64,000 nt of DNA from Acidobacteriota bacterium (lineage in GTDB: Bacteria > Actinomycetota > Actinomycetes > Actinomycetales > Microbacteriaceae): the NCBI GenBank assembly GCA_019352055.1, contig JABBOB010000002.1:1-64000 (forward strand), written 5' to 3'. Under the pieces are notes generated by a model. The model did not search any database. It was not told the DNA's origin and saw only the letters and a list, made by a program, of their open reading frames with translations. Below, piece by piece: positions 1 to 64,000 of this stretch. Position numbers and translations under genes: made by a program. Each line of letters opens with the position of its first letter. The first letter of the stretch is position 1.

Positions 1-618
1 GACGAGGCGACGGAGTTCGCGCCCTCGGTGCTCGACTCGCTGCGGCAGCCGCTCGAGTCCGGCCGGGTGTCGGTGCACCGCGCGGCGGCTCGCGCCGACC
101 TCCCGGCCCGGTTCCAGCTCGTGCTGGCCGCGAACCCGTGTCCCTGCGGGCGATGGGGCTCGACGGACGGCACCTGCGTGTGCGCGCCGTCAGCGCGGCG
201 GCGCTACCTCGCCCGGCTGTCCGGGCCCTTGCTCGATCGCATCGACATCCGGCTGCGGGTCGATCGGGTGACGGCGGCCGAGCTGCGGCTGGCGGAGGAG
301 GAGGCACCCGCCGTCACGACGGCGATCGCCCGGGAGCGCGTGCTCGCCGCCCGCGAGCGGGCGGCCCGCCGGCTCGCCGGGACGCCATGGACGATCAACG
401 CCGAGGTACCCGGAAGCTGGCTGCGCCACCCGGACCGGGAGCCGGCGGACCGGGCACGGGAGTCGCTGGCCGCGGCGCTCGAGCGCAACCTCATCTCCCT
501 GCGCGGGCACGACCGGGTCCTCCGGCTCGCTTGGACGCTCGCCGACCTCGCGGGCGTCGACCGGCCCGGGCGCAACGAGGTCGGCCGCGCCCTCGCGCTG
601 CGGAGCCCCGACGCATGA
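1..618 (+). CDS. comM: YifB/ComM-like Mg-chelatase-family AAA ATPase, C-terminal part (5' truncated by window)
   Basis: Frame open from base 1; 'LVLAANPCPCG' and 'CVCAPSARRRYLARLSGPLLDRIDI' are typical of ComM/YifB; followed by dprA. Confidence 0.9.
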   Translation, partial: DEATEFAPSVLDSLRQPLESGRVSVHRAAARADLPARFQLVLAANPCPCGRWGSTDGTCVCAPSARRRYLARLSGPLLDRIDIRLRVDRVTAAELRLAEEEAPAVTTAIARERVLAARERAARRLAGTPWTINAEVPGSWLRHPDREPADRARESLAAALERNLISLRGHDRVLRLAWTLADLAGVDRPGRNEVGRALALRSPDA

Positions 619-1811
619 GCGATCTCGCCCCGGTCGAGGACCTGGTCCGCGGAGTCCGCCCCGGCGGACCCGATCCCGACCCCGCCGCGATCCTCGCCGC
701 AGGAGCCTGGACGACGCTCGTCGAACCGGGTGACCGTGTCGCGGGCGCGCTCATCGGCGCGTTCGGGCCTGCCGAGGCGCTCGACGCGCTCCGGCTCGAC
801 ACCCCGCCGTCGCCGAACCCCGAGCTGCGCCGCGCCTTCGACCGCTGGGCGCCCCGGTTCGACGAGGCGTCGTTCGTGCGGGCGTTCCGCAACGCCGCGC
901 AGATCGGTGCACGGCTGCTCGTCCCCGGCGACGCCGATTGGCCGGCCGGCCTCGACGACCTCGCCGAGCACGGGCCGATCGCCCTCTGGGTGCTCGCACC
1001 GAGCGGTCCCCTCCGACGGTTCGACCGCTCGGTCGCTCTCGTCGGGTCCCGCTCCGCGACGCCGTACGGCGAGCGGGTCACCGCGGACGCGGCGTGCGGG
1101 CTCGCCGATCGCGGGTTCGCCGTCGTGTCCGGTGCTGCGATGGGGATCGACGGCATCGCGCACAGGGCCGCGCTCGCCAGCAAGGGCCGCACCGTCGCGG
1201 TGCTGGCAGGCGGCCTCGACCGTTTCTACCCGGCGCAGCACACCGATCTGCTGCACCGGATCGCTCGCGAAGGCGTGGTGCTCTCCGAGATGCCGTGCGG
1301 CGCGCGCCCCATGCGGGAGCGCTTCCTCAAGCGGAACCGGCTGATCGCCGCGATGTCCAGGGCGACGGTCGTGGTGGAGGCGGGGGCGCGCTCCGGCGCC
1401 GCGAACACCGCGGGTCATGCAGCGGAACTGGGACGGGGCCTCGGCGCGGTACCGGGATCGGTGTACTCGGCCGCCTCGGCCGGCACCCATCGCCTGGTGC
1501 GCGAGTACGGCGCGGTGCTCGTCCGAGACGCGGCCGACATGGCCGAGCTGGCACAGGACCCCGACGGCGCCGTGACCCTCGACGGCCTCGACCCGGTCCC
1601 GACCGCGGATCCCGACGAGGCACGGGTGCTCGACGTCCTGACGACGCGCCCGCGGACGGTGCTCGACATCGCGGCGCGAGCCGGCTTGAGCGTCGCGGAC
1701 GCCAGCGCCGCTCTCGGCATGATCTCGCTCACCGGGGCAGCCGTCGCTGGCCCGACCGGGTGGTCGCGTGTCCCGGGCGCCACACGCGATGACCGCGGTG
1801 CTCCGCGGTAG
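615..1811 (+). CDS. dprA: DNA-processing protein DprA
   Basis: ATG at 615 overlaps the comM stop; 'VALVGSRSATPYGERVTADAACGLADRGFAVVSGAAMGIDGIAHRAAL' Rossmann signature of DprA/Smf. Confidence 0.93.
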   Translation: MSDLAPVEDLVRGVRPGGPDPDPAAILAAGAWTTLVEPGDRVAGALIGAFGPAEALDALRLDTPPSPNPELRRAFDRWAPRFDEASFVRAFRNAAQIGARLLVPGDADWPAGLDDLAEHGPIALWVLAPSGPLRRFDRSVALVGSRSATPYGERVTADAACGLADRGFAVVSGAAMGIDGIAHRAALASKGRTVAVLAGGLDRFYPAQHTDLLHRIAREGVVLSEMPCGARPMRERFLKRNRLIAAMSRATVVVEAGARSGAANTAGHAAELGRGLGAVPGSVYSAASAGTHRLVREYGAVLVRDAADMAELAQDPDGAVTLDGLDPVPTADPDEARVLDVLTTRPRTVLDIAARAGLSVADASAALGMISLTGAAVAGPTGWSRVPGATRDDRGAPR

Positions 1812-1899
1812 GCATGCGGGCTGCCGGCTTCGAGGCGCCTCCAGGACCGCGACCCCACATCCGGCCGCAGCGTCGGGGGACCTCGGTAGCGTCCCGGTT

Positions 1900-2754
1900 G
1901 TGACCAGGGAGCCGATCGCCACCCATCGCGTGGCGCACGTCAGCGACAGCCACTTCACCGCCTCCGGGCTCATGCACGGCAGCGTGCACGTCGCGGCGAC
2001 CTACTCCGCGGCGCTGGCGTCGCTCGAGGGCAGCGGGATCCCGATCGACGCGCTGATCCACACGGGCGATGTCGCCGACCAGGGCGAAGCGGACGCCTAC
2101 CGCGCCGTCACCACCGTCACGGCCGGCACCACGCGGCGCACCGGCTGGCCGGTGCTGTGGGCCGCCGGCAACCACGACGTCCGGGCCGCGATGGCGGAGG
2201 CGCTGTTCGGCGAGCCCCCCACCGACGAGCCGCTCGACCGCGTGATCGAGGTGCGCGGCCTGCGCCTCGTCTCCCTCGACACCTCGATCCCCGGCCGGGT
2301 GGAGGGCGGGATCGACGAGGGCCAGGTCGATTGGCTGCGCTCCGTGCTCGCCGAACCCGCCGAGCACGGCACCGTCCTGGCGCTGCATCACCCGCCCGTC
2401 CCGGTCGAGATCACCGCCATGGCCCGCCTCCACCTCGAGCAGCAGGACCGGTTGGCGGCGGCGCTCGCCGGCGGGGACGTGCGCGCGATCCTCGGCGGCC
2501 ACCTGCACTACGCGACCAGCTCGGTGTTCGCCGGCGTCCCCGTCCACGTCGCCCCGTCGACGGCCTACACGATCCGCCTCACCCGACCGCGCGGCGGCGT
2601 CATCGCCGTCGACGGCGGCCGCGCCGCCGGGATCCTCTCGCTCTACGACGACGGACGGGTGGGCTACTCGCCCGTCCCGACCGATCCGCACCTCATCCTC
2701 GACAGCACACCGGAGGACGTCTTCCTGACGATGGGCGTGGACGTCGAGCGCTGA
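1900..2754 (+). CDS. Calcineurin-like metallophosphoesterase (cAMP phosphodiesterase-like)
   Basis: 'VAHVSDSHF', 'HTGDVADQGEADAY', 'AAGNHD', 'GGHLHY' motifs; GTG 1900 preceded by TAGCGT 7 nt upstream. Confidence 0.87.
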   Translation: MTREPIATHRVAHVSDSHFTASGLMHGSVHVAATYSAALASLEGSGIPIDALIHTGDVADQGEADAYRAVTTVTAGTTRRTGWPVLWAAGNHDVRAAMAEALFGEPPTDEPLDRVIEVRGLRLVSLDTSIPGRVEGGIDEGQVDWLRSVLAEPAEHGTVLALHHPPVPVEITAMARLHLEQQDRLAAALAGGDVRAILGGHLHYATSSVFAGVPVHVAPSTAYTIRLTRPRGGVIAVDGGRAAGILSLYDDGRVGYSPVPTDPHLILDSTPEDVFLTMGVDVER

Positions 2755-2804
2755 CGCCGGAGGGTCGGACGCCACCCTGGGCCACGAGGGGCCACCCTGG
2801 CCGG

Positions 2805-3719
2805 ATGCGGTTGACGGAGGCGGTCACGGCGCATCGGGCGCACCTGACGAACGAGCGCGCCTACTCGCCGAACACGATCGGCGCGTACGGCGCGGACCTG
2901 GCGGACCTCGTCCGGTTCGCCGCGACGCAGGAGGTGGAGGAGGTCGGAGGACTCGACCTGGAGCTCCTCCGCGACTGGCTCTACGAGGGCACGCGGCGTT
3001 CGCTCGCCCGAGCGACGATCGCCCGGCGCGCTGCCGCGGCGCGCAGCCTCACCGCGTGGCTGCACCGCGGTGGCCACCTGCCCGCCGACCCGGGCACCCG
3101 GCTGCGCGCTCCCAAGGCTCAGGGGCGGCTGCCCCGCGTGGTCGGCGACGAGCAGCTGCGCGAGCTGTTCGCCGGACTCGAGGCCTGCGCCGCGGAGGAC
3201 GAGCCCGGTGCGCTTCGGGACCTCGCGCTGCTCGAGCTGATCTACGGGTCCGCGCTGCGGGTCTCGGAGGCGTGCGGCGTCGATGTCGACGACGTGGACC
3301 TCTCCACCCTGACCGTGCGAGTCACGGGCAAGGGGGCGAAGGACCGGGTCGTGCCGTTCGGCGTCCCGGCGGCACGGGCCGTCACCGCGTACCGGGACCG
3401 CGGCCGTCCGGTGCTCGCCGAGCGCGGCGGGGGCGCCGCCGGTGCCGCACTGTTCCTCGGCGACCGCGGCGGTCGCCTCGGGCCGCGGAGCGTGCACCGG
3501 CTGACCTCCCGGCTGCTGGCTGCGGTGCCGGGATCCGGCCCCTCCGGCCCGCACGCCTTCCGGCACTCGGCGGCCACCCACCTGCTCGACGGCGGCGCGG
3601 ACCTCCGGACGGTGCAGGCGATGCTCGGCCATGCGAGCCTCGGCACGACCCAGATCTACACGCACGTCTCGATGGAACGCCTGGCCGAGAGCTACCGCCT
3701 CGCCCACCCGCGCAGCTGA
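2805..3719 (+). CDS. xerC: Tyrosine recombinase XerC
   Basis: C-terminal 'HAFRHSAATHLLDGGADLRTVQAMLGHASLGTTQIYTHVS' catalytic signature; locus context. Confidence 0.92.
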   Translation: MRLTEAVTAHRAHLTNERAYSPNTIGAYGADLADLVRFAATQEVEEVGGLDLELLRDWLYEGTRRSLARATIARRAAAARSLTAWLHRGGHLPADPGTRLRAPKAQGRLPRVVGDEQLRELFAGLEACAAEDEPGALRDLALLELIYGSALRVSEACGVDVDDVDLSTLTVRVTGKGAKDRVVPFGVPAARAVTAYRDRGRPVLAERGGGAAGAALFLGDRGGRLGPRSVHRLTSRLLAAVPGSGPSGPHAFRHSAATHLLDGGADLRTVQAMLGHASLGTTQIYTHVSMERLAESYRLAHPRS

Positions 3720-3726
3720 CGAGCCC

Positions 3727-4212
3727 TCAGTCGCCCGGCCAAGCGCTCAGCGGCAGCAGCACGGCCCGGCGCATGCCGCCGAGGAGCAGCAGGGGCGACA
3801 CGTAGACCCAGCCGGCCGCGGTCCGGATCCGCGCGCCGAGGTGCAGCACCCCCGCGGCGTGGGTGGCGCCGGTCGCGAGGTGCCCGATCACCTCGCCGCG
3901 CCGCACCGCTTCGCCCGCATGCACGATCGGATCGACCGGCTCGACGCTCGAGCGGACCCCACCGTGGTCGATGGCCACGACACCGCGGTCGACCACGGTC
4001 CCGGCGAAGGCGACCGTCCCGTCGGCCACAGCGTGGACGTCGCTGCCGACGGCAGCGCCCACATCGAGGCCCCGATGGCCCGCCGCGTACTCGGTCGCGG
4101 GCGCCTCGAATCCCCGGGTCACGGCGTGGGAGGCGGCCGGCCAGCTCCAGGAGGGCGCCGGTGCAGCCGCGGCCAGCGCTGCGGCGAGGACGAAGCTGCC
4201 GACGCGGAGCAT
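3727..4212 (-). CDS. M23-family peptidase-like protein with signal peptide
   Basis: 'GHRGLDVGAAVGSDVHAVADGTVAFAGTVVDRGVVAIDHGGVRSSVEPVDP..G..VRRGEVIGHLATG' M23 fold pattern. Confidence 0.83.
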   Translation of the reverse strand: MLRVGSFVLAAALAAAAPAPSWSWPAASHAVTRGFEAPATEYAAGHRGLDVGAAVGSDVHAVADGTVAFAGTVVDRGVVAIDHGGVRSSVEPVDPIVHAGEAVRRGEVIGHLATGATHAAGVLHLGARIRTAAGWVYVSPLLLLGGMRRAVLLPLSAWPGD

Positions 4213-4295
4213 CCCGTCATGGTGCCCGGCTCCCTCCGCCTCTGCGCGTGGCCCGCCTGGGGAGGACACGACCCCGGGGCCCCCAGCGCCCGCAT

Positions 4296-4400
4296 GAGCA
4301 CGACAGCAGGAAGAATCCACTCGGGCAGGAACAATCGGTCGAACGCTTCCTGCCGAACGTGCTGCTTCCTGCTCACGCGCTCCGTTCTTCCTGCTGATGT
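4296..4400. repeat. Copy A of a dispersed intergenic element with phased AGCAGGA/TCCTGCT motifs
   Basis: GCAGGA at 4306 and 4325, TCCTGC at 4348, 4367 and 4389; gapless alignment to 25941-26045 (offset 21645), 74/105 identities by hand count. Confidence 0.8.
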
Positions 4401-4429
4401 ACTCGGTCGGAACCCGGGGGAGCGGCTGG

Positions 4430-4435
4430 TAGGCT
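4430..4435 (+). promoter_or_regulatory. Candidate -10 element (TAGGCT) for rpsB, about 190 nt upstream of the start codon
   Basis: TAGGCT with a weak -35 (TCGGAA) 17 nt upstream; located between repeat A and rpsB. Confidence 0.4.
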
Positions 4436-4627
4436 GCTGGCCGCATCTCGCTCGCGAGGTGACTTCGCGCGCCCGTCATGCGCAGCGCCGACCATCGGTC
4501 CCCACCGTGCCGCGAGGCACCGGGGCGGTCGGGCCGCAGGGCGCCAGGGCCGGTCCACGCATCCGCGTGCCCGGCGGACCAACCGAGAACCGCGCTCCAT
4601 CCAGGGCGCAGAACAGGAGATACGGCC

Positions 4628-5719
4628 GTGGCCGTCGTCACCATCCGCCAGCTGCTCGACAGCGGCGTCCACTTCGGGCACCAGACGAGGCGCTGGAACC
4701 CGAAGGTCAAGCGCTTCATCCTGACCGAGCGCTCGGGCATCCACATCATCGACCTGCAGCAGTCGCTCGCCTACATCGACAAGGCGTACGACTTCGTCAA
4801 GGAGACCGTCGCCCGCGGCGGCACCGTGCTGTTCGTCGGCACGAAGAAGCAGGCCCAGGAGGCCATCGCCGAGCAGGCGATGCGCGTCGGCCAGCCCTAC
4901 GTCAACCAGCGCTGGCTCGGCGGGCTGCTCACCAACTTCCAGACGGTGCACAAGCGTCTGAACCGCCTCAAGGAGCTCGACCTCGTCGACTTCGACGACA
5001 CGTCGAAGGGTTACACCAAGAAGGAGCTCCTCATCCAGCGTCGCGAGCGCGACAAGCTGGAGAAGACCCTGGGCGGTATCCGCAACCTGTCCAAGACCCC
5101 GAGCGCGATCTGGGTCATCGACAGCAAGCGCGAGCACCTCGCGGTCGACGAGGCGAAGAAGCTGGGCATCCCGGTGATCGGCATCCTCGACACGAACGCG
5201 GATCCGGACGAGCTCGCCTATCCGATCCCGGGCAACGACGACGCGATCCGCTCCGTCGCGCTGCTCACGAGGATCATCGCCGACGCGGCGGCCGAGGGCC
5301 TGATCCAGCGCCACCAGGGCACCAGCGAGGCCGACGCCGAGCCGCTCGCCGCCTGGGAGCAGGAGCTCCTGCAGGCGACGGAGAACCCGGAGGCGCTCGA
5401 CCTGCAGGTCGAGCAGGTCGACGACCGCGTCTCGGGTCTTACCGAGGACAGCCAGGACCGCGTCGACACGGTCGTCGCCGACCAGGTCGACGCGACCGCG
5501 GTCGTGGCGGGCACCGAGCCGGTCGAGGAGAACGACGCGGACGCCCAGGCCGACGCCGACCTCGCGGCCCAGGCCGTGGACGGTCTCGTCCCCGAGCACG
5601 CGCCGGAGACCGAGGAGCAGGTGGAGGCCGAGGAGCTCGCGAAGGCGACCCCGGCGCAGCGCCGCCCGAAGAAGATCACCGACCCGGCAGCGACCGAGGA
5701 CCCCGAGCCCTCCGCCTGA
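4628..5719 (+). CDS. rpsB: 30S ribosomal protein S2 with acidic C-terminal extension
   Basis: '[46 protein letters not shown]'; GTG start with AGGAG upstream. Confidence 0.97.
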
Positions 5720-5846
5720 TCCGGTCCAGCCCACCCGGCGGCCGTCCGAGCAACGAGGTCTCCTCGTCGCCGGGCGGCCGACGGTCGTTCCCCAGTACGA
5801 CGACGGCCTCCGCCGTCTGTCCGACAACCCACGAAAGGAGTCAGTG

Positions 5847-6674
5847 ATGGCAGCATTCAGCGCCGCTGACGTGAAGACCCTGCGTGACCGCCTCGGTGCG
5901 GGCATGCTCGACAGCAAGAACGCCCTCGTCGAGGCGGACGGCGACATCGAGAAGGCGATCGAGATCCTGCGGGTCAAGGGCCTGAAGGGCGTCGAGAAGC
6001 GCTCCGGCCGCGCGACCACCGCGGGCCTCGTGACCGCGGTCGCCGAGCACGGCGTCGCCACCCTCATCGAGCTCGCGAGCGAGACCGACTTCGTCGCGAA
6101 GAACGACCGATTCGTGTCCCTGGCCGCCGAGGTCCTCGGCGCGGTCGCCGCCGCCGGCGCGACCGATGTCGCGTCCGGCGTCGCCGCACCGCTGAACGGC
6201 AAGACGGTCGGCGCCTACATCGACGACGAGGCGGCGCTGCTCGGCGAGAAGGTCGAGCTCCGGCAGGTCGCGCAGGTCACGGGCGACGACTTCGCCATCT
6301 ACCTGCACAAGACGAGCAAGGACCTGCCCCCGCAGGTCGGCGTCGTCCTCGGCTACGCCGGCACGGACGCGGAGACCGCCCGTTCGGTCGCGCAGCACAT
6401 CGCGGTCTACGACCCGAAGTACACGACGCGCGAGGAGGTCCCCGCCGAGACGGTCGAGCACGAGCGCGCGGTGCTCACCGAGACGACCCGCAACGAGGGC
6501 AAGCCGGAGGCGGCCCTGCCCAAGATCGTCGAGGGGAAGCTGACCGGTTTCTTCAAGGAGGTCGTCCTCGTCGACCAGCCCTACGCCCGCGACAGCAAGG
6601 TCGCGACCGGCAAGGTCCTCAAGGACGCCGGCATCGAGGTCGCCGGCTTCGCCCGCATCAAGGTCGGCGCGTGA
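5847..6674 (+). CDS. tsf: Translation elongation factor Ts
   Basis: 'VKTLRDRLGAGMLDSKNALVEADGDIEKAIEILRVKG'; AAAGGAG RBS. Confidence 0.97.
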   Translation: MAAFSAADVKTLRDRLGAGMLDSKNALVEADGDIEKAIEILRVKGLKGVEKRSGRATTAGLVTAVAEHGVATLIELASETDFVAKNDRFVSLAAEVLGAVAAAGATDVASGVAAPLNGKTVGAYIDDEAALLGEKVELRQVAQVTGDDFAIYLHKTSKDLPPQVGVVLGYAGTDAETARSVAQHIAVYDPKYTTREEVPAETVEHERAVLTETTRNEGKPEAALPKIVEGKLTGFFKEVVLVDQPYARDSKVATGKVLKDAGIEVAGFARIKVGA

Positions 6675-6688
6675 GCATCGGCTGACCG

Positions 6689-6718
6689 GTGCCCCGTCGC
6701 TCTCGAGCGGCGGGGCAC
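6689..6718 (+). terminator. GC-rich hairpin between tsf and pyrH
   Basis: GTGCCCCGTCGCT-ctcg-AGCGGCGGGGCAC, 13-bp stem with one T-G wobble; no U-tract. Confidence 0.6.
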
Positions 6719-6820
6719 TGCTCGTCGTGGCGGGGTTCCGCCGACGCTTCGCACGCCAGGACCTCGTGACGATGAAAAGTGAGGGTCCGATAGCCTCGGT
6801 TGCGGTCGAAGGGGGAGTGG

Positions 6821-7519
6821 ATGCGTCGCGTCGTACTGAAGCTGTCGGGTGAGGCGCTCGGAGGGGGAACCTTCGGGGTCGCGCCGGACATCGTGAAGTC
6901 CATCGCGGAGCAGATCGCCTCGGTGTCGCAGCAGGTGCAGACGGCCGTCGTCGTCGGCGGCGGCAACTTCTTCCGCGGTGCGGAGCTCAGCCAGGCCGGC
7001 ATGGACCGCACCCGCGCCGACTACATGGGCATGCTCGGGACCGTGATGAACGCTCTCGCCCTGCAGGACTTCCTGGAGCAGGCCGGCGTGCAGACCCGCG
7101 TCCAGTCCGCGATCTCCATGACGCAGGTCGCCGAGCCGTACATCCCGCGGCGCGCGATCCGGCACCTGGAGAAGGGTCGGATCGTGATCTTCGGCGCCGG
7201 CGCAGGCCTGCCCTTCTTCTCGACCGACACGGTCGCGGCGCAGCGGGCGCTCGAGATCCACGCCGACGAGGTGCTCGTGGCGAAGAACGGCGTCGACGGC
7301 GTCTACTCCGCAGACCCCCGCACGGATCCGACCGCGGTCAAGCTCGACACCGTGACGTACAGCGAAGCGCTGCGGAAGGGCCTGAAGGTCGTGGACTCCA
7401 CCGCGTTCAGCCTCTGCATGGACAACGGCATGGCGATGCGCGTCTTCGGGATCGAGGGCGCGAACTCGATCGGCTCCGCGATCCTCGGCGCCGACGTCGG
7501 CACGGTCGTCACAGCCTGA
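6821..7519 (+). CDS. pyrH: UMP kinase
   Basis: '[14 protein letters not shown]...[11 protein letters not shown]...[15 protein letters not shown]'. Confidence 0.96.
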
Positions 7520-7559
7520 TCTCGGTAGTCTTTCGAGGTTCTCGACGAAAGGGGCCGCG

Positions 7560-8114
7560 GTGATCGCCGACGTGCTGCAGGAGGCGGGCGACCGCATGGC
7601 CAAGGCGGTCGAGGTCGCCAAGGACGACTTCAACACCGTCCGGACCGGCCGTGCCAACCCGGCGCTGTACACGCGCATCCTCGTGGACTACTACGGCAGC
7701 CCGACACCGCTCGGCCAGCTCGCGAGCGTGCAGGCGCCCGAGGCCCGCATGCTGGTCATCACGCCCTACGACAAGACGGCGCTGAAGGACATCGAGCGCG
7801 CGATCGCGACGGCTCCGAACCTCGGCGGGTCCCCCTCGAACGACGGCACGATCATCCGGGTGGTCATCCCCGAGCTCACGCAGGACCGTCGTCGCGAGTT
7901 CGTGAAGATCGTCCGCGACAAGGGTGAGCACGCGAAGGTCTCGGTCCGCAACATCCGCCGCAGCGCGAAGGACGACCTCGACGCGCTGACCGGCGAGGTC
8001 AGCGACGACGAGATCGCACGCGGCGAGAAGGAGCTGGAGGCGCTGACGAAGCGTCACGTCGATCAGGTCGACGAGGCGTTGAAGCGCAAAGAGGCCGAGC
8101 TGCTCGAGGTTTGA
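7560..8114 (+). CDS. frr: Ribosome recycling factor
   Basis: '[36 protein letters not shown]'. Confidence 0.96.
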
Positions 8115-8117
8115 GAC

Positions 8118-9140
8118 ATGGCGGACGGTGGACCGGGCGCGCAGCGCCCTCGGCGTCCGCGGAACACCGCGGAGCTGCAGGAGCAGATCCGGTCGACCCG
8201 CGGTGACATCCGCGATCAGGTGCGGCACACGAGGGCGCAGTTCGACGAGGCGAACGCCCGGCTGACCGCCCGCACCGGCCGGAACCTCGTGGGTGCCGTC
8301 GGCCTCGGCGTGGTGCTCGGTGCGCTCGTCATCGTCAGCCTGGTGATCTGGAAGCCGCTCTTCGTGGTGCTGGCGATGGCGCTCGTCGGCTTCGGCACCT
8401 CGGAGCTGGCCGTCGCCGTGCGCACGGCCGGGATCCGGGTGCCCCGGGTCGGGACCGCGGTCGGCGGGGTGTTGGCGATCCCCGCGACCTACGTGTCGGT
8501 GCTGCCCGCTCCCGGTGCGCCGACCTCGCCGGCGCATCTCGCGGTGCCGCTCGTCCCGGGAGGATGGCTCGCCGCGATCGTCTTGGCCGTCGCGGTGGCC
8601 GTCGTCTGGCGGCTCGTGGAGCAGCTGCTCCAGCCGGTACCGCTCCGACGGCTCGGTCGCGACGTGCTCGTGACGACGTTCGTGCAGCTGTACGTCACCG
8701 GGCTCGCCAGCGCAGCCGTGGTGCTGCTCGCGCAGGAGGGCGGCCAGTGGTGGACCCTGTCCTTCGTGATCCTCGTCGTCTCGAGCGACGTCTTCGCCTA
8801 CGCGACCGGCCTGCGGTTCGGCAAGCACCCGATGGCGCCGCGGATCAGCCCGAAGAAGACGTGGGAGGGGCTGACCGGCGCCGCGGTCGCCACGATCGTG
8901 ATCGCGACCGTGCTGACGCCGTGGCTGCTGGACCGGCCGCTCTGGTTCGGTCCGCTCTTCGGCGTCATCATCCTCGCGACCGGCACTCTCGGCGATCTCG
9001 GCGAATCGATGATCAAACGCGACATCGGGGTCAAGGACATGTCCTCCTGGCTCCCGGGTCACGGGGGGATCCTCGACCGGCTCGATTCGATCCTTCCTTC
9101 CGCTTCCGCGGCGCTGCTGCTCTTCTTCGCGACCTCCTGA
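8118..9140 (+). CDS. cdsA: Phosphatidate cytidylyltransferase
   Basis: 'SPKKTWEGLTGA...GDLGESMIKRDIGVKDMSSWLPGHGGILDRLDSI' CDP-diglyceride synthetase signature. Confidence 0.94.
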   Translation: MADGGPGAQRPRRPRNTAELQEQIRSTRGDIRDQVRHTRAQFDEANARLTARTGRNLVGAVGLGVVLGALVIVSLVIWKPLFVVLAMALVGFGTSELAVAVRTAGIRVPRVGTAVGGVLAIPATYVSVLPAPGAPTSPAHLAVPLVPGGWLAAIVLAVAVAVVWRLVEQLLQPVPLRRLGRDVLVTTFVQLYVTGLASAAVVLLAQEGGQWWTLSFVILVVSSDVFAYATGLRFGKHPMAPRISPKKTWEGLTGAAVATIVIATVLTPWLLDRPLWFGPLFGVIILATGTLGDLGESMIKRDIGVKDMSSWLPGHGGILDRLDSILPSASAALLLFFATS

Positions 9141-9147
9141 GGGCATC

Positions 9148-9699
9148 ATGACGGCCATGCCGTCGACCTTCCCGCGCGAACGCAACCGCCGACTCGGCTA
9201 CGACCCGCAGGAGGTGGACCACTTCATCGCGGTCGCCCGCGCCGAGTTCAACCGCTCCGACGGGCAGCTGCGGGCGGCGCACATCCGGCAGACCGCCTTC
9301 ACGATGAAGCGGGGCGGGTACGCCACTCCGGCGGTCGACGCGGCGCTCGAACGACTCGAGGACGCCTTCGCGGTCCGTGAGCGCGACCTGGCGGTCCGCG
9401 GCGGCCAGGAGCGCGCGTACTACGCGGGCACCCGGCAGCTGGCGAAGGAGATCATCGGCCGGTTGGAGCGGCCGGACGGCGCGCGATTCGCGCGCGTCGG
9501 CTTCTCGCGCATCGGGTACTCCGTTGCGGAGGTCGACCGGTTCGCCCACGAGGCTCGCTCGTACTTCGAGGACGGCTCGCACGTGCCCGTCGAGCGGGTG
9601 CGGTCGATCGCGTTCCGACCCAAGCGCGGTGGCTACAGCGAGGCGCAGGTCGACCTCCTCATCGATGGGCTCGTCGAGACGATGCTCTCCGTCCGATGA
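9148..9699 (+). CDS. DivIVA-domain repeat protein (two DivI1A-like units)
   Basis: 'RRLGYDPQEVDHFIAVARAEF...' repeated as 'SRIGYSVAEVDRFAHEARSYF...'; 'FTMKRGGY' and 'FRPKRGGYSEAQVD'. Confidence 0.8.
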   Translation: MTAMPSTFPRERNRRLGYDPQEVDHFIAVARAEFNRSDGQLRAAHIRQTAFTMKRGGYATPAVDAALERLEDAFAVRERDLAVRGGQERAYYAGTRQLAKEIIGRLERPDGARFARVGFSRIGYSVAEVDRFAHEARSYFEDGSHVPVERVRSIAFRPKRGGYSEAQVDLLIDGLVETMLSVR

Positions 9700-9755
9700 C
9701 GCGACGGAAGCGCTCCGTGAGCCCGGTTCGGGCTCTCGGGTAGGGTTACCGGATC

Positions 9756-10457
9756 GTGATCACCCAGATGAACGACGCCCAGGCGACGGCACCGGTGCCG
9801 CTGCCGGTGCGTCGCCGCACCCGGGGCCGCTTCGTGCTGAGCGTCTTCGCCATCCTCGCGACCGTCGGCATCGCCCTCGTCAGCACCATCGACCCGTACG
9901 CGGGAGCGACCGCAGCACCCTTCTACGAGCAGCCCGTCATGGTGAAGGCGTCCGGCGTGCAGCGCTACAAGATCGCCGGCGGCTACGTGCTCGTCGACGT
10001 CCGCCGCGACGCGTTCAAGGTCGTCGGCGCGCCCGTGGTGGTGGCCCCCGTCGCACCCGCGGCGAACTCGTCGTCGGCGTCCGCAGGCGGCGGCTCGCGG
10101 AGCGCGGCCGCGAGCAGCAGCAGCGCGAGCGGCGGCGGCGCGAGTTACACGACGCCGATCGGTGTCGCGCAGACCTATGCTGCGCGGGCGGTGGCCGCCC
10201 GCGGCTGGGCGCCGAGCGAGTTCAGCTGCCTCGTGAGCCTCTGGACCCGCGAGTCGGGCTGGAGCACGCACGCGTCGAACGCGAGCGGTGCGTACGGCAT
10301 CCCGCAGGCGCTCCCCGGCAGCAAGATGGCGGCCGCCGGTTCCGACTGGCAGAACGACTACCAGACGCAGATCGACTGGGGACTCGGCTACATCTCGGCG
10401 TCGTACGGCAGCCCGTGCGGCGCCTGGGCGCACTCGAACGCGTTCAACTGGTACTGA
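9756..10457 (+). CDS. Secreted lytic transglycosylase/APF-like protein
   Basis: N-terminal TM, Ser/Ala/Gly linker, then 'FSCLVSLWTRESGWSTHASNASGAYGIPQALPGSKMAAAGSDWQNDYQTQIDWGLGYI'. Confidence 0.88.
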   Translation: MITQMNDAQATAPVPLPVRRRTRGRFVLSVFAILATVGIALVSTIDPYAGATAAPFYEQPVMVKASGVQRYKIAGGYVLVDVRRDAFKVVGAPVVVAPVAPAANSSSASAGGGSRSAAASSSSASGGGASYTTPIGVAQTYAARAVAARGWAPSEFSCLVSLWTRESGWSTHASNASGAYGIPQALPGSKMAAAGSDWQNDYQTQIDWGLGYISASYGSPCGAWAHSNAFNWY

Positions 10458-10464
10458 TCCTGCC

Positions 10465-10740
10465 GTGCCTCGTCGCAACCGCATCAAAGGGGACGACGGA
10501 CCGCCACCGCTGCGGATCGGTGCCGGCCCGCGCGTGGAGCAGCGCGGCGGCCGCGGGTGGCACGTGCAGCCGATCTCCGCAGCGCAGGCGCTGAAGCCCT
10601 ACCGCTGCCCGGGCTGCGGCGGAGTCGTGGAGGAGGGAGTGGCCCACGTCGTCGTGTGGCGTGCCGACGGCGTCCTCGGCGACCAGGCCGATCTCGAGGC
10701 GCGCCGCCACTGGCATGCGCACTGCTGGCGTGCCGCGTGA
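10465..10740 (+). CDS. Small zinc-ribbon-like protein
   Basis: 'YRCPGCGGVVEEGVAHVVVW...HWHAHCW'; stop overlaps the next GTG (GTGA). Confidence 0.7.
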   Translation: MPRRNRIKGDDGPPPLRIGAGPRVEQRGGRGWHVQPISAAQALKPYRCPGCGGVVEEGVAHVVVWRADGVLGDQADLEARRHWHAHCWRAA

Positions 10741-11525
10741 CCGACGGATCCATCGAGCTCCGCGGAGCGACCGAGCTCCTCGCGGACCGGGAGGACGTCG
10801 CGTTCGACACGGCGGACGGGCTGACGCTCGTCGGCGAGCTCGCGACGCCGAAGGACCGGGCCCCCGTCGCGACGCTCGTGTGCCTCCATCCGCTGCCCAC
10901 GCACGGCGGCTTCATGGACTCCCACGTGCTGCGGAAGGCGGCCGCCCGACTGCCCGCGCTCGCGGACCTCGCGGTGCTGCGCTTCAACACCCGAGGCACC
11001 TCGAGCGCGCGAGGTACGAGCGAGGGGGAGTACGACGGCGGCGTCGCCGAGCGGTACGACGTCGCGGCGGCGGTCGCCCTGGTCGCGGAGCGCGCGCTGC
11101 CCCGCCCATGGCTGCTTGGCTGGTCGTTCGGCACAGAGCTGGCGCTGAAGTACGGGCTCGACCACCCGGTCGAGGGTGCGATCCTGCTCTCGCCTCCACT
11201 CCATCGCACGTCGGAGGCGGAGCTCGTGCGCTGGTGCCGCAGCGGCAGGCGCCTGGTGGCGGTGATCCCCGAGCTCGACGACTACCTCCGTCCGGCGGAG
11301 GCGCGCCAGCGGTTCGCCGTCGTGCCGGAGGCCGAGGTCATCGCGGTCGACGGCGCCAAGCACCTGTGGGTGGGGGAGCCGCAGGTCCGGCGCGTGCTGG
11401 ACGAGATCGTCCGCGTGGTGAACCCGTCGAGGTCCCCGCTCCCGACCCGGGTCCCTGACGCCCTCGTCGAGCACCGGGACGGTGCTACGCCTCCGCCTGC
11501 CTCGGGACCACCACCTGGTCGATGA
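10737..11525 (+). CDS. Alpha/beta hydrolase
   Basis: 'LVCLHPLPTHGGFMDSHVLRKAAARL...LRFNTRGTSSARG...LLGWSFGTELALKYG'. Confidence 0.87.
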   Translation: MTDGSIELRGATELLADREDVAFDTADGLTLVGELATPKDRAPVATLVCLHPLPTHGGFMDSHVLRKAAARLPALADLAVLRFNTRGTSSARGTSEGEYDGGVAERYDVAAAVALVAERALPRPWLLGWSFGTELALKYGLDHPVEGAILLSPPLHRTSEAELVRWCRSGRRLVAVIPELDDYLRPAEARQRFAVVPEAEVIAVDGAKHLWVGEPQVRRVLDEIVRVVNPSRSPLPTRVPDALVEHRDGATPPPASGPPPGR

Positions 11526-12561
11526 TGAGCAGCACGGCCGCCGCGACCGGGATCGCGATCAGCGCGCCGAGGATGCCGAGCAGGGTCCCACCCACGAGCG
11601 CCGCGATGACGACGATCACGCCAGGCACCCTCACCGCCCGGTTCATGATGTTCGGGCTCAGCACGTACGCCTCGACCTGCATGTAGACGACGTAGTAGAT
11701 CGCGACCCAGAGCCACACCGGCAGCCCCGACGACGGCCACATCGGGTCGCTCTGCGAGAGCACGAGCACGACCTGACCGGCGACGATCAGCACCGCCGCG
11801 GAGACCGTGCCGACCAGGGGGATCAGGCTGCCGAGGAAGGCGATGAAGGCGAAGACGGCCGGCAGCTTCGCCCCGACGATGCTGAGGAACACGAAGCTCA
11901 GCACGCCGTTCACGAGCGCGAGCCCGATCTGACCGATGACGTATCGGCCGACCGATGCGAAGATCTGCTCCGCGATCGCCGCGAACCGCGCGCGTCGCGT
12001 CATCGGCACCATCCGGTACAGCGCGCCCTTGAACTCGTTCATCGACGCGGTGAAGTACAGGGTCAGGATGACGACGATCACCGTGCCGCCGAGTCCGCCG
12101 ACGATCCCCACGCCGACCGAGAGCACCCCTCCCGTGATCGTGCCCACGTTCGACTGGAGGTAGGCGACGGCCTGGTCGATGAGCGCCTGCACCTTGATCG
12201 ACGGCACGGTGGCCTGCACCTGCTTCACGAAGTCGTTCCAGCCCTGGTACTGGCTCGCGAAGTCGGCGATGCCGTTCACGAGGCTCGCGACCTGGCCCAC
12301 GATGACCGGGACGACCAGGAACGCGATGGCGACGACGACGCCCACCACGACGACCACCGCGATCAGCATCGCGAGCCATCGCGGCAGCCGGAGCCGCTGC
12401 AGCTGGTTCACGAGCGGATCGAGGCCGAGCGCGAGGAACGCGGCGGCGACCACGTAGGTGAGGATGGTCGCGAGCTGCACGGTCGCGGCGCCGATGGCGA
12501 GCGCGAGCAGCACCCCGAGCGTGCCGATGAGCCCCGTCCGGAACGGGTTCTGCAGCTTCAC
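11485..12561 (-). CDS. AI-2E family transporter (PerM/YdiK-like)
   Basis: Polytopic; 'KLPAVFAFIAFLGSLIPLVGTVSAAVLIVAGQVVL', 'YVLSPNIMNRAVRVPGVIVVIAALVGGTLLGILGALIAIPVAAA'. Confidence 0.92.
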   Translation of the reverse strand: MKLQNPFRTGLIGTLGVLLALAIGAATVQLATILTYVVAAAFLALGLDPLVNQLQRLRLPRWLAMLIAVVVVVGVVVAIAFLVVPVIVGQVASLVNGIADFASQYQGWNDFVKQVQATVPSIKVQALIDQAVAYLQSNVGTITGGVLSVGVGIVGGLGGTVIVVILTLYFTASMNEFKGALYRMVPMTRRARFAAIAEQIFASVGRYVIGQIGLALVNGVLSFVFLSIVGAKLPAVFAFIAFLGSLIPLVGTVSAAVLIVAGQVVLVLSQSDPMWPSSGLPVWLWVAIYYVVYMQVEAYVLSPNIMNRAVRVPGVIVVIAALVGGTLLGILGALIAIPVAAAVLLIIDQVVVPRQAEA

Positions 12562-12572
12562 GTGGGGCCGGG

Positions 12573-13994
12573 TCAGGACTCGGCGTCGACCGGCTGCGCC
12601 GTCGTCAACGCGCCACGGAGCGACTCGAAGTAATGGGCGATGCCGTCGCGCTCGTCCCGCAGCTCGGCGAGTCGGTCCTCGGCGTCACGGACGAGCTGCG
12701 AGGAGCGCTGCTCGGCCTCGGTGACGATCGCGTGCGCCGCGTCCCGCGCGGTCGCAACGAGGTCGGCGGCCTCGGCCTGAGCGGCGTCGCGCGAGCGGCG
12801 GCCGTCGACCTCGATCTGCATCTGCAGGGCGTCCGCCTCGAGCCTCTTGTCGGCCGAGCGGCGCACCGCGTCGGCGAGCTGGGCGTTCGCGTCGTCGAGG
12901 TAGCGCTGGGTGGATGCCACAGCGGCCTGGTGCCGGGCGAGGTAGTCGGTCTCGGCCTCGTCCCGTCGCGCCGTCAGCTCGACGTCGAGGTCCAGGCGGG
13001 CCTGCTCGATCTCCTGCTCGGTCGCGTCCCTGAGCTCGGCGAGCTCCGCAGCGAGCGAATTGCGGGTCGCCTCGTACTCGCCCTGCTGCTGGCGACGGAG
13101 CGCGTCCAGCTCGTCGAGCAGCTCGGCGCGCGCGACCTCGGCCTCGCGAGCGAACGCGAGGCGGGTCGTCTCCGCCTCGCGGGCGAGGTCGGTCCTGGCG
13201 AGCTCGGCCTTGCGGGCCAGGTCGGCGTGCGTGCGCTCGACCTCGAGCCGGACCTCGGCGCGGAGCCGTTCGATCTCGGCCTCGGCCTCGGCGCGGGTCG
13301 CCGCCAGCTCGCGGTCCAGCTCTGCTCGCGCGAACTCGGTCTCCCGGGCGAGGCGCAGGGCGTCCTCCTTCGCGGCAGCCGTCTCACGCTCCACGACGAC
13401 GCGGAGCTCGGCGGCCTCGCGGTCGGCAGCGGCGCGGACCGCGGCCGCTTCGCGCTTCGACGTGCCGCGCAGCTCGGCCGCCTCCGTCGCGACCGCCCCG
13501 CGGATCGCCGCCGCCTCGCGGGTCGCGTCCTGCACGGTCGCCTCCGCATGCAGCTCGGCCCGTTCGACCAGCTGATCCGCTTCGGCCCTGGCGGAGGCGA
13601 GCATCGCCTCCGACTGCTGCTTCGCGTCGCCCATCAGGCGCTCGGCGAGCTCGGCGGCCTCGATGCGGAGGCGGTCGACCTCGGCCTGGGTGGAGGAGCG
13701 GAGCCGCTCGGAGTCGATGTCGGCCTGCGAGATGACCCGCGTGGACTGCTCCTCCGCGAGCCGGAGGAGGCTCTCGAGCCGGTGACCGAGGCCCGAGTAG
13801 GTCGGGCTGCCGACCTCCTCGAGCTCGCCGTCGAGCTCGTCGACACGCTGCCCGAGCCGCTTCACCTCGCGCTGGGCCTCACCGAGCGCGGTGTTCGCCT
13901 TGATCAGCTCGCGCCGCAGCTCCTGCATCGCCCGATCGACCTCGTCGCGGTTGTAGCCGCGCATCGCCGTGGTGAAGCCGGACTCGTCGGACAC
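12573..13994 (-). CDS. DivIVA-domain long coiled-coil protein
   Basis: N-terminal 'SGFTTAMRGYNRDEVDRAMQELRRELIKANTAL' DivIVA motif followed by a ~400-aa Ala/Glu/Arg coiled coil. Confidence 0.83.
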   Translation of the reverse strand: MSDESGFTTAMRGYNRDEVDRAMQELRRELIKANTALGEAQREVKRLGQRVDELDGELEEVGSPTYSGLGHRLESLLRLAEEQSTRVISQADIDSERLRSSTQAEVDRLRIEAAELAERLMGDAKQQSEAMLASARAEADQLVERAELHAEATVQDATREAAAIRGAVATEAAELRGTSKREAAAVRAAADREAAELRVVVERETAAAKEDALRLARETEFARAELDRELAATRAEAEAEIERLRAEVRLEVERTHADLARKAELARTDLAREAETTRLAFAREAEVARAELLDELDALRRQQQGEYEATRNSLAAELAELRDATEQEIEQARLDLDVELTARRDEAETDYLARHQAAVASTQRYLDDANAQLADAVRRSADKRLEADALQMQIEVDGRRSRDAAQAEAADLVATARDAAHAIVTEAEQRSSQLVRDAEDRLAELRDERDGIAHYFESLRGALTTAQPVDAES

Positions 13995-14234
13995 GTGTCG
14001 CTCCTCGTCAGCAGGAAGGTTTCGCCGTCGCGCCAGTGCACCGTGCGACGCGTCGAGTGTAGGTGCGGCATCTCCGCCGCGCCCGCCGACATGCGACGCC
14101 CGCGTGGTGCTGCCGGTTATGCTGACCCGCGTTTTTGGGCCAGGCGTCGCGGGAGCGCGGCCTGAGCAACGGCAGGCCCTTCTCGGGCCGCCGGCACCCG
14201 CTTCACCGATCCCGCCGGGACGAGAGGAGACGGT

Positions 14235-15968
14235 GTGCGCTTCGCGATCGCGTTGGTGACGCTGCTCATCGCCGGTGTGCTCGTCGCCACCGGCGTCGCG
14301 CAGAGGACGATCCTCAAGCCGGTCGATCACGTGACGATCAGCTCGGATGCGCCCTCCGGCGTCCACTACATGGTGGTGCCGTCCGCGGTCCTGCAGGCGC
14401 ACCAGGGCCAGCAGCGGGTGCGCCTGACGGGCAGCAGCACCGTGTTCGCCGCGTACGGCCGCGCGAGCGACGTGACGGCCTGGCTGTCGGGCCAGCGCTA
14501 CGCCGCTCTGCGCGTCGATGGGGCCGGCGCGATGCAGAAGCCGGCCGTGCAGACGGCTCCCGTGGTCGCGGGGCTCACGGGCGGGACCCCCGATCCGAAC
14601 GGGGCCGACGTCTGGGTCGCGCAGCGCCGTGCGCAGGGCTCGATGGACTGGTCCGTGGACCTCCCGTCGAACATGTCGATGATCGTCGCGTCGACCGGGG
14701 CTGCCGCGGCGCCGTCCGTCAGCGTGACGTGGCCCGTCCGGACCGCGACGCCGCTCGCGGTCCCGTTCATCGTCGCGGGCGGCGCGCTCGCCGTCGTCGG
14801 CCTCCTGCTCTACCTCTGGGCGCTCATCCACGTCCGGCGGCAGCGCGGCCCCCGTCGCAAGGCGCCGCCGAAGACGCCGAAGCGACCGCAGCCGCCGAAG
14901 TACCGGCCCCAGCGTCCCGCTTCCGCGGCCCCGGCGCCCGGTCGCGGCCGGCGCAGCGTGCGCAACCGCACCGCGCTCGGCGTCTCCGGGATCGCCGCGG
15001 TGCTGTTCGGCGTGCTGCTCGTCCCCGTGTCGACGTCAGCGACGGCCGCGGTCACCAGGACCGGCGGCGCGTCGCTCACCGAGGGGCAGGCGACCCGCAT
15101 CGTGTCGGCCGCCGCCGCGGTCGCCGCGGCGGCGGACAAGAAGCTCGACGCGACGGCGCTCGCGGTCCGGTTCGACGGTCCGGCGCTCGACCTGCGGACC
15201 GCCTACTACACCGTGAAGGCCAAGGACAAGAAGGCCGCGTCCCCCGCCACCATCCCGACCACGGGTGCCGTGTTCAAGCTGCTCGAGCCGGAAGCGACGC
15301 TGGCCTGGCCACGGACCCTCTTCGCCACCGTCGCGCAGGGCGACTCCAAGACCATCGCGCCGATCGCGGTCGCGCTGATCCAGAACGACCCGCGCTCCGA
15401 CTACAAGGTCGAATACGCGATGCGGCTGATCAAGAGCGCCACCCCGCTCAACCTCCCGTCGGCCCTCGACGGCGCCAGGCGCCTGGATGCGGGTACCGCG
15501 CTGCTGGAGGTCGCGCCCGGGCAGCTCGCCGCCGCGTACGGTTCGCTGCTGCTCAGCAGCTCCAGCTCGAGCGCGAACGACTTCCAGACGGCAGGCGATC
15601 CGCTGCTGAAGGCCGTCGGGCAGTCGGCGAAGCAGTCGATCGCCAAGAAGCTCGGCAGCACCGCGAGCATCAGCTTCAAGGACCTCACAGCCGACCCGGG
15701 TGCGGTCATCGCGATGTCCACCGCGGACTCCGGTGCGCTCGTGGCCGTCCGGCTCGACGAGCAGTGGACCGTCAAGCCGACCAAGAGCGGGGTCACCGTG
15801 AAGCCCAGCGGGGGCACGCAGATCCTGTCGAAGACGTCGGCGACGTCGAAGGGCATCGTCTCGGTGTACGGCTACCAGCTGCTCTTCGCGGTGCCGTCCG
15901 CCGGTTCCAAGGAGCCCATCGTCCTGCTCGGCTACGATCAGGGGCTGGTTTCCGCGAAGGAGTCGTGA
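14235..15968 (+). CDS. Membrane protein of unknown function
   Basis: N-terminal TM, extracellular domain, TM, Arg/Pro-rich linker, third TM, then large extracellular domain; coding frame uninterrupted. Confidence 0.7.
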   Translation: MRFAIALVTLLIAGVLVATGVAQRTILKPVDHVTISSDAPSGVHYMVVPSAVLQAHQGQQRVRLTGSSTVFAAYGRASDVTAWLSGQRYAALRVDGAGAMQKPAVQTAPVVAGLTGGTPDPNGADVWVAQRRAQGSMDWSVDLPSNMSMIVASTGAAAAPSVSVTWPVRTATPLAVPFIVAGGALAVVGLLLYLWALIHVRRQRGPRRKAPPKTPKRPQPPKYRPQRPASAAPAPGRGRRSVRNRTALGVSGIAAVLFGVLLVPVSTSATAAVTRTGGASLTEGQATRIVSAAAAVAAAADKKLDATALAVRFDGPALDLRTAYYTVKAKDKKAASPATIPTTGAVFKLLEPEATLAWPRTLFATVAQGDSKTIAPIAVALIQNDPRSDYKVEYAMRLIKSATPLNLPSALDGARRLDAGTALLEVAPGQLAAAYGSLLLSSSSSSANDFQTAGDPLLKAVGQSAKQSIAKKLGSTASISFKDLTADPGAVIAMSTADSGALVAVRLDEQWTVKPTKSGVTVKPSGGTQILSKTSATSKGIVSVYGYQLLFAVPSAGSKEPIVLLGYDQGLVSAKES

Positions 15969-16930
15969 CAAGAGTGGCCGCTGTTCCCGCCCCGCCGCCC
16001 GGCGGCCTCCGTGGCGCCATCGATCTCGCGCCGCTGGTCGCCAGGCAGAACCAGCAGGCCGCGCGGGGGACCGCCGCCCCGGCGGGGGAGGCCCCGACCG
16101 GCACCCCCGGCGTCGTCATCGAGGTCGGCGACGCGGAGTTCCCCCGCCTGATCGATCTGTCCCGCACGGTGCCGGTGGTCGTCGCGCTCGTCGCCACGTG
16201 GAGCACCCCGTCGCAGGAACTCGTCGCGTCCCTCCGGACCGTGATCGAGTCCGCGGCCGGCCGCCTCGTGCTCGCGATCGTCGACTCGGATGCGAGCCCG
16301 CAGGTGACTGCGGCGTTCCAGGCGCAGTCCATCCCGACCGTCGTCGCCCTCATCGCCGGCAGCCCCGTCCCCCTCTTCGCCGGCACGCTGCCCGAGGACC
16401 GGATGGTCCCGCTGTTCGAGCAGGTGCTGGAGCTCGCCGAGCAGAACGGCGTGACCGGGACCGTGCCCGGCGTCGAGGCGGACGCCGGAGCAGGGCCAGC
16501 CGAGCCGGAGCCCGAGCCGCTGCCGCCGCTGCACGTCGAGGCGTACGCCGCCATCGACCAGCAGGACTATGCGGAGGCCGCCAGGCTGTTCCGTCTCGCG
16601 ATCGCGCAGGACCCCCGCGACGCCGCGGCGGTCGCCGCGCTCGCCCAGGTCGAGCTGCTCGACCGATTGCGCACGATCCCCGACGACGTCCGCGCGGCGG
16701 CCGCCTCCGACCCGAAGGACGTCGTCGCCGCGCTCCAGGTCGCGGACCTGGATGTCGCGGGCGGCCACGTCGACGACGCGTTCGACCGTCTGCTCGACGC
16801 GTTCGCAGTCGCGGTCGGCGACGACCGCACCGCCATCCGGACCCGGCTGCTCGACTACTTCGCGCTCACCGGCGCCGACGACCCCCGCGTGGCGGCCGCG
16901 CGGCGCAGGCTCGCCACCCTCCTCTACTGA
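15965..16930 (+). CDS. Thioredoxin-fold + tetratricopeptide protein (YbbN/CnoX-like), no CXXC
   Basis: 'VVALVATWSTPSQELVASLRTVIE...LVLAIVDSDASPQVTAAFQAQSIPTVVALIAGSPVPLFAG' then a TPR-like helical C-terminus; GTG overlaps upstream stop. Confidence 0.82.
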   Translation: MTRVAAVPAPPPGGLRGAIDLAPLVARQNQQAARGTAAPAGEAPTGTPGVVIEVGDAEFPRLIDLSRTVPVVVALVATWSTPSQELVASLRTVIESAAGRLVLAIVDSDASPQVTAAFQAQSIPTVVALIAGSPVPLFAGTLPEDRMVPLFEQVLELAEQNGVTGTVPGVEADAGAGPAEPEPEPLPPLHVEAYAAIDQQDYAEAARLFRLAIAQDPRDAAAVAALAQVELLDRLRTIPDDVRAAAASDPKDVVAALQVADLDVAGGHVDDAFDRLLDAFAVAVGDDRTAIRTRLLDYFALTGADDPRVAAARRRLATLLY

Positions 16931-17006
16931 GTCGACGGGAAGCTGAGTCGACGGGCGGAGGCCTCCGGCGGTCGGCTGATCGCTGGCCCGCAGCCCGCGA
17001 TCCCTG

Positions 17007-18470
17007 TCAGTAGGCGCCCGACGAGCTGACCACGGCCTTGGCGGTGCGCCACAGGATCTGGAGGTCCTGGGTCATCGACCAGTTCTCGACGTAGTAGAGA
17101 TCGAGACGGATGCCGTCGGCCCAGTCGAGATCGGACCGGCCGCTGACCTGCCACAGGCCCGAGAGACCGGGCGTGACGGCGAGGCGGCGCAGCTCGCGGC
17201 GGTCGTACTCGGACACCTCCGAGGGGAGGGCGGGGCGCGGGCCGACGAGGCTCATGTCGCCGCGGAGCACGTTCACGAGCTGGGGCAGCTCGTCGAGCGA
17301 GTAGCGGCGCAGGACATGGCCGACTCGAGTGATGCGCGGGTCGTCCGCCATCTTGAACAGGCCCTTGCCGTGATCCGCGGTCAGCTCCGCGCGGCGCACA
17401 TCGGCGTCGGCGGCCATCGAGCGGAACTTCAGGATGGAGAAGGGCTCGCCGTCACGGCCGACCCGCTCCTGGCGGTAGATCACGCCGCCGGCGCTGTCCC
17501 GGTGCACGAGCAGGGCGATGACCGCGAGCACGGGTGCGAGCACGACGAGCGCGGCCGCGGAGGCGGCGATGTCGAACAGGCGCTTGGCCAGGCGACCGAG
17601 GCCGGCCTGATGCGGCGTCTCGACGTGGATCAAGGGCAGGCCGGCGACCGGGCGGAGGTGGATTCGCGAGCCTCCGACGTCCGTGAGGCTCGGGGCGACG
17701 ACCAGGTGCTGCTGGGGCTCGAGATGCCAGGCGAGGTCGCGGATGCGGTCGGCCGGCAGGTGGTCGCTGCTCGTCGCCATCACGGTGTCGGCGTCGAGGG
17801 TTCGGAGCGCGTCCGGGACGTCGTCGACGCCGCCGACGATGCGCAGGTCGGCGATGGTGCCCTCCGACGGGCCGTCGGTGAGCGCGACGCCCACCACGCG
17901 ATAGCCGTGGCCCGGCTGGCGGGCGAGATCGAGCGCGGTCCGCACGACGGTCTCGGTCGAGCCGAGCAGGACGACGCGGTGCGAGTCGAGGCCTGCGGCG
18001 CGGCGGGTCATGAGGTGACGACGCCACAGCCACCGGCCGGCGACCAGCAGCACCGTGCCGACCGGCACGACGGCGCCGGCCCAGACGCGGGACAGGTCGA
18101 TGCCGAGGAAGAAGCCCAGCACGATCGTGATGACGAGCGTCGCGACACCGGCACGGATGACGCGGCGGTACTCCGTGGTCCCCGTGCCGATCTCGTCCTC
18201 GTCGCGCGAGTCGACGACCGCGAGCGCGGCGATCCACAGCACCGCCAGCGCGAGCGACACGACCGGATACGGCAGCGCGGCGGCGTACTCCTGCTGGTGC
18301 GACACCGGCCCGACCGAACCGAACAGCAGGAGATGCCCGACGAGCACGGTCGCCGCGACGATCAGGGTGTCGGTCGTGGCGAGCTGCAGCGCGAGGCGCC
18401 GCGACCAGCGCATCTCGGCCCGGGTACGGCTCGCGGTGGTCGTCTGGAGGGTGACGGAGGAGGCGGTCAT
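17007..18470 (-). CDS. Exopolysaccharide biosynthesis polyprenyl glycosylphosphotransferase (sugar transferase)
   Basis: 'KRLFDIAASAAALVVLAPVLAVIALLVHRDSAGGVIYRQERVGRDGEPFSILKFRSM...LVGPRPALPSEVSEY...TPGLSGLWQVSGRSDL'. Confidence 0.94.
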   Translation of the reverse strand: MTASSVTLQTTTASRTRAEMRWSRRLALQLATTDTLIVAATVLVGHLLLFGSVGPVSHQQEYAAALPYPVVSLALAVLWIAALAVVDSRDEDEIGTGTTEYRRVIRAGVATLVITIVLGFFLGIDLSRVWAGAVVPVGTVLLVAGRWLWRRHLMTRRAAGLDSHRVVLLGSTETVVRTALDLARQPGHGYRVVGVALTDGPSEGTIADLRIVGGVDDVPDALRTLDADTVMATSSDHLPADRIRDLAWHLEPQQHLVVAPSLTDVGGSRIHLRPVAGLPLIHVETPHQAGLGRLAKRLFDIAASAAALVVLAPVLAVIALLVHRDSAGGVIYRQERVGRDGEPFSILKFRSMAADADVRRAELTADHGKGLFKMADDPRITRVGHVLRRYSLDELPQLVNVLRGDMSLVGPRPALPSEVSEYDRRELRRLAVTPGLSGLWQVSGRSDLDWADGIRLDLYYVENWSMTQDLQILWRTAKAVVSSSGAY

Positions 18471-18731
18471 GGTCCTTGTGGGGGTCGGACCGGGGCCGGC
18501 GGCGTTTCGGGTGCACGTCGGTCCGGGAGGACTGGTGGGTCGTCGTCGGCGCGGGGGCGCTGGACTCACCGGTCCGGGTGGGGGAGGGGCTGAGCTGGGG
18601 TGCTGCTGATCGCCCGGTGGAGCCGGGTGACCGGAGGAGCCGTGGGGCGGCTCCGCCTTCGTGTTCGTGTCGTGCTGCGGGGGAGCAGCCGGTTCGCCGA
18701 GCGGGTGATCCGAAGGTATTCCTGTCGGCCG

Positions 18732-18756
18732 CCGGGGGACAAGCCGTGTCCCCCGG
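18732..18756 (-). terminator. Hairpin downstream of glgB
   Basis: CCGGGGGACA-agccg-TGTCCCCCGG perfect 10-bp stem just 3' of the glgB stop; no U-tract. Confidence 0.5.
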
Positions 18757-18803
18757 TCTGCGGACCCCAGTTCGGGGTGCACGGCCTCCGCGACGACGCC
18801 GGT

Positions 18804-21035
18804 CTAGCGGTGCGCCTTGGGCTTGAGGAACAGCGCGCCGAGCGGCGGAAGGGTCAGGACCACCGACGCCGGCTGGCCGTGAGAGGGCTCCGCCTCGGCG
18901 ACCGCGGAGCCGTAGTTGCCGACCCCGGAGCCGCCGAACTCCCCGGCGTCGCTGTTCAGCAGCTCCTCCCACGTGCCGGCGAAGGGCAACCCGATCCGGT
19001 AGTCGCCCACGGGGCGGCCGGAGAAGTTGAAGATGCACGCGATCGGGTTGCCGTCCCGGTCCCAGCGGAGGAAGGCGACCACGCTGTTCGCGGCGTCCGC
19101 GCCGTCGATCCAGCTGAACCCGGCGGCCGAGGTGTCCTGCTGCCAGAACGCGGGGTTGTCCCGGTACACCCGGTTGAGCTGGCCGACGTAGCCGAGCAGG
19201 GACCGGTGCGCCGGCTGGTCGAGGATCCACCAGTCGAGTCCGCGCTCCTGGCTCCATTCGCTGCGCTGCCCGAACTCCTGGCCCATGAAGAGCAGCTGCT
19301 TGCCCGGGTGCGCCCACTGGAACGCGAGGTAGGCGCGCACGTTCGCGATCTGCTGCCACGGGTCGCCCGGCATCTTGCCGATCAGCGATCCCTTGCCGTG
19401 CACGACCTCGTCGTGGCTGATCGGGAGGATGAAGTTCTCGCTGAACGCGTACACGAACGAGAACGTCAGCTCGTTCTGGTGGTAGCTGCGCCACATCGGG
19501 TCGTTCGCGATGTACCGCAGCGAGTCGTTCATCCAGCCCATGTTCCACTTGAGCCCGAAGCCGAGCCCGCCGTGGTCGGTGGGGTGCGTCACACCGCCCC
19601 AGCTGGTCGACTCCTCGGCCATCATCAGGACGCCGGGGTGCAGCTTGTAGGCGGTGGCCGTCGTCTCCTGCAGGAACCCGATGGCCTCGAGGTTCTCCCG
19701 CCCGCCGTACCGGTTCGGCACCCATTCGCCCTCGTTGCGGGAGTAGTCGAGGTACAGCATGGAGGCGACCGCATCGACGCGCAGGCCGTCGACGTGGAAC
19801 TCGTCGAGCCAGTACAGCGCGTTGGCGACGAGGAAGTTCCGCACCTGGCTGTCCCCGAAGTTCGGGATGAGCGTGCCCCAGTCCATGTGCTCGCCGAGCC
19901 GCGGGTCGCTGTGCTCGTAGAGCGCCTCCCCGTCGAACTTCGCGAGCGCGAAGGCGTCCTTCGGGAAGTGGCCGGGGACCCAGTCCATGTACACGCCGAT
20001 GCGCGCCTGATGCAGGCGGTCGATCAGGTACTTCAGGTCGTCGGGGTGCCCGAAGCGGGAGGTGGGGGCGTAGTAGCCCGTGACCTGGTAGCCCCATGAC
20101 GGCTCGTAGGGGTGCTCGGCGAGCGGGAGGAACTCGACGTGGGTGTAGCCCGTCTCGTGCAGGTAGTCGATCAGCTGATCGGCGGCGTCCCGGTAGCCGA
20201 GCCCCTGCCGCCACGAGCCGAAGTGCATCTCGTAGACGCTGATCGGCTGCTCGATCGGGTTGCTCGCCGCTCGCGCGCTCATCCACCCCGAGTCGCCCCA
20301 GCGGTAGGAGCTCTCGGTGACCACGCTCGCGGTCGCCGGGGCCTGCTCGGCGTGCCGAGCCATCGGGTCCGCCTTCTCGATCCACTCGCCGGCGCGCGTG
20401 AGGATCTCGAACTTGTAGGCGTTGTACGGATCGAGGCCGGGGATGAAGAGCTCCCAGACGCCGGTGGCGTCGAGGCGGCGCATCGCGTAGAGGCGCCCGT
20501 CCCAGGAGTTGAAGTCGCCGATGACCCGAACGGCCTGCGCGTGCGGCGCCCACACCGAGAACGAGGTGCCCCAGGCGCTGCGATCCACGCCGTGCAGCTC
20601 GCGGTGGTGCGCGCCCAGCATCTCCCACAGCCGCTCGTGCCGGCCCTCCCCGAACAGGTGCAGGTCGACGTCGCCGACGCTCGGCAGGTACCGGTAGGGA
20701 TCGTCGGCGGTCCAGGTCGAGTCGTCCTCGTAGACGGTCTCGAGGACGTAGTCCTGGAACCCCGCGATGGAGACGCCCTGCCAGACGCCCCAGCCGATGT
20801 GGCCGAGCTCGACGCGCGCACCCGAGGCGAGCACCGCGACGACCTCGCGTGCCAGCGGGCGCAGCACGCGGATCACGACGGCGTCGACGCCCTCGACCGG
20901 ATGCTGCCCCAGCACCGAGTGCGGGCCGGAATGGGTGCCGTCGGCGAGGTGCGCCAGCACGTCGTCGGCGGGCACGGGCGCGACGGGGGTCGCGTCCGCG
21001 GGAGCCGCGGATGCGGCTTCGGTCTTCTTGGGCAT
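18804..21035 (-). CDS. glgB: 1,4-alpha-glucan branching enzyme
   Basis: 'SFSVWAPHAQAVRVIGDFNSWDGRLYAMRRLDATGVWELFIPG', 'DGLRVDAVASMLYLDYSRNEGEWVPN', 'MGWMNDSLRYI'. Confidence 0.96.
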   Translation of the reverse strand: MPKKTEAASAAPADATPVAPVPADDVLAHLADGTHSGPHSVLGQHPVEGVDAVVIRVLRPLAREVVAVLASGARVELGHIGWGVWQGVSIAGFQDYVLETVYEDDSTWTADDPYRYLPSVGDVDLHLFGEGRHERLWEMLGAHHRELHGVDRSAWGTSFSVWAPHAQAVRVIGDFNSWDGRLYAMRRLDATGVWELFIPGLDPYNAYKFEILTRAGEWIEKADPMARHAEQAPATASVVTESSYRWGDSGWMSARAASNPIEQPISVYEMHFGSWRQGLGYRDAADQLIDYLHETGYTHVEFLPLAEHPYEPSWGYQVTGYYAPTSRFGHPDDLKYLIDRLHQARIGVYMDWVPGHFPKDAFALAKFDGEALYEHSDPRLGEHMDWGTLIPNFGDSQVRNFLVANALYWLDEFHVDGLRVDAVASMLYLDYSRNEGEWVPNRYGGRENLEAIGFLQETTATAYKLHPGVLMMAEESTSWGGVTHPTDHGGLGFGLKWNMGWMNDSLRYIANDPMWRSYHQNELTFSFVYAFSENFILPISHDEVVHGKGSLIGKMPGDPWQQIANVRAYLAFQWAHPGKQLLFMGQEFGQRSEWSQERGLDWWILDQPAHRSLLGYVGQLNRVYRDNPAFWQQDTSAAGFSWIDGADAANSVVAFLRWDRDGNPIACIFNFSGRPVGDYRIGLPFAGTWEELLNSDAGEFGGSGVGNYGSAVAEAEPSHGQPASVVLTLPPLGALFLKPKAHR

Positions 21036-21082
21036 GGTGGCGAACCTCCTGGGGGTCGCGTCGCTCCGAGCCGGAGGCACGG

Positions 21083-23179
21083 TCATCTCTCCTCGACGCT
21101 GAGGATGTGGACCGGCTCCGCGTAGGGGTCGAGGCGGACGAAGTCGTCGGAGCCCCACTCCCACTGAGCGCCGGAGATGAGGTCCCGGACGGTGAACGTG
21201 TCGCCGGGCAGGCGACCGATCTGCGGCAGGTCCAGGTGCACGACGGTCTCGCGCAGCCCGTGCGGGTCGAGGTTGGCGACGACGATGATCGTGTCCGACG
21301 AGCCGGTGCCGGTGAACTCGGCGTCGAGGTGCTTCGAGAAGGCGAGGACGTCGTCGGACTCGGCCCAGTGGAAGTGGATGTTCCGAAGCTGGCCGAGCGC
21401 CGGGTGATGCCGGCGGATCCCGTTCAAGCGCGCGAGGTACGGCGCGAGCGTCGTGCCGAGCATCGCGGCCTTCGCCCAGTCCCGCGGCCGGTACTCGTAC
21501 TTCTCGTTGTCGATGTTCTCCTCGGAACCCGGGCGGGCGACGTTCTCGACGAGCTCGTAGCCCGAGTACACCCCCCACGTCGGTACCGCGGTCGCCGCGA
21601 TCGCCGCGCGGATCTTGTACGCGGCCGTCCCCCCGAACTGCAGGTAGGGGGTCAGGATGTCGTGGGTGTTCACGAAGAAGTTCGGCCGCATGTAGTCGGC
21701 CGTCTCCTGCGACAGCTCGATCAGGTAGTCGGTGAGATCCCGCTTCGTGTTGCGCCAGGTGAAGTACGTGTAGCTCTGCTGGAAGCCGACCTTCGCCAGC
21801 CCTCGCATCATCGGCGGCTTCGTGAACGCCTCCGCCAGGAAGATCACGTCGGGGTGCGCCGCGTTCACGTCGTGGATGAGCCGCTCCCAGAACCCGAGGG
21901 GCTTGGTGTGCGGGTTGTCGATCCGGAAGATGTGCACGCCTCGGTCGATCCAGGTCTGGAAGACGCGGCGCATCTCGGCGTACGACCCCTCCGGATCGTT
22001 GTCGAAGTTCAGCGGGTAGATGTCCTGGTACTTCTTCGGCGGGTTCTCGGCGTAGGCGATCGTGCCGTCGGCGAGGGTCGTGAAGAACTCGGGGTGCGAG
22101 GTGACCCACGGGTGGTCGGGGGAGGCCTGCAGCGCGATGTCGAGCGCGATCTCCAGGTGCAGCCGCCCGGCGGCCTCGAGGAAGTCGAGGAAGTCCTGCT
22201 CCGTGCCGAGATCCGGGTGGATGGCGTCGTGGCCGCCCGCCTCCGAGCCGATGCCGTAGGGCGAGCCCGGGTCGTTCGGCCCCGCGGTGAGGGTGTTGTT
22301 CGGTCCCTTGCGGTTGGTCCGCCCGATCGGGTTCACCGGCGGGATGTACACGACGTCGAAGCCCATCTCGGCGATCGCGGGCAGCCGCTGCGCGGCGCTG
22401 CGGAACGTGCCGGAGGTCCAGGAGCCGTCGTCGTGGCGGACGGCGCCCTCGGAGCGGGGGAAGAACTCGTACCAGGAGCCGTAGCCTGCACGCAGGCGCT
22501 CGACGCGCAGCGTGCGGGTCGGGCCGGAGGTGACGAGGCTCGAGATCGGGGCGAGCGCGATGGCGTCGGCCACCCGCCCCTCGGTGACGATGCTCCATCG
22601 GGTGCCCGCGTCGGTGTCGCTCTCCCGCAGCGAGGCGGCCGTGTGGCGGAACAGGGCTGGCGCCTCGTCGCCGCGCCCGGCGTCCTCCGCGGCGCGCTCG
22701 AGCAGCCGGGCCGCCTCCTCGAACATGAGGTCGACGTCGATGCCGGCGGGGATCTTGATCCCGGCGTCGTGCAGCCAGGTGCCCCAGTCGTCGAGCCAGG
22801 CGTCGACGTGCCACGTCCACGAGCCGACCTCGTCCACCTGCACCGACGCGGTCCAGCGGCCGAGCCCCGGGTTGACCTGCACCATGGGGCGCCGGACCGT
22901 GCGACCGGACGGCGCCGTCAGCACCACGGCGGCGTCGATCACGTCGTGGCCCTCCTTGAAGACGGTCGCCGAGAACGGCACCACCTCGCCGGCGAACGAC
23001 TTGGCCGGCCAGAGGTCGTCCGGCTGCTGCGGCGACAGATCGAGGATGGGGATCCGGCCGAGGACGGGGCGCCAGCGGTCCGCCTGGCGCGCGCTCTTGC
23101 GGCCCTGCCCTGCGCGCGTACCGCTCCCCGTCGCCCGCGTCGCGGATCGGCCGGTATTCGCTGCCTGGGTGTCAGCCAC
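21083..23179 (-). CDS. glgE: Alpha-1,4-glucan:maltose-1-phosphate maltosyltransferase
   Basis: 'RIPILDLSPQQPDDLWPAKSFAGEVVPFSATVFKEGHD', 'GFDVVYIPPVNPIGRTNRKGPNN', 'IFRIDNPHTKPLGFWERLI'. GTG at 23179 chosen because TAGGGT lies 6 nt upstream (GTG 23185 is the alternative). Confidence 0.94.
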   Translation of the reverse strand: MADTQAANTGRSATRATGSGTRAGQGRKSARQADRWRPVLGRIPILDLSPQQPDDLWPAKSFAGEVVPFSATVFKEGHDVIDAAVVLTAPSGRTVRRPMVQVNPGLGRWTASVQVDEVGSWTWHVDAWLDDWGTWLHDAGIKIPAGIDVDLMFEEAARLLERAAEDAGRGDEAPALFRHTAASLRESDTDAGTRWSIVTEGRVADAIALAPISSLVTSGPTRTLRVERLRAGYGSWYEFFPRSEGAVRHDDGSWTSGTFRSAAQRLPAIAEMGFDVVYIPPVNPIGRTNRKGPNNTLTAGPNDPGSPYGIGSEAGGHDAIHPDLGTEQDFLDFLEAAGRLHLEIALDIALQASPDHPWVTSHPEFFTTLADGTIAYAENPPKKYQDIYPLNFDNDPEGSYAEMRRVFQTWIDRGVHIFRIDNPHTKPLGFWERLIHDVNAAHPDVIFLAEAFTKPPMMRGLAKVGFQQSYTYFTWRNTKRDLTDYLIELSQETADYMRPNFFVNTHDILTPYLQFGGTAAYKIRAAIAATAVPTWGVYSGYELVENVARPGSEENIDNEKYEYRPRDWAKAAMLGTTLAPYLARLNGIRRHHPALGQLRNIHFHWAESDDVLAFSKHLDAEFTGTGSSDTIIVVANLDPHGLRETVVHLDLPQIGRLPGDTFTVRDLISGAQWEWGSDDFVRLDPYAEPVHILSVEER

Positions 23180-23243
23180 GTGCACACCCTACGAGAACCG
23201 ATTGGAAGCCGTATGGGTGGATCCGGGGAGCGCAGCACGTCGC

Positions 23244-23257
23244 CGTAAGCGTTTGCA
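23244..23257. promoter_or_regulatory. LacI/GalR-type operator-like site in the glgE/glgP divergent region
   Basis: CGTAAGCGTTTGCA, reverse complement TGCAAACGCTTACG; resembles the LacI-family TGnAAnCGnTTnCA pattern; overlaps a possible glgP -35 (TTGCAT) with TAATCT downstream. Confidence 0.5.
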
Positions 23258-23318
23258 TCGGTGCGACCCGGACGCCGTAATCTGACCGAGCCACCGAGGT
23301 CGAGGAGCCGTCCCGCAA

Positions 23319-25901
23319 GTGAAAGCCATCCGCCGCTTCACCGTCCGAACCGTCCTGCCGACGTCCCTGTCGGCCCTGGACGAGCTCGCCGCGAACCTCC
23401 GCTGGTCGTGGCACGAGCCGACGAGGCAGCTGTTCGAGGAGATCGACCCGGAGATCTGGGCGTCGGGCTCGTCCGATCCCGTCGCGCTGCTCGGCGCCGT
23501 CAGCCCCGTGCGCATCGAGGCGCTCGCCGCGGACGACGCCTTCGTGGCCCGGGCGAACGCGCTGCGCGACGACCTCACCACCTACTGCAGCGAGCCGCGC
23601 TGGTACCAGACGCTCGCCGAGGCGCCCGCGCACATCGCGTACTTCTCGCCGGAGTTCGGCATCGCGGCGGCACTTCCGCAGTACTCGGGAGGCCTCGGCA
23701 TCCTGGCCGGCGACCATCTGAAGAGCGCCTCCGACCTGGGGCTGCCGCTCACCGGCATCGGCCTCTTCTATCGCGCCGGCTACTTCAAGCAGTCGATCTC
23801 CGCCGACGGCTGGCAGCAGGAGGCGTACCCGGTCCTCGACCCGGACGGCCTGCCGCTGACGCTCACCAGGCACGCGGACGGCGCTCCCGCGCTCGTCTCC
23901 CTCGCCCTGCCGTTCGGGCGCACGCTGCACGCGCGGATCTGGCAGGTCGCCGTCGGTCGCGTGACGCTGCTGCTGCTCGATACGGACATCCCCGAGAACG
24001 AGGACGCCCTCCGCGACGTCACCGACCGCCTGTACGGCGGCGGCGGCGAGCATCGGCTCCTGCAGGAGATCCTGCTCGGCATCGGCGGCGTCCGGGCGCT
24101 GCGCATCTGGACCGAGCTGACCGGCCGGCCGGAGGCCGAGGTCTTCCACACCAACGAGGGCCACGCCGGCTTCCAGGGCCTCGAGCGGATCTCGACGCTC
24201 ATCCACGGCGGCCTGACCTTCGCCGAGGCGCTGCAGGTGGTGCGCGCCGGCACGGTCTTCACGACCCACACCCCGGTCCCGGCGGGGATCGACCGGTTCG
24301 ACCGTGGGCTGATGCAGCAGTACTTCTCCGGCGACCTGCTGCCGGGCGTGGACGTGTGGGAGGTGCTCGCACTCGGCGGCGAGAACTACCCGGGCGGCTC
24401 CGGCGACGTGTTCAACATGGCCGTGATGGGGCTGCGCCTCGGTCAGCACGCCAACGGCGTCTCGCAGCTGCACGGCGAGGTCAGCCGGGGCATGTTCAAC
24501 GGCCTCTGGCCCGGGTTCGACGCCTCCGACGTGCCGATCACCTCGGTCACGAACGGGGTGCACGCGCCGACGTGGACGGACCCGCTGCTGCTCGCGCTCT
24601 CGGAGGAGAAGCTCGGCACCTCGGACACGACCGCCGCCGACTGGGCGGGCAAGGGCGTCAGCGACGCCGACCTGTGGGCGGTGCGGAACCGCATGCGCGC
24701 CAACCTCGTCGCGGACGCCCGCCGGCGCGTGACCGCGGCGTGGCACGAGGAGAACCCCGGCGCCTCCGCACCGGCCTGGTTCCAGGACCTGCTGGACCCG
24801 GACGTCCTCACCATCGGGTTCGCCCGCCGCGTGCCGACCTACAAGCGCCTCACGCTCATGCTCGAGGACGAGGCGCGGCTCACCGCGCTGCTGACCCACA
24901 AGAAGCGGCCGATCCAGATCGTGATCGCGGGCAAGTCGCACCCGGCCGACGACGAGGGCAAGCGGCTCATCCAGAAGCTGGTCCGGTTCACGCAGGACCC
25001 CGAGCTGCGTCGCCGCATCGTGTTCCTCCCCAACTACGACATCGCGATGGCGCAGGTGCTGTACCCCGGCACGGACATCTGGCTGAACAACCCGCTGCGC
25101 CCCTTGGAGGCGTGCGGCACGTCGGGGATGAAGGCGGCCCTGAACGGCGTGCTGAACCTGTCGATCCTCGACGGCTGGTGGAACGAGTACTACGACGGCG
25201 AGGACGGCTGGGCGATCCCTTCGGCGGACGCCGCAGGCGACGCCGCTGAACGCGACAAGCTCGAGGCGGAGAGCCTGTACGACCTGATCGAGAACCAGAT
25301 CGCGCCGCGCTTCTACCGGCGCGACGCCGCCGGCGTCCCGACCAGGTGGATGGCGAACGTGCGGCACACGCTGGCGACGCTCTCGCCCGAGCTGTCGGCC
25401 GACCGCATGGTCCGCGAGTACGTGCAGCGCCTCTACATGCCGGCGGCGGAGGCGGCGGAGGCGATCAGCGCCGGCGACTTCGCGGGAGGCCGCGAGCTCG
25501 CCGCCTGGAAGGGCGAGATCTCCTCGGCCTGGAACGAGGTGTCGGTCGTGCACGTCGAGTCCGGCGGCCTCGCTCCCGTCCCGCAGGTCGGCGATCGGCT
25601 GCACGTGCGCGCGCAGGTGCAGCTCGGCTCGCTGAAGCCGGAGGACGTCGCCGTGGAGGTCGTCTACGGCACCTCCCGCGAGGGCGACGACCTGGTCAAC
25701 ACGGCCACGGTCGAGCTCGAGCCGCTCGCGGAGGACTCGACGGCGTCCACCGGGCCGATCGTGCTCGACGGCTCGCGCACCTTCGCGGGCACGGTGACGC
25801 TGACCCGGCCCGGGTCGTTCGGCTACAACGTCCGCGTCGTGCCGAAGAACGTGTACCTCGCGAACCCGGCGGAGATGGGCCTGGTCGCGGTCGCGCACTG
25901 A
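23319..25901 (+). CDS. glgP: Alpha-glucan phosphorylase
   Basis: 'AYFSPEFGIAAALPQYSGGLGILAGDHLKSASDLGLPLTGIGLFYRAGYFKQ', 'NPLRPLEACGTSGMKAALNGVLNLSILDGWW'. Confidence 0.95.
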   Translation: MKAIRRFTVRTVLPTSLSALDELAANLRWSWHEPTRQLFEEIDPEIWASGSSDPVALLGAVSPVRIEALAADDAFVARANALRDDLTTYCSEPRWYQTLAEAPAHIAYFSPEFGIAAALPQYSGGLGILAGDHLKSASDLGLPLTGIGLFYRAGYFKQSISADGWQQEAYPVLDPDGLPLTLTRHADGAPALVSLALPFGRTLHARIWQVAVGRVTLLLLDTDIPENEDALRDVTDRLYGGGGEHRLLQEILLGIGGVRALRIWTELTGRPEAEVFHTNEGHAGFQGLERISTLIHGGLTFAEALQVVRAGTVFTTHTPVPAGIDRFDRGLMQQYFSGDLLPGVDVWEVLALGGENYPGGSGDVFNMAVMGLRLGQHANGVSQLHGEVSRGMFNGLWPGFDASDVPITSVTNGVHAPTWTDPLLLALSEEKLGTSDTTAADWAGKGVSDADLWAVRNRMRANLVADARRRVTAAWHEENPGASAPAWFQDLLDPDVLTIGFARRVPTYKRLTLMLEDEARLTALLTHKKRPIQIVIAGKSHPADDEGKRLIQKLVRFTQDPELRRRIVFLPNYDIAMAQVLYPGTDIWLNNPLRPLEACGTSGMKAALNGVLNLSILDGWWNEYYDGEDGWAIPSADAAGDAAERDKLEAESLYDLIENQIAPRFYRRDAAGVPTRWMANVRHTLATLSPELSADRMVREYVQRLYMPAAEAAEAISAGDFAGGRELAAWKGEISSAWNEVSVVHVESGGLAPVPQVGDRLHVRAQVQLGSLKPEDVAVEVVYGTSREGDDLVNTATVELEPLAEDSTASTGPIVLDGSRTFAGTVTLTRPGSFGYNVRVVPKNVYLANPAEMGLVAVAH

Positions 25902-25940
25902 GCACATCGCCGTGCTGCTCCGGTTCGCGGCAGTGGTCCC

Positions 25941-26045
25941 GAGCACGAGAGCAGGAAGCATCCGCTTCAGCAGGATGAATCGGGCGATTCGATCCTGCTG
26001 AAGCGCATTCCTCCTGCTTTCGCGCGCGGGAATTCCTGCTGTGGT
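25941..26045. repeat. Copy B of the phased AGCAGGA/TCCTGCT element, containing a long hairpin
   Basis: GCAGGA at 25951 and 25970, TCCTGC at 25993, 26012, 26034 (plus 26048); GCTTCAGCAGGAT-GAATCG-gg-CGATTC-g-ATCCTGCTGAAGC. Confidence 0.82.
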
Positions 26046-26061
26046 GCTCCTGCGCCTGGGC

Positions 26062-28083
26062 TCAGGTGCCGGAGTAGAGGAGCAGGGTCGGGCCGTCGAT
26101 GTGGATGTGCTCGCCCGGCAGCGAGTGGAGGCCGGAGACCGAGTCGTCCGCGCTCGTCCACAGCAGCTCGTAGTCCCTGATCCCCGGATGCTCGGGCAGG
26201 GCGGCGCGCATCGTCGTCACATCGCCGTGCACCACGAGCAGGGTCGTGTCGCCGGGCGCCTCCGCCAGGTGCTGGAGGGTCCGGTTCTCCGGCGCGGTCC
26301 AGGCCGCCTCGTGCATGGGCAGCCCGTCGGCGGTGAACCAGTGCATGGCGTGTTCGCTCGTCTCGTCCGCGAACCGCGTCGGACGCAGCGCCGGGTGCTC
26401 TCGTCGGATGCGGATCAGCCGCCGCACCACGTCCTGGAGCTCCTCCTGCCAGTCGGCGAGGTTCCAGTTGATCCAGGTGAGCGGGGCGTCCTGGCAGTAG
26501 GCGTTGTTGTTGCCCCGCTGCGTGCGGCCGAGCTCGTCGCCCGCGAGCAGCATCGGCACACCGGCGGAGAGCAGCAGGGTGCCGAGCAGGTTCCGCATCG
26601 CCCGGCGCCGGTCGGCGAGCACGCGTTCGACCCGCGTCGGCCCTTCGACGCCGAAGTTGAAGGACCGGTTGTTGTCCGTGCCGTCGCGGTTCGACTCGCC
26701 GTTGCCGAGGTTGTGCTTCGCGTTGTACGAGGTGAGATCGGTGAGCGTGAACCCGTCGTGGGCGGTGATGAAGTTGACGCTGGCGAGTGGACCTCGCTCG
26801 GGGGAGAAGTGCCATGCCGAGCCGGACAGCTCGTTCGCCAGCGCGCCGATCCCGGTCCGCGCGAGCCCGCCGTTGCGGGTCACGACCGTGTCGGTGAGCC
26901 AGAAGTCCCGCACGGTGTCGCGGTACCGGTCGTTCCACTCCGACCAGCCGGCGGGGAAGCCGCCCGTCTGCCAGCCGCCGAGGCCGACGTCCCACGGCTC
27001 GGCGATGAGCTTGACGTCGGCGAGCCGCGGGTCGGCGAGCAGCTCCTGGATCAGGGGCGCGTCGGGCGTGTAGGTGACGTGCTCGTCGCGCCCGAGCGTG
27101 ACCGCGAGGTCGAAGCGGAAGCCGTCGATCTGCACCTCCTCGGCCCAGTAGCGCACCGAGTCGTGGATGAGGCGGCGCACCTGCTCGTGGGAGCAGTCGA
27201 GGCTGTTGCCGCAGCCCGTCGTGTCGATGTACCGCCCCTCGTCCTGCCGGTAGTAGGTGCTGTTGTCGATGCCGCGGAAGCACTGCACGGGGCCGGACGG
27301 CCCCTCCTCCGCGGTGTGGTTGTACACGACGTCGAGCCACACCTCGATGCCGGCGGCGTGCAGGTGCTTCACCATCCCCTTGAACTCGTCGAGCACCTGC
27401 TGCGGGCCCGCCGACTGCGCGGTGAGGGAGGCGTACTGGGCGTGCGGGGCGAAGAAGCCGACGGTGTTGTAGCCCCAGTAGTTCACGAGGCCCTGCTTCA
27501 TCAGGCGCCGCTCGCTCGCGGACTGGTGCACGGGCAGCAGCTCGATCGCCGTGACGCCGAGGTCCTTCAGGTAGCGGACGGTCGACTCGTGCGCGACGCC
27601 CGCGTAGGTGCCGCGGAGCGCGCGCGGCACGGATCGCAGCTGCCTCGTCAGCCCCTTCGTGTGCGCCTCGTAGACGACGCTCTCCGCGAGCGGCGTGCTG
27701 GGCTTGCGCACGTCCCCCCAGTCGAACGCGTCCCGGACGACGACGCTGCGCCACGAGTCCTGGTCGATCCGCAGGATCCCGCGGGCGTAGGGGTCGAGCA
27801 GCGGGCGGGAGCGGTCGAAGGCGTGCCGCGGGCCGTCCGGGCCGCCGACCTTGACGGCGTACCGCCGACCCGGGGTGAGCAGGGCCGACCGGCCGCTCCA
27901 GATCCCGTCGTCGCCGCGTTTCATCCGCACGGTCCGTTCCACCCAGGAGGGGTCGCGTTCGGAGAGGAGGCAGAGCTCCATGCTCGTCGCGGTCTCGCTC
28001 GCGACGCGCAGCGTGCCGCCGTCCGGGTCCACTCGGACCCCCAGGTCGCGGAACCGGTCACTCGCGAGGGGCTCGGCCTGCAC
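26062..28083 (-). CDS. glgX: Glycogen debranching enzyme GlgX
   Basis: 'VVYEAHTKGLTRQLRSVPRALRGTYAGVAH', 'DGFRFDLAVTLGRD', 'NFITAHDGFTLTDLTSYNAKHNLGNGE'. Confidence 0.95.
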   Translation of the reverse strand: MQAEPLASDRFRDLGVRVDPDGGTLRVASETATSMELCLLSERDPSWVERTVRMKRGDDGIWSGRSALLTPGRRYAVKVGGPDGPRHAFDRSRPLLDPYARGILRIDQDSWRSVVVRDAFDWGDVRKPSTPLAESVVYEAHTKGLTRQLRSVPRALRGTYAGVAHESTVRYLKDLGVTAIELLPVHQSASERRLMKQGLVNYWGYNTVGFFAPHAQYASLTAQSAGPQQVLDEFKGMVKHLHAAGIEVWLDVVYNHTAEEGPSGPVQCFRGIDNSTYYRQDEGRYIDTTGCGNSLDCSHEQVRRLIHDSVRYWAEEVQIDGFRFDLAVTLGRDEHVTYTPDAPLIQELLADPRLADVKLIAEPWDVGLGGWQTGGFPAGWSEWNDRYRDTVRDFWLTDTVVTRNGGLARTGIGALANELSGSAWHFSPERGPLASVNFITAHDGFTLTDLTSYNAKHNLGNGESNRDGTDNNRSFNFGVEGPTRVERVLADRRRAMRNLLGTLLLSAGVPMLLAGDELGRTQRGNNNAYCQDAPLTWINWNLADWQEELQDVVRRLIRIRREHPALRPTRFADETSEHAMHWFTADGLPMHEAAWTAPENRTLQHLAEAPGDTTLLVVHGDVTTMRAALPEHPGIRDYELLWTSADDSVSGLHSLPGEHIHIDGPTLLLYSGT

Positions 28084-28103
28084 GCGCCTACCCTAATGAC
28101 GCG

Positions 28104-29255
28104 ATGCCCGCCTACCTCGACCACGCCGCGGGGACGACCCTCCGCCCGGCGGCCGCCGCGGCCCTCGCGGACGCGCTGGGTGCGGTCGGGAACCCCTCAT
28201 CGGTGCACCGCCACGGGCAGGCGGCCCGAGCGCTGCTCGAGGAGGCGCGCGAGCGGCTCGCCGCGGCCGCGGGCTGCGACCCGGTCGAGGTGCTGTTCAC
28301 CTCCGGCGGCACGGAGGCGGTGAACCTCGCGGTCGTCGGCGGCTGGCGCGCCCGTCGCGGTGCGCTCCTCCTGCCGGGCGGCGAGCACGCTGCGACCGTC
28401 GAAGCGGCGGAGGCGGTCGCCAGGGAGGGCGCCCGGGTCGTGCAGCTGCCCGTCGACGCTGATGCGCGGCTCGATCCGGGTGTGCTCGCCGGAGCGCTCG
28501 CAGGGGAGCCCGACGCATCGCTGGTCACGGTGCTGTCGGCCAACAACGAGGTCGGTACCCGCAACGACGTCCCGGCCCTGACCGCGGCCGCCCGGGCAGC
28601 CGGGGTGCCGATCCACGTCGACGCCGTCGCCGCGTTCGGCTCGGTGCCGACCCGGTTCGACGACTCCGGCGCGGACCTGATGAGCGTGTCGGCCGTCAAG
28701 ATCGGCGGTCCGGCCGGGATCGGGGCGCTCCTCGCGAACCGGACCGCTCCGCTGACACCGCTGCTCCACGGCGGCGGCCAGGAACGCGGGATGCGGTCCG
28801 GCACCCCGTCCGCAGCGCTGGCGATCGCGTTCGCCGTCGCGGCGGAGGAGGCGGTCGCCGCGATCGCCGCTGAGGCGGGGCGGCTGACCGCCCTCCGGGA
28901 CCGGGCGCTGGCCGGGCTGCTCGCCGCGCTGCCCGATGCGACCCTCCGGGGCGCCCCGCCCGGGGAGGGGCGCCTGCCGGGCAGCATCCACGTGACCGTC
29001 CGCGGCGCGGACGGGGAATCCCTCCTCCTCCTGCTCGACTCGGCCGGGGTCTCCGTCAGCACCGGCTCCGCCTGCCTCGCGGGCGTGACCCGGCTGTCGC
29101 CCGTGCTGCTGGCGATGGGGCTGACGGAGGAGGAGGCGCGCGGCGCGCTCCGGATCACGTTCGGCCACTCGTCGACGGACGCGGACGTCGACGCCCTCCT
29201 GGCGGCGCTGCCGTCGCTCGCGCCCGCCCTGCGCAAGGGCCGTCAGGCGCGCTGA
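28104..29255 (+). CDS. Cysteine desulfurase (NifS/IscS family)
   Basis: 'YLDHAAGTTLRPAAAAAL', 'FTSGGTEAVNLAV', 'SVSAVKIGGPAGIGALL', 'SVSTGSACLAG'. Confidence 0.93.
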   Translation: MPAYLDHAAGTTLRPAAAAALADALGAVGNPSSVHRHGQAARALLEEARERLAAAAGCDPVEVLFTSGGTEAVNLAVVGGWRARRGALLLPGGEHAATVEAAEAVAREGARVVQLPVDADARLDPGVLAGALAGEPDASLVTVLSANNEVGTRNDVPALTAAARAAGVPIHVDAVAAFGSVPTRFDDSGADLMSVSAVKIGGPAGIGALLANRTAPLTPLLHGGGQERGMRSGTPSAALAIAFAVAAEEAVAAIAAEAGRLTALRDRALAGLLAALPDATLRGAPPGEGRLPGSIHVTVRGADGESLLLLLDSAGVSVSTGSACLAGVTRLSPVLLAMGLTEEEARGALRITFGHSSTDADVDALLAALPSLAPALRKGRQAR

Positions 29256-29366
29256 CCCTCCCGCCCGACCGCCGGCGCGCCCGGCCGCATCCGGCCCGGT
29301 ACGGCTCCCGGCGGCCGGTCGCCGTCCGGGCCCGATCCTCGGGAAGTGGCGCCTAGCCTGGTCGGC

Positions 29367-30464
29367 GTGAAGGTGCTGGCGGCGATGAGCGGCGGGGTCG
29401 ACTCCGCCGTGGCCGCGGCACGGGCCGTCGACGCCGGTCACGACGTCACCGGCGTGCACCTCGCCCTCAACCGCAACGCCGGCACCCTCCGCACGGGCTC
29501 GCGCGGCTGCTGCACGATCGAGGACGCGATGGACGCCCGTCGCGTCGCGGACCGCATCGGGATCCCGTTCTACGTCTGGGACTTCAGCGAACGGTTCGCC
29601 GAGGAGGTCGTCGACGACTTCGTCGCCGAGTACGCCGCCGGGCGCACGCCCAACCCCTGCCTGCGCTGCAACGAACGGATCAAGTTCGCGGCGTTGCTCG
29701 ATCGCGCGGTCGCGCTCGGCTTCGACGCGGTGTGCACCGGGCACTACGCCGTCGTGCGCACCGACGGGCGCGGGCGCCGCCAGCTGCACCGCGCCTCCGA
29801 CGAGGCCAAGGACCAGTCCTACGTGCTCGGCGTGCTGACGGGGGAGCAGCTCGCACACGCGATGTTCCCGCTGGGGGAGACCCCGTCGAAGGCGATCGTG
29901 CGGGCCGAGGCGGCGGAGCGCGGGTTCCGCGTCGCGAGCAAGCCGGACAGCCACGACATCTGCTTCATCCCCGACGGCGACACCCGCGGTTGGCTCGCGG
30001 AGCGGCTCGGCAGCGCCACAGGTCCCGTCGTCGACCGGGACGGCACCGAGCTCGGCAGCCACGAGGGCGCCCTCGCCTACACGGTGGGGCAGCGCCGCGG
30101 CCTCTCGCTGACGCGGCCGGCTCCCGACGGGCGCCCCCGGTTCGTGCTCGAGGTGAAGCCCGCGACGAACACCGTGGTGGTCGGGCCGAAGGAGGCGCTC
30201 GCGATCGGCGCGCTCGCCGGTTCCCGGATGTCGTGGGCCGGCTCGCGACCGGAGCGGCCCGAGTTCCGCTGCGACGTGCAGGTGCGCGCGCACGCCGACC
30301 CGGTGCCGGCGCTCGCCGCGTTCGAGGGCCCGGAGCTCGTGGTGCGACCCGACGAGCCGATCATCGGCCTCGCGCCGGGGCAGAGCGCGGTGCTCTACGA
30401 GGGCACCCGCGTGCTCGGGCAGATCACCGTCGATCGCACGGTCTCCGCGGCGTCTGTCGCCTGA
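29367..30464 (+). CDS. mnmA: tRNA-specific 2-thiouridylase MnmA
   Basis: '[34 protein letters not shown]', '[14 protein letters not shown]', 'CTGHYA'; GTG 29367 with TAGCCT 7 nt upstream. Confidence 0.95.
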
Positions 30465-32831
<2,367 letters not shown>

Positions 32832-32844
32832 TCCCTGCACCGCA

Positions 32845-32900
32845 GCCTTGCCGGGAATCGGGGGCCCCGACGGCGTGTCGGCCCCGGTTCGAGGCAAGGC
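32845..32900. other. Nested stem-loop between ligA and gatC
   Basis: Outer GCCTTGCC/GGCAAGGC; inner CCGAC-ggcgt-GTCGG extended by GGGG/CCCC with a small bulge. Confidence 0.55.
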
Positions 32901-32976
32901 CGAGGTCGGCCGGTCGGGTGGGAGACCCGGGAGGGGGCACGGGAGGAGACGTGCACCGCCCAATAGACTCGAAGCC

Positions 32977-33288
32977 ATGCCCGACGCGTCTGCAGAGATC
33001 ACCGTCGCCGACGTCCAGCACCTCGCGGGGCTCGCTCGCATCGCCCTCGAACCCGGCGAGATCGAGCACCTCGCAGGCGAGCTGAACCAGATCGTCGACT
33101 CGGTCCGCAAGGTGCAGGAGGTCGCGACGCCCGACGTCCCGGCGACGAGCCATCCCCTGCCGCTCGTCAACGTGCTCCGCGCCGACGAGGTCGGAGCGGT
33201 CCTGACCCAGCAGCAGGTCCTCTCCGGAGCACCGGATGCGTTCGACGGCCGATTCCGGGTCCCCGCGATCCTCGGCGAGGAGCAGTAG
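32977..33288 (+). CDS. gatC: Asp-tRNA(Asn)/Glu-tRNA(Gln) amidotransferase subunit C
   Basis: '[43 protein letters not shown]'. Confidence 0.95.
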
Positions 33289-34844
33289 TGAGCGACCTCA
33301 TCCACTGGACCGCCGCGGAGCTCGCGGGCCACCTCGCCGCCGGCGACGTCTCGAGCGTCGAGGCGACGCGAGCCCACCTCGATCGCATCGCAGAGGTCGA
33401 GCCGGACGTCCACGCGTTCCTCCACGTCGCCGGCGAGGCGGCCATGGCCCGCGCGGCCGAGATCGACCGGCTCCGAGCCGCCGGCGAGGCGCCGAGCCCG
33501 CTCGCGGGCGTCCCGGTCGCGATCAAGGACGTGCTCTGCACCGCGGACATGCCGTCGACCGCGGCATCGAAGATCCTCGAGGGCTGGATCCCGCCCTACG
33601 ACGCGACGCCGGTCGCCCGCCTCCGCGCGGCAGGGCTGATCCCGCTCGGCAAGACGAACATGGACGAGTTCGCGATGGGCTCGTCGACCGAGTACTCGGC
33701 CTACGGTCCGACCCGCAACCCGTGGGACCTGACCCGCATCCCCGGCGGCTCCGGCGGCGGGTCCGCTGCGGCCGTCGCAGCGTTCGAGGCGCCCGTCGCG
33801 CTCGGCTCCGACACCGGCGGCTCGATCCGGCAGCCCGCCTCCGTCACGGGTTCGGTCGGTGTGAAGCCGACCTACGGCGGTGTCAGCCGCTACGGCGCCA
33901 TCGCGCTCGCATCGAGCCTCGACCAGGTCGGTCCGGTCAGCCGCACGGTGCTCGACGCCGGCCTGATCCACGACGTCATCGGCGGCTACGACCCCAACGA
34001 CGCGACGAGCCTGAAGGACGAGTGGCCGTCGATGGCCGAGGCCGCGCGCCGCGGGGCCGCGCAGGGATCCCTGGACGGCGTCCGGGTCGGTGTCGTCAAG
34101 CAGCTGAACGGCGAGGGCTTCCAGGAGGGGGTCCGCGCGCGGTTCGCCGAGTCGCTCGAGCGCATGGCCGCCGCCGGCGCGGAGATCGTCGAGGTCGAGG
34201 CGCCCCACTTCGAGTACGCGATCAGCGCGTACTACCTGATTCTCCCCGCGGAGGCCTCGAGCAACCTCGCGAAGTACGATTCGGTGCGCTTCGGCCTGCG
34301 GGTCGACCCCGGGCGCTCGACCACCGAGCAGGTCATGTCGGTGAGCCGGGAGCGGGGCTTCGGCCCAGAGGTGAAGCGCCGCATCATCCTCGGTACGTAC
34401 GCGCTCTCGGCCGGCTACTACGACGCGTACTACGGCAGCGCGCAGCAGGTCCGCACGCTCGTGCAGCGCGACTTCACGGCAGCGTTCGAGCAGGCGGACG
34501 TGCTCGTGTCGCCGTCGACGCCGACGACCGCGTTCCGGTTCGGCGAGAAGGTCGACGATCCGCTGGCGATGTACCTGAACGACGTGACGACGATCCCGGC
34601 GAACCTCGCGGGCGTGCCGGGCATGAGCCTCCCGATCGGCCTGGCACCCGAGGACGGCCTCCCGGTCGGGCTGCAGATCATGGCGCCTGCGCGCGAGGAC
34701 GCACGCCTGTACCGCGTGGGGGCGACCCTGGAGGCGTTGCAGGACGCCGAGTGGGGCGCGCCGCTGCTGTCGCGCGCGCCGGAGCTGGGCCGGCCGGTGC
34801 CCGTGCCGGGCTTCGGCACCGAGCCGGACGGAGGGACCCGCTGA
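33288..34844 (+). CDS. gatA: Asp-tRNA(Asn)/Glu-tRNA(Gln) amidotransferase subunit A
   Basis: Amidase signature '[33 protein letters not shown]'; start overlaps gatC stop. Confidence 0.97.
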
Positions 34845-36370
34845 TGGCCGGAGCGTCTGCCAAGGACGTGCTCATGGACTACGACGAGGCGCTCGAGCGG
34901 TTCGAGCCGGTGCTCGGATTCGAGGTCCACGTCGAACTGTCGACGGCCACCAAGATGTTCTCCGCGGCACCGAATCCCGCTGCGCACGGCGCCGACTCGT
35001 CGGTGCCGAACTCGATGGTCGCCCCGGTCGACATGGGGCTGCCCGGCGCGCTGCCGCTCGTGAACGCGCAGGCCGTCCGCTACTCGATCTCGCTGGGCCT
35101 CGCGCTCGGCTGCTCGATCGCCCCTTCGAGCCGGTTCGCGCGGAAGAACTACTTCTACCCGGACCTGGGGAAGAACTACCAGATCAGCCAGTACGACGAG
35201 CCGATCGCCTTCGAGGGATCGGTCGAGGTTGAGCTGGAGGACGGCGTCACGTGGACCGTCCCGATCGAACGCGCGCACATGGAGGAAGACGCCGGAAAGC
35301 TCACGCACGTCGGCGGCTCCACCGGCCGCATCCAGGGTGCGGACCACTCGCTCGTCGACTACAACCGTGCGGGGGTGCCGCTGGTCGAGATCGTCACGAA
35401 GCCGATCTACGGCACCGAGCACCGGGCGCCCGAGATCGGCAAGGCGTACGTGGCGACGATCCGCGACATCGTGCGCTCGCTCGGCATCTCCGAGGCGCGG
35501 ATGGACCGGGGCAACCTCCGCTGCGACGCGAACGTCTCCATCCGTCCGCGCGGCCAGGCGCGGCTCGGGACGCGGACCGAGACGAAGAACGTGAACAGCC
35601 TCCGCTCGGTCGAGCGCGCGGTGCGGTACGAGATCCAGCGGCAGGCAGCGATCCTCGCCGCCGGCGGCTCGATCGTGCAGGAGACGCGGCACTGGCACGA
35701 GGACACCGGGACGACGAGCGCGGGCCGGCCGAAGTCCGACGCCGACGACTACCGGTACTTCCCCGAGCCGGACCTGCTGCCGGTCCAGCCGTCGCCCGAG
35801 CTGATCGAGGAGCTGCGCGCCGCGCTGCCCGAGTCGCCGGTGGCGTTCCGCAAGCGCCTCCAGGCCGACTACGGCTTCACCGACAGCGAGTTCCGCGACA
35901 TCGTGAACGCGGGCGTCCTGGCCGAGCTCGAGGCGACCGTCGCGAAGGGCGCCGCCCCGGCGCAGGCCCGCAAGTGGTGGCTCGGCGAGATCCTCCGCAT
36001 CGCGAACGCGCGGGGCGTCGACGCCGGCACGCTCGTGTCGCCGATCCACGTCAGCGAGCTCATCGCGCTCGTCGAGAACGGCGATCTCACGGACCGGCTC
36101 GCCCGACAGGTGCTCGAGGGCGTCGTGGCGGGGGAGGGCAGCCCCGAGCAGGTGGTCGCCGCGCGTTCGCTGAAGGTCGTCTCCGACGACTCGGCGCTCA
36201 TCGCCGCGATCGACACCGCGCTCGCGAGTCAGCCCGATGTGCTGCAGAAGATCAAGGACGGCAAGGTCCAGGCCGCCGGTGCCGTCATCGGCGCGGTCAT
36301 GAAGGCGATGCGGGGCCAGGCGGACGCGGCGCGGGTGCGCGAGCTGGTGCTGGAGCGAGCGCAGGCCTGA
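34844..36370 (+). CDS. gatB: Asp-tRNA(Asn)/Glu-tRNA(Gln) amidotransferase subunit B
   Basis: '[20 protein letters not shown]', '[24 protein letters not shown]', '[25 protein letters not shown]'. Confidence 0.97.
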
Positions 36371-36444
36371 GGCGCTCTCCCCGGCCCCGAGGGCGTCGGT
36401 CGCTCCCGGCCTCCGTCCTGCTGCGGACCGCGATCGGAACCGGG

Positions 36445-36461
36445 CGCCGCGATTCGCGGCG
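36445..36461. terminator. Short perfect hairpin between convergent gatB and alpha/beta hydrolase
   Basis: CGCCGCG-att-CGCGGCG. Confidence 0.45.
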
Positions 36462-36463
36462 GG

Positions 36464-37291
36464 TCAGGCACCCGGGGTGCGGTACTTCTCGAAGAACCGC
36501 GTGACCGCGGACGGCGAGTAGTTGGACGCGTCGCCGTGGGCGCCGGTCGTGTGGAAGTACGTCACCGGCGCGCCGGACGCTCTCGCTTCCGCGACGCAGA
36601 CCGCCGCGTTCGTGGCCGGCGGCACGGTCGTGTCGGTGGGGGACGCCCACACGATCATGGGGGTGCTGCCCACCTGCACCGGCGCGATCGGCGCCAGGCT
36701 CCTGCCGCGCCATGAGGACCGGATTGACGCCTGGAACCGCGCCTCGCGCATGGTGCGGATGTCGCACACCGGGAACCACGCGGTAGCGGCGCGCACGCCG
36801 GGGAGCGTCCTCGCCAGCTGCATCGTCGCGAGACCGCCCATGGACTCGCCCATCAGGAACACGTCATGCAGGTGGTACCTGCCGGCCGCCCGCGCGATCA
36901 GCCGGCGGTAGTCGGCGACGCTCGCCGGATCGCCCCACGCCTCGCCGTCCGCGTCAGCAGCGAGGAGGGTGAACCCGGCATCGCTCACCCCATCGGCGAC
37001 CGACGCCTCCTCCCTCCGGCTCAGCAGCGACCATCGCGTCTGCCCCCATCCGTGCAGGAAGACGACGAGGCCGCCGTTCGACTTCCTCGGCACGACGACG
37101 AGGGACGCCGTCGCCGCGTCGTCGACCACCTGCGCGCCCGCGGAGCGCAGCCGGGCGGCCTCGGCCTCGTGCGGGGCGACGAGCGGCGCCTGCGGCGGCA
37201 CGGCCGAGGAGGCGGCGCATCCGGTGAGGGTCGTGAGGACCAGCAGCGCAGCCGCGACCGCCGCGACGGCACATCGCGGGCGGTGACTCAC
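36464..37291 (-). CDS. Secreted/lipoprotein alpha/beta hydrolase
   Basis: Lipobox-like 'LTTLTGCAAS'; 'VVFLHGWGQTRWS', 'VFLMGESMGGLATMQL'. Confidence 0.85.
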   Translation of the reverse strand: MSHRPRCAVAAVAAALLVLTTLTGCAASSAVPPQAPLVAPHEAEAARLRSAGAQVVDDAATASLVVVPRKSNGGLVVFLHGWGQTRWSLLSRREEASVADGVSDAGFTLLAADADGEAWGDPASVADYRRLIARAAGRYHLHDVFLMGESMGGLATMQLARTLPGVRAATAWFPVCDIRTMREARFQASIRSSWRGRSLAPIAPVQVGSTPMIVWASPTDTTVPPATNAAVCVAEARASGAPVTYFHTTGAHGDASNYSPSAVTRFFEKYRTPGA

Positions 37292-37495
37292 CCCGTCATT
37301 GTGCGGGCGCGGATCGGTGCGATCGGTCCACGGTCCGGGCCCGGTCGCATTCGTACCGAATCGTGATGCGTACCCCCCGGAACAGGGCGCACGACACGGT
37401 TCCGGGGCCCGCGGGCCGCCGCGTACGCTCGAGCCACTCGCCGCAGCAGACGTCCTCTTCTCTTCACTCCATGCCTGCGGCGGCCACGAGGCGGC

Positions 37496-37594
37496 CGGTT
37501 CGACACGGTCGCCGTGCTGCGGGATGCGCGGCATCGGCATCCCTGCGACGCCGTGCCGCGCATCCCGCCGAACCGTCTGTTGACCAGCGGTTCG
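37496..37594. other. Multi-stem structured intergenic element with alternative pairing
   Basis: GCGGGATGCGCGGCA(37519-37533)/TGCCGCGCATCCCGC(37554-37568); CACGG-tcg-CCGTG; CGAACCG(37569-37575) complementary to CGGTTCG at both 37496-37502 and 37588-37594. Confidence 0.6.
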
Positions 37595-37625
37595 CCGACC
37601 CCTCCCGGTCCGGGAGAATGGCATC

Positions 37626-39134
37626 GTGCTCCCAGATCCGGACCCAGAGCTGATCGCTGGGCTCCGCGCCGATCTCGACGACGCGCGGTACTCGGTCGAG
37701 GGGTTGGAAGCCGCCTGGGGCACGGTCGCGGCCGAGGCGCTGGGGCGCGACGACCCGGTACCGGCGCTGCTGGCGCTGGACCGTCGTCCTCCCGCACCGG
37801 CAGGGACGCTCGGCGCGCTCTTCGTGCTCGGAGCCGAGCGGAGCGTCGAGGCGGTGGACGCCGCCCTGCCCCGAACCGGGACCGTCGGTGCCGAGCGGCT
37901 GGGCCTGGTCCGCGTCACCGGCGGCGTGGTCACAGCCCGCGTGGACCTGCGTCCGTACGCCCTCGCCGACGAGTCCGGCGTCGCCGCGTGGTGGATCGCC
38001 TCCGATCCGGGGGAGATGGCGCTCGGGGGCGAGCTGCCCGAGGAGCACGTGCTCGGCGCCGGTTCCGCCTCCACGACGCTCGCCCAGATCCTGGTTCCGA
38101 CCGGAACGGGCCGGGTCCTCGACCTCGGCACGGGGAGCGGGGTGCAGGGACTCATCGCCGCCCGGTCCGCCGCCCACGTCGTCGCGACGGACGTGTCGAG
38201 CCGCGCACTGGGGTTCGCCGGGTTCAACGCAGCGCTCAACCACGTCCCGCTGGACCTGCGCGAAGGGTCGCTCTACGCGCCGGTCGAGAGCGAGCGCTTC
38301 GATCGGATCGTCTCCAACCCGCCGTTCGTCATCACGCCGAGAGGGGCTGCGGACGTGCCGGCCTACACGTACCGCGACGGCGGGTTCCGAGGCGACGGAC
38401 TCGTGGAGGCGGTCGTCCGCGGCGCCGCCGGCCGACTCGCACCCGGCGGCATCGCGCAGCTGCTCGGCAACTGGGAGGTGCGGGGCGACCAGCTGGCGGC
38501 GCGTGAGCGCGTGCTCGACTGGGCCGGCCGGCTCGACGTCTGGATCGTCGAACGCGACCTGCTCGATCCGGCGCAGTACGCCGAGACCTGGGTGCGGGAC
38601 GGCGGCGCGCAGACCGGCACCGCGCGCTTCCGCTCGCTCGTGCGGGCGTGGCTCGACGACTTCGCCGAACGCGGGGTGACCGCGATCGGCGCCGGATACG
38701 TGACGCTCCGTGCGCCGAGGGGCGCCCCGACGCTGCGCCGGTTCGAGCACCTCGACGGACCCGTCGGCAGCGGTATCGGCGCGGCGATCGAGGCCGGACT
38801 CGCCGCGCACGACCTGCAGCGCGTCCTCCCGGACGACGCGCTGGCCGACACCGTGCTGGTCGTGGGCGCCGACGTCACGGAGCACCGCCACTACTGGCCA
38901 GGAGACGCCGATCCGACCGTCATCGAGCTGCGGCAGGGCACCGGGTTCGCGCGGGTGCGCCGTGTCGACACCGTGACGGCCGCGGTCGTCGGCGCCTCCG
39001 ACGGAGAGCTGTCGCTCGGCGCGATCGTCGAGGCGGTGGCCCGGATCCTCGACGCGGACCAGGAGGAGACGCGCGCCGCGGTGCTCCCCGTCGTCCGCGA
39101 GCTGTGGGTCGAAGGATTCCTCGCCCTCGCGTGA
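37626..39134 (+). CDS. Class I SAM-dependent methyltransferase (HemK/RlmG-like)
   Basis: 'GRVLDLGTGSGVQGLIAARSAAHVVATDVSSRALGFAGFNAALN', 'FDRIVSNPPFVI'. Confidence 0.9.
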   Translation: MLPDPDPELIAGLRADLDDARYSVEGLEAAWGTVAAEALGRDDPVPALLALDRRPPAPAGTLGALFVLGAERSVEAVDAALPRTGTVGAERLGLVRVTGGVVTARVDLRPYALADESGVAAWWIASDPGEMALGGELPEEHVLGAGSASTTLAQILVPTGTGRVLDLGTGSGVQGLIAARSAAHVVATDVSSRALGFAGFNAALNHVPLDLREGSLYAPVESERFDRIVSNPPFVITPRGAADVPAYTYRDGGFRGDGLVEAVVRGAAGRLAPGGIAQLLGNWEVRGDQLAARERVLDWAGRLDVWIVERDLLDPAQYAETWVRDGGAQTGTARFRSLVRAWLDDFAERGVTAIGAGYVTLRAPRGAPTLRRFEHLDGPVGSGIGAAIEAGLAAHDLQRVLPDDALADTVLVVGADVTEHRHYWPGDADPTVIELRQGTGFARVRRVDTVTAAVVGASDGELSLGAIVEAVARILDADQEETRAAVLPVVRELWVEGFLALA

Positions 39135-39138
39135 TCGG

Positions 39139-39630
39139 TCAGCCGGCGAGGACCGTCTGCGTGAACGAGTCGAGGCGCTCCTGCAGGCCGGCGATCCGGC
39201 GCTGCACGATCTCGTCCGGTGCCATCTGCATCGGGGCGGCAGGAGGCGCGATGCGGATGATCGCGGAGCAGCCGAGGTCCGCGCAGATGTAGGTGCCGAC
39301 CGTGTCGCCCTTCCGGCCCGCCTCCCCGCTCCGCGGGGCCGCGAACAGCGTCACCTGCGCCCCGGGCTGCGGCATGTGGCAGAGCGAGCACATCGCGCTG
39401 ATGCCGTTGCGCACCCGGCGCTCGGCGGCCCGCAGCACGAACGACACCGGGTGATCCCCCTGCCAGACCGTGACGTAGGCCCGCTGCGGCGCCTTCGCGT
39501 CGTGCCAGCCGAGGTACTCGCGCTCGTCCCACAGCACCTCGTGCAGGCCGGGCATGGGCACCCGCTCGGCCTCGCCCTTCGTGGTGTTGACGAAGGATTC
39601 GCGGATCTGTTCCTCGGTGAGCGGCTGCAT
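39139..39630 (-). CDS. FBP-domain (treble-clef zinc-finger) protein
   Basis: 'EEQIRESFVNTTKGEAERVPMP', 'CSLCHMPQPGAQVTLFAAPRSGEAGRKGDTVGTYICADLGC'. Confidence 0.83.
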   Translation of the reverse strand: MQPLTEEQIRESFVNTTKGEAERVPMPGLHEVLWDEREYLGWHDAKAPQRAYVTVWQGDHPVSFVLRAAERRVRNGISAMCSLCHMPQPGAQVTLFAAPRSGEAGRKGDTVGTYICADLGCSAIIRIAPPAAPMQMAPDEIVQRRIAGLQERLDSFTQTVLAG

Positions 39631-39648
39631 CGCCGTCCAGCGTAATTC

Positions 39649-39933
39649 TCAGTGCGACGGGAACCGCGTGTAGTCCGGGTGCTCCGCCAGGAAGTTGCGC
39701 ACCATCGAGCACCGGCCGATCGGCCGGATTCCGGCCGCGCGGGTGTCGTCGAGCCCTGCGCGCACGAGCTGGGTGCCGTACCCGTGGTGCTCGTGCTCGG
39801 GGACGATCTCGCTGTGCGTGAAGATCCGCCCCTCCGAGTCGTCGTGGTAGACGAGCTCGCCGATCGGGACGCCCTCGAGCACCGCGACGTACCGGTGGTG
39901 CTCGGCGTCGTGCTGGGTCGCGATCTCCGCCAT
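39649..39933 (-). CDS. Small GNAT-family N-acetyltransferase (YidJ/Gtn10-like)
   Basis: 'IGELVYHDDSEGRIFTHSEIVPEHEHHGYGTQLVRAGLDDTRAAGIRPIGRCSMVRNFLAEHPDY'. Confidence 0.85.
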   Translation of the reverse strand: MAEIATQHDAEHHRYVAVLEGVPIGELVYHDDSEGRIFTHSEIVPEHEHHGYGTQLVRAGLDDTRAAGIRPIGRCSMVRNFLAEHPDYTRFPSH

Positions 39934-40007
39934 GCCGTCATCCTGCCCGCCCGGTCCTGTGGGGGCCATCACCGCGGTGCGATCCCGGAGGCGGGAGGAT
40001 CGTCCGC

Positions 40008-41450
40008 ATGAGCACGCCGGACGTCGTCGTGGTCGGAGCCGGGCCGAACGGTCTCGCCGCCGCGGTCACGATGGCGCGTGCGGGGTTGGACGTGCTCGTC
40101 GTGGAAGGGGCCGATCGGCCGGGTGGCGCAGCCCGGACGGAGGAGGTCACGCTGCCCGGGTTCCGGCACGACCTCGGCGCCGCGGTGCACCCGATGGCGC
40201 TCGCGTCGCCGTTCCTCCGCCGCTTCGGCCTGACGGACCGCGTGCCGTTCCTCGTGCCCGAGGTGTCCTACGCGCACCCGTTCGACGACGGCGGCGCGGC
40301 GATCGCCTGGCGGGACCTCGACCGGACCGCCACGGGGCTCGGCGCCGACGGTCCCGCATACCGCCGCCTCCTGGAACCCCTCGTCGACCGGGCGCGGGAG
40401 ATCGCCAGGTTCACGCTCGGTCCGATGGTGCGCGTGCCGCACGACCCGGTCACGGTGGCCCGGTTCGGCCTCGCCGTGCTCGACCAGGGCACACCGGGCT
40501 GGAACCGTCGGTGGCGCGGGCGTGACGCTCCCGCGCTGCTGACCGGCGTGATGGCCCACACCGTCCGCCCGATGCCGTCGCTGCCGTCCGCCGGGGCGGG
40601 GCTCGCGCTCGCGGTGCAGGCGCACGCGGTCGGCTGGCCGATCCCGGTCGGCGGCACCGGGGCGATCGTCGACGCGCTCGTCCAGGACCTGCTGGCGCAC
40701 GGCGGCCGCGTCGAGACCGGTCGCCCCGTCGCCCGCATCGACGAGCTGCCCCGCGCCCGCGCGATCGTGTTCGACACCAGCGTGCCCGCGCTGCTCGGGA
40801 TCGCCGGCAGGCGACTGCCGCCGGTGCTGCGCGCCTGGCTCCGCACCGTGCGCTTCGGGGCGGGCGTCGGCAAGGTCGATTTCGCGCTCGACGGTCCGGT
40901 GCCGTGGCTGGAGGCGACCGCCCGCATCGCGGTCACGCTCCACCTCGGGGGCGCCCGCGCGGCCGTGGCCGAGGCCGAGCGAACGGTCGCCGCTCGCGGC
41001 GTCCCGGAGCGTCCCTACGTCCTCGTCGCGCAGCCGAGCGTGCTCGACCCGACCCGAGCGCCGGCCGGCAAGCATGTGCTGTGGGCGTACACGCACCTGC
41101 CGAACGGCTCGACGCTCGACCCCACGGACCTGATCAGCGAGGCGATCGAACGCGTCGCCCCCGGGTTCCGGGACCTGGTGCTGGCGTCGAACGCGCGCAG
41201 CGCCGCGGACATCGGCGCCTGGGACCCGAACCTCGGCGGCGGTGACCTCGCCGCCGGTGCCGTGACCCTCCGCCAGCTGCTCGCACGGCCGATCCCGTCG
41301 CCGGACCCGTGGCACCTCGCCGGCGGCATCTACCTCTGCTCGGCGGCGGCGGCGCCCGGGCCGGGCGTGCACGGGCAGGGCGGCTACCTCGCCGCGCGCT
41401 CCGTCCTCCGCCGCGAGTTCGGGGTCGTCGCTCCGCCGTCACTGCGGTGA
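40008..41450 (+). CDS. FAD-dependent oxidoreductase (phytoene desaturase-like)
   Basis: '[57 protein letters not shown]'. Confidence 0.92.
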
Positions 41451-41507
41451 TGCTCCGCCCAGGCCGCGTGCACCGCTCGCCCAGGCGACGTCGACCACGC
41501 TGATGAC

Positions 41508-42332
41508 GTGACATCGAAGGTCTGGTTCATCACCGGCACCTCCCGCGGCTTCGGCCGGGAGTGGGCGATCGCGGCGCTCGACCGCGGGGACCGGGTCGCC
41601 GCCGCCGCCCGGAGCGTCGACTCGCTCGACGACCTCGTCGGGCGGTACGGGGACGCGATCCTCCCGCTCCCGCTCGACGTGACCGACAAGGCGGCCGTCG
41701 AGTCGGCCGTGCGGGCGGCGCTCGAGACGTTCGGTCGCATCGACGTGGCGATCAACAACGCCGGCTACGGTCACTTCGGCTTCGTCGAGGAGGTCTCCGA
41801 GGCGGAGCTGCGCGCCCAGCTGGAGACGAACCTGTTCGGTGCGCTCTGGGTCACCCAGGCGGTGCTGCCCGCCATGCGGGAGCAGGGCTCGGGCCACATC
41901 ATCCAGGTCTCGTCGATCGGGGGCATCAGCGCCTTCCCGCTCGTCGGCGCGTACCACGCCTCCAAGTGGGCGCTCGAGGGGATCTCGCAGTCCCTCGCCC
42001 AGGAGGTCGCGGGCTTCGGCATCAAGGTCACGCTGATCGAGCCCGGCGGGTTCTCGACCGACTGGGCGGGCCCGTCGGCGAAGCGCTCGAAGGAGCTCCC
42101 GGCGTACGCCGAGGTGCGGAGGTCGGTGCTCGAGCAGCGGGCGAGCCGCAACGCCGAGCCGGGGGATCCCGCGGCCACACGCGGTCCGATCCTCGAGCTC
42201 GTCGACGCGGCGGAGCCGCCGCTGCGCGTGTTCTTCGGGAGGTCGCCGATCGGAATCGCCAAAGCCGACTACGCCCAGCGCATCCAGACCTGGGAGCAGT
42301 GGCAGCCGCTGTCCGAGCGCGCGCAGGGCTGA
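41508..42332 (+). CDS. SDR-family oxidoreductase
   Basis: 'WFITGTSRGFGREWA', 'INNAGYGHFG', 'VGAYHASKWALEG'. Confidence 0.93.
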   Translation: MTSKVWFITGTSRGFGREWAIAALDRGDRVAAAARSVDSLDDLVGRYGDAILPLPLDVTDKAAVESAVRAALETFGRIDVAINNAGYGHFGFVEEVSEAELRAQLETNLFGALWVTQAVLPAMREQGSGHIIQVSSIGGISAFPLVGAYHASKWALEGISQSLAQEVAGFGIKVTLIEPGGFSTDWAGPSAKRSKELPAYAEVRRSVLEQRASRNAEPGDPAATRGPILELVDAAEPPLRVFFGRSPIGIAKADYAQRIQTWEQWQPLSERAQG

Positions 42333-42401
42333 ACCCGCCTGCGCGTCACCGCCGGACCACGGATTCGACCGAGCCGCTCCGGTGGCCCTAACCTGCGGCT
42401 C

Positions 42402-43877
42402 GTGACCACGCTCGTTGCGCCAGCCAAGCAGCCGTTCGTCGAGCCGGGCGGGATCGAGGCGATCCCGCTCGAGAGGCGGCACGGCTCCCCGTGGCAGCTG
42501 CTCGCCACCTGGAGCGCGCCGAACCTCGAGTTCGCGACCGTCTTCGTCGGCGTGATCGCCGTCGCCTTCTTCGGCCTCGGGTTCCCGCAGGCGATGATCG
42601 CGCTGATCCTCGGCAACGCGCTCGGCGCGCTCACCCAGGGGATCCTCTCGGCGTGGGGTCCGCGCGACGGCGTCGCACAGATGGTGCTCGGACGGGTCGC
42701 GTTCGGCACTCGCGGCAACATCCTCCCGGCCGGCCTGAACACGATCATGGCGGGGCTCGGCTGGTTCGCGACGAACTCGGTCAGCGGGGCCTTCGCCCTC
42801 GCGACGCTCACATCGATGCCCGTCTGGCTCGCGCTGCTGATCATCGTGGTCGTCCAGGTCGGCGTGGCGGTCGTCGGCCACAACTTCGTGCAGCTGTTCG
42901 AGCGGTACGCGACGATCGTGCTCGGCGCGATCTTCCTGCTCGCAGCCGTCTTCGCCCTCACGTCCGGTCACCTCGGCGGCGGCGCGAACGGAGCCCCGGC
43001 AGGATTCAACGCGGGCGTCGGCGGGTTCTCCGTCGCCATGGCCGCGGCGTTCGGGTACGCCGCCGGGTGGAACCCGTACGCGGCCGACTACACGCGCTAC
43101 CTGCCCCCTGCGACGTCGAGGGTGCGGATCGGGCTCGCCGCCGGGCTCGGCAACTTCGTCTCGTGCACGGTGCTGATGGCGGCCGGCGCCGCCGCGGCGA
43201 CCGCACTCGACTTCGGCAAGGGCAACCCGACCGACCTCTTCACGTCGATCGGCGTCATGCCGACCATCGTCGGCAAGCTGACCCTGCTCGCGATCTTCTT
43301 CGGGGCGATCTCCGCGAACGCGCTGAACATCTACTCCGGCGCGATGAGCTTCCTCGCGGTCGGCATCAGGATCCCGCTGACCCTCCGCCGCGCCATCGTG
43401 GCCGGAGCGTTCGGCATCGTCGGATTCTTCATCGCGCTCGCCGCGAGCGCCGACCCCTCCGGCTCGTACGAGAACTTCCTGCTGGTGATCGCCTACTGGA
43501 TCGCGCCCTGGCTCGGGGTGGTGCTGTCCGACCGGCTGTACCGGCGCGGCACCGGCATCGCGCCGTTCCTCGCCGAGCGGGCGCGGTACACGAACTGGCC
43601 GGGCCTGATCGCGCTCGTCGTCGGGATGGTGCTGTCGATCTGGTTGTTCGCGAACCAGACCCTCTACACGGGCCTGCTCGTCGCTCCGACCGAGCGGTTC
43701 GCCGGAGGTTTCGTGGCCGACTACGGCATCGGCGACCTGACGCCCCTCGTCGGCTTCGTGATCGCCGTCGTCGTGTACTTCGCCCTGCTGCCCGTGTTCG
43801 GCCCGCGCAAGGGCGCCCCGCTGCCGGCGCACGGCTACGAGGAGCCGGTGGCCGTCGATCCGGCGAGCGCGGCATGA
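42402..43877 (+). CDS. Purine-cytosine permease (NCS1 family)
   Basis: 12-TM pattern; 'AAAFGYAAGWNPYAADYTRYLPP', 'ANALNIYSGAMSFLAVGI'. Confidence 0.92.
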   Translation: MTTLVAPAKQPFVEPGGIEAIPLERRHGSPWQLLATWSAPNLEFATVFVGVIAVAFFGLGFPQAMIALILGNALGALTQGILSAWGPRDGVAQMVLGRVAFGTRGNILPAGLNTIMAGLGWFATNSVSGAFALATLTSMPVWLALLIIVVVQVGVAVVGHNFVQLFERYATIVLGAIFLLAAVFALTSGHLGGGANGAPAGFNAGVGGFSVAMAAAFGYAAGWNPYAADYTRYLPPATSRVRIGLAAGLGNFVSCTVLMAAGAAAATALDFGKGNPTDLFTSIGVMPTIVGKLTLLAIFFGAISANALNIYSGAMSFLAVGIRIPLTLRRAIVAGAFGIVGFFIALAASADPSGSYENFLLVIAYWIAPWLGVVLSDRLYRRGTGIAPFLAERARYTNWPGLIALVVGMVLSIWLFANQTLYTGLLVAPTERFAGGFVADYGIGDLTPLVGFVIAVVVYFALLPVFGPRKGAPLPAHGYEEPVAVDPASAA

Positions 43878-44335
43878 CGGAGGCGGTGTACCCGACCGAC
43901 GCGGACAAGCTCGCGGTCGCGGCCGAGCAGGCGCGCATCGGCCTGGAGGAGGGCGGCATCCCCATCGGGGCCGCGCTGTTCGACGCCGAGGAGCATCTGC
44001 TCGGTGCAGGCCGCAACCGCCGCGTGCAGCACGACGACGCGTCCGTGCACGGTGAGACGGACGCCTTCCGGGCGGCGGGGCGCCAGCGTTCCTACCGCGA
44101 CACGACCATGGCGACGACGCTCTCGCCGTGCTGGTACTGCTCGGGTCTGGTGCGGCAGTTCGGCATCGGCCGCGTGATCGTCGGCGACGACGTGAACTTC
44201 CGGGGCGGCCAGGACTGGATCGCGGAGCACGGCACCCACGTCGCGATCGTCAACGATCCCGACCTGATCACGATGATGGGCGGGTTCATCGCGGCGAACC
44301 CGGCCCTCTGGAACGAGGACATCGGGGAGGACTGA
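43874..44335 (+). CDS. Fungal-type (Fcy1-like) cytosine deaminase
   Basis: 'EGGIPIGAAL', 'VHGETDAFRAAG', 'TTLSPCWYCSGLVRQFGIGRVIVGDDVNF', C-terminal 'WNEDIGE'; ATGA overlap with permease stop. Confidence 0.87.
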   Translation: MTEAVYPTDADKLAVAAEQARIGLEEGGIPIGAALFDAEEHLLGAGRNRRVQHDDASVHGETDAFRAAGRQRSYRDTTMATTLSPCWYCSGLVRQFGIGRVIVGDDVNFRGGQDWIAEHGTHVAIVNDPDLITMMGGFIAANPALWNEDIGED

Positions 44336-44350
44336 GCCTGCTCGGCCCGC

Positions 44351-45073
44351 TCAGCCGAGCAGCTCGACGAGCCGCCACGCGTTGCGCACCGCGTTCCCGT
44401 CGCCGTCGTTGTTGAAGTAGGCGTAGACCTCGCGGCCGCCGCCCTCCCACTCGCGGATCCGGTCGGCCCACCAGCGCAGGTCGTCGTCGGAGTACGAGCC
44501 GGCGTAGAGCCCGTCCCGATCGGGTCCGTGCAGGCGCACGTAGACGCGCCGCGAGGTCGCTCGCAGGATGCACGGCAGGCCCGCACCGCTCATGACGCAG
44601 TACGCCGCCCCGTGCCGCTCCAGCAGGCGGAACACGTCCTCGGTGTGCCAGGAGGGATGCCGGAACTCGACCGCCACGGGGATGTCCGTCCTGAGGAGGG
44701 AGAGGAACCAGTCGAGTCGGGCGTCGTCCCGCGCGTGCTGGGGATGCAGCTGCGTCAGCAGCATCGCGTGCTTCGGGTGCAACGCATCCCAGCCGGCCGT
44801 GATGCGGTCGACCCACCCCTCCGGCTCGAGCAGCCGCTTCGCATGGGTGAGGCCGCGCGGCGCCTTCACCGACATCAGGAAGCCGTCCGGCAGGCGGTCT
44901 CGCCACGAGGCGAACGTGCGCACCGGCGGCCACCGGTAGAAGCTCGCGTTCAGCTCGACGGTCCGGAACGCGCCGGTGTAGACGTCGAGCCGTCGGCGGG
45001 GGTCCAGGCCCGGCGGGTAGAGCACGTCCGTCCAGTGGTCGTACGACCACCCGGACGTCCCGATGTGCGCCAT
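44351..45073 (-). CDS. DUF72-family protein
   Basis: 'IGTSGWSYDHWTDVLYP...ELNASFYRWP..RTFASWRDRLPDGFLMSVKAPRGLTH', 'VEFRHPSW', 'YAYFNNDGDGNAVRNA'. Confidence 0.93.
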   Translation of the reverse strand: MAHIGTSGWSYDHWTDVLYPPGLDPRRRLDVYTGAFRTVELNASFYRWPPVRTFASWRDRLPDGFLMSVKAPRGLTHAKRLLEPEGWVDRITAGWDALHPKHAMLLTQLHPQHARDDARLDWFLSLLRTDIPVAVEFRHPSWHTEDVFRLLERHGAAYCVMSGAGLPCILRATSRRVYVRLHGPDRDGLYAGSYSDDDLRWWADRIREWEGGGREVYAYFNNDGDGNAVRNAWRLVELLG

Positions 45074-45122
45074 GCCGACAGCTTTCCCGGGCTGCCTGTG
45101 ACCGCCGCCTACGGTCGACGCC

Positions 45123-45959
45123 GTGAACATGGACCGGTACGGAGCGGACGTCCTCGCCGACGGCGGCTGGAAGCGGAAGCCGCCGCCCCCCAAGGTGGTC
45201 GAGGCGCTGAAGGACCTCGTCGTCGAGGAGGTCGCGAGCGGCTTCGTCGGGGCCGTCATCGGCATCGAGGGGCGCATGGTGCGGCTCGAGGACCGGCGCG
45301 GCAAGGTCCGGGTCTTCCCGATCGGGCCCGGTTTCCTGATCGACGGCCAGGCGGTCGCCCTCCGTGTGCCGAAGGCGCAGCCGAAGCAGTCCGGCCCGCT
45401 GCGCAGCGCCTCCGGCTCCTTCGCGGTCGAGAACGCGAAGGCCCGTGTCGCCCGCGGCAGCCGGATCTTCGTCGAGGGGCGGCACGATGCCGACCTCATC
45501 GAGAAGGTGTGGGGTCACGACCTGCGCATCGAGGGCGTCGCGGTCGAGTACCTCGAGGGCGTCGATCACCTCGACGAGGTGCTGCACGTCTTCAAGCCCG
45601 ACCCGGACAGGAAGGTCGGCGTGCTGGTGGACCACCTCGTGCGGGGGAGCAAGGAGACGAGGCTCACCGAGGCCGCGGTGCGGCCGTGGGGCGGGACCGT
45701 CCTGGTGGTGGGCCACCCCTACATCGACATCTGGCAGGCCGTGAAGCCCGAGCGCCTCGGCATGAGGGCCTGGCCGGTCATCCCGCGCGGCATCGAGTGG
45801 AAGCACGGCATCTGCGATGCGCTGGGCTGGCCCCACGAGGACCAGGCGGACATCGCCCGGGCCTGGCAGCGCATCCTCGGCCGCGTCGACCACTTCGGGC
45901 ACCTGGAGCCGGCGCTCCTCGGGCGGGTCGAGCAGCTGATCGACTTCGTCACCGCCTGA
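45123..45959 (+). CDS. DUF3097-family protein
   Basis: 'DRYGADVLADGGWKRKPPPPKVVEALKDLVVEEV', 'SRIFVEGRHDADLIEKVWGHDLRIEGVAVEYLEGVD'. Confidence 0.9.
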   Translation: MNMDRYGADVLADGGWKRKPPPPKVVEALKDLVVEEVASGFVGAVIGIEGRMVRLEDRRGKVRVFPIGPGFLIDGQAVALRVPKAQPKQSGPLRSASGSFAVENAKARVARGSRIFVEGRHDADLIEKVWGHDLRIEGVAVEYLEGVDHLDEVLHVFKPDPDRKVGVLVDHLVRGSKETRLTEAAVRPWGGTVLVVGHPYIDIWQAVKPERLGMRAWPVIPRGIEWKHGICDALGWPHEDQADIARAWQRILGRVDHFGHLEPALLGRVEQLIDFVTA

Positions 45960-45991
45960 GCGGTCGGCCGGCCCGGTCCGTCGCGGGGCGG

Positions 45992-46486
45992 TCAGACGGC
46001 GAGCAGCTCCCAGGAGGCCGAGCCCGAGTCGAGCGTCAGCACGCCGTAGGTGCACCGAGGCTGCCGTCGTCGGTCGGTCGGCGACCCGGGGTTCAGCAGG
46101 CGCAGCCCGCCCGGCGTCGTGGTGTCCCACGGGATGTGGCTGTGGCCGAACACGAGCACGTCCGTGTCGGGGAACCGCTCGTCCATCCGGGGCTCGCGCC
46201 CGGCCGCCGCTCCCGTCTCGTGCACGACGGCCACCTTGACGCCCTCGATCGCGGCGGCGGCGATCTCCGGCAGCCGCACGTGCAGGGCCTCACCGTCGTT
46301 GTTGCCGGCGACCCCGATCAGCAGCGGCGTCCGCTCCAGGAGGAGCTCGAGCGTCGCCTGATCGACCCAGTCGCCCGCGTGGACGACGCCGTCCGCCCTG
46401 TCGATCGAGGACAGCACGGCGTCGGGAAGGCGCTCGGCCCTGATCGGCAGGTGGGTGTCGGCGAGCACGACGAGTCGGGTGGGCAC
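45992..46486 (-). CDS. Metallophosphoesterase (YfcE/MJ0936-like)
   Basis: 'LVVLADTHLP', 'VVHAGDWVD', 'VAGNNDG', 'VFGHSHIPW', 'LLNPGSPTDRRRQ'. Confidence 0.92.
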   Translation of the reverse strand: MPTRLVVLADTHLPIRAERLPDAVLSSIDRADGVVHAGDWVDQATLELLLERTPLLIGVAGNNDGEALHVRLPEIAAAAIEGVKVAVVHETGAAAGREPRMDERFPDTDVLVFGHSHIPWDTTTPGGLRLLNPGSPTDRRRQPRCTYGVLTLDSGSASWELLAV

Positions 46487-46516
46487 CCTCCCATCCTGTG
46501 CTGGTTCGATCGGACG

Positions 46517-47314
46517 ATGCCTGCAGCGGCCCGCTCCGCCGTCCTGTTCGACATCGACGGCACGCTCGTCGACACGAGGTCCCTGCACATCGACGCGTGG
46601 CTGAGGGCGTTCGCGGACGTCGGGCACCCGGTCGACGCATGGCGCATCCATGCCGCCATCGGCATGGACTCCGCCGAGCTGCTCGAAGTCCTGCTGCAGG
46701 GGGAGTCCGATCGGCTCGGCGCCGCCGCGAAGGAGCGGCATCGCATCCACGACGCGGCGGCGGAGGAGCGCATGCGTACGTTCACGGGCGCGCGGGCGCT
46801 GCTCGACGAGCTGGCGAGGCGCGGCCTGAAGGTCGTACTCGCGACCTCGTCGCCGGAGGAGGAGTCCGCGACGACCACGCGGGTCCTGGGCGCCGGTGGC
46901 GCGGTGCTCGCCGCGACGACGTCGTCCGACGTCGACAGGGCCAAGCCGGAGCCGGACGTGGTGCAGGTCGCACTGCAGAAGGCTGAGGTGGGCGCCGAGG
47001 ACGCGATGATGGTCGGAGACGCCGTGTGGGACGTGCTGCCGGCCGGGCGAGCGGGCGTGCGCTGCATCGGTGTGCGGACGGGCGGCGTGAGCGGCGAGGA
47101 GCTCGAGGGGTCCGGCGCGATCGCCGTCTACGACGACGTCGCGGCCCTGCTGGAGGGTCTCGACGGCAGCCCGTTGTTCAGCCGCCGACCAGCGTTCGTT
47201 CGGACACCTGTACGGGGTATCCGCTTGCCTCAAGTAGGGGAGCGTCTGCGCTCCTGCTGGCGTATTTCCAGCACGGGCGGCCGACATGTGTCCCGAAATC
47301 TCGCGAAACCATGA
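46517..47314 (+). CDS. HAD-superfamily hydrolase (phosphoglycolate phosphatase-like) with atypical C-terminal tail
   Basis: 'VLFDIDGTLVDTRSLHIDAW', 'VVLATSSPEEE', 'AKPEPDVV', 'MMVGDAVWDV'; stop codon lies inside the inverted-repeat segment. Confidence 0.87.
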   Translation: MPAAARSAVLFDIDGTLVDTRSLHIDAWLRAFADVGHPVDAWRIHAAIGMDSAELLEVLLQGESDRLGAAAKERHRIHDAAAEERMRTFTGARALLDELARRGLKVVLATSSPEEESATTTRVLGAGGAVLAATTSSDVDRAKPEPDVVQVALQKAEVGAEDAMMVGDAVWDVLPAGRAGVRCIGVRTGGVSGEELEGSGAIAVYDDVAALLEGLDGSPLFSRRPAFVRTPVRGIRLPQVGERLRSCWRISSTGGRHVSRNLAKP

Positions 47315-47369
47315 GCGCGTGGGGACGCCCAGGCCGGGCTTGACCCAAGCGGATACCCCGTACACCTGT
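47204..47369. repeat. 31-nt inverted-repeat pair (47204-47234 and 47339-47369) flanking 104 bp
   Basis: ACA-CC-TGTACGGGGTATCCGCTTG-CC-TCAAG versus CTTGA-CC-CAAGCGGATACCCCGTACA-CC-TGT; 27 of 31 positions complementary, central 19 perfect. Confidence 0.9.
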
Positions 47370-47371
47370 TC

Positions 47372-47377
47372 TACCGT
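47372..47377 (+). promoter_or_regulatory. -10 element (TACCGT) of the DUF3072 gene, probably leaderless
   Basis: TACCGT 6 nt before ATG 47384; right inverted-repeat arm ends 2 nt upstream. Confidence 0.5.
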
Positions 47378-47383
47378 CGGGAC

Positions 47384-47611
47384 ATGAGCGACGACACGAC
47401 CGAGATGCTCGGCGGCCCCGAGAAGAACACGACGGAGAAGGACCCGAGCACCTGGGTCACCGGGGACGAGCCCGCCACGGGCGCACAGAAGAGCTATATC
47501 GACACCCTCGCGCGCGATGCCGGGGAGCGGATCTCCGCAGACCTGACCAAGGCCGAGGCCTCGGAGCAGATCGAGCGCCTGCAGGCGAAGACCGGGCGCG
47601 ACCAGGGCTGA
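47384..47611 (+). CDS. DUF3072-family small protein
   Basis: 'DPSTWVTGDEPATGAQKSYIDTLARDAGERISADLTKAEASEQIERLQAKTGR'. Confidence 0.88.
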   Translation: MSDDTTEMLGGPEKNTTEKDPSTWVTGDEPATGAQKSYIDTLARDAGERISADLTKAEASEQIERLQAKTGRDQG

Positions 47612-47633
47612 GCCGACGGAGCGCGGAGCGGTG

Positions 47634-47653
47634 GGGACCCGGCACCGGGTCCC
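47634..47653. terminator. Hairpin between convergent DUF3072 and LLM oxidoreductase genes
   Basis: GGGACCCGG-ca-CCGGGTCCC. Confidence 0.6.
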
Positions 47654-47670
47654 TGCCGTCATGACCGGAG

Positions 47671-48651
47671 TCAGGCCCCCGCGGCCGCCGCGCGCAGCTT
47701 CACGAGGAGCGGTTCCGCCACCTCGTCGAGGAACCGCTGCTGGAGCACGTCGCCGACCTGCACCACGGCGACGTCCGTGAACCCCGCCTCCCAGAGCGGC
47801 TTGATCCCCTCCACGAGCTCGTCGAGGTCGGGCCCGCAGGCGATGGAGCCCGCGACGTCGTCCTTGCGGACGAACTGCGATGCGTCGTGGAAGCCCTTCG
47901 GCGTGGGCAGGTCGGCGTTGACGCCCCACCCGCCGCCGAACCAGCGGAACTGCTCGTGCGCGATGTCGATCGCCTGATCCTTCGTCGGCGCCCAGCAGAT
48001 CGGGATCTGGCCGACCTTCCGCGAGCTCGTCGTCCCCTTGGCCCGGTCCCAGCTCTGCAGCAGTTCCGCCTCGGGGTCCGTGGCGATGAGGTGGTCGCCG
48101 AGCGGCGCGAACCGTTCGACCGACTTCGCTCCCGACACCGCGATCCCGATCGGCACGCCCCCGTCCGGCGCGTCCCAGATGCGGGCGGAGTCGACGCGGA
48201 ACCAGTCCCCGTCCCACGTCGTCAGCTCGCCGGTGTGGAGCGCGCGGATGATCTGCACCGCCTCCTCGAGCATGTCCTGGCGCTGTGCGACCGGCGGCCA
48301 GCCCTCGCCGACGACGTGCTCGTTCAGGTTCTCCCCGGCGCCGAGCCCGAGCGTGAAGCGCCCGTCGGCGAGGATCTGCAGGGTCGCCGCCTTCTGCGCC
48401 ACCACCGCCGGGTGGTAGCGCAGCGTGGGGCACGTGACGTAGGTCATCAGCTCCATGCGCTGGGTCGCGTGGGCGATCGCGCCGAGCATCGACCAGGCGT
48501 ATCCCGCGTGTCCCTGCTCGGTGAGCCACGGCGTGTAGTGATCGCTCGACACCGCGAAGTCGAACCCGACCTCCTCCGCCCGGATGCCGTAGGACACGAT
48601 CTGCTTCGGCCCGCTCTGCTCGGTCATCAACGTGTACCCGAATCGCGTCAT
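47671..48651 (-). CDS. LLM-class F420-dependent oxidoreductase
   Basis: 'FGYTLMTEQSGPKQIVSYGIRAEEVGFDFAVSSDHYTPWLTEQGHAGYAWSMLGAIAHAT', 'FTLGLGAGENLNEHV'. Confidence 0.92.
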   Translation of the reverse strand: MTRFGYTLMTEQSGPKQIVSYGIRAEEVGFDFAVSSDHYTPWLTEQGHAGYAWSMLGAIAHATQRMELMTYVTCPTLRYHPAVVAQKAATLQILADGRFTLGLGAGENLNEHVVGEGWPPVAQRQDMLEEAVQIIRALHTGELTTWDGDWFRVDSARIWDAPDGGVPIGIAVSGAKSVERFAPLGDHLIATDPEAELLQSWDRAKGTTSSRKVGQIPICWAPTKDQAIDIAHEQFRWFGGGWGVNADLPTPKGFHDASQFVRKDDVAGSIACGPDLDELVEGIKPLWEAGFTDVAVVQVGDVLQQRFLDEVAEPLLVKLRAAAAGA

Positions 48652-48833
48652 CGGTCGACCTCCTCCTCAACTGGAACCCGGTGAGCGTAAGGAGCCCCGG
48701 GTGATCGAGCGCCGGACGAACGCTGGACATCGGCTGGTGGGGCTCCTCCGACGGCTCTTAGGGGATGCCAAGCGGGAGCCCCGTCGCTTCCTGGCCGGGG
48801 TCCCTAGCGTCGAGGCAGACCAGAGAGGACACC

Positions 48834-49394
48834 ATGAGCCTGCTCGACCGCCTGAAGGGGTATCTGAGCGACGACGCGAGGGACCCGCGAGCCGGTTCCA
48901 TGGCGACCCGTGCGCCGATGCGGAGTGATGACGAGCTCGCTGTGGATCGCTACCGCTATCTGCTGCGCACCGCCCCGCCGGACGCCGTGGAGGAGGTGCA
49001 CGCCGAGGCGTTCGCCGCTCTGACCCCCCAGCAGCGCCGCATGGTGTTCGAGGAGCTGTCGCTGAACGCGGCGGCCGCCGACCGCCCCGCCTCCGACGAT
49101 CCGCGGATCCTCGCTCGGAGCGCCACGCGGGCCGAGCTGCGGCACCCCGGATTCCTCGAGCGCACCCTGGGTTCCGGCTCCGGCTCCGGCTCCGGCGGCG
49201 TCCGCGGCACCGGACTCGGCACGGTCCTCGGCGGCTCCCTGCTCGGCACGGTCGCCGGCGTGGTGATCGGATCGGCGATCGCCGACATGGTGCTGCCGGG
49301 GATCGGCGACCTCGCATCCGACGCAGCGGGTGGCGCGGGCGACGGCTTCGGCGACATCGCGAACGGCTCCGACGAGTTCGGCGGCGGGTTCTAG
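48834..49394 (+). CDS. Hypothetical protein with glycine-zipper segment
   Basis: [12 protein letters not shown] region; 'GSGSGSGSGGVRGTGLGTVLGGSLLGTVAGVVIGSAIADMVLPG'. Confidence 0.72.
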   Translation: MSLLDRLKGYLSDDARDPRAGSMATRAPMRSDDELAVDRYRYLLRTAPPDAVEEVHAEAFAALTPQQRRMVFEELSLNAAAADRPASDDPRILARSATRAELRHPGFLERTLGSGSGSGSGGVRGTGLGTVLGGSLLGTVAGVVIGSAIADMVLPGIGDLASDAAGGAGDGFGDIANGSDEFGGGF

Positions 49395-49478
49395 CTGGGG
49401 GCTCCCGCTCGCTGCGCATCCACTCGGGATCCGGTCCGGCCGCGGTGCGGGTCGCCCCGCGATCGGCACCATGGATGC

Positions 49479-50399
49479 GTGCTGACCGACCTGCTCCGAT
49501 CCCGGCTGCTGCAGGTGCTGTCGGGCCAGCCGACCGGGATCCCCGAATGGACCGAGGCGCTGTCCCGTGGCGGGGACGCCGGGTTCTTCGCCGAGGGCAG
49601 CGCGGTCTGGGAGGTGCACCGCGACATCGCGACCCTCGTCGCGGGGCCGCGGGCGCTGCTGATGCAGGCGATGCACCCGGGGGCGATGGCCGGCGTGCAC
49701 GACCACTCGCGCTACCGAGAGGACCCGCTGGGTCGCTTGAACGGGACCATCAGGTGGATCACCACCGTGTCCTACGGCTCCCGGGAGCAGGCGGCGGCAG
49801 CGAGCGCGTGGGTCCGGCGGCTGCACGAGCGCGTCCGCGGGACCTACACGACGAGCGACGGTCGAGCGGTGCCGTACGCGGCGCAGGACGACGACCTCCT
49901 GAGCTGGGTCCACATCGCGTTCGCCGACTCGTTCCTCCGCGCCTTCGAGCGGTACGCCGACCGACCGGTGCCGGGCGGGTCCGACGCCTACGTGCGGGAC
50001 TGGGCGGTGGCCGGCGAGCTGATGGGGGTCCCGGATCCGCCGCGCAGCGTCGCCGAGCTCGACCGGCGCCTCGCGGCCATCCGCGACGCCGGGGTGCTGC
50101 GCGCGGACGACCGGGTGCACGAGGCGGTGCGCTTCATCCGGCGGCCGCCGCTGCCCGCCCTGCTCCGCCCCACCTACCCGGCCCTGTTCCGGGGCGCTGT
50201 GGCGACCCTGCCGGACTGGTCCCGCACGATGCTCGGGCTGCGCTCCGTGCTCCCCGTCGAGGAGGTGGCGACGCGAGCGGTGCTGCGATCGAGCGCCCGC
50301 CTGCTGGGCACCGCCGCGGCGCCGGGCCAGGCGCGCATCCGACTCGCGGCGCTCGCCGCCCAGCAGGACGAGGAGCGACGCCCAGGCGTTCGCCCGTAG
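49479..50399 (+). CDS. DUF2236/MpaB-family oxygenase-like protein
   Basis: 'EGSAVWEVHRDIATLVAGPRALLMQAMHPGAMAGVHDHSRYREDPLGRLNGTIRWITTVSYGS'. Confidence 0.9.
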   Translation: MLTDLLRSRLLQVLSGQPTGIPEWTEALSRGGDAGFFAEGSAVWEVHRDIATLVAGPRALLMQAMHPGAMAGVHDHSRYREDPLGRLNGTIRWITTVSYGSREQAAAASAWVRRLHERVRGTYTTSDGRAVPYAAQDDDLLSWVHIAFADSFLRAFERYADRPVPGGSDAYVRDWAVAGELMGVPDPPRSVAELDRRLAAIRDAGVLRADDRVHEAVRFIRRPPLPALLRPTYPALFRGAVATLPDWSRTMLGLRSVLPVEEVATRAVLRSSARLLGTAAAPGQARIRLAALAAQQDEERRPGVRP

Positions 50400-50450
50400 C
50401 GTGGGCCCGCCGGGCCGGAGCGGCCCGGATCCCTCTGCGAAGGAGCACCT

Positions 50451-50894
50451 ATGCCTACTCGTACCGCCCGCACCGCCTGGGACGGCGGCCTCCAGGACGG
50501 CTCCGGCCAGGTCGAGCTGAGCAGCTCGAAGGTCGGCACCTACGACGTGTCCTTCCCGCGTCGCGCGGCGGACGACGCGGGCGGGTACACCAGCCCCGAG
50601 GAGCTGATCGCGGCGGCGCACTCGGCATGCTTCGCGATGCAGCTGTCCGCGGTCATCGCGGCCGCCGGCGGCACCCCCGTCTCCCTCGAGGTCACGGCCG
50701 ACGTCTCCCTCGGCCCGGACAGCTCGGACGGCGGCTTCAAGCTCACCGGCATCACGCTGACGGTGAAGGGCGAGGTCGAAGGGCTGGACGAGGCCGGGTT
50801 CCGGACGGCCGCCGAGACCGCGAAGGCGAGCTGCCCGGTGAGCAAGGCGCTGACCGGGGTCGAGATCGGCCTCGAGGCCTCGCTCGTCGAGTGA
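50451..50894 (+). CDS. OsmC-family peroxiredoxin
   Basis: 'SPEELIAAAHSACFAMQLSAVIAAAG', 'CPVSKAL'. Confidence 0.92.
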   Translation: MPTRTARTAWDGGLQDGSGQVELSSSKVGTYDVSFPRRAADDAGGYTSPEELIAAAHSACFAMQLSAVIAAAGGTPVSLEVTADVSLGPDSSDGGFKLTGITLTVKGEVEGLDEAGFRTAAETAKASCPVSKALTGVEIGLEASLVE

Positions 50895-50901
50895 GCGCCT
50901 C

Positions 50902-50924
50902 ACGGCGGCGGCTTCCGCTGCCGT
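50902..50924 (+). terminator. Hairpin downstream of osmC-like gene
   Basis: ACGGCGGCGG-ctt-CCGCTGCCGT, 10-bp stem with one wobble. Confidence 0.5.
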
Positions 50925-51072
50925 CGCGTCCGCGCCGCCGACCACCGGACCCGGCTCCCGTCGAGCCCGGTGGGCCGGCGGCGGCCGCCCGCGCCGCGCG
51001 CTGAGCCCCGTCGGCCGCGGATCATCGGCGGACGAGCACGGGACCTCGCATTTCGCGGGTACGGTTCGCATC

Positions 51073-52158
51073 GTGTCCCGCATCGCCGCCGTCGCGACGG
51101 CACTTCCGACGAACTCCTACGCGCAGCAGGACATCACCGACATGCTGGCGCCGATGGTCGCCCACGACCCGCGCCGGCAGGCTCTGATGCGCCGCATGCA
51201 CGCCGCGACGCGGGTCGACACGCGGCACCTCGTGCTCCCGCTCGAGGAGTACCGCGACGCCCTGACGTTCGGCCAGTCGAACGACCGGTTCGTCTCGGAA
51301 GCGACCCGGCTCGCGGAGTCCGCGGTGCGCCGAGCGCTCGCCGAGGCGGACCTCCGGCCCGACGAGGTCGACCTGATCGTGTTCACCTCCGTGACCGGGA
51401 TGTCCGCGCCGAGCGTCGACGCCCTCCTCGTGCCGAGGCTCGGGATGCGCGAGGACGTGAAGCGGATGCCGATGTTCGGACTCGGGTGCGTCGCGGGCGC
51501 CAGCGGGATCGCGCGGGTCCACGACTACCTGGAGGGCCACCCCGACGGCGTCGCCCTCCTCGTCTCCGTCGAGCTCTGCTCCCTCACGGTGCAGAAGGAC
51601 GACGACTCCATGGACAACATCGTCGCGAGCGGTCTGTTCGGCGACGGGGCGGCCGCGGTGCTCCTGGTCGGCGCTGCCAGGGCTGCGGCGTTCACAGGAC
51701 CGGACGTCGTCGCGACGCGCAGCCGGCTGTACCCCGGCAGCGGCGGCATGATCGGCTTCCGGCCGAGCGAGACGGGCTTCCGGGTCATCCTCACCGCCGG
51801 TGTCGTCGACGTCATCGACGCGAACTTCCCGATCGACGCGACCGAGTTCCTCGAGGACCACGGGCTGCACGTCGCCGACATCGGGACCTGGATCGCGCAT
51901 CCCGGCGGTCCGAAGGTGCTCGACGCCTTCCAGCGCGGACTCGACCTCCCCGCCGGGGCGCTCGACCGCAGCTGGGCGTCGATGGCGGCCGTGGGGAACC
52001 TCTCGTCGTCGAGCGTCCTGCACGTGCTGGCGGACGAGCTGCGCGCCCCGCACCCGTCGCTGGAGCACGGCCTGCTGTTTGCCCTCGGGCCCGGGGTGAG
52101 CGCGGAGTTCGTGCTGCTGCGGTGGCCCGAGCCGGTCGAGGTGCTGGCCGCGGCATGA
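51073..52158 (+). CDS. Type III polyketide synthase (chalcone/alkylresorcinol-synthase-like)
   Basis: 'MFGLGCVAGASGIAR' catalytic Cys, 'WIAHPGGPKVLDAF' His, 'VGNLSSSSVL' Asn. Confidence 0.93.
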   Translation: MSRIAAVATALPTNSYAQQDITDMLAPMVAHDPRRQALMRRMHAATRVDTRHLVLPLEEYRDALTFGQSNDRFVSEATRLAESAVRRALAEADLRPDEVDLIVFTSVTGMSAPSVDALLVPRLGMREDVKRMPMFGLGCVAGASGIARVHDYLEGHPDGVALLVSVELCSLTVQKDDDSMDNIVASGLFGDGAAAVLLVGAARAAAFTGPDVVATRSRLYPGSGGMIGFRPSETGFRVILTAGVVDVIDANFPIDATEFLEDHGLHVADIGTWIAHPGGPKVLDAFQRGLDLPAGALDRSWASMAAVGNLSSSSVLHVLADELRAPHPSLEHGLLFALGPGVSAEFVLLRWPEPVEVLAAA

Positions 52159-52730
52159 GCGGGGTGCTGCACGCCGGCACCACCGGATGGTGGATCGCCT
52201 ACGGCGCCTACCTCCTCCTGCTCGCGGCGACGGCGGCCGAGCGCTTCGTGGAGCTCGGCGTCTCGGTCCGGAACGCCCGCTGGGCCTTCGCGCAGGGCGG
52301 CAGGGAGACGGGGCGCGGGCACTTCCCGCCCATGGTCGCCCTGCACACCGCGCTGATCGCCGCGTGCGGGCTCGAGCCGCTGCTGACCGGCAGGGCCTTC
52401 GTCGCGGCGCTCGCGGTGCCGGCGCTGGTGGTCGCACTCGCCTCGCAGGGTCTGCGGTGGTGGTGCATCCGCACGCTCGGGCGGCGATGGAACACCCGGA
52501 TCGTCGTCGTGCCGGGCCTGCCGCTCGTGCGGCGCGGGCCGTACCGCCTGCTGCCGCACCCGAACTACGTCGCCGTCGTGCTCGAGGGGGTCGCGCTGCC
52601 CCTCGTCGGCTCGGCGTGGCTCACCGCCACAGCCTTCACCCTGCTGAACGCCGTGCTGCTGCTCGGCTTCCGCATCCCCGCGGAGGAGCGGGCGCTCGCC
52701 GCCGCGCCCGTGGAGGATCCGGCGCGATGA
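52155..52730 (+). CDS. Isoprenylcysteine carboxyl methyltransferase-like membrane protein (BpsB/SrsB-like)
   Basis: 'RRWNTRIVVVPGLPLVRRGPYRLLPHPNYVAVVLEGVALPLVGSAWLTA' ICMT motif; ATGA overlap with PKS. Confidence 0.87.
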   Translation: MSGVLHAGTTGWWIAYGAYLLLLAATAAERFVELGVSVRNARWAFAQGGRETGRGHFPPMVALHTALIAACGLEPLLTGRAFVAALAVPALVVALASQGLRWWCIRTLGRRWNTRIVVVPGLPLVRRGPYRLLPHPNYVAVVLEGVALPLVGSAWLTATAFTLLNAVLLLGFRIPAEERALAAAPVEDPAR

Positions 52731-53221
52731 CCGCGTTCTCCGTCCGCGAGGTCGAGGAGCGCGACTGGGTGCGGATGCGCGCCCTCCGCCTGGAGATGCT
52801 CGCGGACACCCCGATCGCCTACCTCGAGACGCTGGCGACCGCGGAGGCCCATCCCGTCTCGCACTGGCAGCGGCTCGCGCGCGGGCGACCCGGCGGCACC
52901 AAGCTCGTCGCCGAGCTCGAGGACGGCCGCTGGGTCGGCACCATGACCGGCATCATCGCGGAGGGCACCCCGACGCTCGTCGCCGTCTACGTGTCGCCCA
53001 CGGTCCGTGGGGCCGCAGCCGGCGTCACCGACGCGCTGCTGGCCGGTGTCGAGCGCTGGGCGGTGCAGCACGGCGACCAGCTGCGCCTGGAGGTCAACGA
53101 GCTGAACGGCCGCGCGGTGGAGGCGTACCGTCGCCGCGGGTTCGTGCTGACCGGGAGGACGACGCCGTACCCCCTCGATCCGCCCTCTTTCGAGCTCGAG
53201 ATGGTGAAGCGGCTCCGCTGA
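52727..53221 (+). CDS. GNAT-family N-acetyltransferase
   Basis: 'VAVYVSPTVRGAAAGVTDALLAGVERWAVQHGDQLRLEVNELNGRAVEAYRRRGFVLTG'; ATGA overlap. Confidence 0.9.
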   Translation: MTAFSVREVEERDWVRMRALRLEMLADTPIAYLETLATAEAHPVSHWQRLARGRPGGTKLVAELEDGRWVGTMTGIIAEGTPTLVAVYVSPTVRGAAAGVTDALLAGVERWAVQHGDQLRLEVNELNGRAVEAYRRRGFVLTGRTTPYPLDPPSFELEMVKRLR

Positions 53222-53279
53222 CCGACGCGGGCAGACCCGGGAGGCCTCGAAGGTCGGCTGGGCCGGGGAGAATGGCGGC

Positions 53280-54530
53280 GTGACGGCGAAGGGCGGCGAG
53301 GGCGAGCGGCAGGTCTCCGCCGCCGACGTCGACAGCTCCCGCGCCACCGTGCTGCACGTCGACATGGACGCGTTCTTCGCCTCCGTCGAGCTGCTCGACC
53401 ACCCGGAACTCGCGCACCGGCCGGTGATCATCGGGCACGAGGGCGGCCGGGGCATCGTCAGCTCCGCGAACTACGCGGCCAGGCGGTACGGGATCCGCTC
53501 CGCGATGCCGGTGTCGCGCGCGATGCGGATCTGCCCTGCCGCGGTGGTGCTGCAGCCGCACTACGAGAAGTACCGCGACGCCTCCGCGGAGGTGATGCGC
53601 ATCTTCCACGACGTCACGCCGCTCGTCGAGCCGCTCTCGATCGACGAGGCGTTCCTCGACGTCGCGGGCGCCGTGCGGCTGTTCGGACCGCCGGCGCAGA
53701 TCGCCGCGGACCTCCGCGCCCGGGTGCGGCACGAGACCGGGCTCACCTGCAGCGTGGGCGCGGGAGCGACGAAGTTCATCGCGAAGCTCGCGTCCACCCG
53801 GTCGAAGCCGGACGGGCTGCTCGTGATCCCGCCCGAGCGGACGCTCGACTTCCTCCATCCGCTGCCAATCGGCGCCATCTGGGGCGTGGGGCCGGCGACA
53901 CGGGAGTCGCTGGAGCGACGCGGGATCCGCACCGTCCGCGATCTCGCCGAGACCCCCGGGCACGTGCTCGAGGGCTGGGTGGGTGCTGCCGCCGGCGCCA
54001 AGCTGCACGACCTCGCCTGGGGTCGCGACGCCCGTCCCGTGAGCACGAGCCGCACCGACAAGAGCGTCGGCCACGAGAACACGTTCGGTACCGACGTCCG
54101 TGACGTCGGCGCGCTGAAGCGGGAGCTGCTCGAGCAGGCCGACCGGGTGGCGGTCCGACTCCGCCGGGGCGGCTGGCGCGCGCGGACGATCTCGCTGAAG
54201 GTCCGGTTCTCCGACTTCACCACCATCACGCGTTCGCGCACCGTGCCGGAGGCGACGGACCTCGCCCGGCGGATCCACGAGGAGACGATCGCGCTGCTCG
54301 ACGCAGCCGACCTGCGTGGACGTGCGGTGCGGCTGCTCGGCACGCGCGGCGAGCAGCTCGTGCGTGCGGAGGACGAGGTGCTCGGCCTCTGGAGCGACCA
54401 GGAGCAGTGGCGCGGGGTGGAGACCGCGGCGGACAAGGCGTCCATCCGGTTCGGGCGGGGGGCGGTGCTGCCCGCAGCGCTGCTCGCGCGTCCCGCGGAC
54501 CGCGAACGACTCGTCGACGGCGAGGACTGA
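53280..54530 (+). CDS. dinB: DNA polymerase IV
   Basis: 'VLHVDMDAFFASVELLDHPEL', 'SIDEAFLDV', 'CSVGAGATKFIAKLASTRSKPDG'. Confidence 0.94.
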   Translation: MTAKGGEGERQVSAADVDSSRATVLHVDMDAFFASVELLDHPELAHRPVIIGHEGGRGIVSSANYAARRYGIRSAMPVSRAMRICPAAVVLQPHYEKYRDASAEVMRIFHDVTPLVEPLSIDEAFLDVAGAVRLFGPPAQIAADLRARVRHETGLTCSVGAGATKFIAKLASTRSKPDGLLVIPPERTLDFLHPLPIGAIWGVGPATRESLERRGIRTVRDLAETPGHVLEGWVGAAAGAKLHDLAWGRDARPVSTSRTDKSVGHENTFGTDVRDVGALKRELLEQADRVAVRLRRGGWRARTISLKVRFSDFTTITRSRTVPEATDLARRIHEETIALLDAADLRGRAVRLLGTRGEQLVRAEDEVLGLWSDQEQWRGVETAADKASIRFGRGAVLPAALLARPADRERLVDGED

Positions 54531-54535
54531 GCCCG

Positions 54536-56485
54536 GTGGAGGTGCAGGGTCCCCGCCGAGAGACGTCGCGGCACCGGTCGGCGTCGCGGTTCGCGATCCC
54601 GCGGCCGGCCGGCCGCTTGGCGACGATCCTCACGCCGGCCGTGTCCCTGCTGCCGGCGGTGGTGGCGCTCGTCGTGGTCCAGTCGCTCAACCCGGCCGCG
54701 CAGCGCGTCCCGACCGGTGCCGCCCGGTTCGATCTGACCGGCGCGTGGCTCGCGACCGAGCCCGGTGCGGTGGCCGGCACGACGTCGTGGCTCGCTGCGC
54801 CGACCCTCGGGCGACTCCAGCTCGGAGCGCTGCTCCGGGTCCTGCAGGGCGGCCAGAGCCAGAGCGTCCTGGCGGCGGCGCACGGCGGGATGCTGCTGCT
54901 GACCGTCGTGCAGGCGGTGCTGCTGTGGTGGGTGCTCCGTCGGCTCTCGGTGGGAGGCGTCGGGGCAGGGCTGGCCACGGCCCTGTTCGGTGTCGCGCCG
55001 ATCGCGATCGGGGTGCACACCGCGGTCTCGGCCGTCGCGGTGGCCGCCTGCTGGCTGCTCCTCGCGGCGGGGCTGACGCTGGGCGTCACGCGCGCCGAGC
55101 GGATCGCCGGCGGCGTCGCGGCGGCCGTGGCCGTCGCCTCCGCGCCGGCGGTCGCGATCGTGCTCCTGCCGCTCGCCGTGCTGCTGGCCCTGCGACTCCG
55201 GAGGGAGCGGCGAGCGCTCGGCGGTCCCTGGGCCCGCGCGGCGCTGTCGACCGCGGCGGGCTTCGTGGTGGCGGCGGTGCTCATCGCTCTCGTGATGGCG
55301 ATCGCCGCGGCCTTGCCGTCCGGTGCCGCCACGGCCCGGCTCGACGCGCTGACCACGGCCCAGGACGCGACGCCGGTCGGCGGCTTCGCAGCGATCGTGC
55401 TGTGGGCAGGGTCCGATCCGCTGTCCCTGCTCGTGGCCGTGGGCGCCGTCGTGCTCGCCGCGGTCGCGGCGCGGGATCGTGCGATCACCGTCCTCGTCGC
55501 GGTCGGCGCCGTCGCCTCGATCTGGCCGCAGGGCGGCGATCCCGTGCCGCCGCTGGTCGTGCTGCTGCCGCTCGTCGCGGCGGCCGTCGCCCGGTCGGTC
55601 GACGTCGGCGTCGCGGCGCTCGGCCATCCGTTGTTCGTCCGGAGCGTGCTGGGCTCCGCATGGCTCACCGCGGTGGGCGCGGTGCTCGTGGTCGCGGTGG
55701 TCGCCTGGGTGGTGGGGCTGAGCGCGCTCGTGCGGGGCGGCGACCTGCCCGTAACGAAGGTCGAGCGCTGGGTCGCCGCCAGCGTGCCCGCCGGCCAGAC
55801 GGTGCTCGTCGGCCTCGGTGTCTACCCGGATCTGGTCGGGACGGCCAAGGCGCAGGTGGGCTGGTACGGCAGCGGGAACGGGGCGACCGCGGTCCCGAGC
55901 TCGGTGCCCTGGAGCCGCGCCGACTACATCGTCGTGGATGGCTCGCTGCCCTCGGACCGCACCGGCGCCGCGGCGACGGCGCTGGGGCGCTCGCTCGAGG
56001 TCGCGACGTTCGGCACCGGGAGCGCGGAGCTGTCCGTGCGCGCGGTCCGTCAGGCCGGTGCGTCGGTACCGCTGAAGCCGCCCACGACCGCGGCCGGCAG
56101 GGCCGCGGCGGCCCTCCGGAAGTCGGTCGGGATGCAGCTCGCGGAGAACCCGCGGATCCAGCTGGACGGCAGAGACCGTGCGCTGCTCCTCGCGGGCGCG
56201 GTCGACACGAGGATCGCGATCGTCCTCGCGCAGTTCGTGACGTCCCACAGCATCGCGGTCAGCGGGTTCGGCGTGGCGTCCGGCGACGCGTCCGGGATCC
56301 GGACCGTCGTGACGATCAGCGAGATCGACGGCCGGAACGTGCCGTCCGACGGCACGAAGACGGGGGTGCTGCTCCGCTTCCTGTCCGATCTGCGCGGCCA
56401 GCTGGCGACGCGGTCGATCGACGCGACCGACAGCGGCATCTCCGCCGCGTTCCGACCCGAGCCGGATCTGATCCCCACCGGGTGA
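54536..56485 (+). CDS. Large polytopic membrane protein, GT-C-like topology, unknown function
   Basis: GTG start 5 nt after dinB stop; multiple TMs then extracellular 'RWVAASVPAGQTVLVGLGVYPDLVG...ADYIVVDGSLPSDR'. Confidence 0.72.
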   Translation: MEVQGPRRETSRHRSASRFAIPRPAGRLATILTPAVSLLPAVVALVVVQSLNPAAQRVPTGAARFDLTGAWLATEPGAVAGTTSWLAAPTLGRLQLGALLRVLQGGQSQSVLAAAHGGMLLLTVVQAVLLWWVLRRLSVGGVGAGLATALFGVAPIAIGVHTAVSAVAVAACWLLLAAGLTLGVTRAERIAGGVAAAVAVASAPAVAIVLLPLAVLLALRLRRERRALGGPWARAALSTAAGFVVAAVLIALVMAIAAALPSGAATARLDALTTAQDATPVGGFAAIVLWAGSDPLSLLVAVGAVVLAAVAARDRAITVLVAVGAVASIWPQGGDPVPPLVVLLPLVAAAVARSVDVGVAALGHPLFVRSVLGSAWLTAVGAVLVVAVVAWVVGLSALVRGGDLPVTKVERWVAASVPAGQTVLVGLGVYPDLVGTAKAQVGWYGSGNGATAVPSSVPWSRADYIVVDGSLPSDRTGAAATALGRSLEVATFGTGSAELSVRAVRQAGASVPLKPPTTAAGRAAAALRKSVGMQLAENPRIQLDGRDRALLLAGAVDTRIAIVLAQFVTSHSIAVSGFGVASGDASGIRTVVTISEIDGRNVPSDGTKTGVLLRFLSDLRGQLATRSIDATDSGISAAFRPEPDLIPTG

Positions 56486-56537
56486 TCGCATCGGTTTTCG
56501 GGGGATTCGGAGGAGAGGGGTCCACACTCTGCGACCG

Positions 56538-57380
56538 ATGAAGCGAATCGCCCGCCCCCTGCTCGCCGCGTTGGCCGTCGCCCTCGTGGCGCTCGCGCTC
56601 CCTGCCGCGCCCGCCTCCGCCGCCTCGCGCGACGGCTGGCTGCGGCTCGCGCACATGTCACCGGACACCTCGGCGGTGAACATCACCCTGTCGAGCCTGT
56701 CCGGCGACGTCACGCTCTTCCGCATGCAGAACGTCGGCTACGGCGCGGTGTCGGAGTACATGAAGCTGCCGCAGGGCACCTACGCGATCGCGATGGTCCC
56801 CGCCGGCACGAACGACCCGAACGCGACCCCGGTCGTCAGCGGTTCGGTCCAGGTGAAGGCCGGCGTGGCGGAGACGCTCGCCGCGATCGGCAAGAACGCT
56901 GCGCTCAAGACGACGGTGTTCACCGACGACCTCGCTTCGGTGCCCGGCGGCGACGCCCGCGTCCGGATCGTGCAGGCGTCCGTGACCCATCCGACGGTCG
57001 ACGTCACGGCCGGGTCGACGACGGTCGCGACCGGTGCGCCGTTCGGGGACGTGTCCAAGTACGTGACCGTCAAGGCCGGGTCCACCTCCATCGACCTGAA
57101 GGCCGGCTCGAAGGACCGGACGGTCACCCAGCAGTTCTCGGCCGGCAGCTCCCACACGCTGTTCGTGATCGACGACGCCAAGGGGGACCTGACGATCTCA
57201 CCGGCGCTCGACAGCGCTGCCGCGACGCAGGTCCCGGTGGGCTCGCTGGCAGCCGGCGGCGGCGGGTTGGCGGACGGCACGTCGAACGTGGCCCTGCTGC
57301 TGGCCGCGATCGCCGCAGCCGGCGGGTTCGGCGCGATGGGCATGATGGCGCGGCGCCGGGGCGAGGTGCGCGCGTCCTGA
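56538..57380 (+). CDS. DUF4397-domain secreted protein with C-terminal TM anchor
   Basis: Signal peptide 'MKRIARPLLAALAVALVALALPAAPASAA'; 'GWLRLAHMSPDTSAVNITL'; C-terminal hydrophobic segment + 'RRRGE'. Confidence 0.87.
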   Translation: MKRIARPLLAALAVALVALALPAAPASAASRDGWLRLAHMSPDTSAVNITLSSLSGDVTLFRMQNVGYGAVSEYMKLPQGTYAIAMVPAGTNDPNATPVVSGSVQVKAGVAETLAAIGKNAALKTTVFTDDLASVPGGDARVRIVQASVTHPTVDVTAGSTTVATGAPFGDVSKYVTVKAGSTSIDLKAGSKDRTVTQQFSAGSSHTLFVIDDAKGDLTISPALDSAAATQVPVGSLAAGGGGLADGTSNVALLLAAIAAAGGFGAMGMMARRRGEVRAS

Positions 57381-58087
57381 CCGCGCGGATCCGGCTCCTC
57401 GGCGTCCTCCTCGCCCTCACGCTGGCGATGGGGGGTGGAGCCGCGCTCGCGTGGGGCGGCGTGGTCGAGCGCCGCGCCGCAGCGGAGCAGGTCGCCGCCG
57501 AGCACTCCCGGCTCGCGGCGATGACCGCGGCGGAGCGGCGACTCGCGCGAGGCGGGACGGCCGGTCTGCAGAATCCGACCATCTCGGGATCGCAGCTGCC
57601 GACGCGCAGCACAGCGACGCCGATACGGCTGCTGATCCCGAGCATCGGCGTCGACACCGGGCTCGAGGACCTCCACCAGGACTCGCGGGGCGTCCTCGTC
57701 GCGCCGCACTACGCGGACACGGCCGGATGGTGGGAGAAGGGCGTCGTGCCCGGTGACGTCGGCGCCGCCGTCATCGTCGGCCACCTCGACACGATCCTCG
57801 GTCCCGCGGTGTTCGAGCACCTCAAGCAGCTGCGTCCCGGCGATCTGATCGAGATCCGGATGTCCGACCAGCGGACCGTGCGGTTCTCGGTCGACGGCAG
57901 CCACGTCGTCAAGAAGGCGCTGTTCCCGAGCAAGGAGGTCTACGGAGCGACGCCCGACGCCCAGCTGCGGCTGATCACCTGCAGCGAACCGTTCGATCCG
58001 GTGGCGCACAGCTACACGGACAACCTCGTGGTCTTCGCGACCCTCGCGTCCTCGCGGACGGGACCCGATCAGGCCAGAGGTCGCTGA
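57377..58087 (+). CDS. Class F sortase, probable CTG start (first ATG in frame at 57428)
   Basis: 'IRLLIPSIGVDTGLEDLHQDSRGVLVAPHYADTAGWWEKGVVPGDVGAAVIVGHLDT', 'LRLITCSEPFDPVAHSYTDNLVVFA' with sortase His, Cys and downstream strand. Confidence 0.85.
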   Translation: MTARIRLLGVLLALTLAMGGGAALAWGGVVERRAAAEQVAAEHSRLAAMTAAERRLARGGTAGLQNPTISGSQLPTRSTATPIRLLIPSIGVDTGLEDLHQDSRGVLVAPHYADTAGWWEKGVVPGDVGAAVIVGHLDTILGPAVFEHLKQLRPGDLIEIRMSDQRTVRFSVDGSHVVKKALFPSKEVYGATPDAQLRLITCSEPFDPVAHSYTDNLVVFATLASSRTGPDQARGR

Positions 58088-59265
58088 GCGAGCTGTTCGC
58101 GCGACCACGCGGTGGGATCGGCGAGCACCTCCCGCGCCCCGTCGCGCGCTGCCGGCTCGGCGTCGGAGGAGTTGCCCCAGAGCAGCACACCCCGCACGGT
58201 GCCGTCGTCGAGGTAGTACACGCTGCCCTTGACGCCCGGTTCCACCCAAGCCTCGACGGTCTCGAGGGAGGAGTCGAGCATGCCGACCGCTTCGTAGCGA
58301 TGACCGAAGAGCATCGAGTAGAAGTACGGCGTATAGGCGAACGGGGTCTCGTCGCCGACCATCGCCCGACCGGCCGCGCGGCCCTGCTTGCGGGCGAGGT
58401 CGACGTGCTCGATGCGCCTGCGTCCGAGCAGCGCGTCCGGGTAGCTCGCGACGTCGCCCGCCGCGGAGACGGACGGGTGGCTGGTGCGGAGGTGCTCGTC
58501 GACGACGATCCCGTCCTCGACGGCGAGCCCTGCCGCCTTCGCGAGCGCCGTGTTCGGCGTGATGCCGAGGCCGAGCACCACGACGTCGGCCTCGATCCTC
58601 GCGCCGCCCTCGGTCGTGAGCACGACACCGTCCTCGTCGGCGGTGCCGGACACGATGCGCGTGTCCGGCACGATCTCGACGCCGGCGTTCTCGAACCAGC
58701 CCTGGAACCGGGTCGCCAGGTCGGGCGGCAGCACCTTCTCGCGCAGCACCGAGTCCGGCGTGATCAGCGTCACCTGGCACTCGTTCTGCACGAGCGCCGC
58801 AGCGATCTCGGTCGCGATGTAACTGCCGCCCACGACGGCGACGCGAGGCCGATCGTTCGCGAGCTCGCGCAGGTGCCGGTAGTCCTCGAACGTCCGGAAG
58901 TAGATGACGCGGTCGCCCGCGGGCAGGTCGAGCGTCTTCGGGGAGCCGCCGGTCGCCAGCAGGAGCGCTCCGTACTCGATCGTCTCGCCCGCGGCGGTGA
59001 CGGTCTTCGCCGCCGGGTCGATCGACTCGACGGTGATGCCGGTGCGGATCTCCGCCCCGGTCGCCTCCGTGCCGAGCGGGACCTTGTCCTCGGTGAAGGT
59101 GGGGTCGATCCAGATCAGCTTCGACAGCGCCGGCCGGGTGTACGGCTCGTCCGGCTCGTCGCCGAGGACCAGGATCGCGCCGTCCGCATCCAGCTCGCGG
59201 ATGCCTCGCGCTGCGGCGTCCGCGATCATCCCGCCGCCGACGATGACGTACTCGTACCTGCTCAC
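58069..59265 (-). CDS. FAD-dependent pyridine nucleotide-disulfide oxidoreductase
   Basis: 'YEYVIVGGGMIADAAARGIRELDADGAILVLGDEPDEPYTRPALSK', 'VAVVGGSYIATEIAAAL'. Confidence 0.92.
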   Translation of the reverse strand: MSRYEYVIVGGGMIADAAARGIRELDADGAILVLGDEPDEPYTRPALSKLIWIDPTFTEDKVPLGTEATGAEIRTGITVESIDPAAKTVTAAGETIEYGALLLATGGSPKTLDLPAGDRVIYFRTFEDYRHLRELANDRPRVAVVGGSYIATEIAAALVQNECQVTLITPDSVLREKVLPPDLATRFQGWFENAGVEIVPDTRIVSGTADEDGVVLTTEGGARIEADVVVLGLGITPNTALAKAAGLAVEDGIVVDEHLRTSHPSVSAAGDVASYPDALLGRRRIEHVDLARKQGRAAGRAMVGDETPFAYTPYFYSMLFGHRYEAVGMLDSSLETVEAWVEPGVKGSVYYLDDGTVRGVLLWGNSSDAEPAARDGAREVLADPTAWSREQLAQRPLA

Positions 59266-59332
59266 GGCACCACCATCGCAGCCGCGGCTGAGGCCCGGTC
59301 CCAGGAGCCGCGCACCGTCGTCGGCGCGGCCG

Positions 59333-59392
59333 GGTGCATTTCGAAGGGGTTTCTGTCGGGCCGTCCCGACAGAAACCCCTTCGAAATGCACC
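59333..59392. repeat. Perfect 28-bp inverted repeat with 4-nt loop
   Basis: GGTGCATTTCGAAGGGGTTTCTGTCGGG-ccgt-CCCGACAGAAACCCCTTCGAAATGCACC, 3 nt beyond the treZ stop. Confidence 0.95.
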
Positions 59393-59395
59393 TCC

Positions 59396-61141
59396 CTAGG
59401 CGATGAGGATCGCGGCGGAGTCCGGCGGGAGGGTCAGGCTGCCTTCGGCCACGACCACGCCGTCCGCGGTCGCGAGCTCGAGCGCCCCGTCGACCGAGAC
59501 CACGACCGCCTCGGTGCCGAGGTTCGCGGCCACGGTCACGCCGCCCCGCTGGAGGACCAGCACGTCCGCGTCGTCGTCCGCGGCCGCGGCCGTGGTCGTG
59601 AAGCGCGGGTCCGTGAGGTCGGACCAGGTGCGGCGCAGCGCGATGAGCCGCCGGTGCAGATCCAGCAGCTCGGCGTGGTGGCCCTTCGACGGCTCGGTCC
59701 AGTCGAGCTTCGACCGCTGGAACGTCTCGGGGTCCTGCGGGTCCGGCACGTCATCGGGGTTCCACCCCATCTTCGCGAACTCGGCGATGCGACCCTTCGC
59801 GGTCGCCTCGCCGAGGTCGTGCTCGGGATGGGAGGTGAAGAACTGCCACGGCGTGGACGCACCCCACTCCTCGCCCATGAACAGCATCGGCGTGAACGGC
59901 GTCATCAGGTTCAGCACGGCGCCGACCGCGAGCCGGGCGGGGGAGAGGCTCTGCGAGAGGCGGTCCCCGGCGGCGCGGTTGCCGATCTGGTCGTGGTCCT
60001 GCGCGAACGTGACGAGCCGGCTCGTCGGCGTCGTCAGCCGGTCGATCGGGCGGCCGTGGTGCCGCTCGCGGAAGCTCGACCAGGTGCCGTCGTGCACGAA
60101 CCCGTGCGTGAGCACGCGGGCGAGGACGGAGAGCCCCTCGAAGTCCTCGTAATACCCGGTGGTCTCGCCGGTCAGCGCGACATGGAGCGCGTGGTGGTAG
60201 TCGTCGCTCCACTGTGCGTCCAGCCCGTAGCCGTGCGCCTCCCGCGAGGTGATCAGCGTCGGATCGTTCATGTCCGACTCCGCGATGAGGGTCAACGGCC
60301 GCCCGAGGTGCGCGGACAGCACGGCCGCCTCCTCCGCGAGCTGCTCCAGGAGGTGCTGCGCGCGGTGGTCGACCAGGGCGTGCACGGCGTCGAGCCGCAG
60401 ACCGTCGACGTGCATCTCGGACAGCCACATCAGCGCGTTGTCGAGGATGTAGCGCCGCACCTCGTCCGACTGCTCACCGTCGAGGTTGATCGCGTCGCCC
60501 CAGGTGTTCGCGCCGCCCTCCGCGAAGTACGGGCCGAACTCGGGGAGATGGTTGCCGGACGGTCCGAGGTGGTTGTAGACGACGTCCTGGATCACGGCCA
60601 GTCCGCGCGCGTGCGCCGCGTCGACGAACCGCTGATACGCCTCCGGGCCGCCGTAGGTCTCTTGCACCGCGTACCAGAGCACGCCGTCGTAGCCCCAGTT
60701 CCACCGGCCGTTGAACGCGTTCACCGGCAGCAGCTCGACGTGCGTGACGCCGAGGTCGGCGAGGTGGTCGAGCCGGTCGATGGCGGAGTCGAGCGTGCCG
60801 TCCGGCGTGAAGGTGCCGATGTGCAGCTCGTAGATCACCCCGCCCGCGAGCGGACGGCCGGTCCAGCCCTGGTCGGTCCAGCCGAAGGCGTCCGGGTCGA
60901 ACCGCTGCGAGAGCTCGTGCACGCCGTCCGGCTGCCTGCGGCTCCGCGGGTCCGGGCGCGGCGTGCGCTCGTCGTCGATGAGGTAGCCGTAGCGCGCGTC
61001 CGCCGGGAGGTCGTCGACCTCCGGCGTCCACCAGTCGTCGTCGCTCCTGGTCATCGGCAGGGTCTCGTCCCCCAGGCGCAGGCGGAGGCGCTTCGGCGAC
61101 GGCGCCCAGACCGCGAGCGGGTGCCTCTTCACGACGGTCAC
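59396..61141 (-). CDS. treZ: Malto-oligosyltrehalose trehalohydrolase
   Basis: '[21 protein letters not shown]', '[64 protein letters not shown]'; GTGA overlap with treY. Confidence 0.95.
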
Positions 61142-63459
61142 TGCAGCCCTCCCACCTCGATCAGCAGCGCGACGGGGTAGTGCTCGAGCAGGTCGGAGAC
61201 CCGCAGCTCGCCCCCTTGGAACTCGCGGCCGGTCAGCACGTCGATCACGGGCGCGCTGCCGACGTCCACGGTGGTGTCGCCCCAGCCGCCGTGCTCGGCG
61301 AGCCGTACCGGCAGCCGGGTGGCCAGCGTGATCGCGCCGCCACGGTCGAAGGCGATCAGGTGGTCGGCCGCACGGCCGGTCGCTGCGAGCGGCGCGTAGT
61401 CGGTGAACAGCTCCGGCCGGTCCCGGCGGAGGCGGAGCGCCTTCGCGACGACGAGGAGCTTGGCCGCGCCGGTCTCGTCGATGTCGGGCAGTGCGCCCTC
61501 GTCGATCTGCTCCAGCAGCTCCCGGCGGCGCGCGAAGTCGACGGGGCGGCGGTTGTCCGGGTCGACGAGGCTGCGCTCCCACAGCTCGCTGCCCTGGTAG
61601 ACGTCGGGCACCCCGGGTGCGGTGAGCTGCAGCAGCTTCATCGAGAGGCCGTTCGACCATCCGGCGGGATCCAGTCGGGAGGCGATCCGCCCCATGAGCT
61701 CGGCGATCGCGTCGTCGTCGTAGACCGCGTCGACCGCGGCGCGCAGCCGCTCCTCGAACGCGTCGTCGGGGTCGGTCCAGGTCGTGGAGACGCCGGCCTC
61801 CTTCGACGCCTTCTGGGCGTACGCCTGCAACCGGTCCCGCTCGATCGGCCAGGCGGCGACGGCGGCCTGCCACAGCAGGTTCGCGAACGTCGGGTCACCG
61901 AAGCCTGCGACGCGCTCCAGCGTGTCGAGGGCCTCGGCCCACTCCTGCGGCATCTCGGACAGCACGTCGATGCGCGCACGGACGTCCTCGCCGCGCTTCG
62001 TGTCGTGGGTCGTGAGCGTCGTCATCGCGGCCGGCCACTCCGCCTGCCGGCGCGCCTGCCGCTCGTGGAAGCGCTCGACGGTCTCGGCGAACACGTCGGG
62101 CTCGCCTCCCACCTCCGTGAGACTGCCGAGCCGGGTGGACCGGTAGAAGGCGCTGTCCTCGACGCCCTTGGCCATCACCATCCCGCTCGTCTGCTGGAAC
62201 CGCTTCGCGACGGACGCCTCCGGGTCGCGGAGGAGGCGCGATGCGAGGTCGAGCTCGACGTCGATGTCCGGGCGCCACCGCTTCGCCTCCGCGACCGCGG
62301 TGTCGAGCGCCTCGACGCCGCGGGGGAGGTAGCTGCGGTAGACCGGGAAGCAGGTCAGCAGCTCGCCGATCGCGTCCGCGAAGCGCGCACGGTCCACGTG
62401 CTCGTCGAGGCCGGCGTCGCGGACGAGCCGGAGCACCTCGGAGTGCAGGATGCCGTCCGCGACCTCCCGCTTCGTGTCGTGGATCAGCGCTCGCCAGTCC
62501 GTCGGGCCGTCGAGCCGCGCGGTGAGCAGCGTGAGCGGCCCCTCGCCGGCGGGGTCGATCAGCACCCGGTCGAAGTCGCCGAGCGCGTCGTATCCGGTCG
62601 TGCCGGCGGTCGCCCAGTCCCCGGGCAGCCGCTCGTCGCCCTCGAGGATCTTCTCGACGAGCACGTAGGAGCCGCCCGTCGCCTCGGCGAGCGCGTCGAG
62701 GTAGCCCTTCGGATCTGAGAGCCCGTCAGGGTGGTCGATGCGGAGGCCGTCGACCGAGCCGCTCCGGATCCAGCCGAGGATCGTGCGGTGGGAGATGTCG
62801 AAGACCTCGGGCAGCTCGACGCGGATGCCGGCGAGTGTGTTCACGGCGAAGAACCGGCGGTAGTTCAGGTCGTCGTCCGCGCGGCGCCAGTGCATCAGCT
62901 CGTAGTGCTGTCTGGCGTGCACGGTCCGCGCGTCGGCGCCGTCGTCGGCGGTGCCCGGCGCGATCGGGTACCGGTTGTCGAAGTAGACGAGTTCGTCGCC
63001 GTCCAGGGCGAGCTCGCCGAGCGCATCGCCGTCGCCCAGCACGGGGATGCGCAGCCTCCCCTCGCCGAGGTCCCAGTCGATGTCGAATGCGGCGGCGTAC
63101 CGGGAGTCGCGGCCGTGGGTGAGCACGTCCCACCACCAGGCGTTCTTCGCCGGGGTCGCGACGCCCATGTGGTTCGGCACGATGTCGACGAGCACCCCGA
63201 GACCAGCGGCGTGCGCGGCCGCGGCCGCCTCGACGAGTCCCTCGTCGCCGCCTCTGGCCGGGTCGACGCGCTCGTGCGAGATCACGTCGTACCCGTGGTC
63301 GGACCCGGGCTCCGCCTCGAGCAGCGGCGACAGGTAGACCCAGTCCGCGCCGAGATCGGCGAGGTAGTCGGTCAGCTCCGCGACCGAATGCAGGTCGAAC
63401 GCGGCGGTCACCTGCACGCGGTAGGTGGAGACGGGGGTCGAAGGCGTGGTGTCGGTCAC
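61138..63459 (-). CDS. treY: Malto-oligosyltrehalose synthase
   Basis: '[61 protein letters not shown]'. Confidence 0.96.
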
Positions 63460-63480
63460 GGTCCTGCTCCTCGGCTGTCG

Positions 63481-64000
63481 TCAGTGCTTGTCGGGCTTGG
63501 CGTTGGAGGCGGCCTGGGCGGCGGCCTGCCCGGTCGCGTGGGAGGTGGCGAGCACCGCGAGCGACGCGGCGACCGAGTGGTCGACCTCCGCCTCCGGCTT
63601 CTGGTGCGCCTGGAGCACCACGAGGGAGCGCGCCTCGACGTGCAGGAGGTTGCCGGCGCGGAGCGGTCCGCGGTCGGTGTTGCGCCCGCTCGTGTCCACG
63701 ACGACGTCCCAGGAGCCCCCGTACGTCCTGGCCGGCAGCTTGCAGCGCACCATGTCGTCGGCGGCGCTGAAGTAGAGGAGGAAGTCGACGTCGACGACTC
63801 GCTCACCGCGGGCGTCGCGGTCGCGGAGCCCCTCGCCGTTCAGGTACACCCCGACGGCCTTGCCGAACCCGCTGTCCCAGTCGTCGGGCTGCATCGGTGT
63901 CCCGTCGGGCCGGAACCACACGATGTCCGGCTTCGGTGCCCCTTCTTCGCTCACCTGCGGGCGCCCGTCGAAGAAGCGCGCCCGCCGGAACACCGGGTGC
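63481..64000 (-). CDS. Glycogen debranching enzyme (GlgX/TreX), C-terminal part, truncated by window end
   Basis: 'FRRARFFDGRPQ...DIVWFRPDGTPMQPDDWDSGFGKAVGVYLNGEGL' matches GlgX C-terminal domain; frame open to window end. Confidence 0.9.
   Translation of the reverse strand, partial: HPVFRRARFFDGRPQVSEEGAPKPDIVWFRPDGTPMQPDDWDSGFGKAVGVYLNGEGLRDRDARGERVVDVDFLLYFSAADDMVRCKLPARTYGGSWDVVVDTSGRNTDRGPLRAGNLLHVEARSLVVLQAHQKPEAEVDHSVAASLAVLATSHATGQAAAQAASNAKPDKH

What the first reader, a model, noticed from the sequence alone, without database searches (positions are those of the whole stretch)
25941..26053. Dispersed intergenic element with five phased AGCAGGA/TCCTGCT motifs (copy B, glgP/glgX convergent gap)
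This 105-bp stretch aligns without gaps (constant offset 21645) to a second intergenic stretch at 4296-4400, with 74/105 identities by hand count. Both copies carry two forward GCAGGA motifs and three reverse TCCTGC motifs at identical start-to-start spacings of 19, 23, 19 and 22 bp (about two helical turns each). The central dyad covaries: A-GCAGGA-T/A-TCCTGC-T here versus G-GCAGGA-A/T-TCCTGC-C in copy A. In copy B it extends to a stem GCTTCAGCAGGAT-GAATCG-gg-CGATTC-g-ATCCTGCTGAAGC. Identical spacing, degenerate linkers and covariation point to a repeat family selected for spacing and pairing: a phased protein-binding array, a structured RNA, or a REP/MITE-like unit. The two copies sit in different contexts (divergent promoter region and convergent gene ends). 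I do not recognise a named family.
Basis: partly seen in the sequence, partly recalled or inferred. Interest (0 to 1): 0.85.

Follow-up and report, generated by a model that had tools for sequence, protein, structure and literature searches.

The report
Nuclease-linked palindromic repeat arrays
The repeat between two sugar-metabolism genes belongs to a large family of dispersed DNA landmarks, and each such family turns out to be tied to its own nuclease-like gene that sits between two copies of the repeat, an apparently undescribed counterpart of bacterial REP elements.

Summary
The window copies (4296-4404, 25941-26049) belong to a family of about 35 GCAGGAA arrays. Relaxed searches find 61 arrays in this Amnibacterium-type genome and more across Microbacteriaceae. 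Geometry is fixed: sites F-F-(F)|R-R-(R) at about 19, 23, 19 (22) bp. The site sequence is a species- and family-specific dialect. Arms do not covary, and native arms fold no better than chimeras, so this is not a hairpin or RNA element. The main new result is the partner. Genes for AbiEi-like winged-helix plus Vsr-like nuclease (DUF559/MTES_1575) proteins lie between two copies of their own private repeat. Both flanks carry 18-20-bp-period arrays in 23/48 such genes versus 0/264 controls. In 45/52 the two flanks match each other better than in any of 267 controls. This genome's GCAGGAA and GCAGGC dialects each map to one paralogue. Arrays are gained or lost as units of roughly 100-130 bp at gene 3' ends. 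Best reading: a REP/RAYT-like system built on an unrelated nuclease. DNA binding, cleavage and mobility are inferred, not shown.

The parts
25941..26049 (.). Array copy B (5 sites) in the convergent gap between genes 23319-25901(+) and 26062-28083(-); outer boxes GAGCAC 25941-25946 and GTGCTC 26044-26049
25951..25956 (+). site F1 GCAGGA(A)
25970..25975 (+). site F2 GCAGGA(T)
25993..25998 (-). site R3 (TCCTGC on + strand)
26012..26017 (-). site R4
26034..26039 (-). site R5 (optional outer unit)
4296..4404 (.). Array copy A (5 sites at 4306, 4325, 4348, 4367, 4389) in the divergent gap between genes 3727-4212(-) and 4628-5719(+); one of only 2 divergent copies among 31 classified in this genome
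59334..59391 (.). Near-perfect palindrome GTGCATTTCGAAGGGGTTTCTG...CAGAAACCCCTTCGAAATGCAC: apparent solo copy of the private repeat flanking a different AbiEi/Vsr-like paralogue (G000 C118:18144, locus L315)

Best explanation
The element is a dispersed, gene-less copy of a repeat whose master locus in this genome is a gene (G000 C35:35968-36792) encoding a two-part protein: an N-terminal AbiEi-like winged helix and a C-terminal Vsr-like (DUF559/MTES_1575, PD-(D/E)XK-type) nuclease. That gene sits between two copies of the same array. Each paralogue of the family has its own array dialect and its own dispersed copies. Proposed mechanism: the winged helix reads each CAGG-type site; four to six protomers assemble on one face of the DNA about a dyad; the nuclease domain nicks or cuts at or near arrays or target gaps; repair then copies the array of roughly 100-130 bp into new 3'-end gaps, as RAYTs are thought to do for REPs. 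Continued recognition by the nuclease keeps sites intact and makes all copies follow the enzyme's changing specificity. Shown: array family, geometry, dialects, gene association, paralogue-dialect matching, unit gain or loss, 3'-end placement. Inferred: binding, cleavage, mobilisation, cause of site conservation.
For: Gene-between-arrays in several genera with unrelated motifs. Both flanks have arrays in 23/48 paralogues versus 0/264 similar-length control genes, Fisher 8e-22. The two flanks resemble each other above every control in 45/52. Both G000 dialects map to separate paralogues, GCAGGAA to C35 (L284) and GCAGGC to C100 (L313); in G299, GCAGGACTTTCTGC maps to L318 and GAGCGCACC to L319; in G160, GAGCGCGGTGTGTTG maps to L293. 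Same-locus gene in G000 and G003 has switched dialect with its arrays. Species G001 lost the gene at that locus, and 4/18 of its arrays are incomplete versus 0/49 in G000 plus G003, p=0.004. Orthologous empty sites lack just the array. Sites are conserved while free linker positions are 33% identical against 26% expected at random. Domain hits.
Against: No binding, nicking or movement has been measured. Linkers of dispersed copies in G000 are near saturation, so dispersal there is old, and sites may be kept for a host function instead. G001 still has many intact arrays without a cognate gene found; its gene loss is inferred from one locus plus the paralogues listed. Shared loci between G000 and G003 could be independent insertions into preferred gaps. 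Seven of 52 genes do not exceed the flank control. The single-sequence structure model was poor.
Confidence: 0.7

Rival explanations
1. The arrays are host chromosomal or regulatory sites (nucleoid-protein, insulator or roadblock-terminator arrays). The nuclease family has merely been domesticated as their DNA-binding protein, or exploits them as safe harbours.
For: Sites conserved while linkers drift; orthologous positions with the same side for the fifth site between G000 and G001; dyad arrays in 45% of classified G000 gaps between convergent genes; one nearly identical trxA-side array in three species.
Against: Several unrelated dialects per genome, each tied to its own nuclease paralogue; substantial gain and loss between congeners; arrays beginning to decay where the cognate gene is lost.
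Confidence: 0.2
2. Bidirectional transcription terminators or 3'-UTR RNA hairpins.
For: Arrays hug stop codons; two orthologous gaps without an array hold an ordinary hairpin; arrays are palindromic and fold strongly.
Against: Native arms pair no better than arms from different copies in the largest set (32 of 60 permutations at least as stable) and show no arm covariation; direct repeats within an arm with fixed 19-bp spacing are unnecessary for a hairpin; other orthologous gaps without arrays are 10-29 bp with no hairpin. Termination as a side effect is not excluded.
Confidence: 0.05
3. A type IV toxin-antitoxin or defence gene whose AbiEi domain autorepresses through operator arrays; dispersed arrays are decoys or a small regulon.
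For: AbiEi-like N-terminus; AbiEi antitoxins are reported to bind inverted repeats in their operators, in M. tuberculosis several of them (PMC7319586 title and abstract).
Against: A second array lies downstream of the stop codon; dozens of copies lie at gene 3' ends and few upstream of genes; no AbiEii gene is annotated next to the four annotated homologues.
Confidence: 0.05

Closest known systems
REP elements and RAYT transposases (REPtrons, TIRtrons)
   Same: Dispersed extragenic palindromes, next to 3' ends in convergent and unidirectional gaps (PMC3733652); master gene flanked by copies; several repeat families per genome with repeat-specific master genes; species-specific sequences.
   Different: No Y1/HUH transposase found in 16 genomes; no single-strand hairpin constraint; repeats are about 100-bp multi-site arrays; the enzyme is a Vsr-like nuclease fused to an AbiEi winged helix.
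Vsr-like / EDxHD homing endonucleases (I-Bth0305I, 3R3P)
   Same: C-terminal nuclease domain is distantly similar (3HRL E=3e-6, 3R3P E=0.23).
   Different: No intron or intein seen; the gene is free-standing between two arrays; dozens of gene-less repeat copies.
AbiEi antitoxin DNA-binding domains
   Same: N-terminal winged helix (Pfam AbiEi_4, PADLOC AbiEi); the type is reported to bind inverted repeats (PMC7319586).
   Different: Fused to a nuclease; no AbiEii toxin annotated nearby in four loci; arrays dispersed over the genome.
MITEs / transposon ends with multiple binding sites (Tn7, Mu, IS21; from general knowledge)
   Same: Paired subterminal sites at about two-turn spacing in inverted orientation.
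   Different: Free linker positions near random while sites are intact; no DDE transposase seen beside the arrays; concerted change of dialect.

Membership tests
REP/RAYT | Y1/HUH (PF01797) tyrosine transposase in the genome | tested here: not met
   0 of 16 genomes, 5 of 14 controls ring
REP/RAYT | Short hairpin tagged GTAG or CGTC, stem pairing conserved | tested here: not met
   Arm covariation and chimera tests negative; ends are GAGCAC in G000
REP/RAYT | Dispersed extragenic copies hugging gene 3' ends, depleted in divergent gaps | tested here: met
   14 convergent, 15 tandem, 2 divergent in G000; 37/34/9 in named genomes
REP/RAYT | Master gene flanked by repeats, one per repeat family | tested here: met
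   Met, but with a different enzyme:
Structured RNA (Rfam) | Match to an Rfam family | tested here: not met
   0 matches in the window
Intrinsic terminator | Stem maintained by compensatory change | tested here: not met
Vsr-like nuclease | Vsr-like/DUF559 nuclease domain by sequence | tested here: met
   PF04480 above its cut-off in 4 of 7 proteins; 3HRL E=3e-6. The other 3 are weak or have no DUF559 hit
Vsr-like nuclease | DNA nicking or cleavage activity | not testable with these tools
   Needs purified protein
AbiE type IV toxin-antitoxin | Adjacent AbiEii (DUF1814) toxin gene | tested here: inconclusive
   None annotated in four loci; not scanned everywhere
Homing endonuclease | Insertion that interrupts its own recognition site | not tested
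   Empty sites were seen for arrays, not for gene-bearing units

The most novel reading that the evidence does not exclude
A previously undescribed class of genetic element in Actinomycetota: AbiEi/Vsr-like nuclease genes, several per genome, each flanked by and co-evolving with a private family of multi-site palindromic arrays that the nuclease recognises and spreads to gene 3' ends, so that sequence specificity is constantly re-invented while the array geometry stays fixed.
Probability: 0.55. Interest if true: 0.93.

Novelty: categorically new. Interest (0 to 1): 0.88.

Why it matters
DUF559/MTES_1575 proteins were found in all 32 Microbacteriaceae genomes searched, several per genome in nearly all, with no role found in the literature searched here. 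The association gives them a specific, testable job: recognising and perhaps spreading a private repeat. It would add a RAYT-independent route by which bacterial extragenic repeats arise, explain abundant lineage-specific palindromes, and offer a natural series of matched protein and DNA-site dialects for studying how DNA specificity evolves. Each gene labels its own target sequence, so predictions are immediate.

Tried and rejected
RNA/hairpin: Rfam none, no arm covariation, chimeras fold equally. RAYT: absent. Phage or plasmid origin: one edge hit in 2.9 million viral contigs. Ter- or ori-restricted distribution: positions in A. kyonggiense and A. setariae contigs look spread, not formally tested. 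Recently moving MITE: highest pairwise identity 89%, mean 74% in G000. An all-neighbour protein clustering showed no shared DNA-binding neighbour at solo arrays; the partner emerged only from pairs of arrays about 1 kb apart.

Full report
WHAT WAS CLAIMED AND WHETHER IT IS THERE. The two stretches exist as described: 74/105 identities without gaps, against a mean of 32 and a maximum of 55 for random pairs of 105-mers in the window. The site spacings 19, 23, 19, 22 are exact. The element is palindromic with up to six sites (F F F | R R R; 22-19-23-19-22); 4-, 5- and 6-site forms occur. The pooled half-element consensus is GAGCACGACAGCAGGAAGnATCCrCTTCAGCAGGAAG, with GAGC at the outer end.

NOT A HAIRPIN. 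If pairing were selected, the two arms of one copy should match each other better than arms of different copies. They do not (centre p=0.83, linker p=0.87, outer p=0.75). RNA folding energies of native copies equal those of chimeras (G000: -53.4 versus -53.5 kcal/mol). Four smaller sets are mixed: A. setariae leans towards pairing (4/60 permutations as stable), a MAG leans the other way (58/60), and two are neutral. Rfam finds nothing. Free linker positions are 33% identical between copies (26% expected at random), while the conserved columns are 94% identical. The inner sites were fixed by the search pattern, but the outer sites were not, and they too are intact in all testable G000 copies.

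DIALECTS. Relaxing the core to GCAGG and then CAGG raised G000 from 35 to 55 to 61 arrays and revealed arrays in 30 of 300 family genomes, control 0 apart from one genome. Within an array the sites usually share the same flanking bases (GCAGGAA, GCAGGAC, GCAGGC, TCAGGC, ACAGGAGATCGCACG ...), while species differ. A genome with no CAGG arrays (G160) has 11 arrays of near-identical geometry made of GAGCGCGGTGTGTTG. The geometry is more conserved than the sequence; spacing is 18, 19 or 20 bp in different subfamilies.

PLACE IN THE GENOME. Of the G000 copies that could be classified, 14 lie between convergent genes, 15 between tandem genes (typically close to the upstream stop codon) and 2 between divergent genes; none lies inside a gene. 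In named genomes the numbers are 37, 34 and 9, with one inside a called gene. Gene calls come from a small home-made caller, so boundaries are approximate. Some arrays occupy the same gap in different species: seven G000/G001 loci, with the fifth site on the same side where present, and G000/G003 loci including the window's copy B, where A. setariae has two arrays in its own GCAGGAC dialect. Other orthologous gaps lack the array. The empty gap is sometimes only 10-29 bp between the genes and sometimes holds an ordinary hairpin, so arrays come and go as units of roughly 100-130 bp.

THE PARTNER GENE. Pairs of arrays about 1 kb apart recur in different genera. The gene between them in most cases is the same kind of gene, encoding about 280-315 residues; one such pair in G001 (L265) has no recognisable nuclease. 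The N-terminus resembles AbiEi winged helices (AbiEi_4, E=4e-7 in the G160 protein, weak or absent in others; PADLOC AbiEi models). The C-terminus is DUF559/MTES_1575 (above the DUF559 cut-off in four of seven proteins) and matches the Vsr-like structure 3HRL at E=3e-6. A profile from eight such proteins finds members in 32 of 32 Microbacteriaceae genomes, 1-17 per genome.

IS THE ASSOCIATION REAL? Both flanks (450 bp) carry a periodic palindromic array in 23 of 48 genes tested, against 0 of 264 genes of similar length from six of the same genomes (Fisher p=8e-22). A motif-free test compares the left flank with the right flank: 45 of 52 exceed the best of 267 controls and 49 exceed the 95th percentile. 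These include an Actinomyces gene flanked by near-identical repeats of about 70 bp and one of three Tsukamurella genes. Eight of these proteins built the profile, and some were first seen through their arrays, so the sample is not fully blind; most of the 52, including the non-CAGG dialects, were found by protein sequence alone.

ONE GENE, ONE DIALECT. In G000 the GCAGGAA arrays match paralogue C35 (L284) and the GCAGGC arrays match paralogue C100 (L313), each with its own dialect on both sides. In G299, GCAGGACTTTCTGC goes with L318 and GAGCGCACC with L319, and three further paralogues (L297, L321, L322) carry three further repeats. In G005 the GCAGGC paralogue, in G259 GCAGGT, in G114 ACAGGAGATCGCACG and in G160 GAGCGC repeat the rule. 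The window itself holds a palindrome at 59334-59391 that matches the private repeat of a third G000 paralogue (L315).

LOSS OF THE GENE. At the rlmB-like locus, G000, G002 and G003 keep the array-gene-array unit (internally deleted in G002), while A. kyonggiense (G001) has only a half-site relic. None of the G001 paralogues listed lies between GCAGGAA arrays. In G001, 4 of 18 arrays have lost a site, against 0 of 49 in G000 plus G003 (p=0.004). This is one lineage, so suggestive only.

MECHANISM. The simplest account is that the winged-helix nuclease recognises its array, which is why dialect and gene go together. Spread to 3' ends is inferred from copy number, empty sites and analogy with REP/RAYT. 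Whether the enzyme nicks, cuts or only binds is unknown, and a domesticated host role remains possible.

COMPARISON. Functionally the closest known system is REP/RAYT, whose REPs also hug 3' ends and whose master genes are flanked by repeats (PMC3733652). It fails the REP/RAYT membership test because Y1 transposases were absent from 16 genomes and the repeats are not constrained hairpins. Searches of the open-access literature for DUF559 with AbiEi, for MTES_1575 and for related terms found no description of this association. Subscription papers and preprints were not searched.

Noticed in passing
window 59334-59391: Near-perfect 58-bp intergenic palindrome (GTGCATTTCGAAGGGGTTTCTG...) that matches the repeat flanking another AbiEi/Vsr-like paralogue in the same genome (L315, C118:18144).
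   Followed up: partly
L093 near 4085; L194; L210: Array downstream of a trxA-like gene is nearly identical in three Amnibacterium-type species and keeps the GCAGGAC dialect and a longer centre (N20) even where all other arrays changed; it may have an additional function.
   Followed up: partly
L137 / G002 C35:14293-14850: The nuclease gene between two arrays carries an internal deletion of its middle part while both flanking arrays are intact.
   Followed up: partly
L350 (Actinomyces oris plasmid NZ_CP116225.1): AbiEi/Vsr-like homologue lies between direct repeats of about 70 bp at about 95% identity, outside Microbacteriaceae and without the 19-bp geometry.
   Followed up: partly
L297 (G299 C11): Nuclease paralogue with one in-frame stop, flanked by three arrays on each side at 20-bp spacing, suggesting local amplification of arrays.
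   Followed up: no
L174: A contig labelled Solirubrobacteraceae MAG carries an array in a dialect like that of an Amnibacterium MAG from a sample series with the same name prefix; possibly a mis-binned contig.
   Followed up: no
L265 (G001 C1:183000-192000): Two CAGGAC arrays 1.1 kb apart with no recognisable nuclease between them, only small ORFs; possibly a decayed or replaced unit.
   Followed up: partly
G000 C66:67701-68552 (3.7 kb beyond the window end): Another AbiEi/Vsr-like paralogue on the same contig as the window, flanked by TTTGTAGGACG palindromes (L316).
   Followed up: partly
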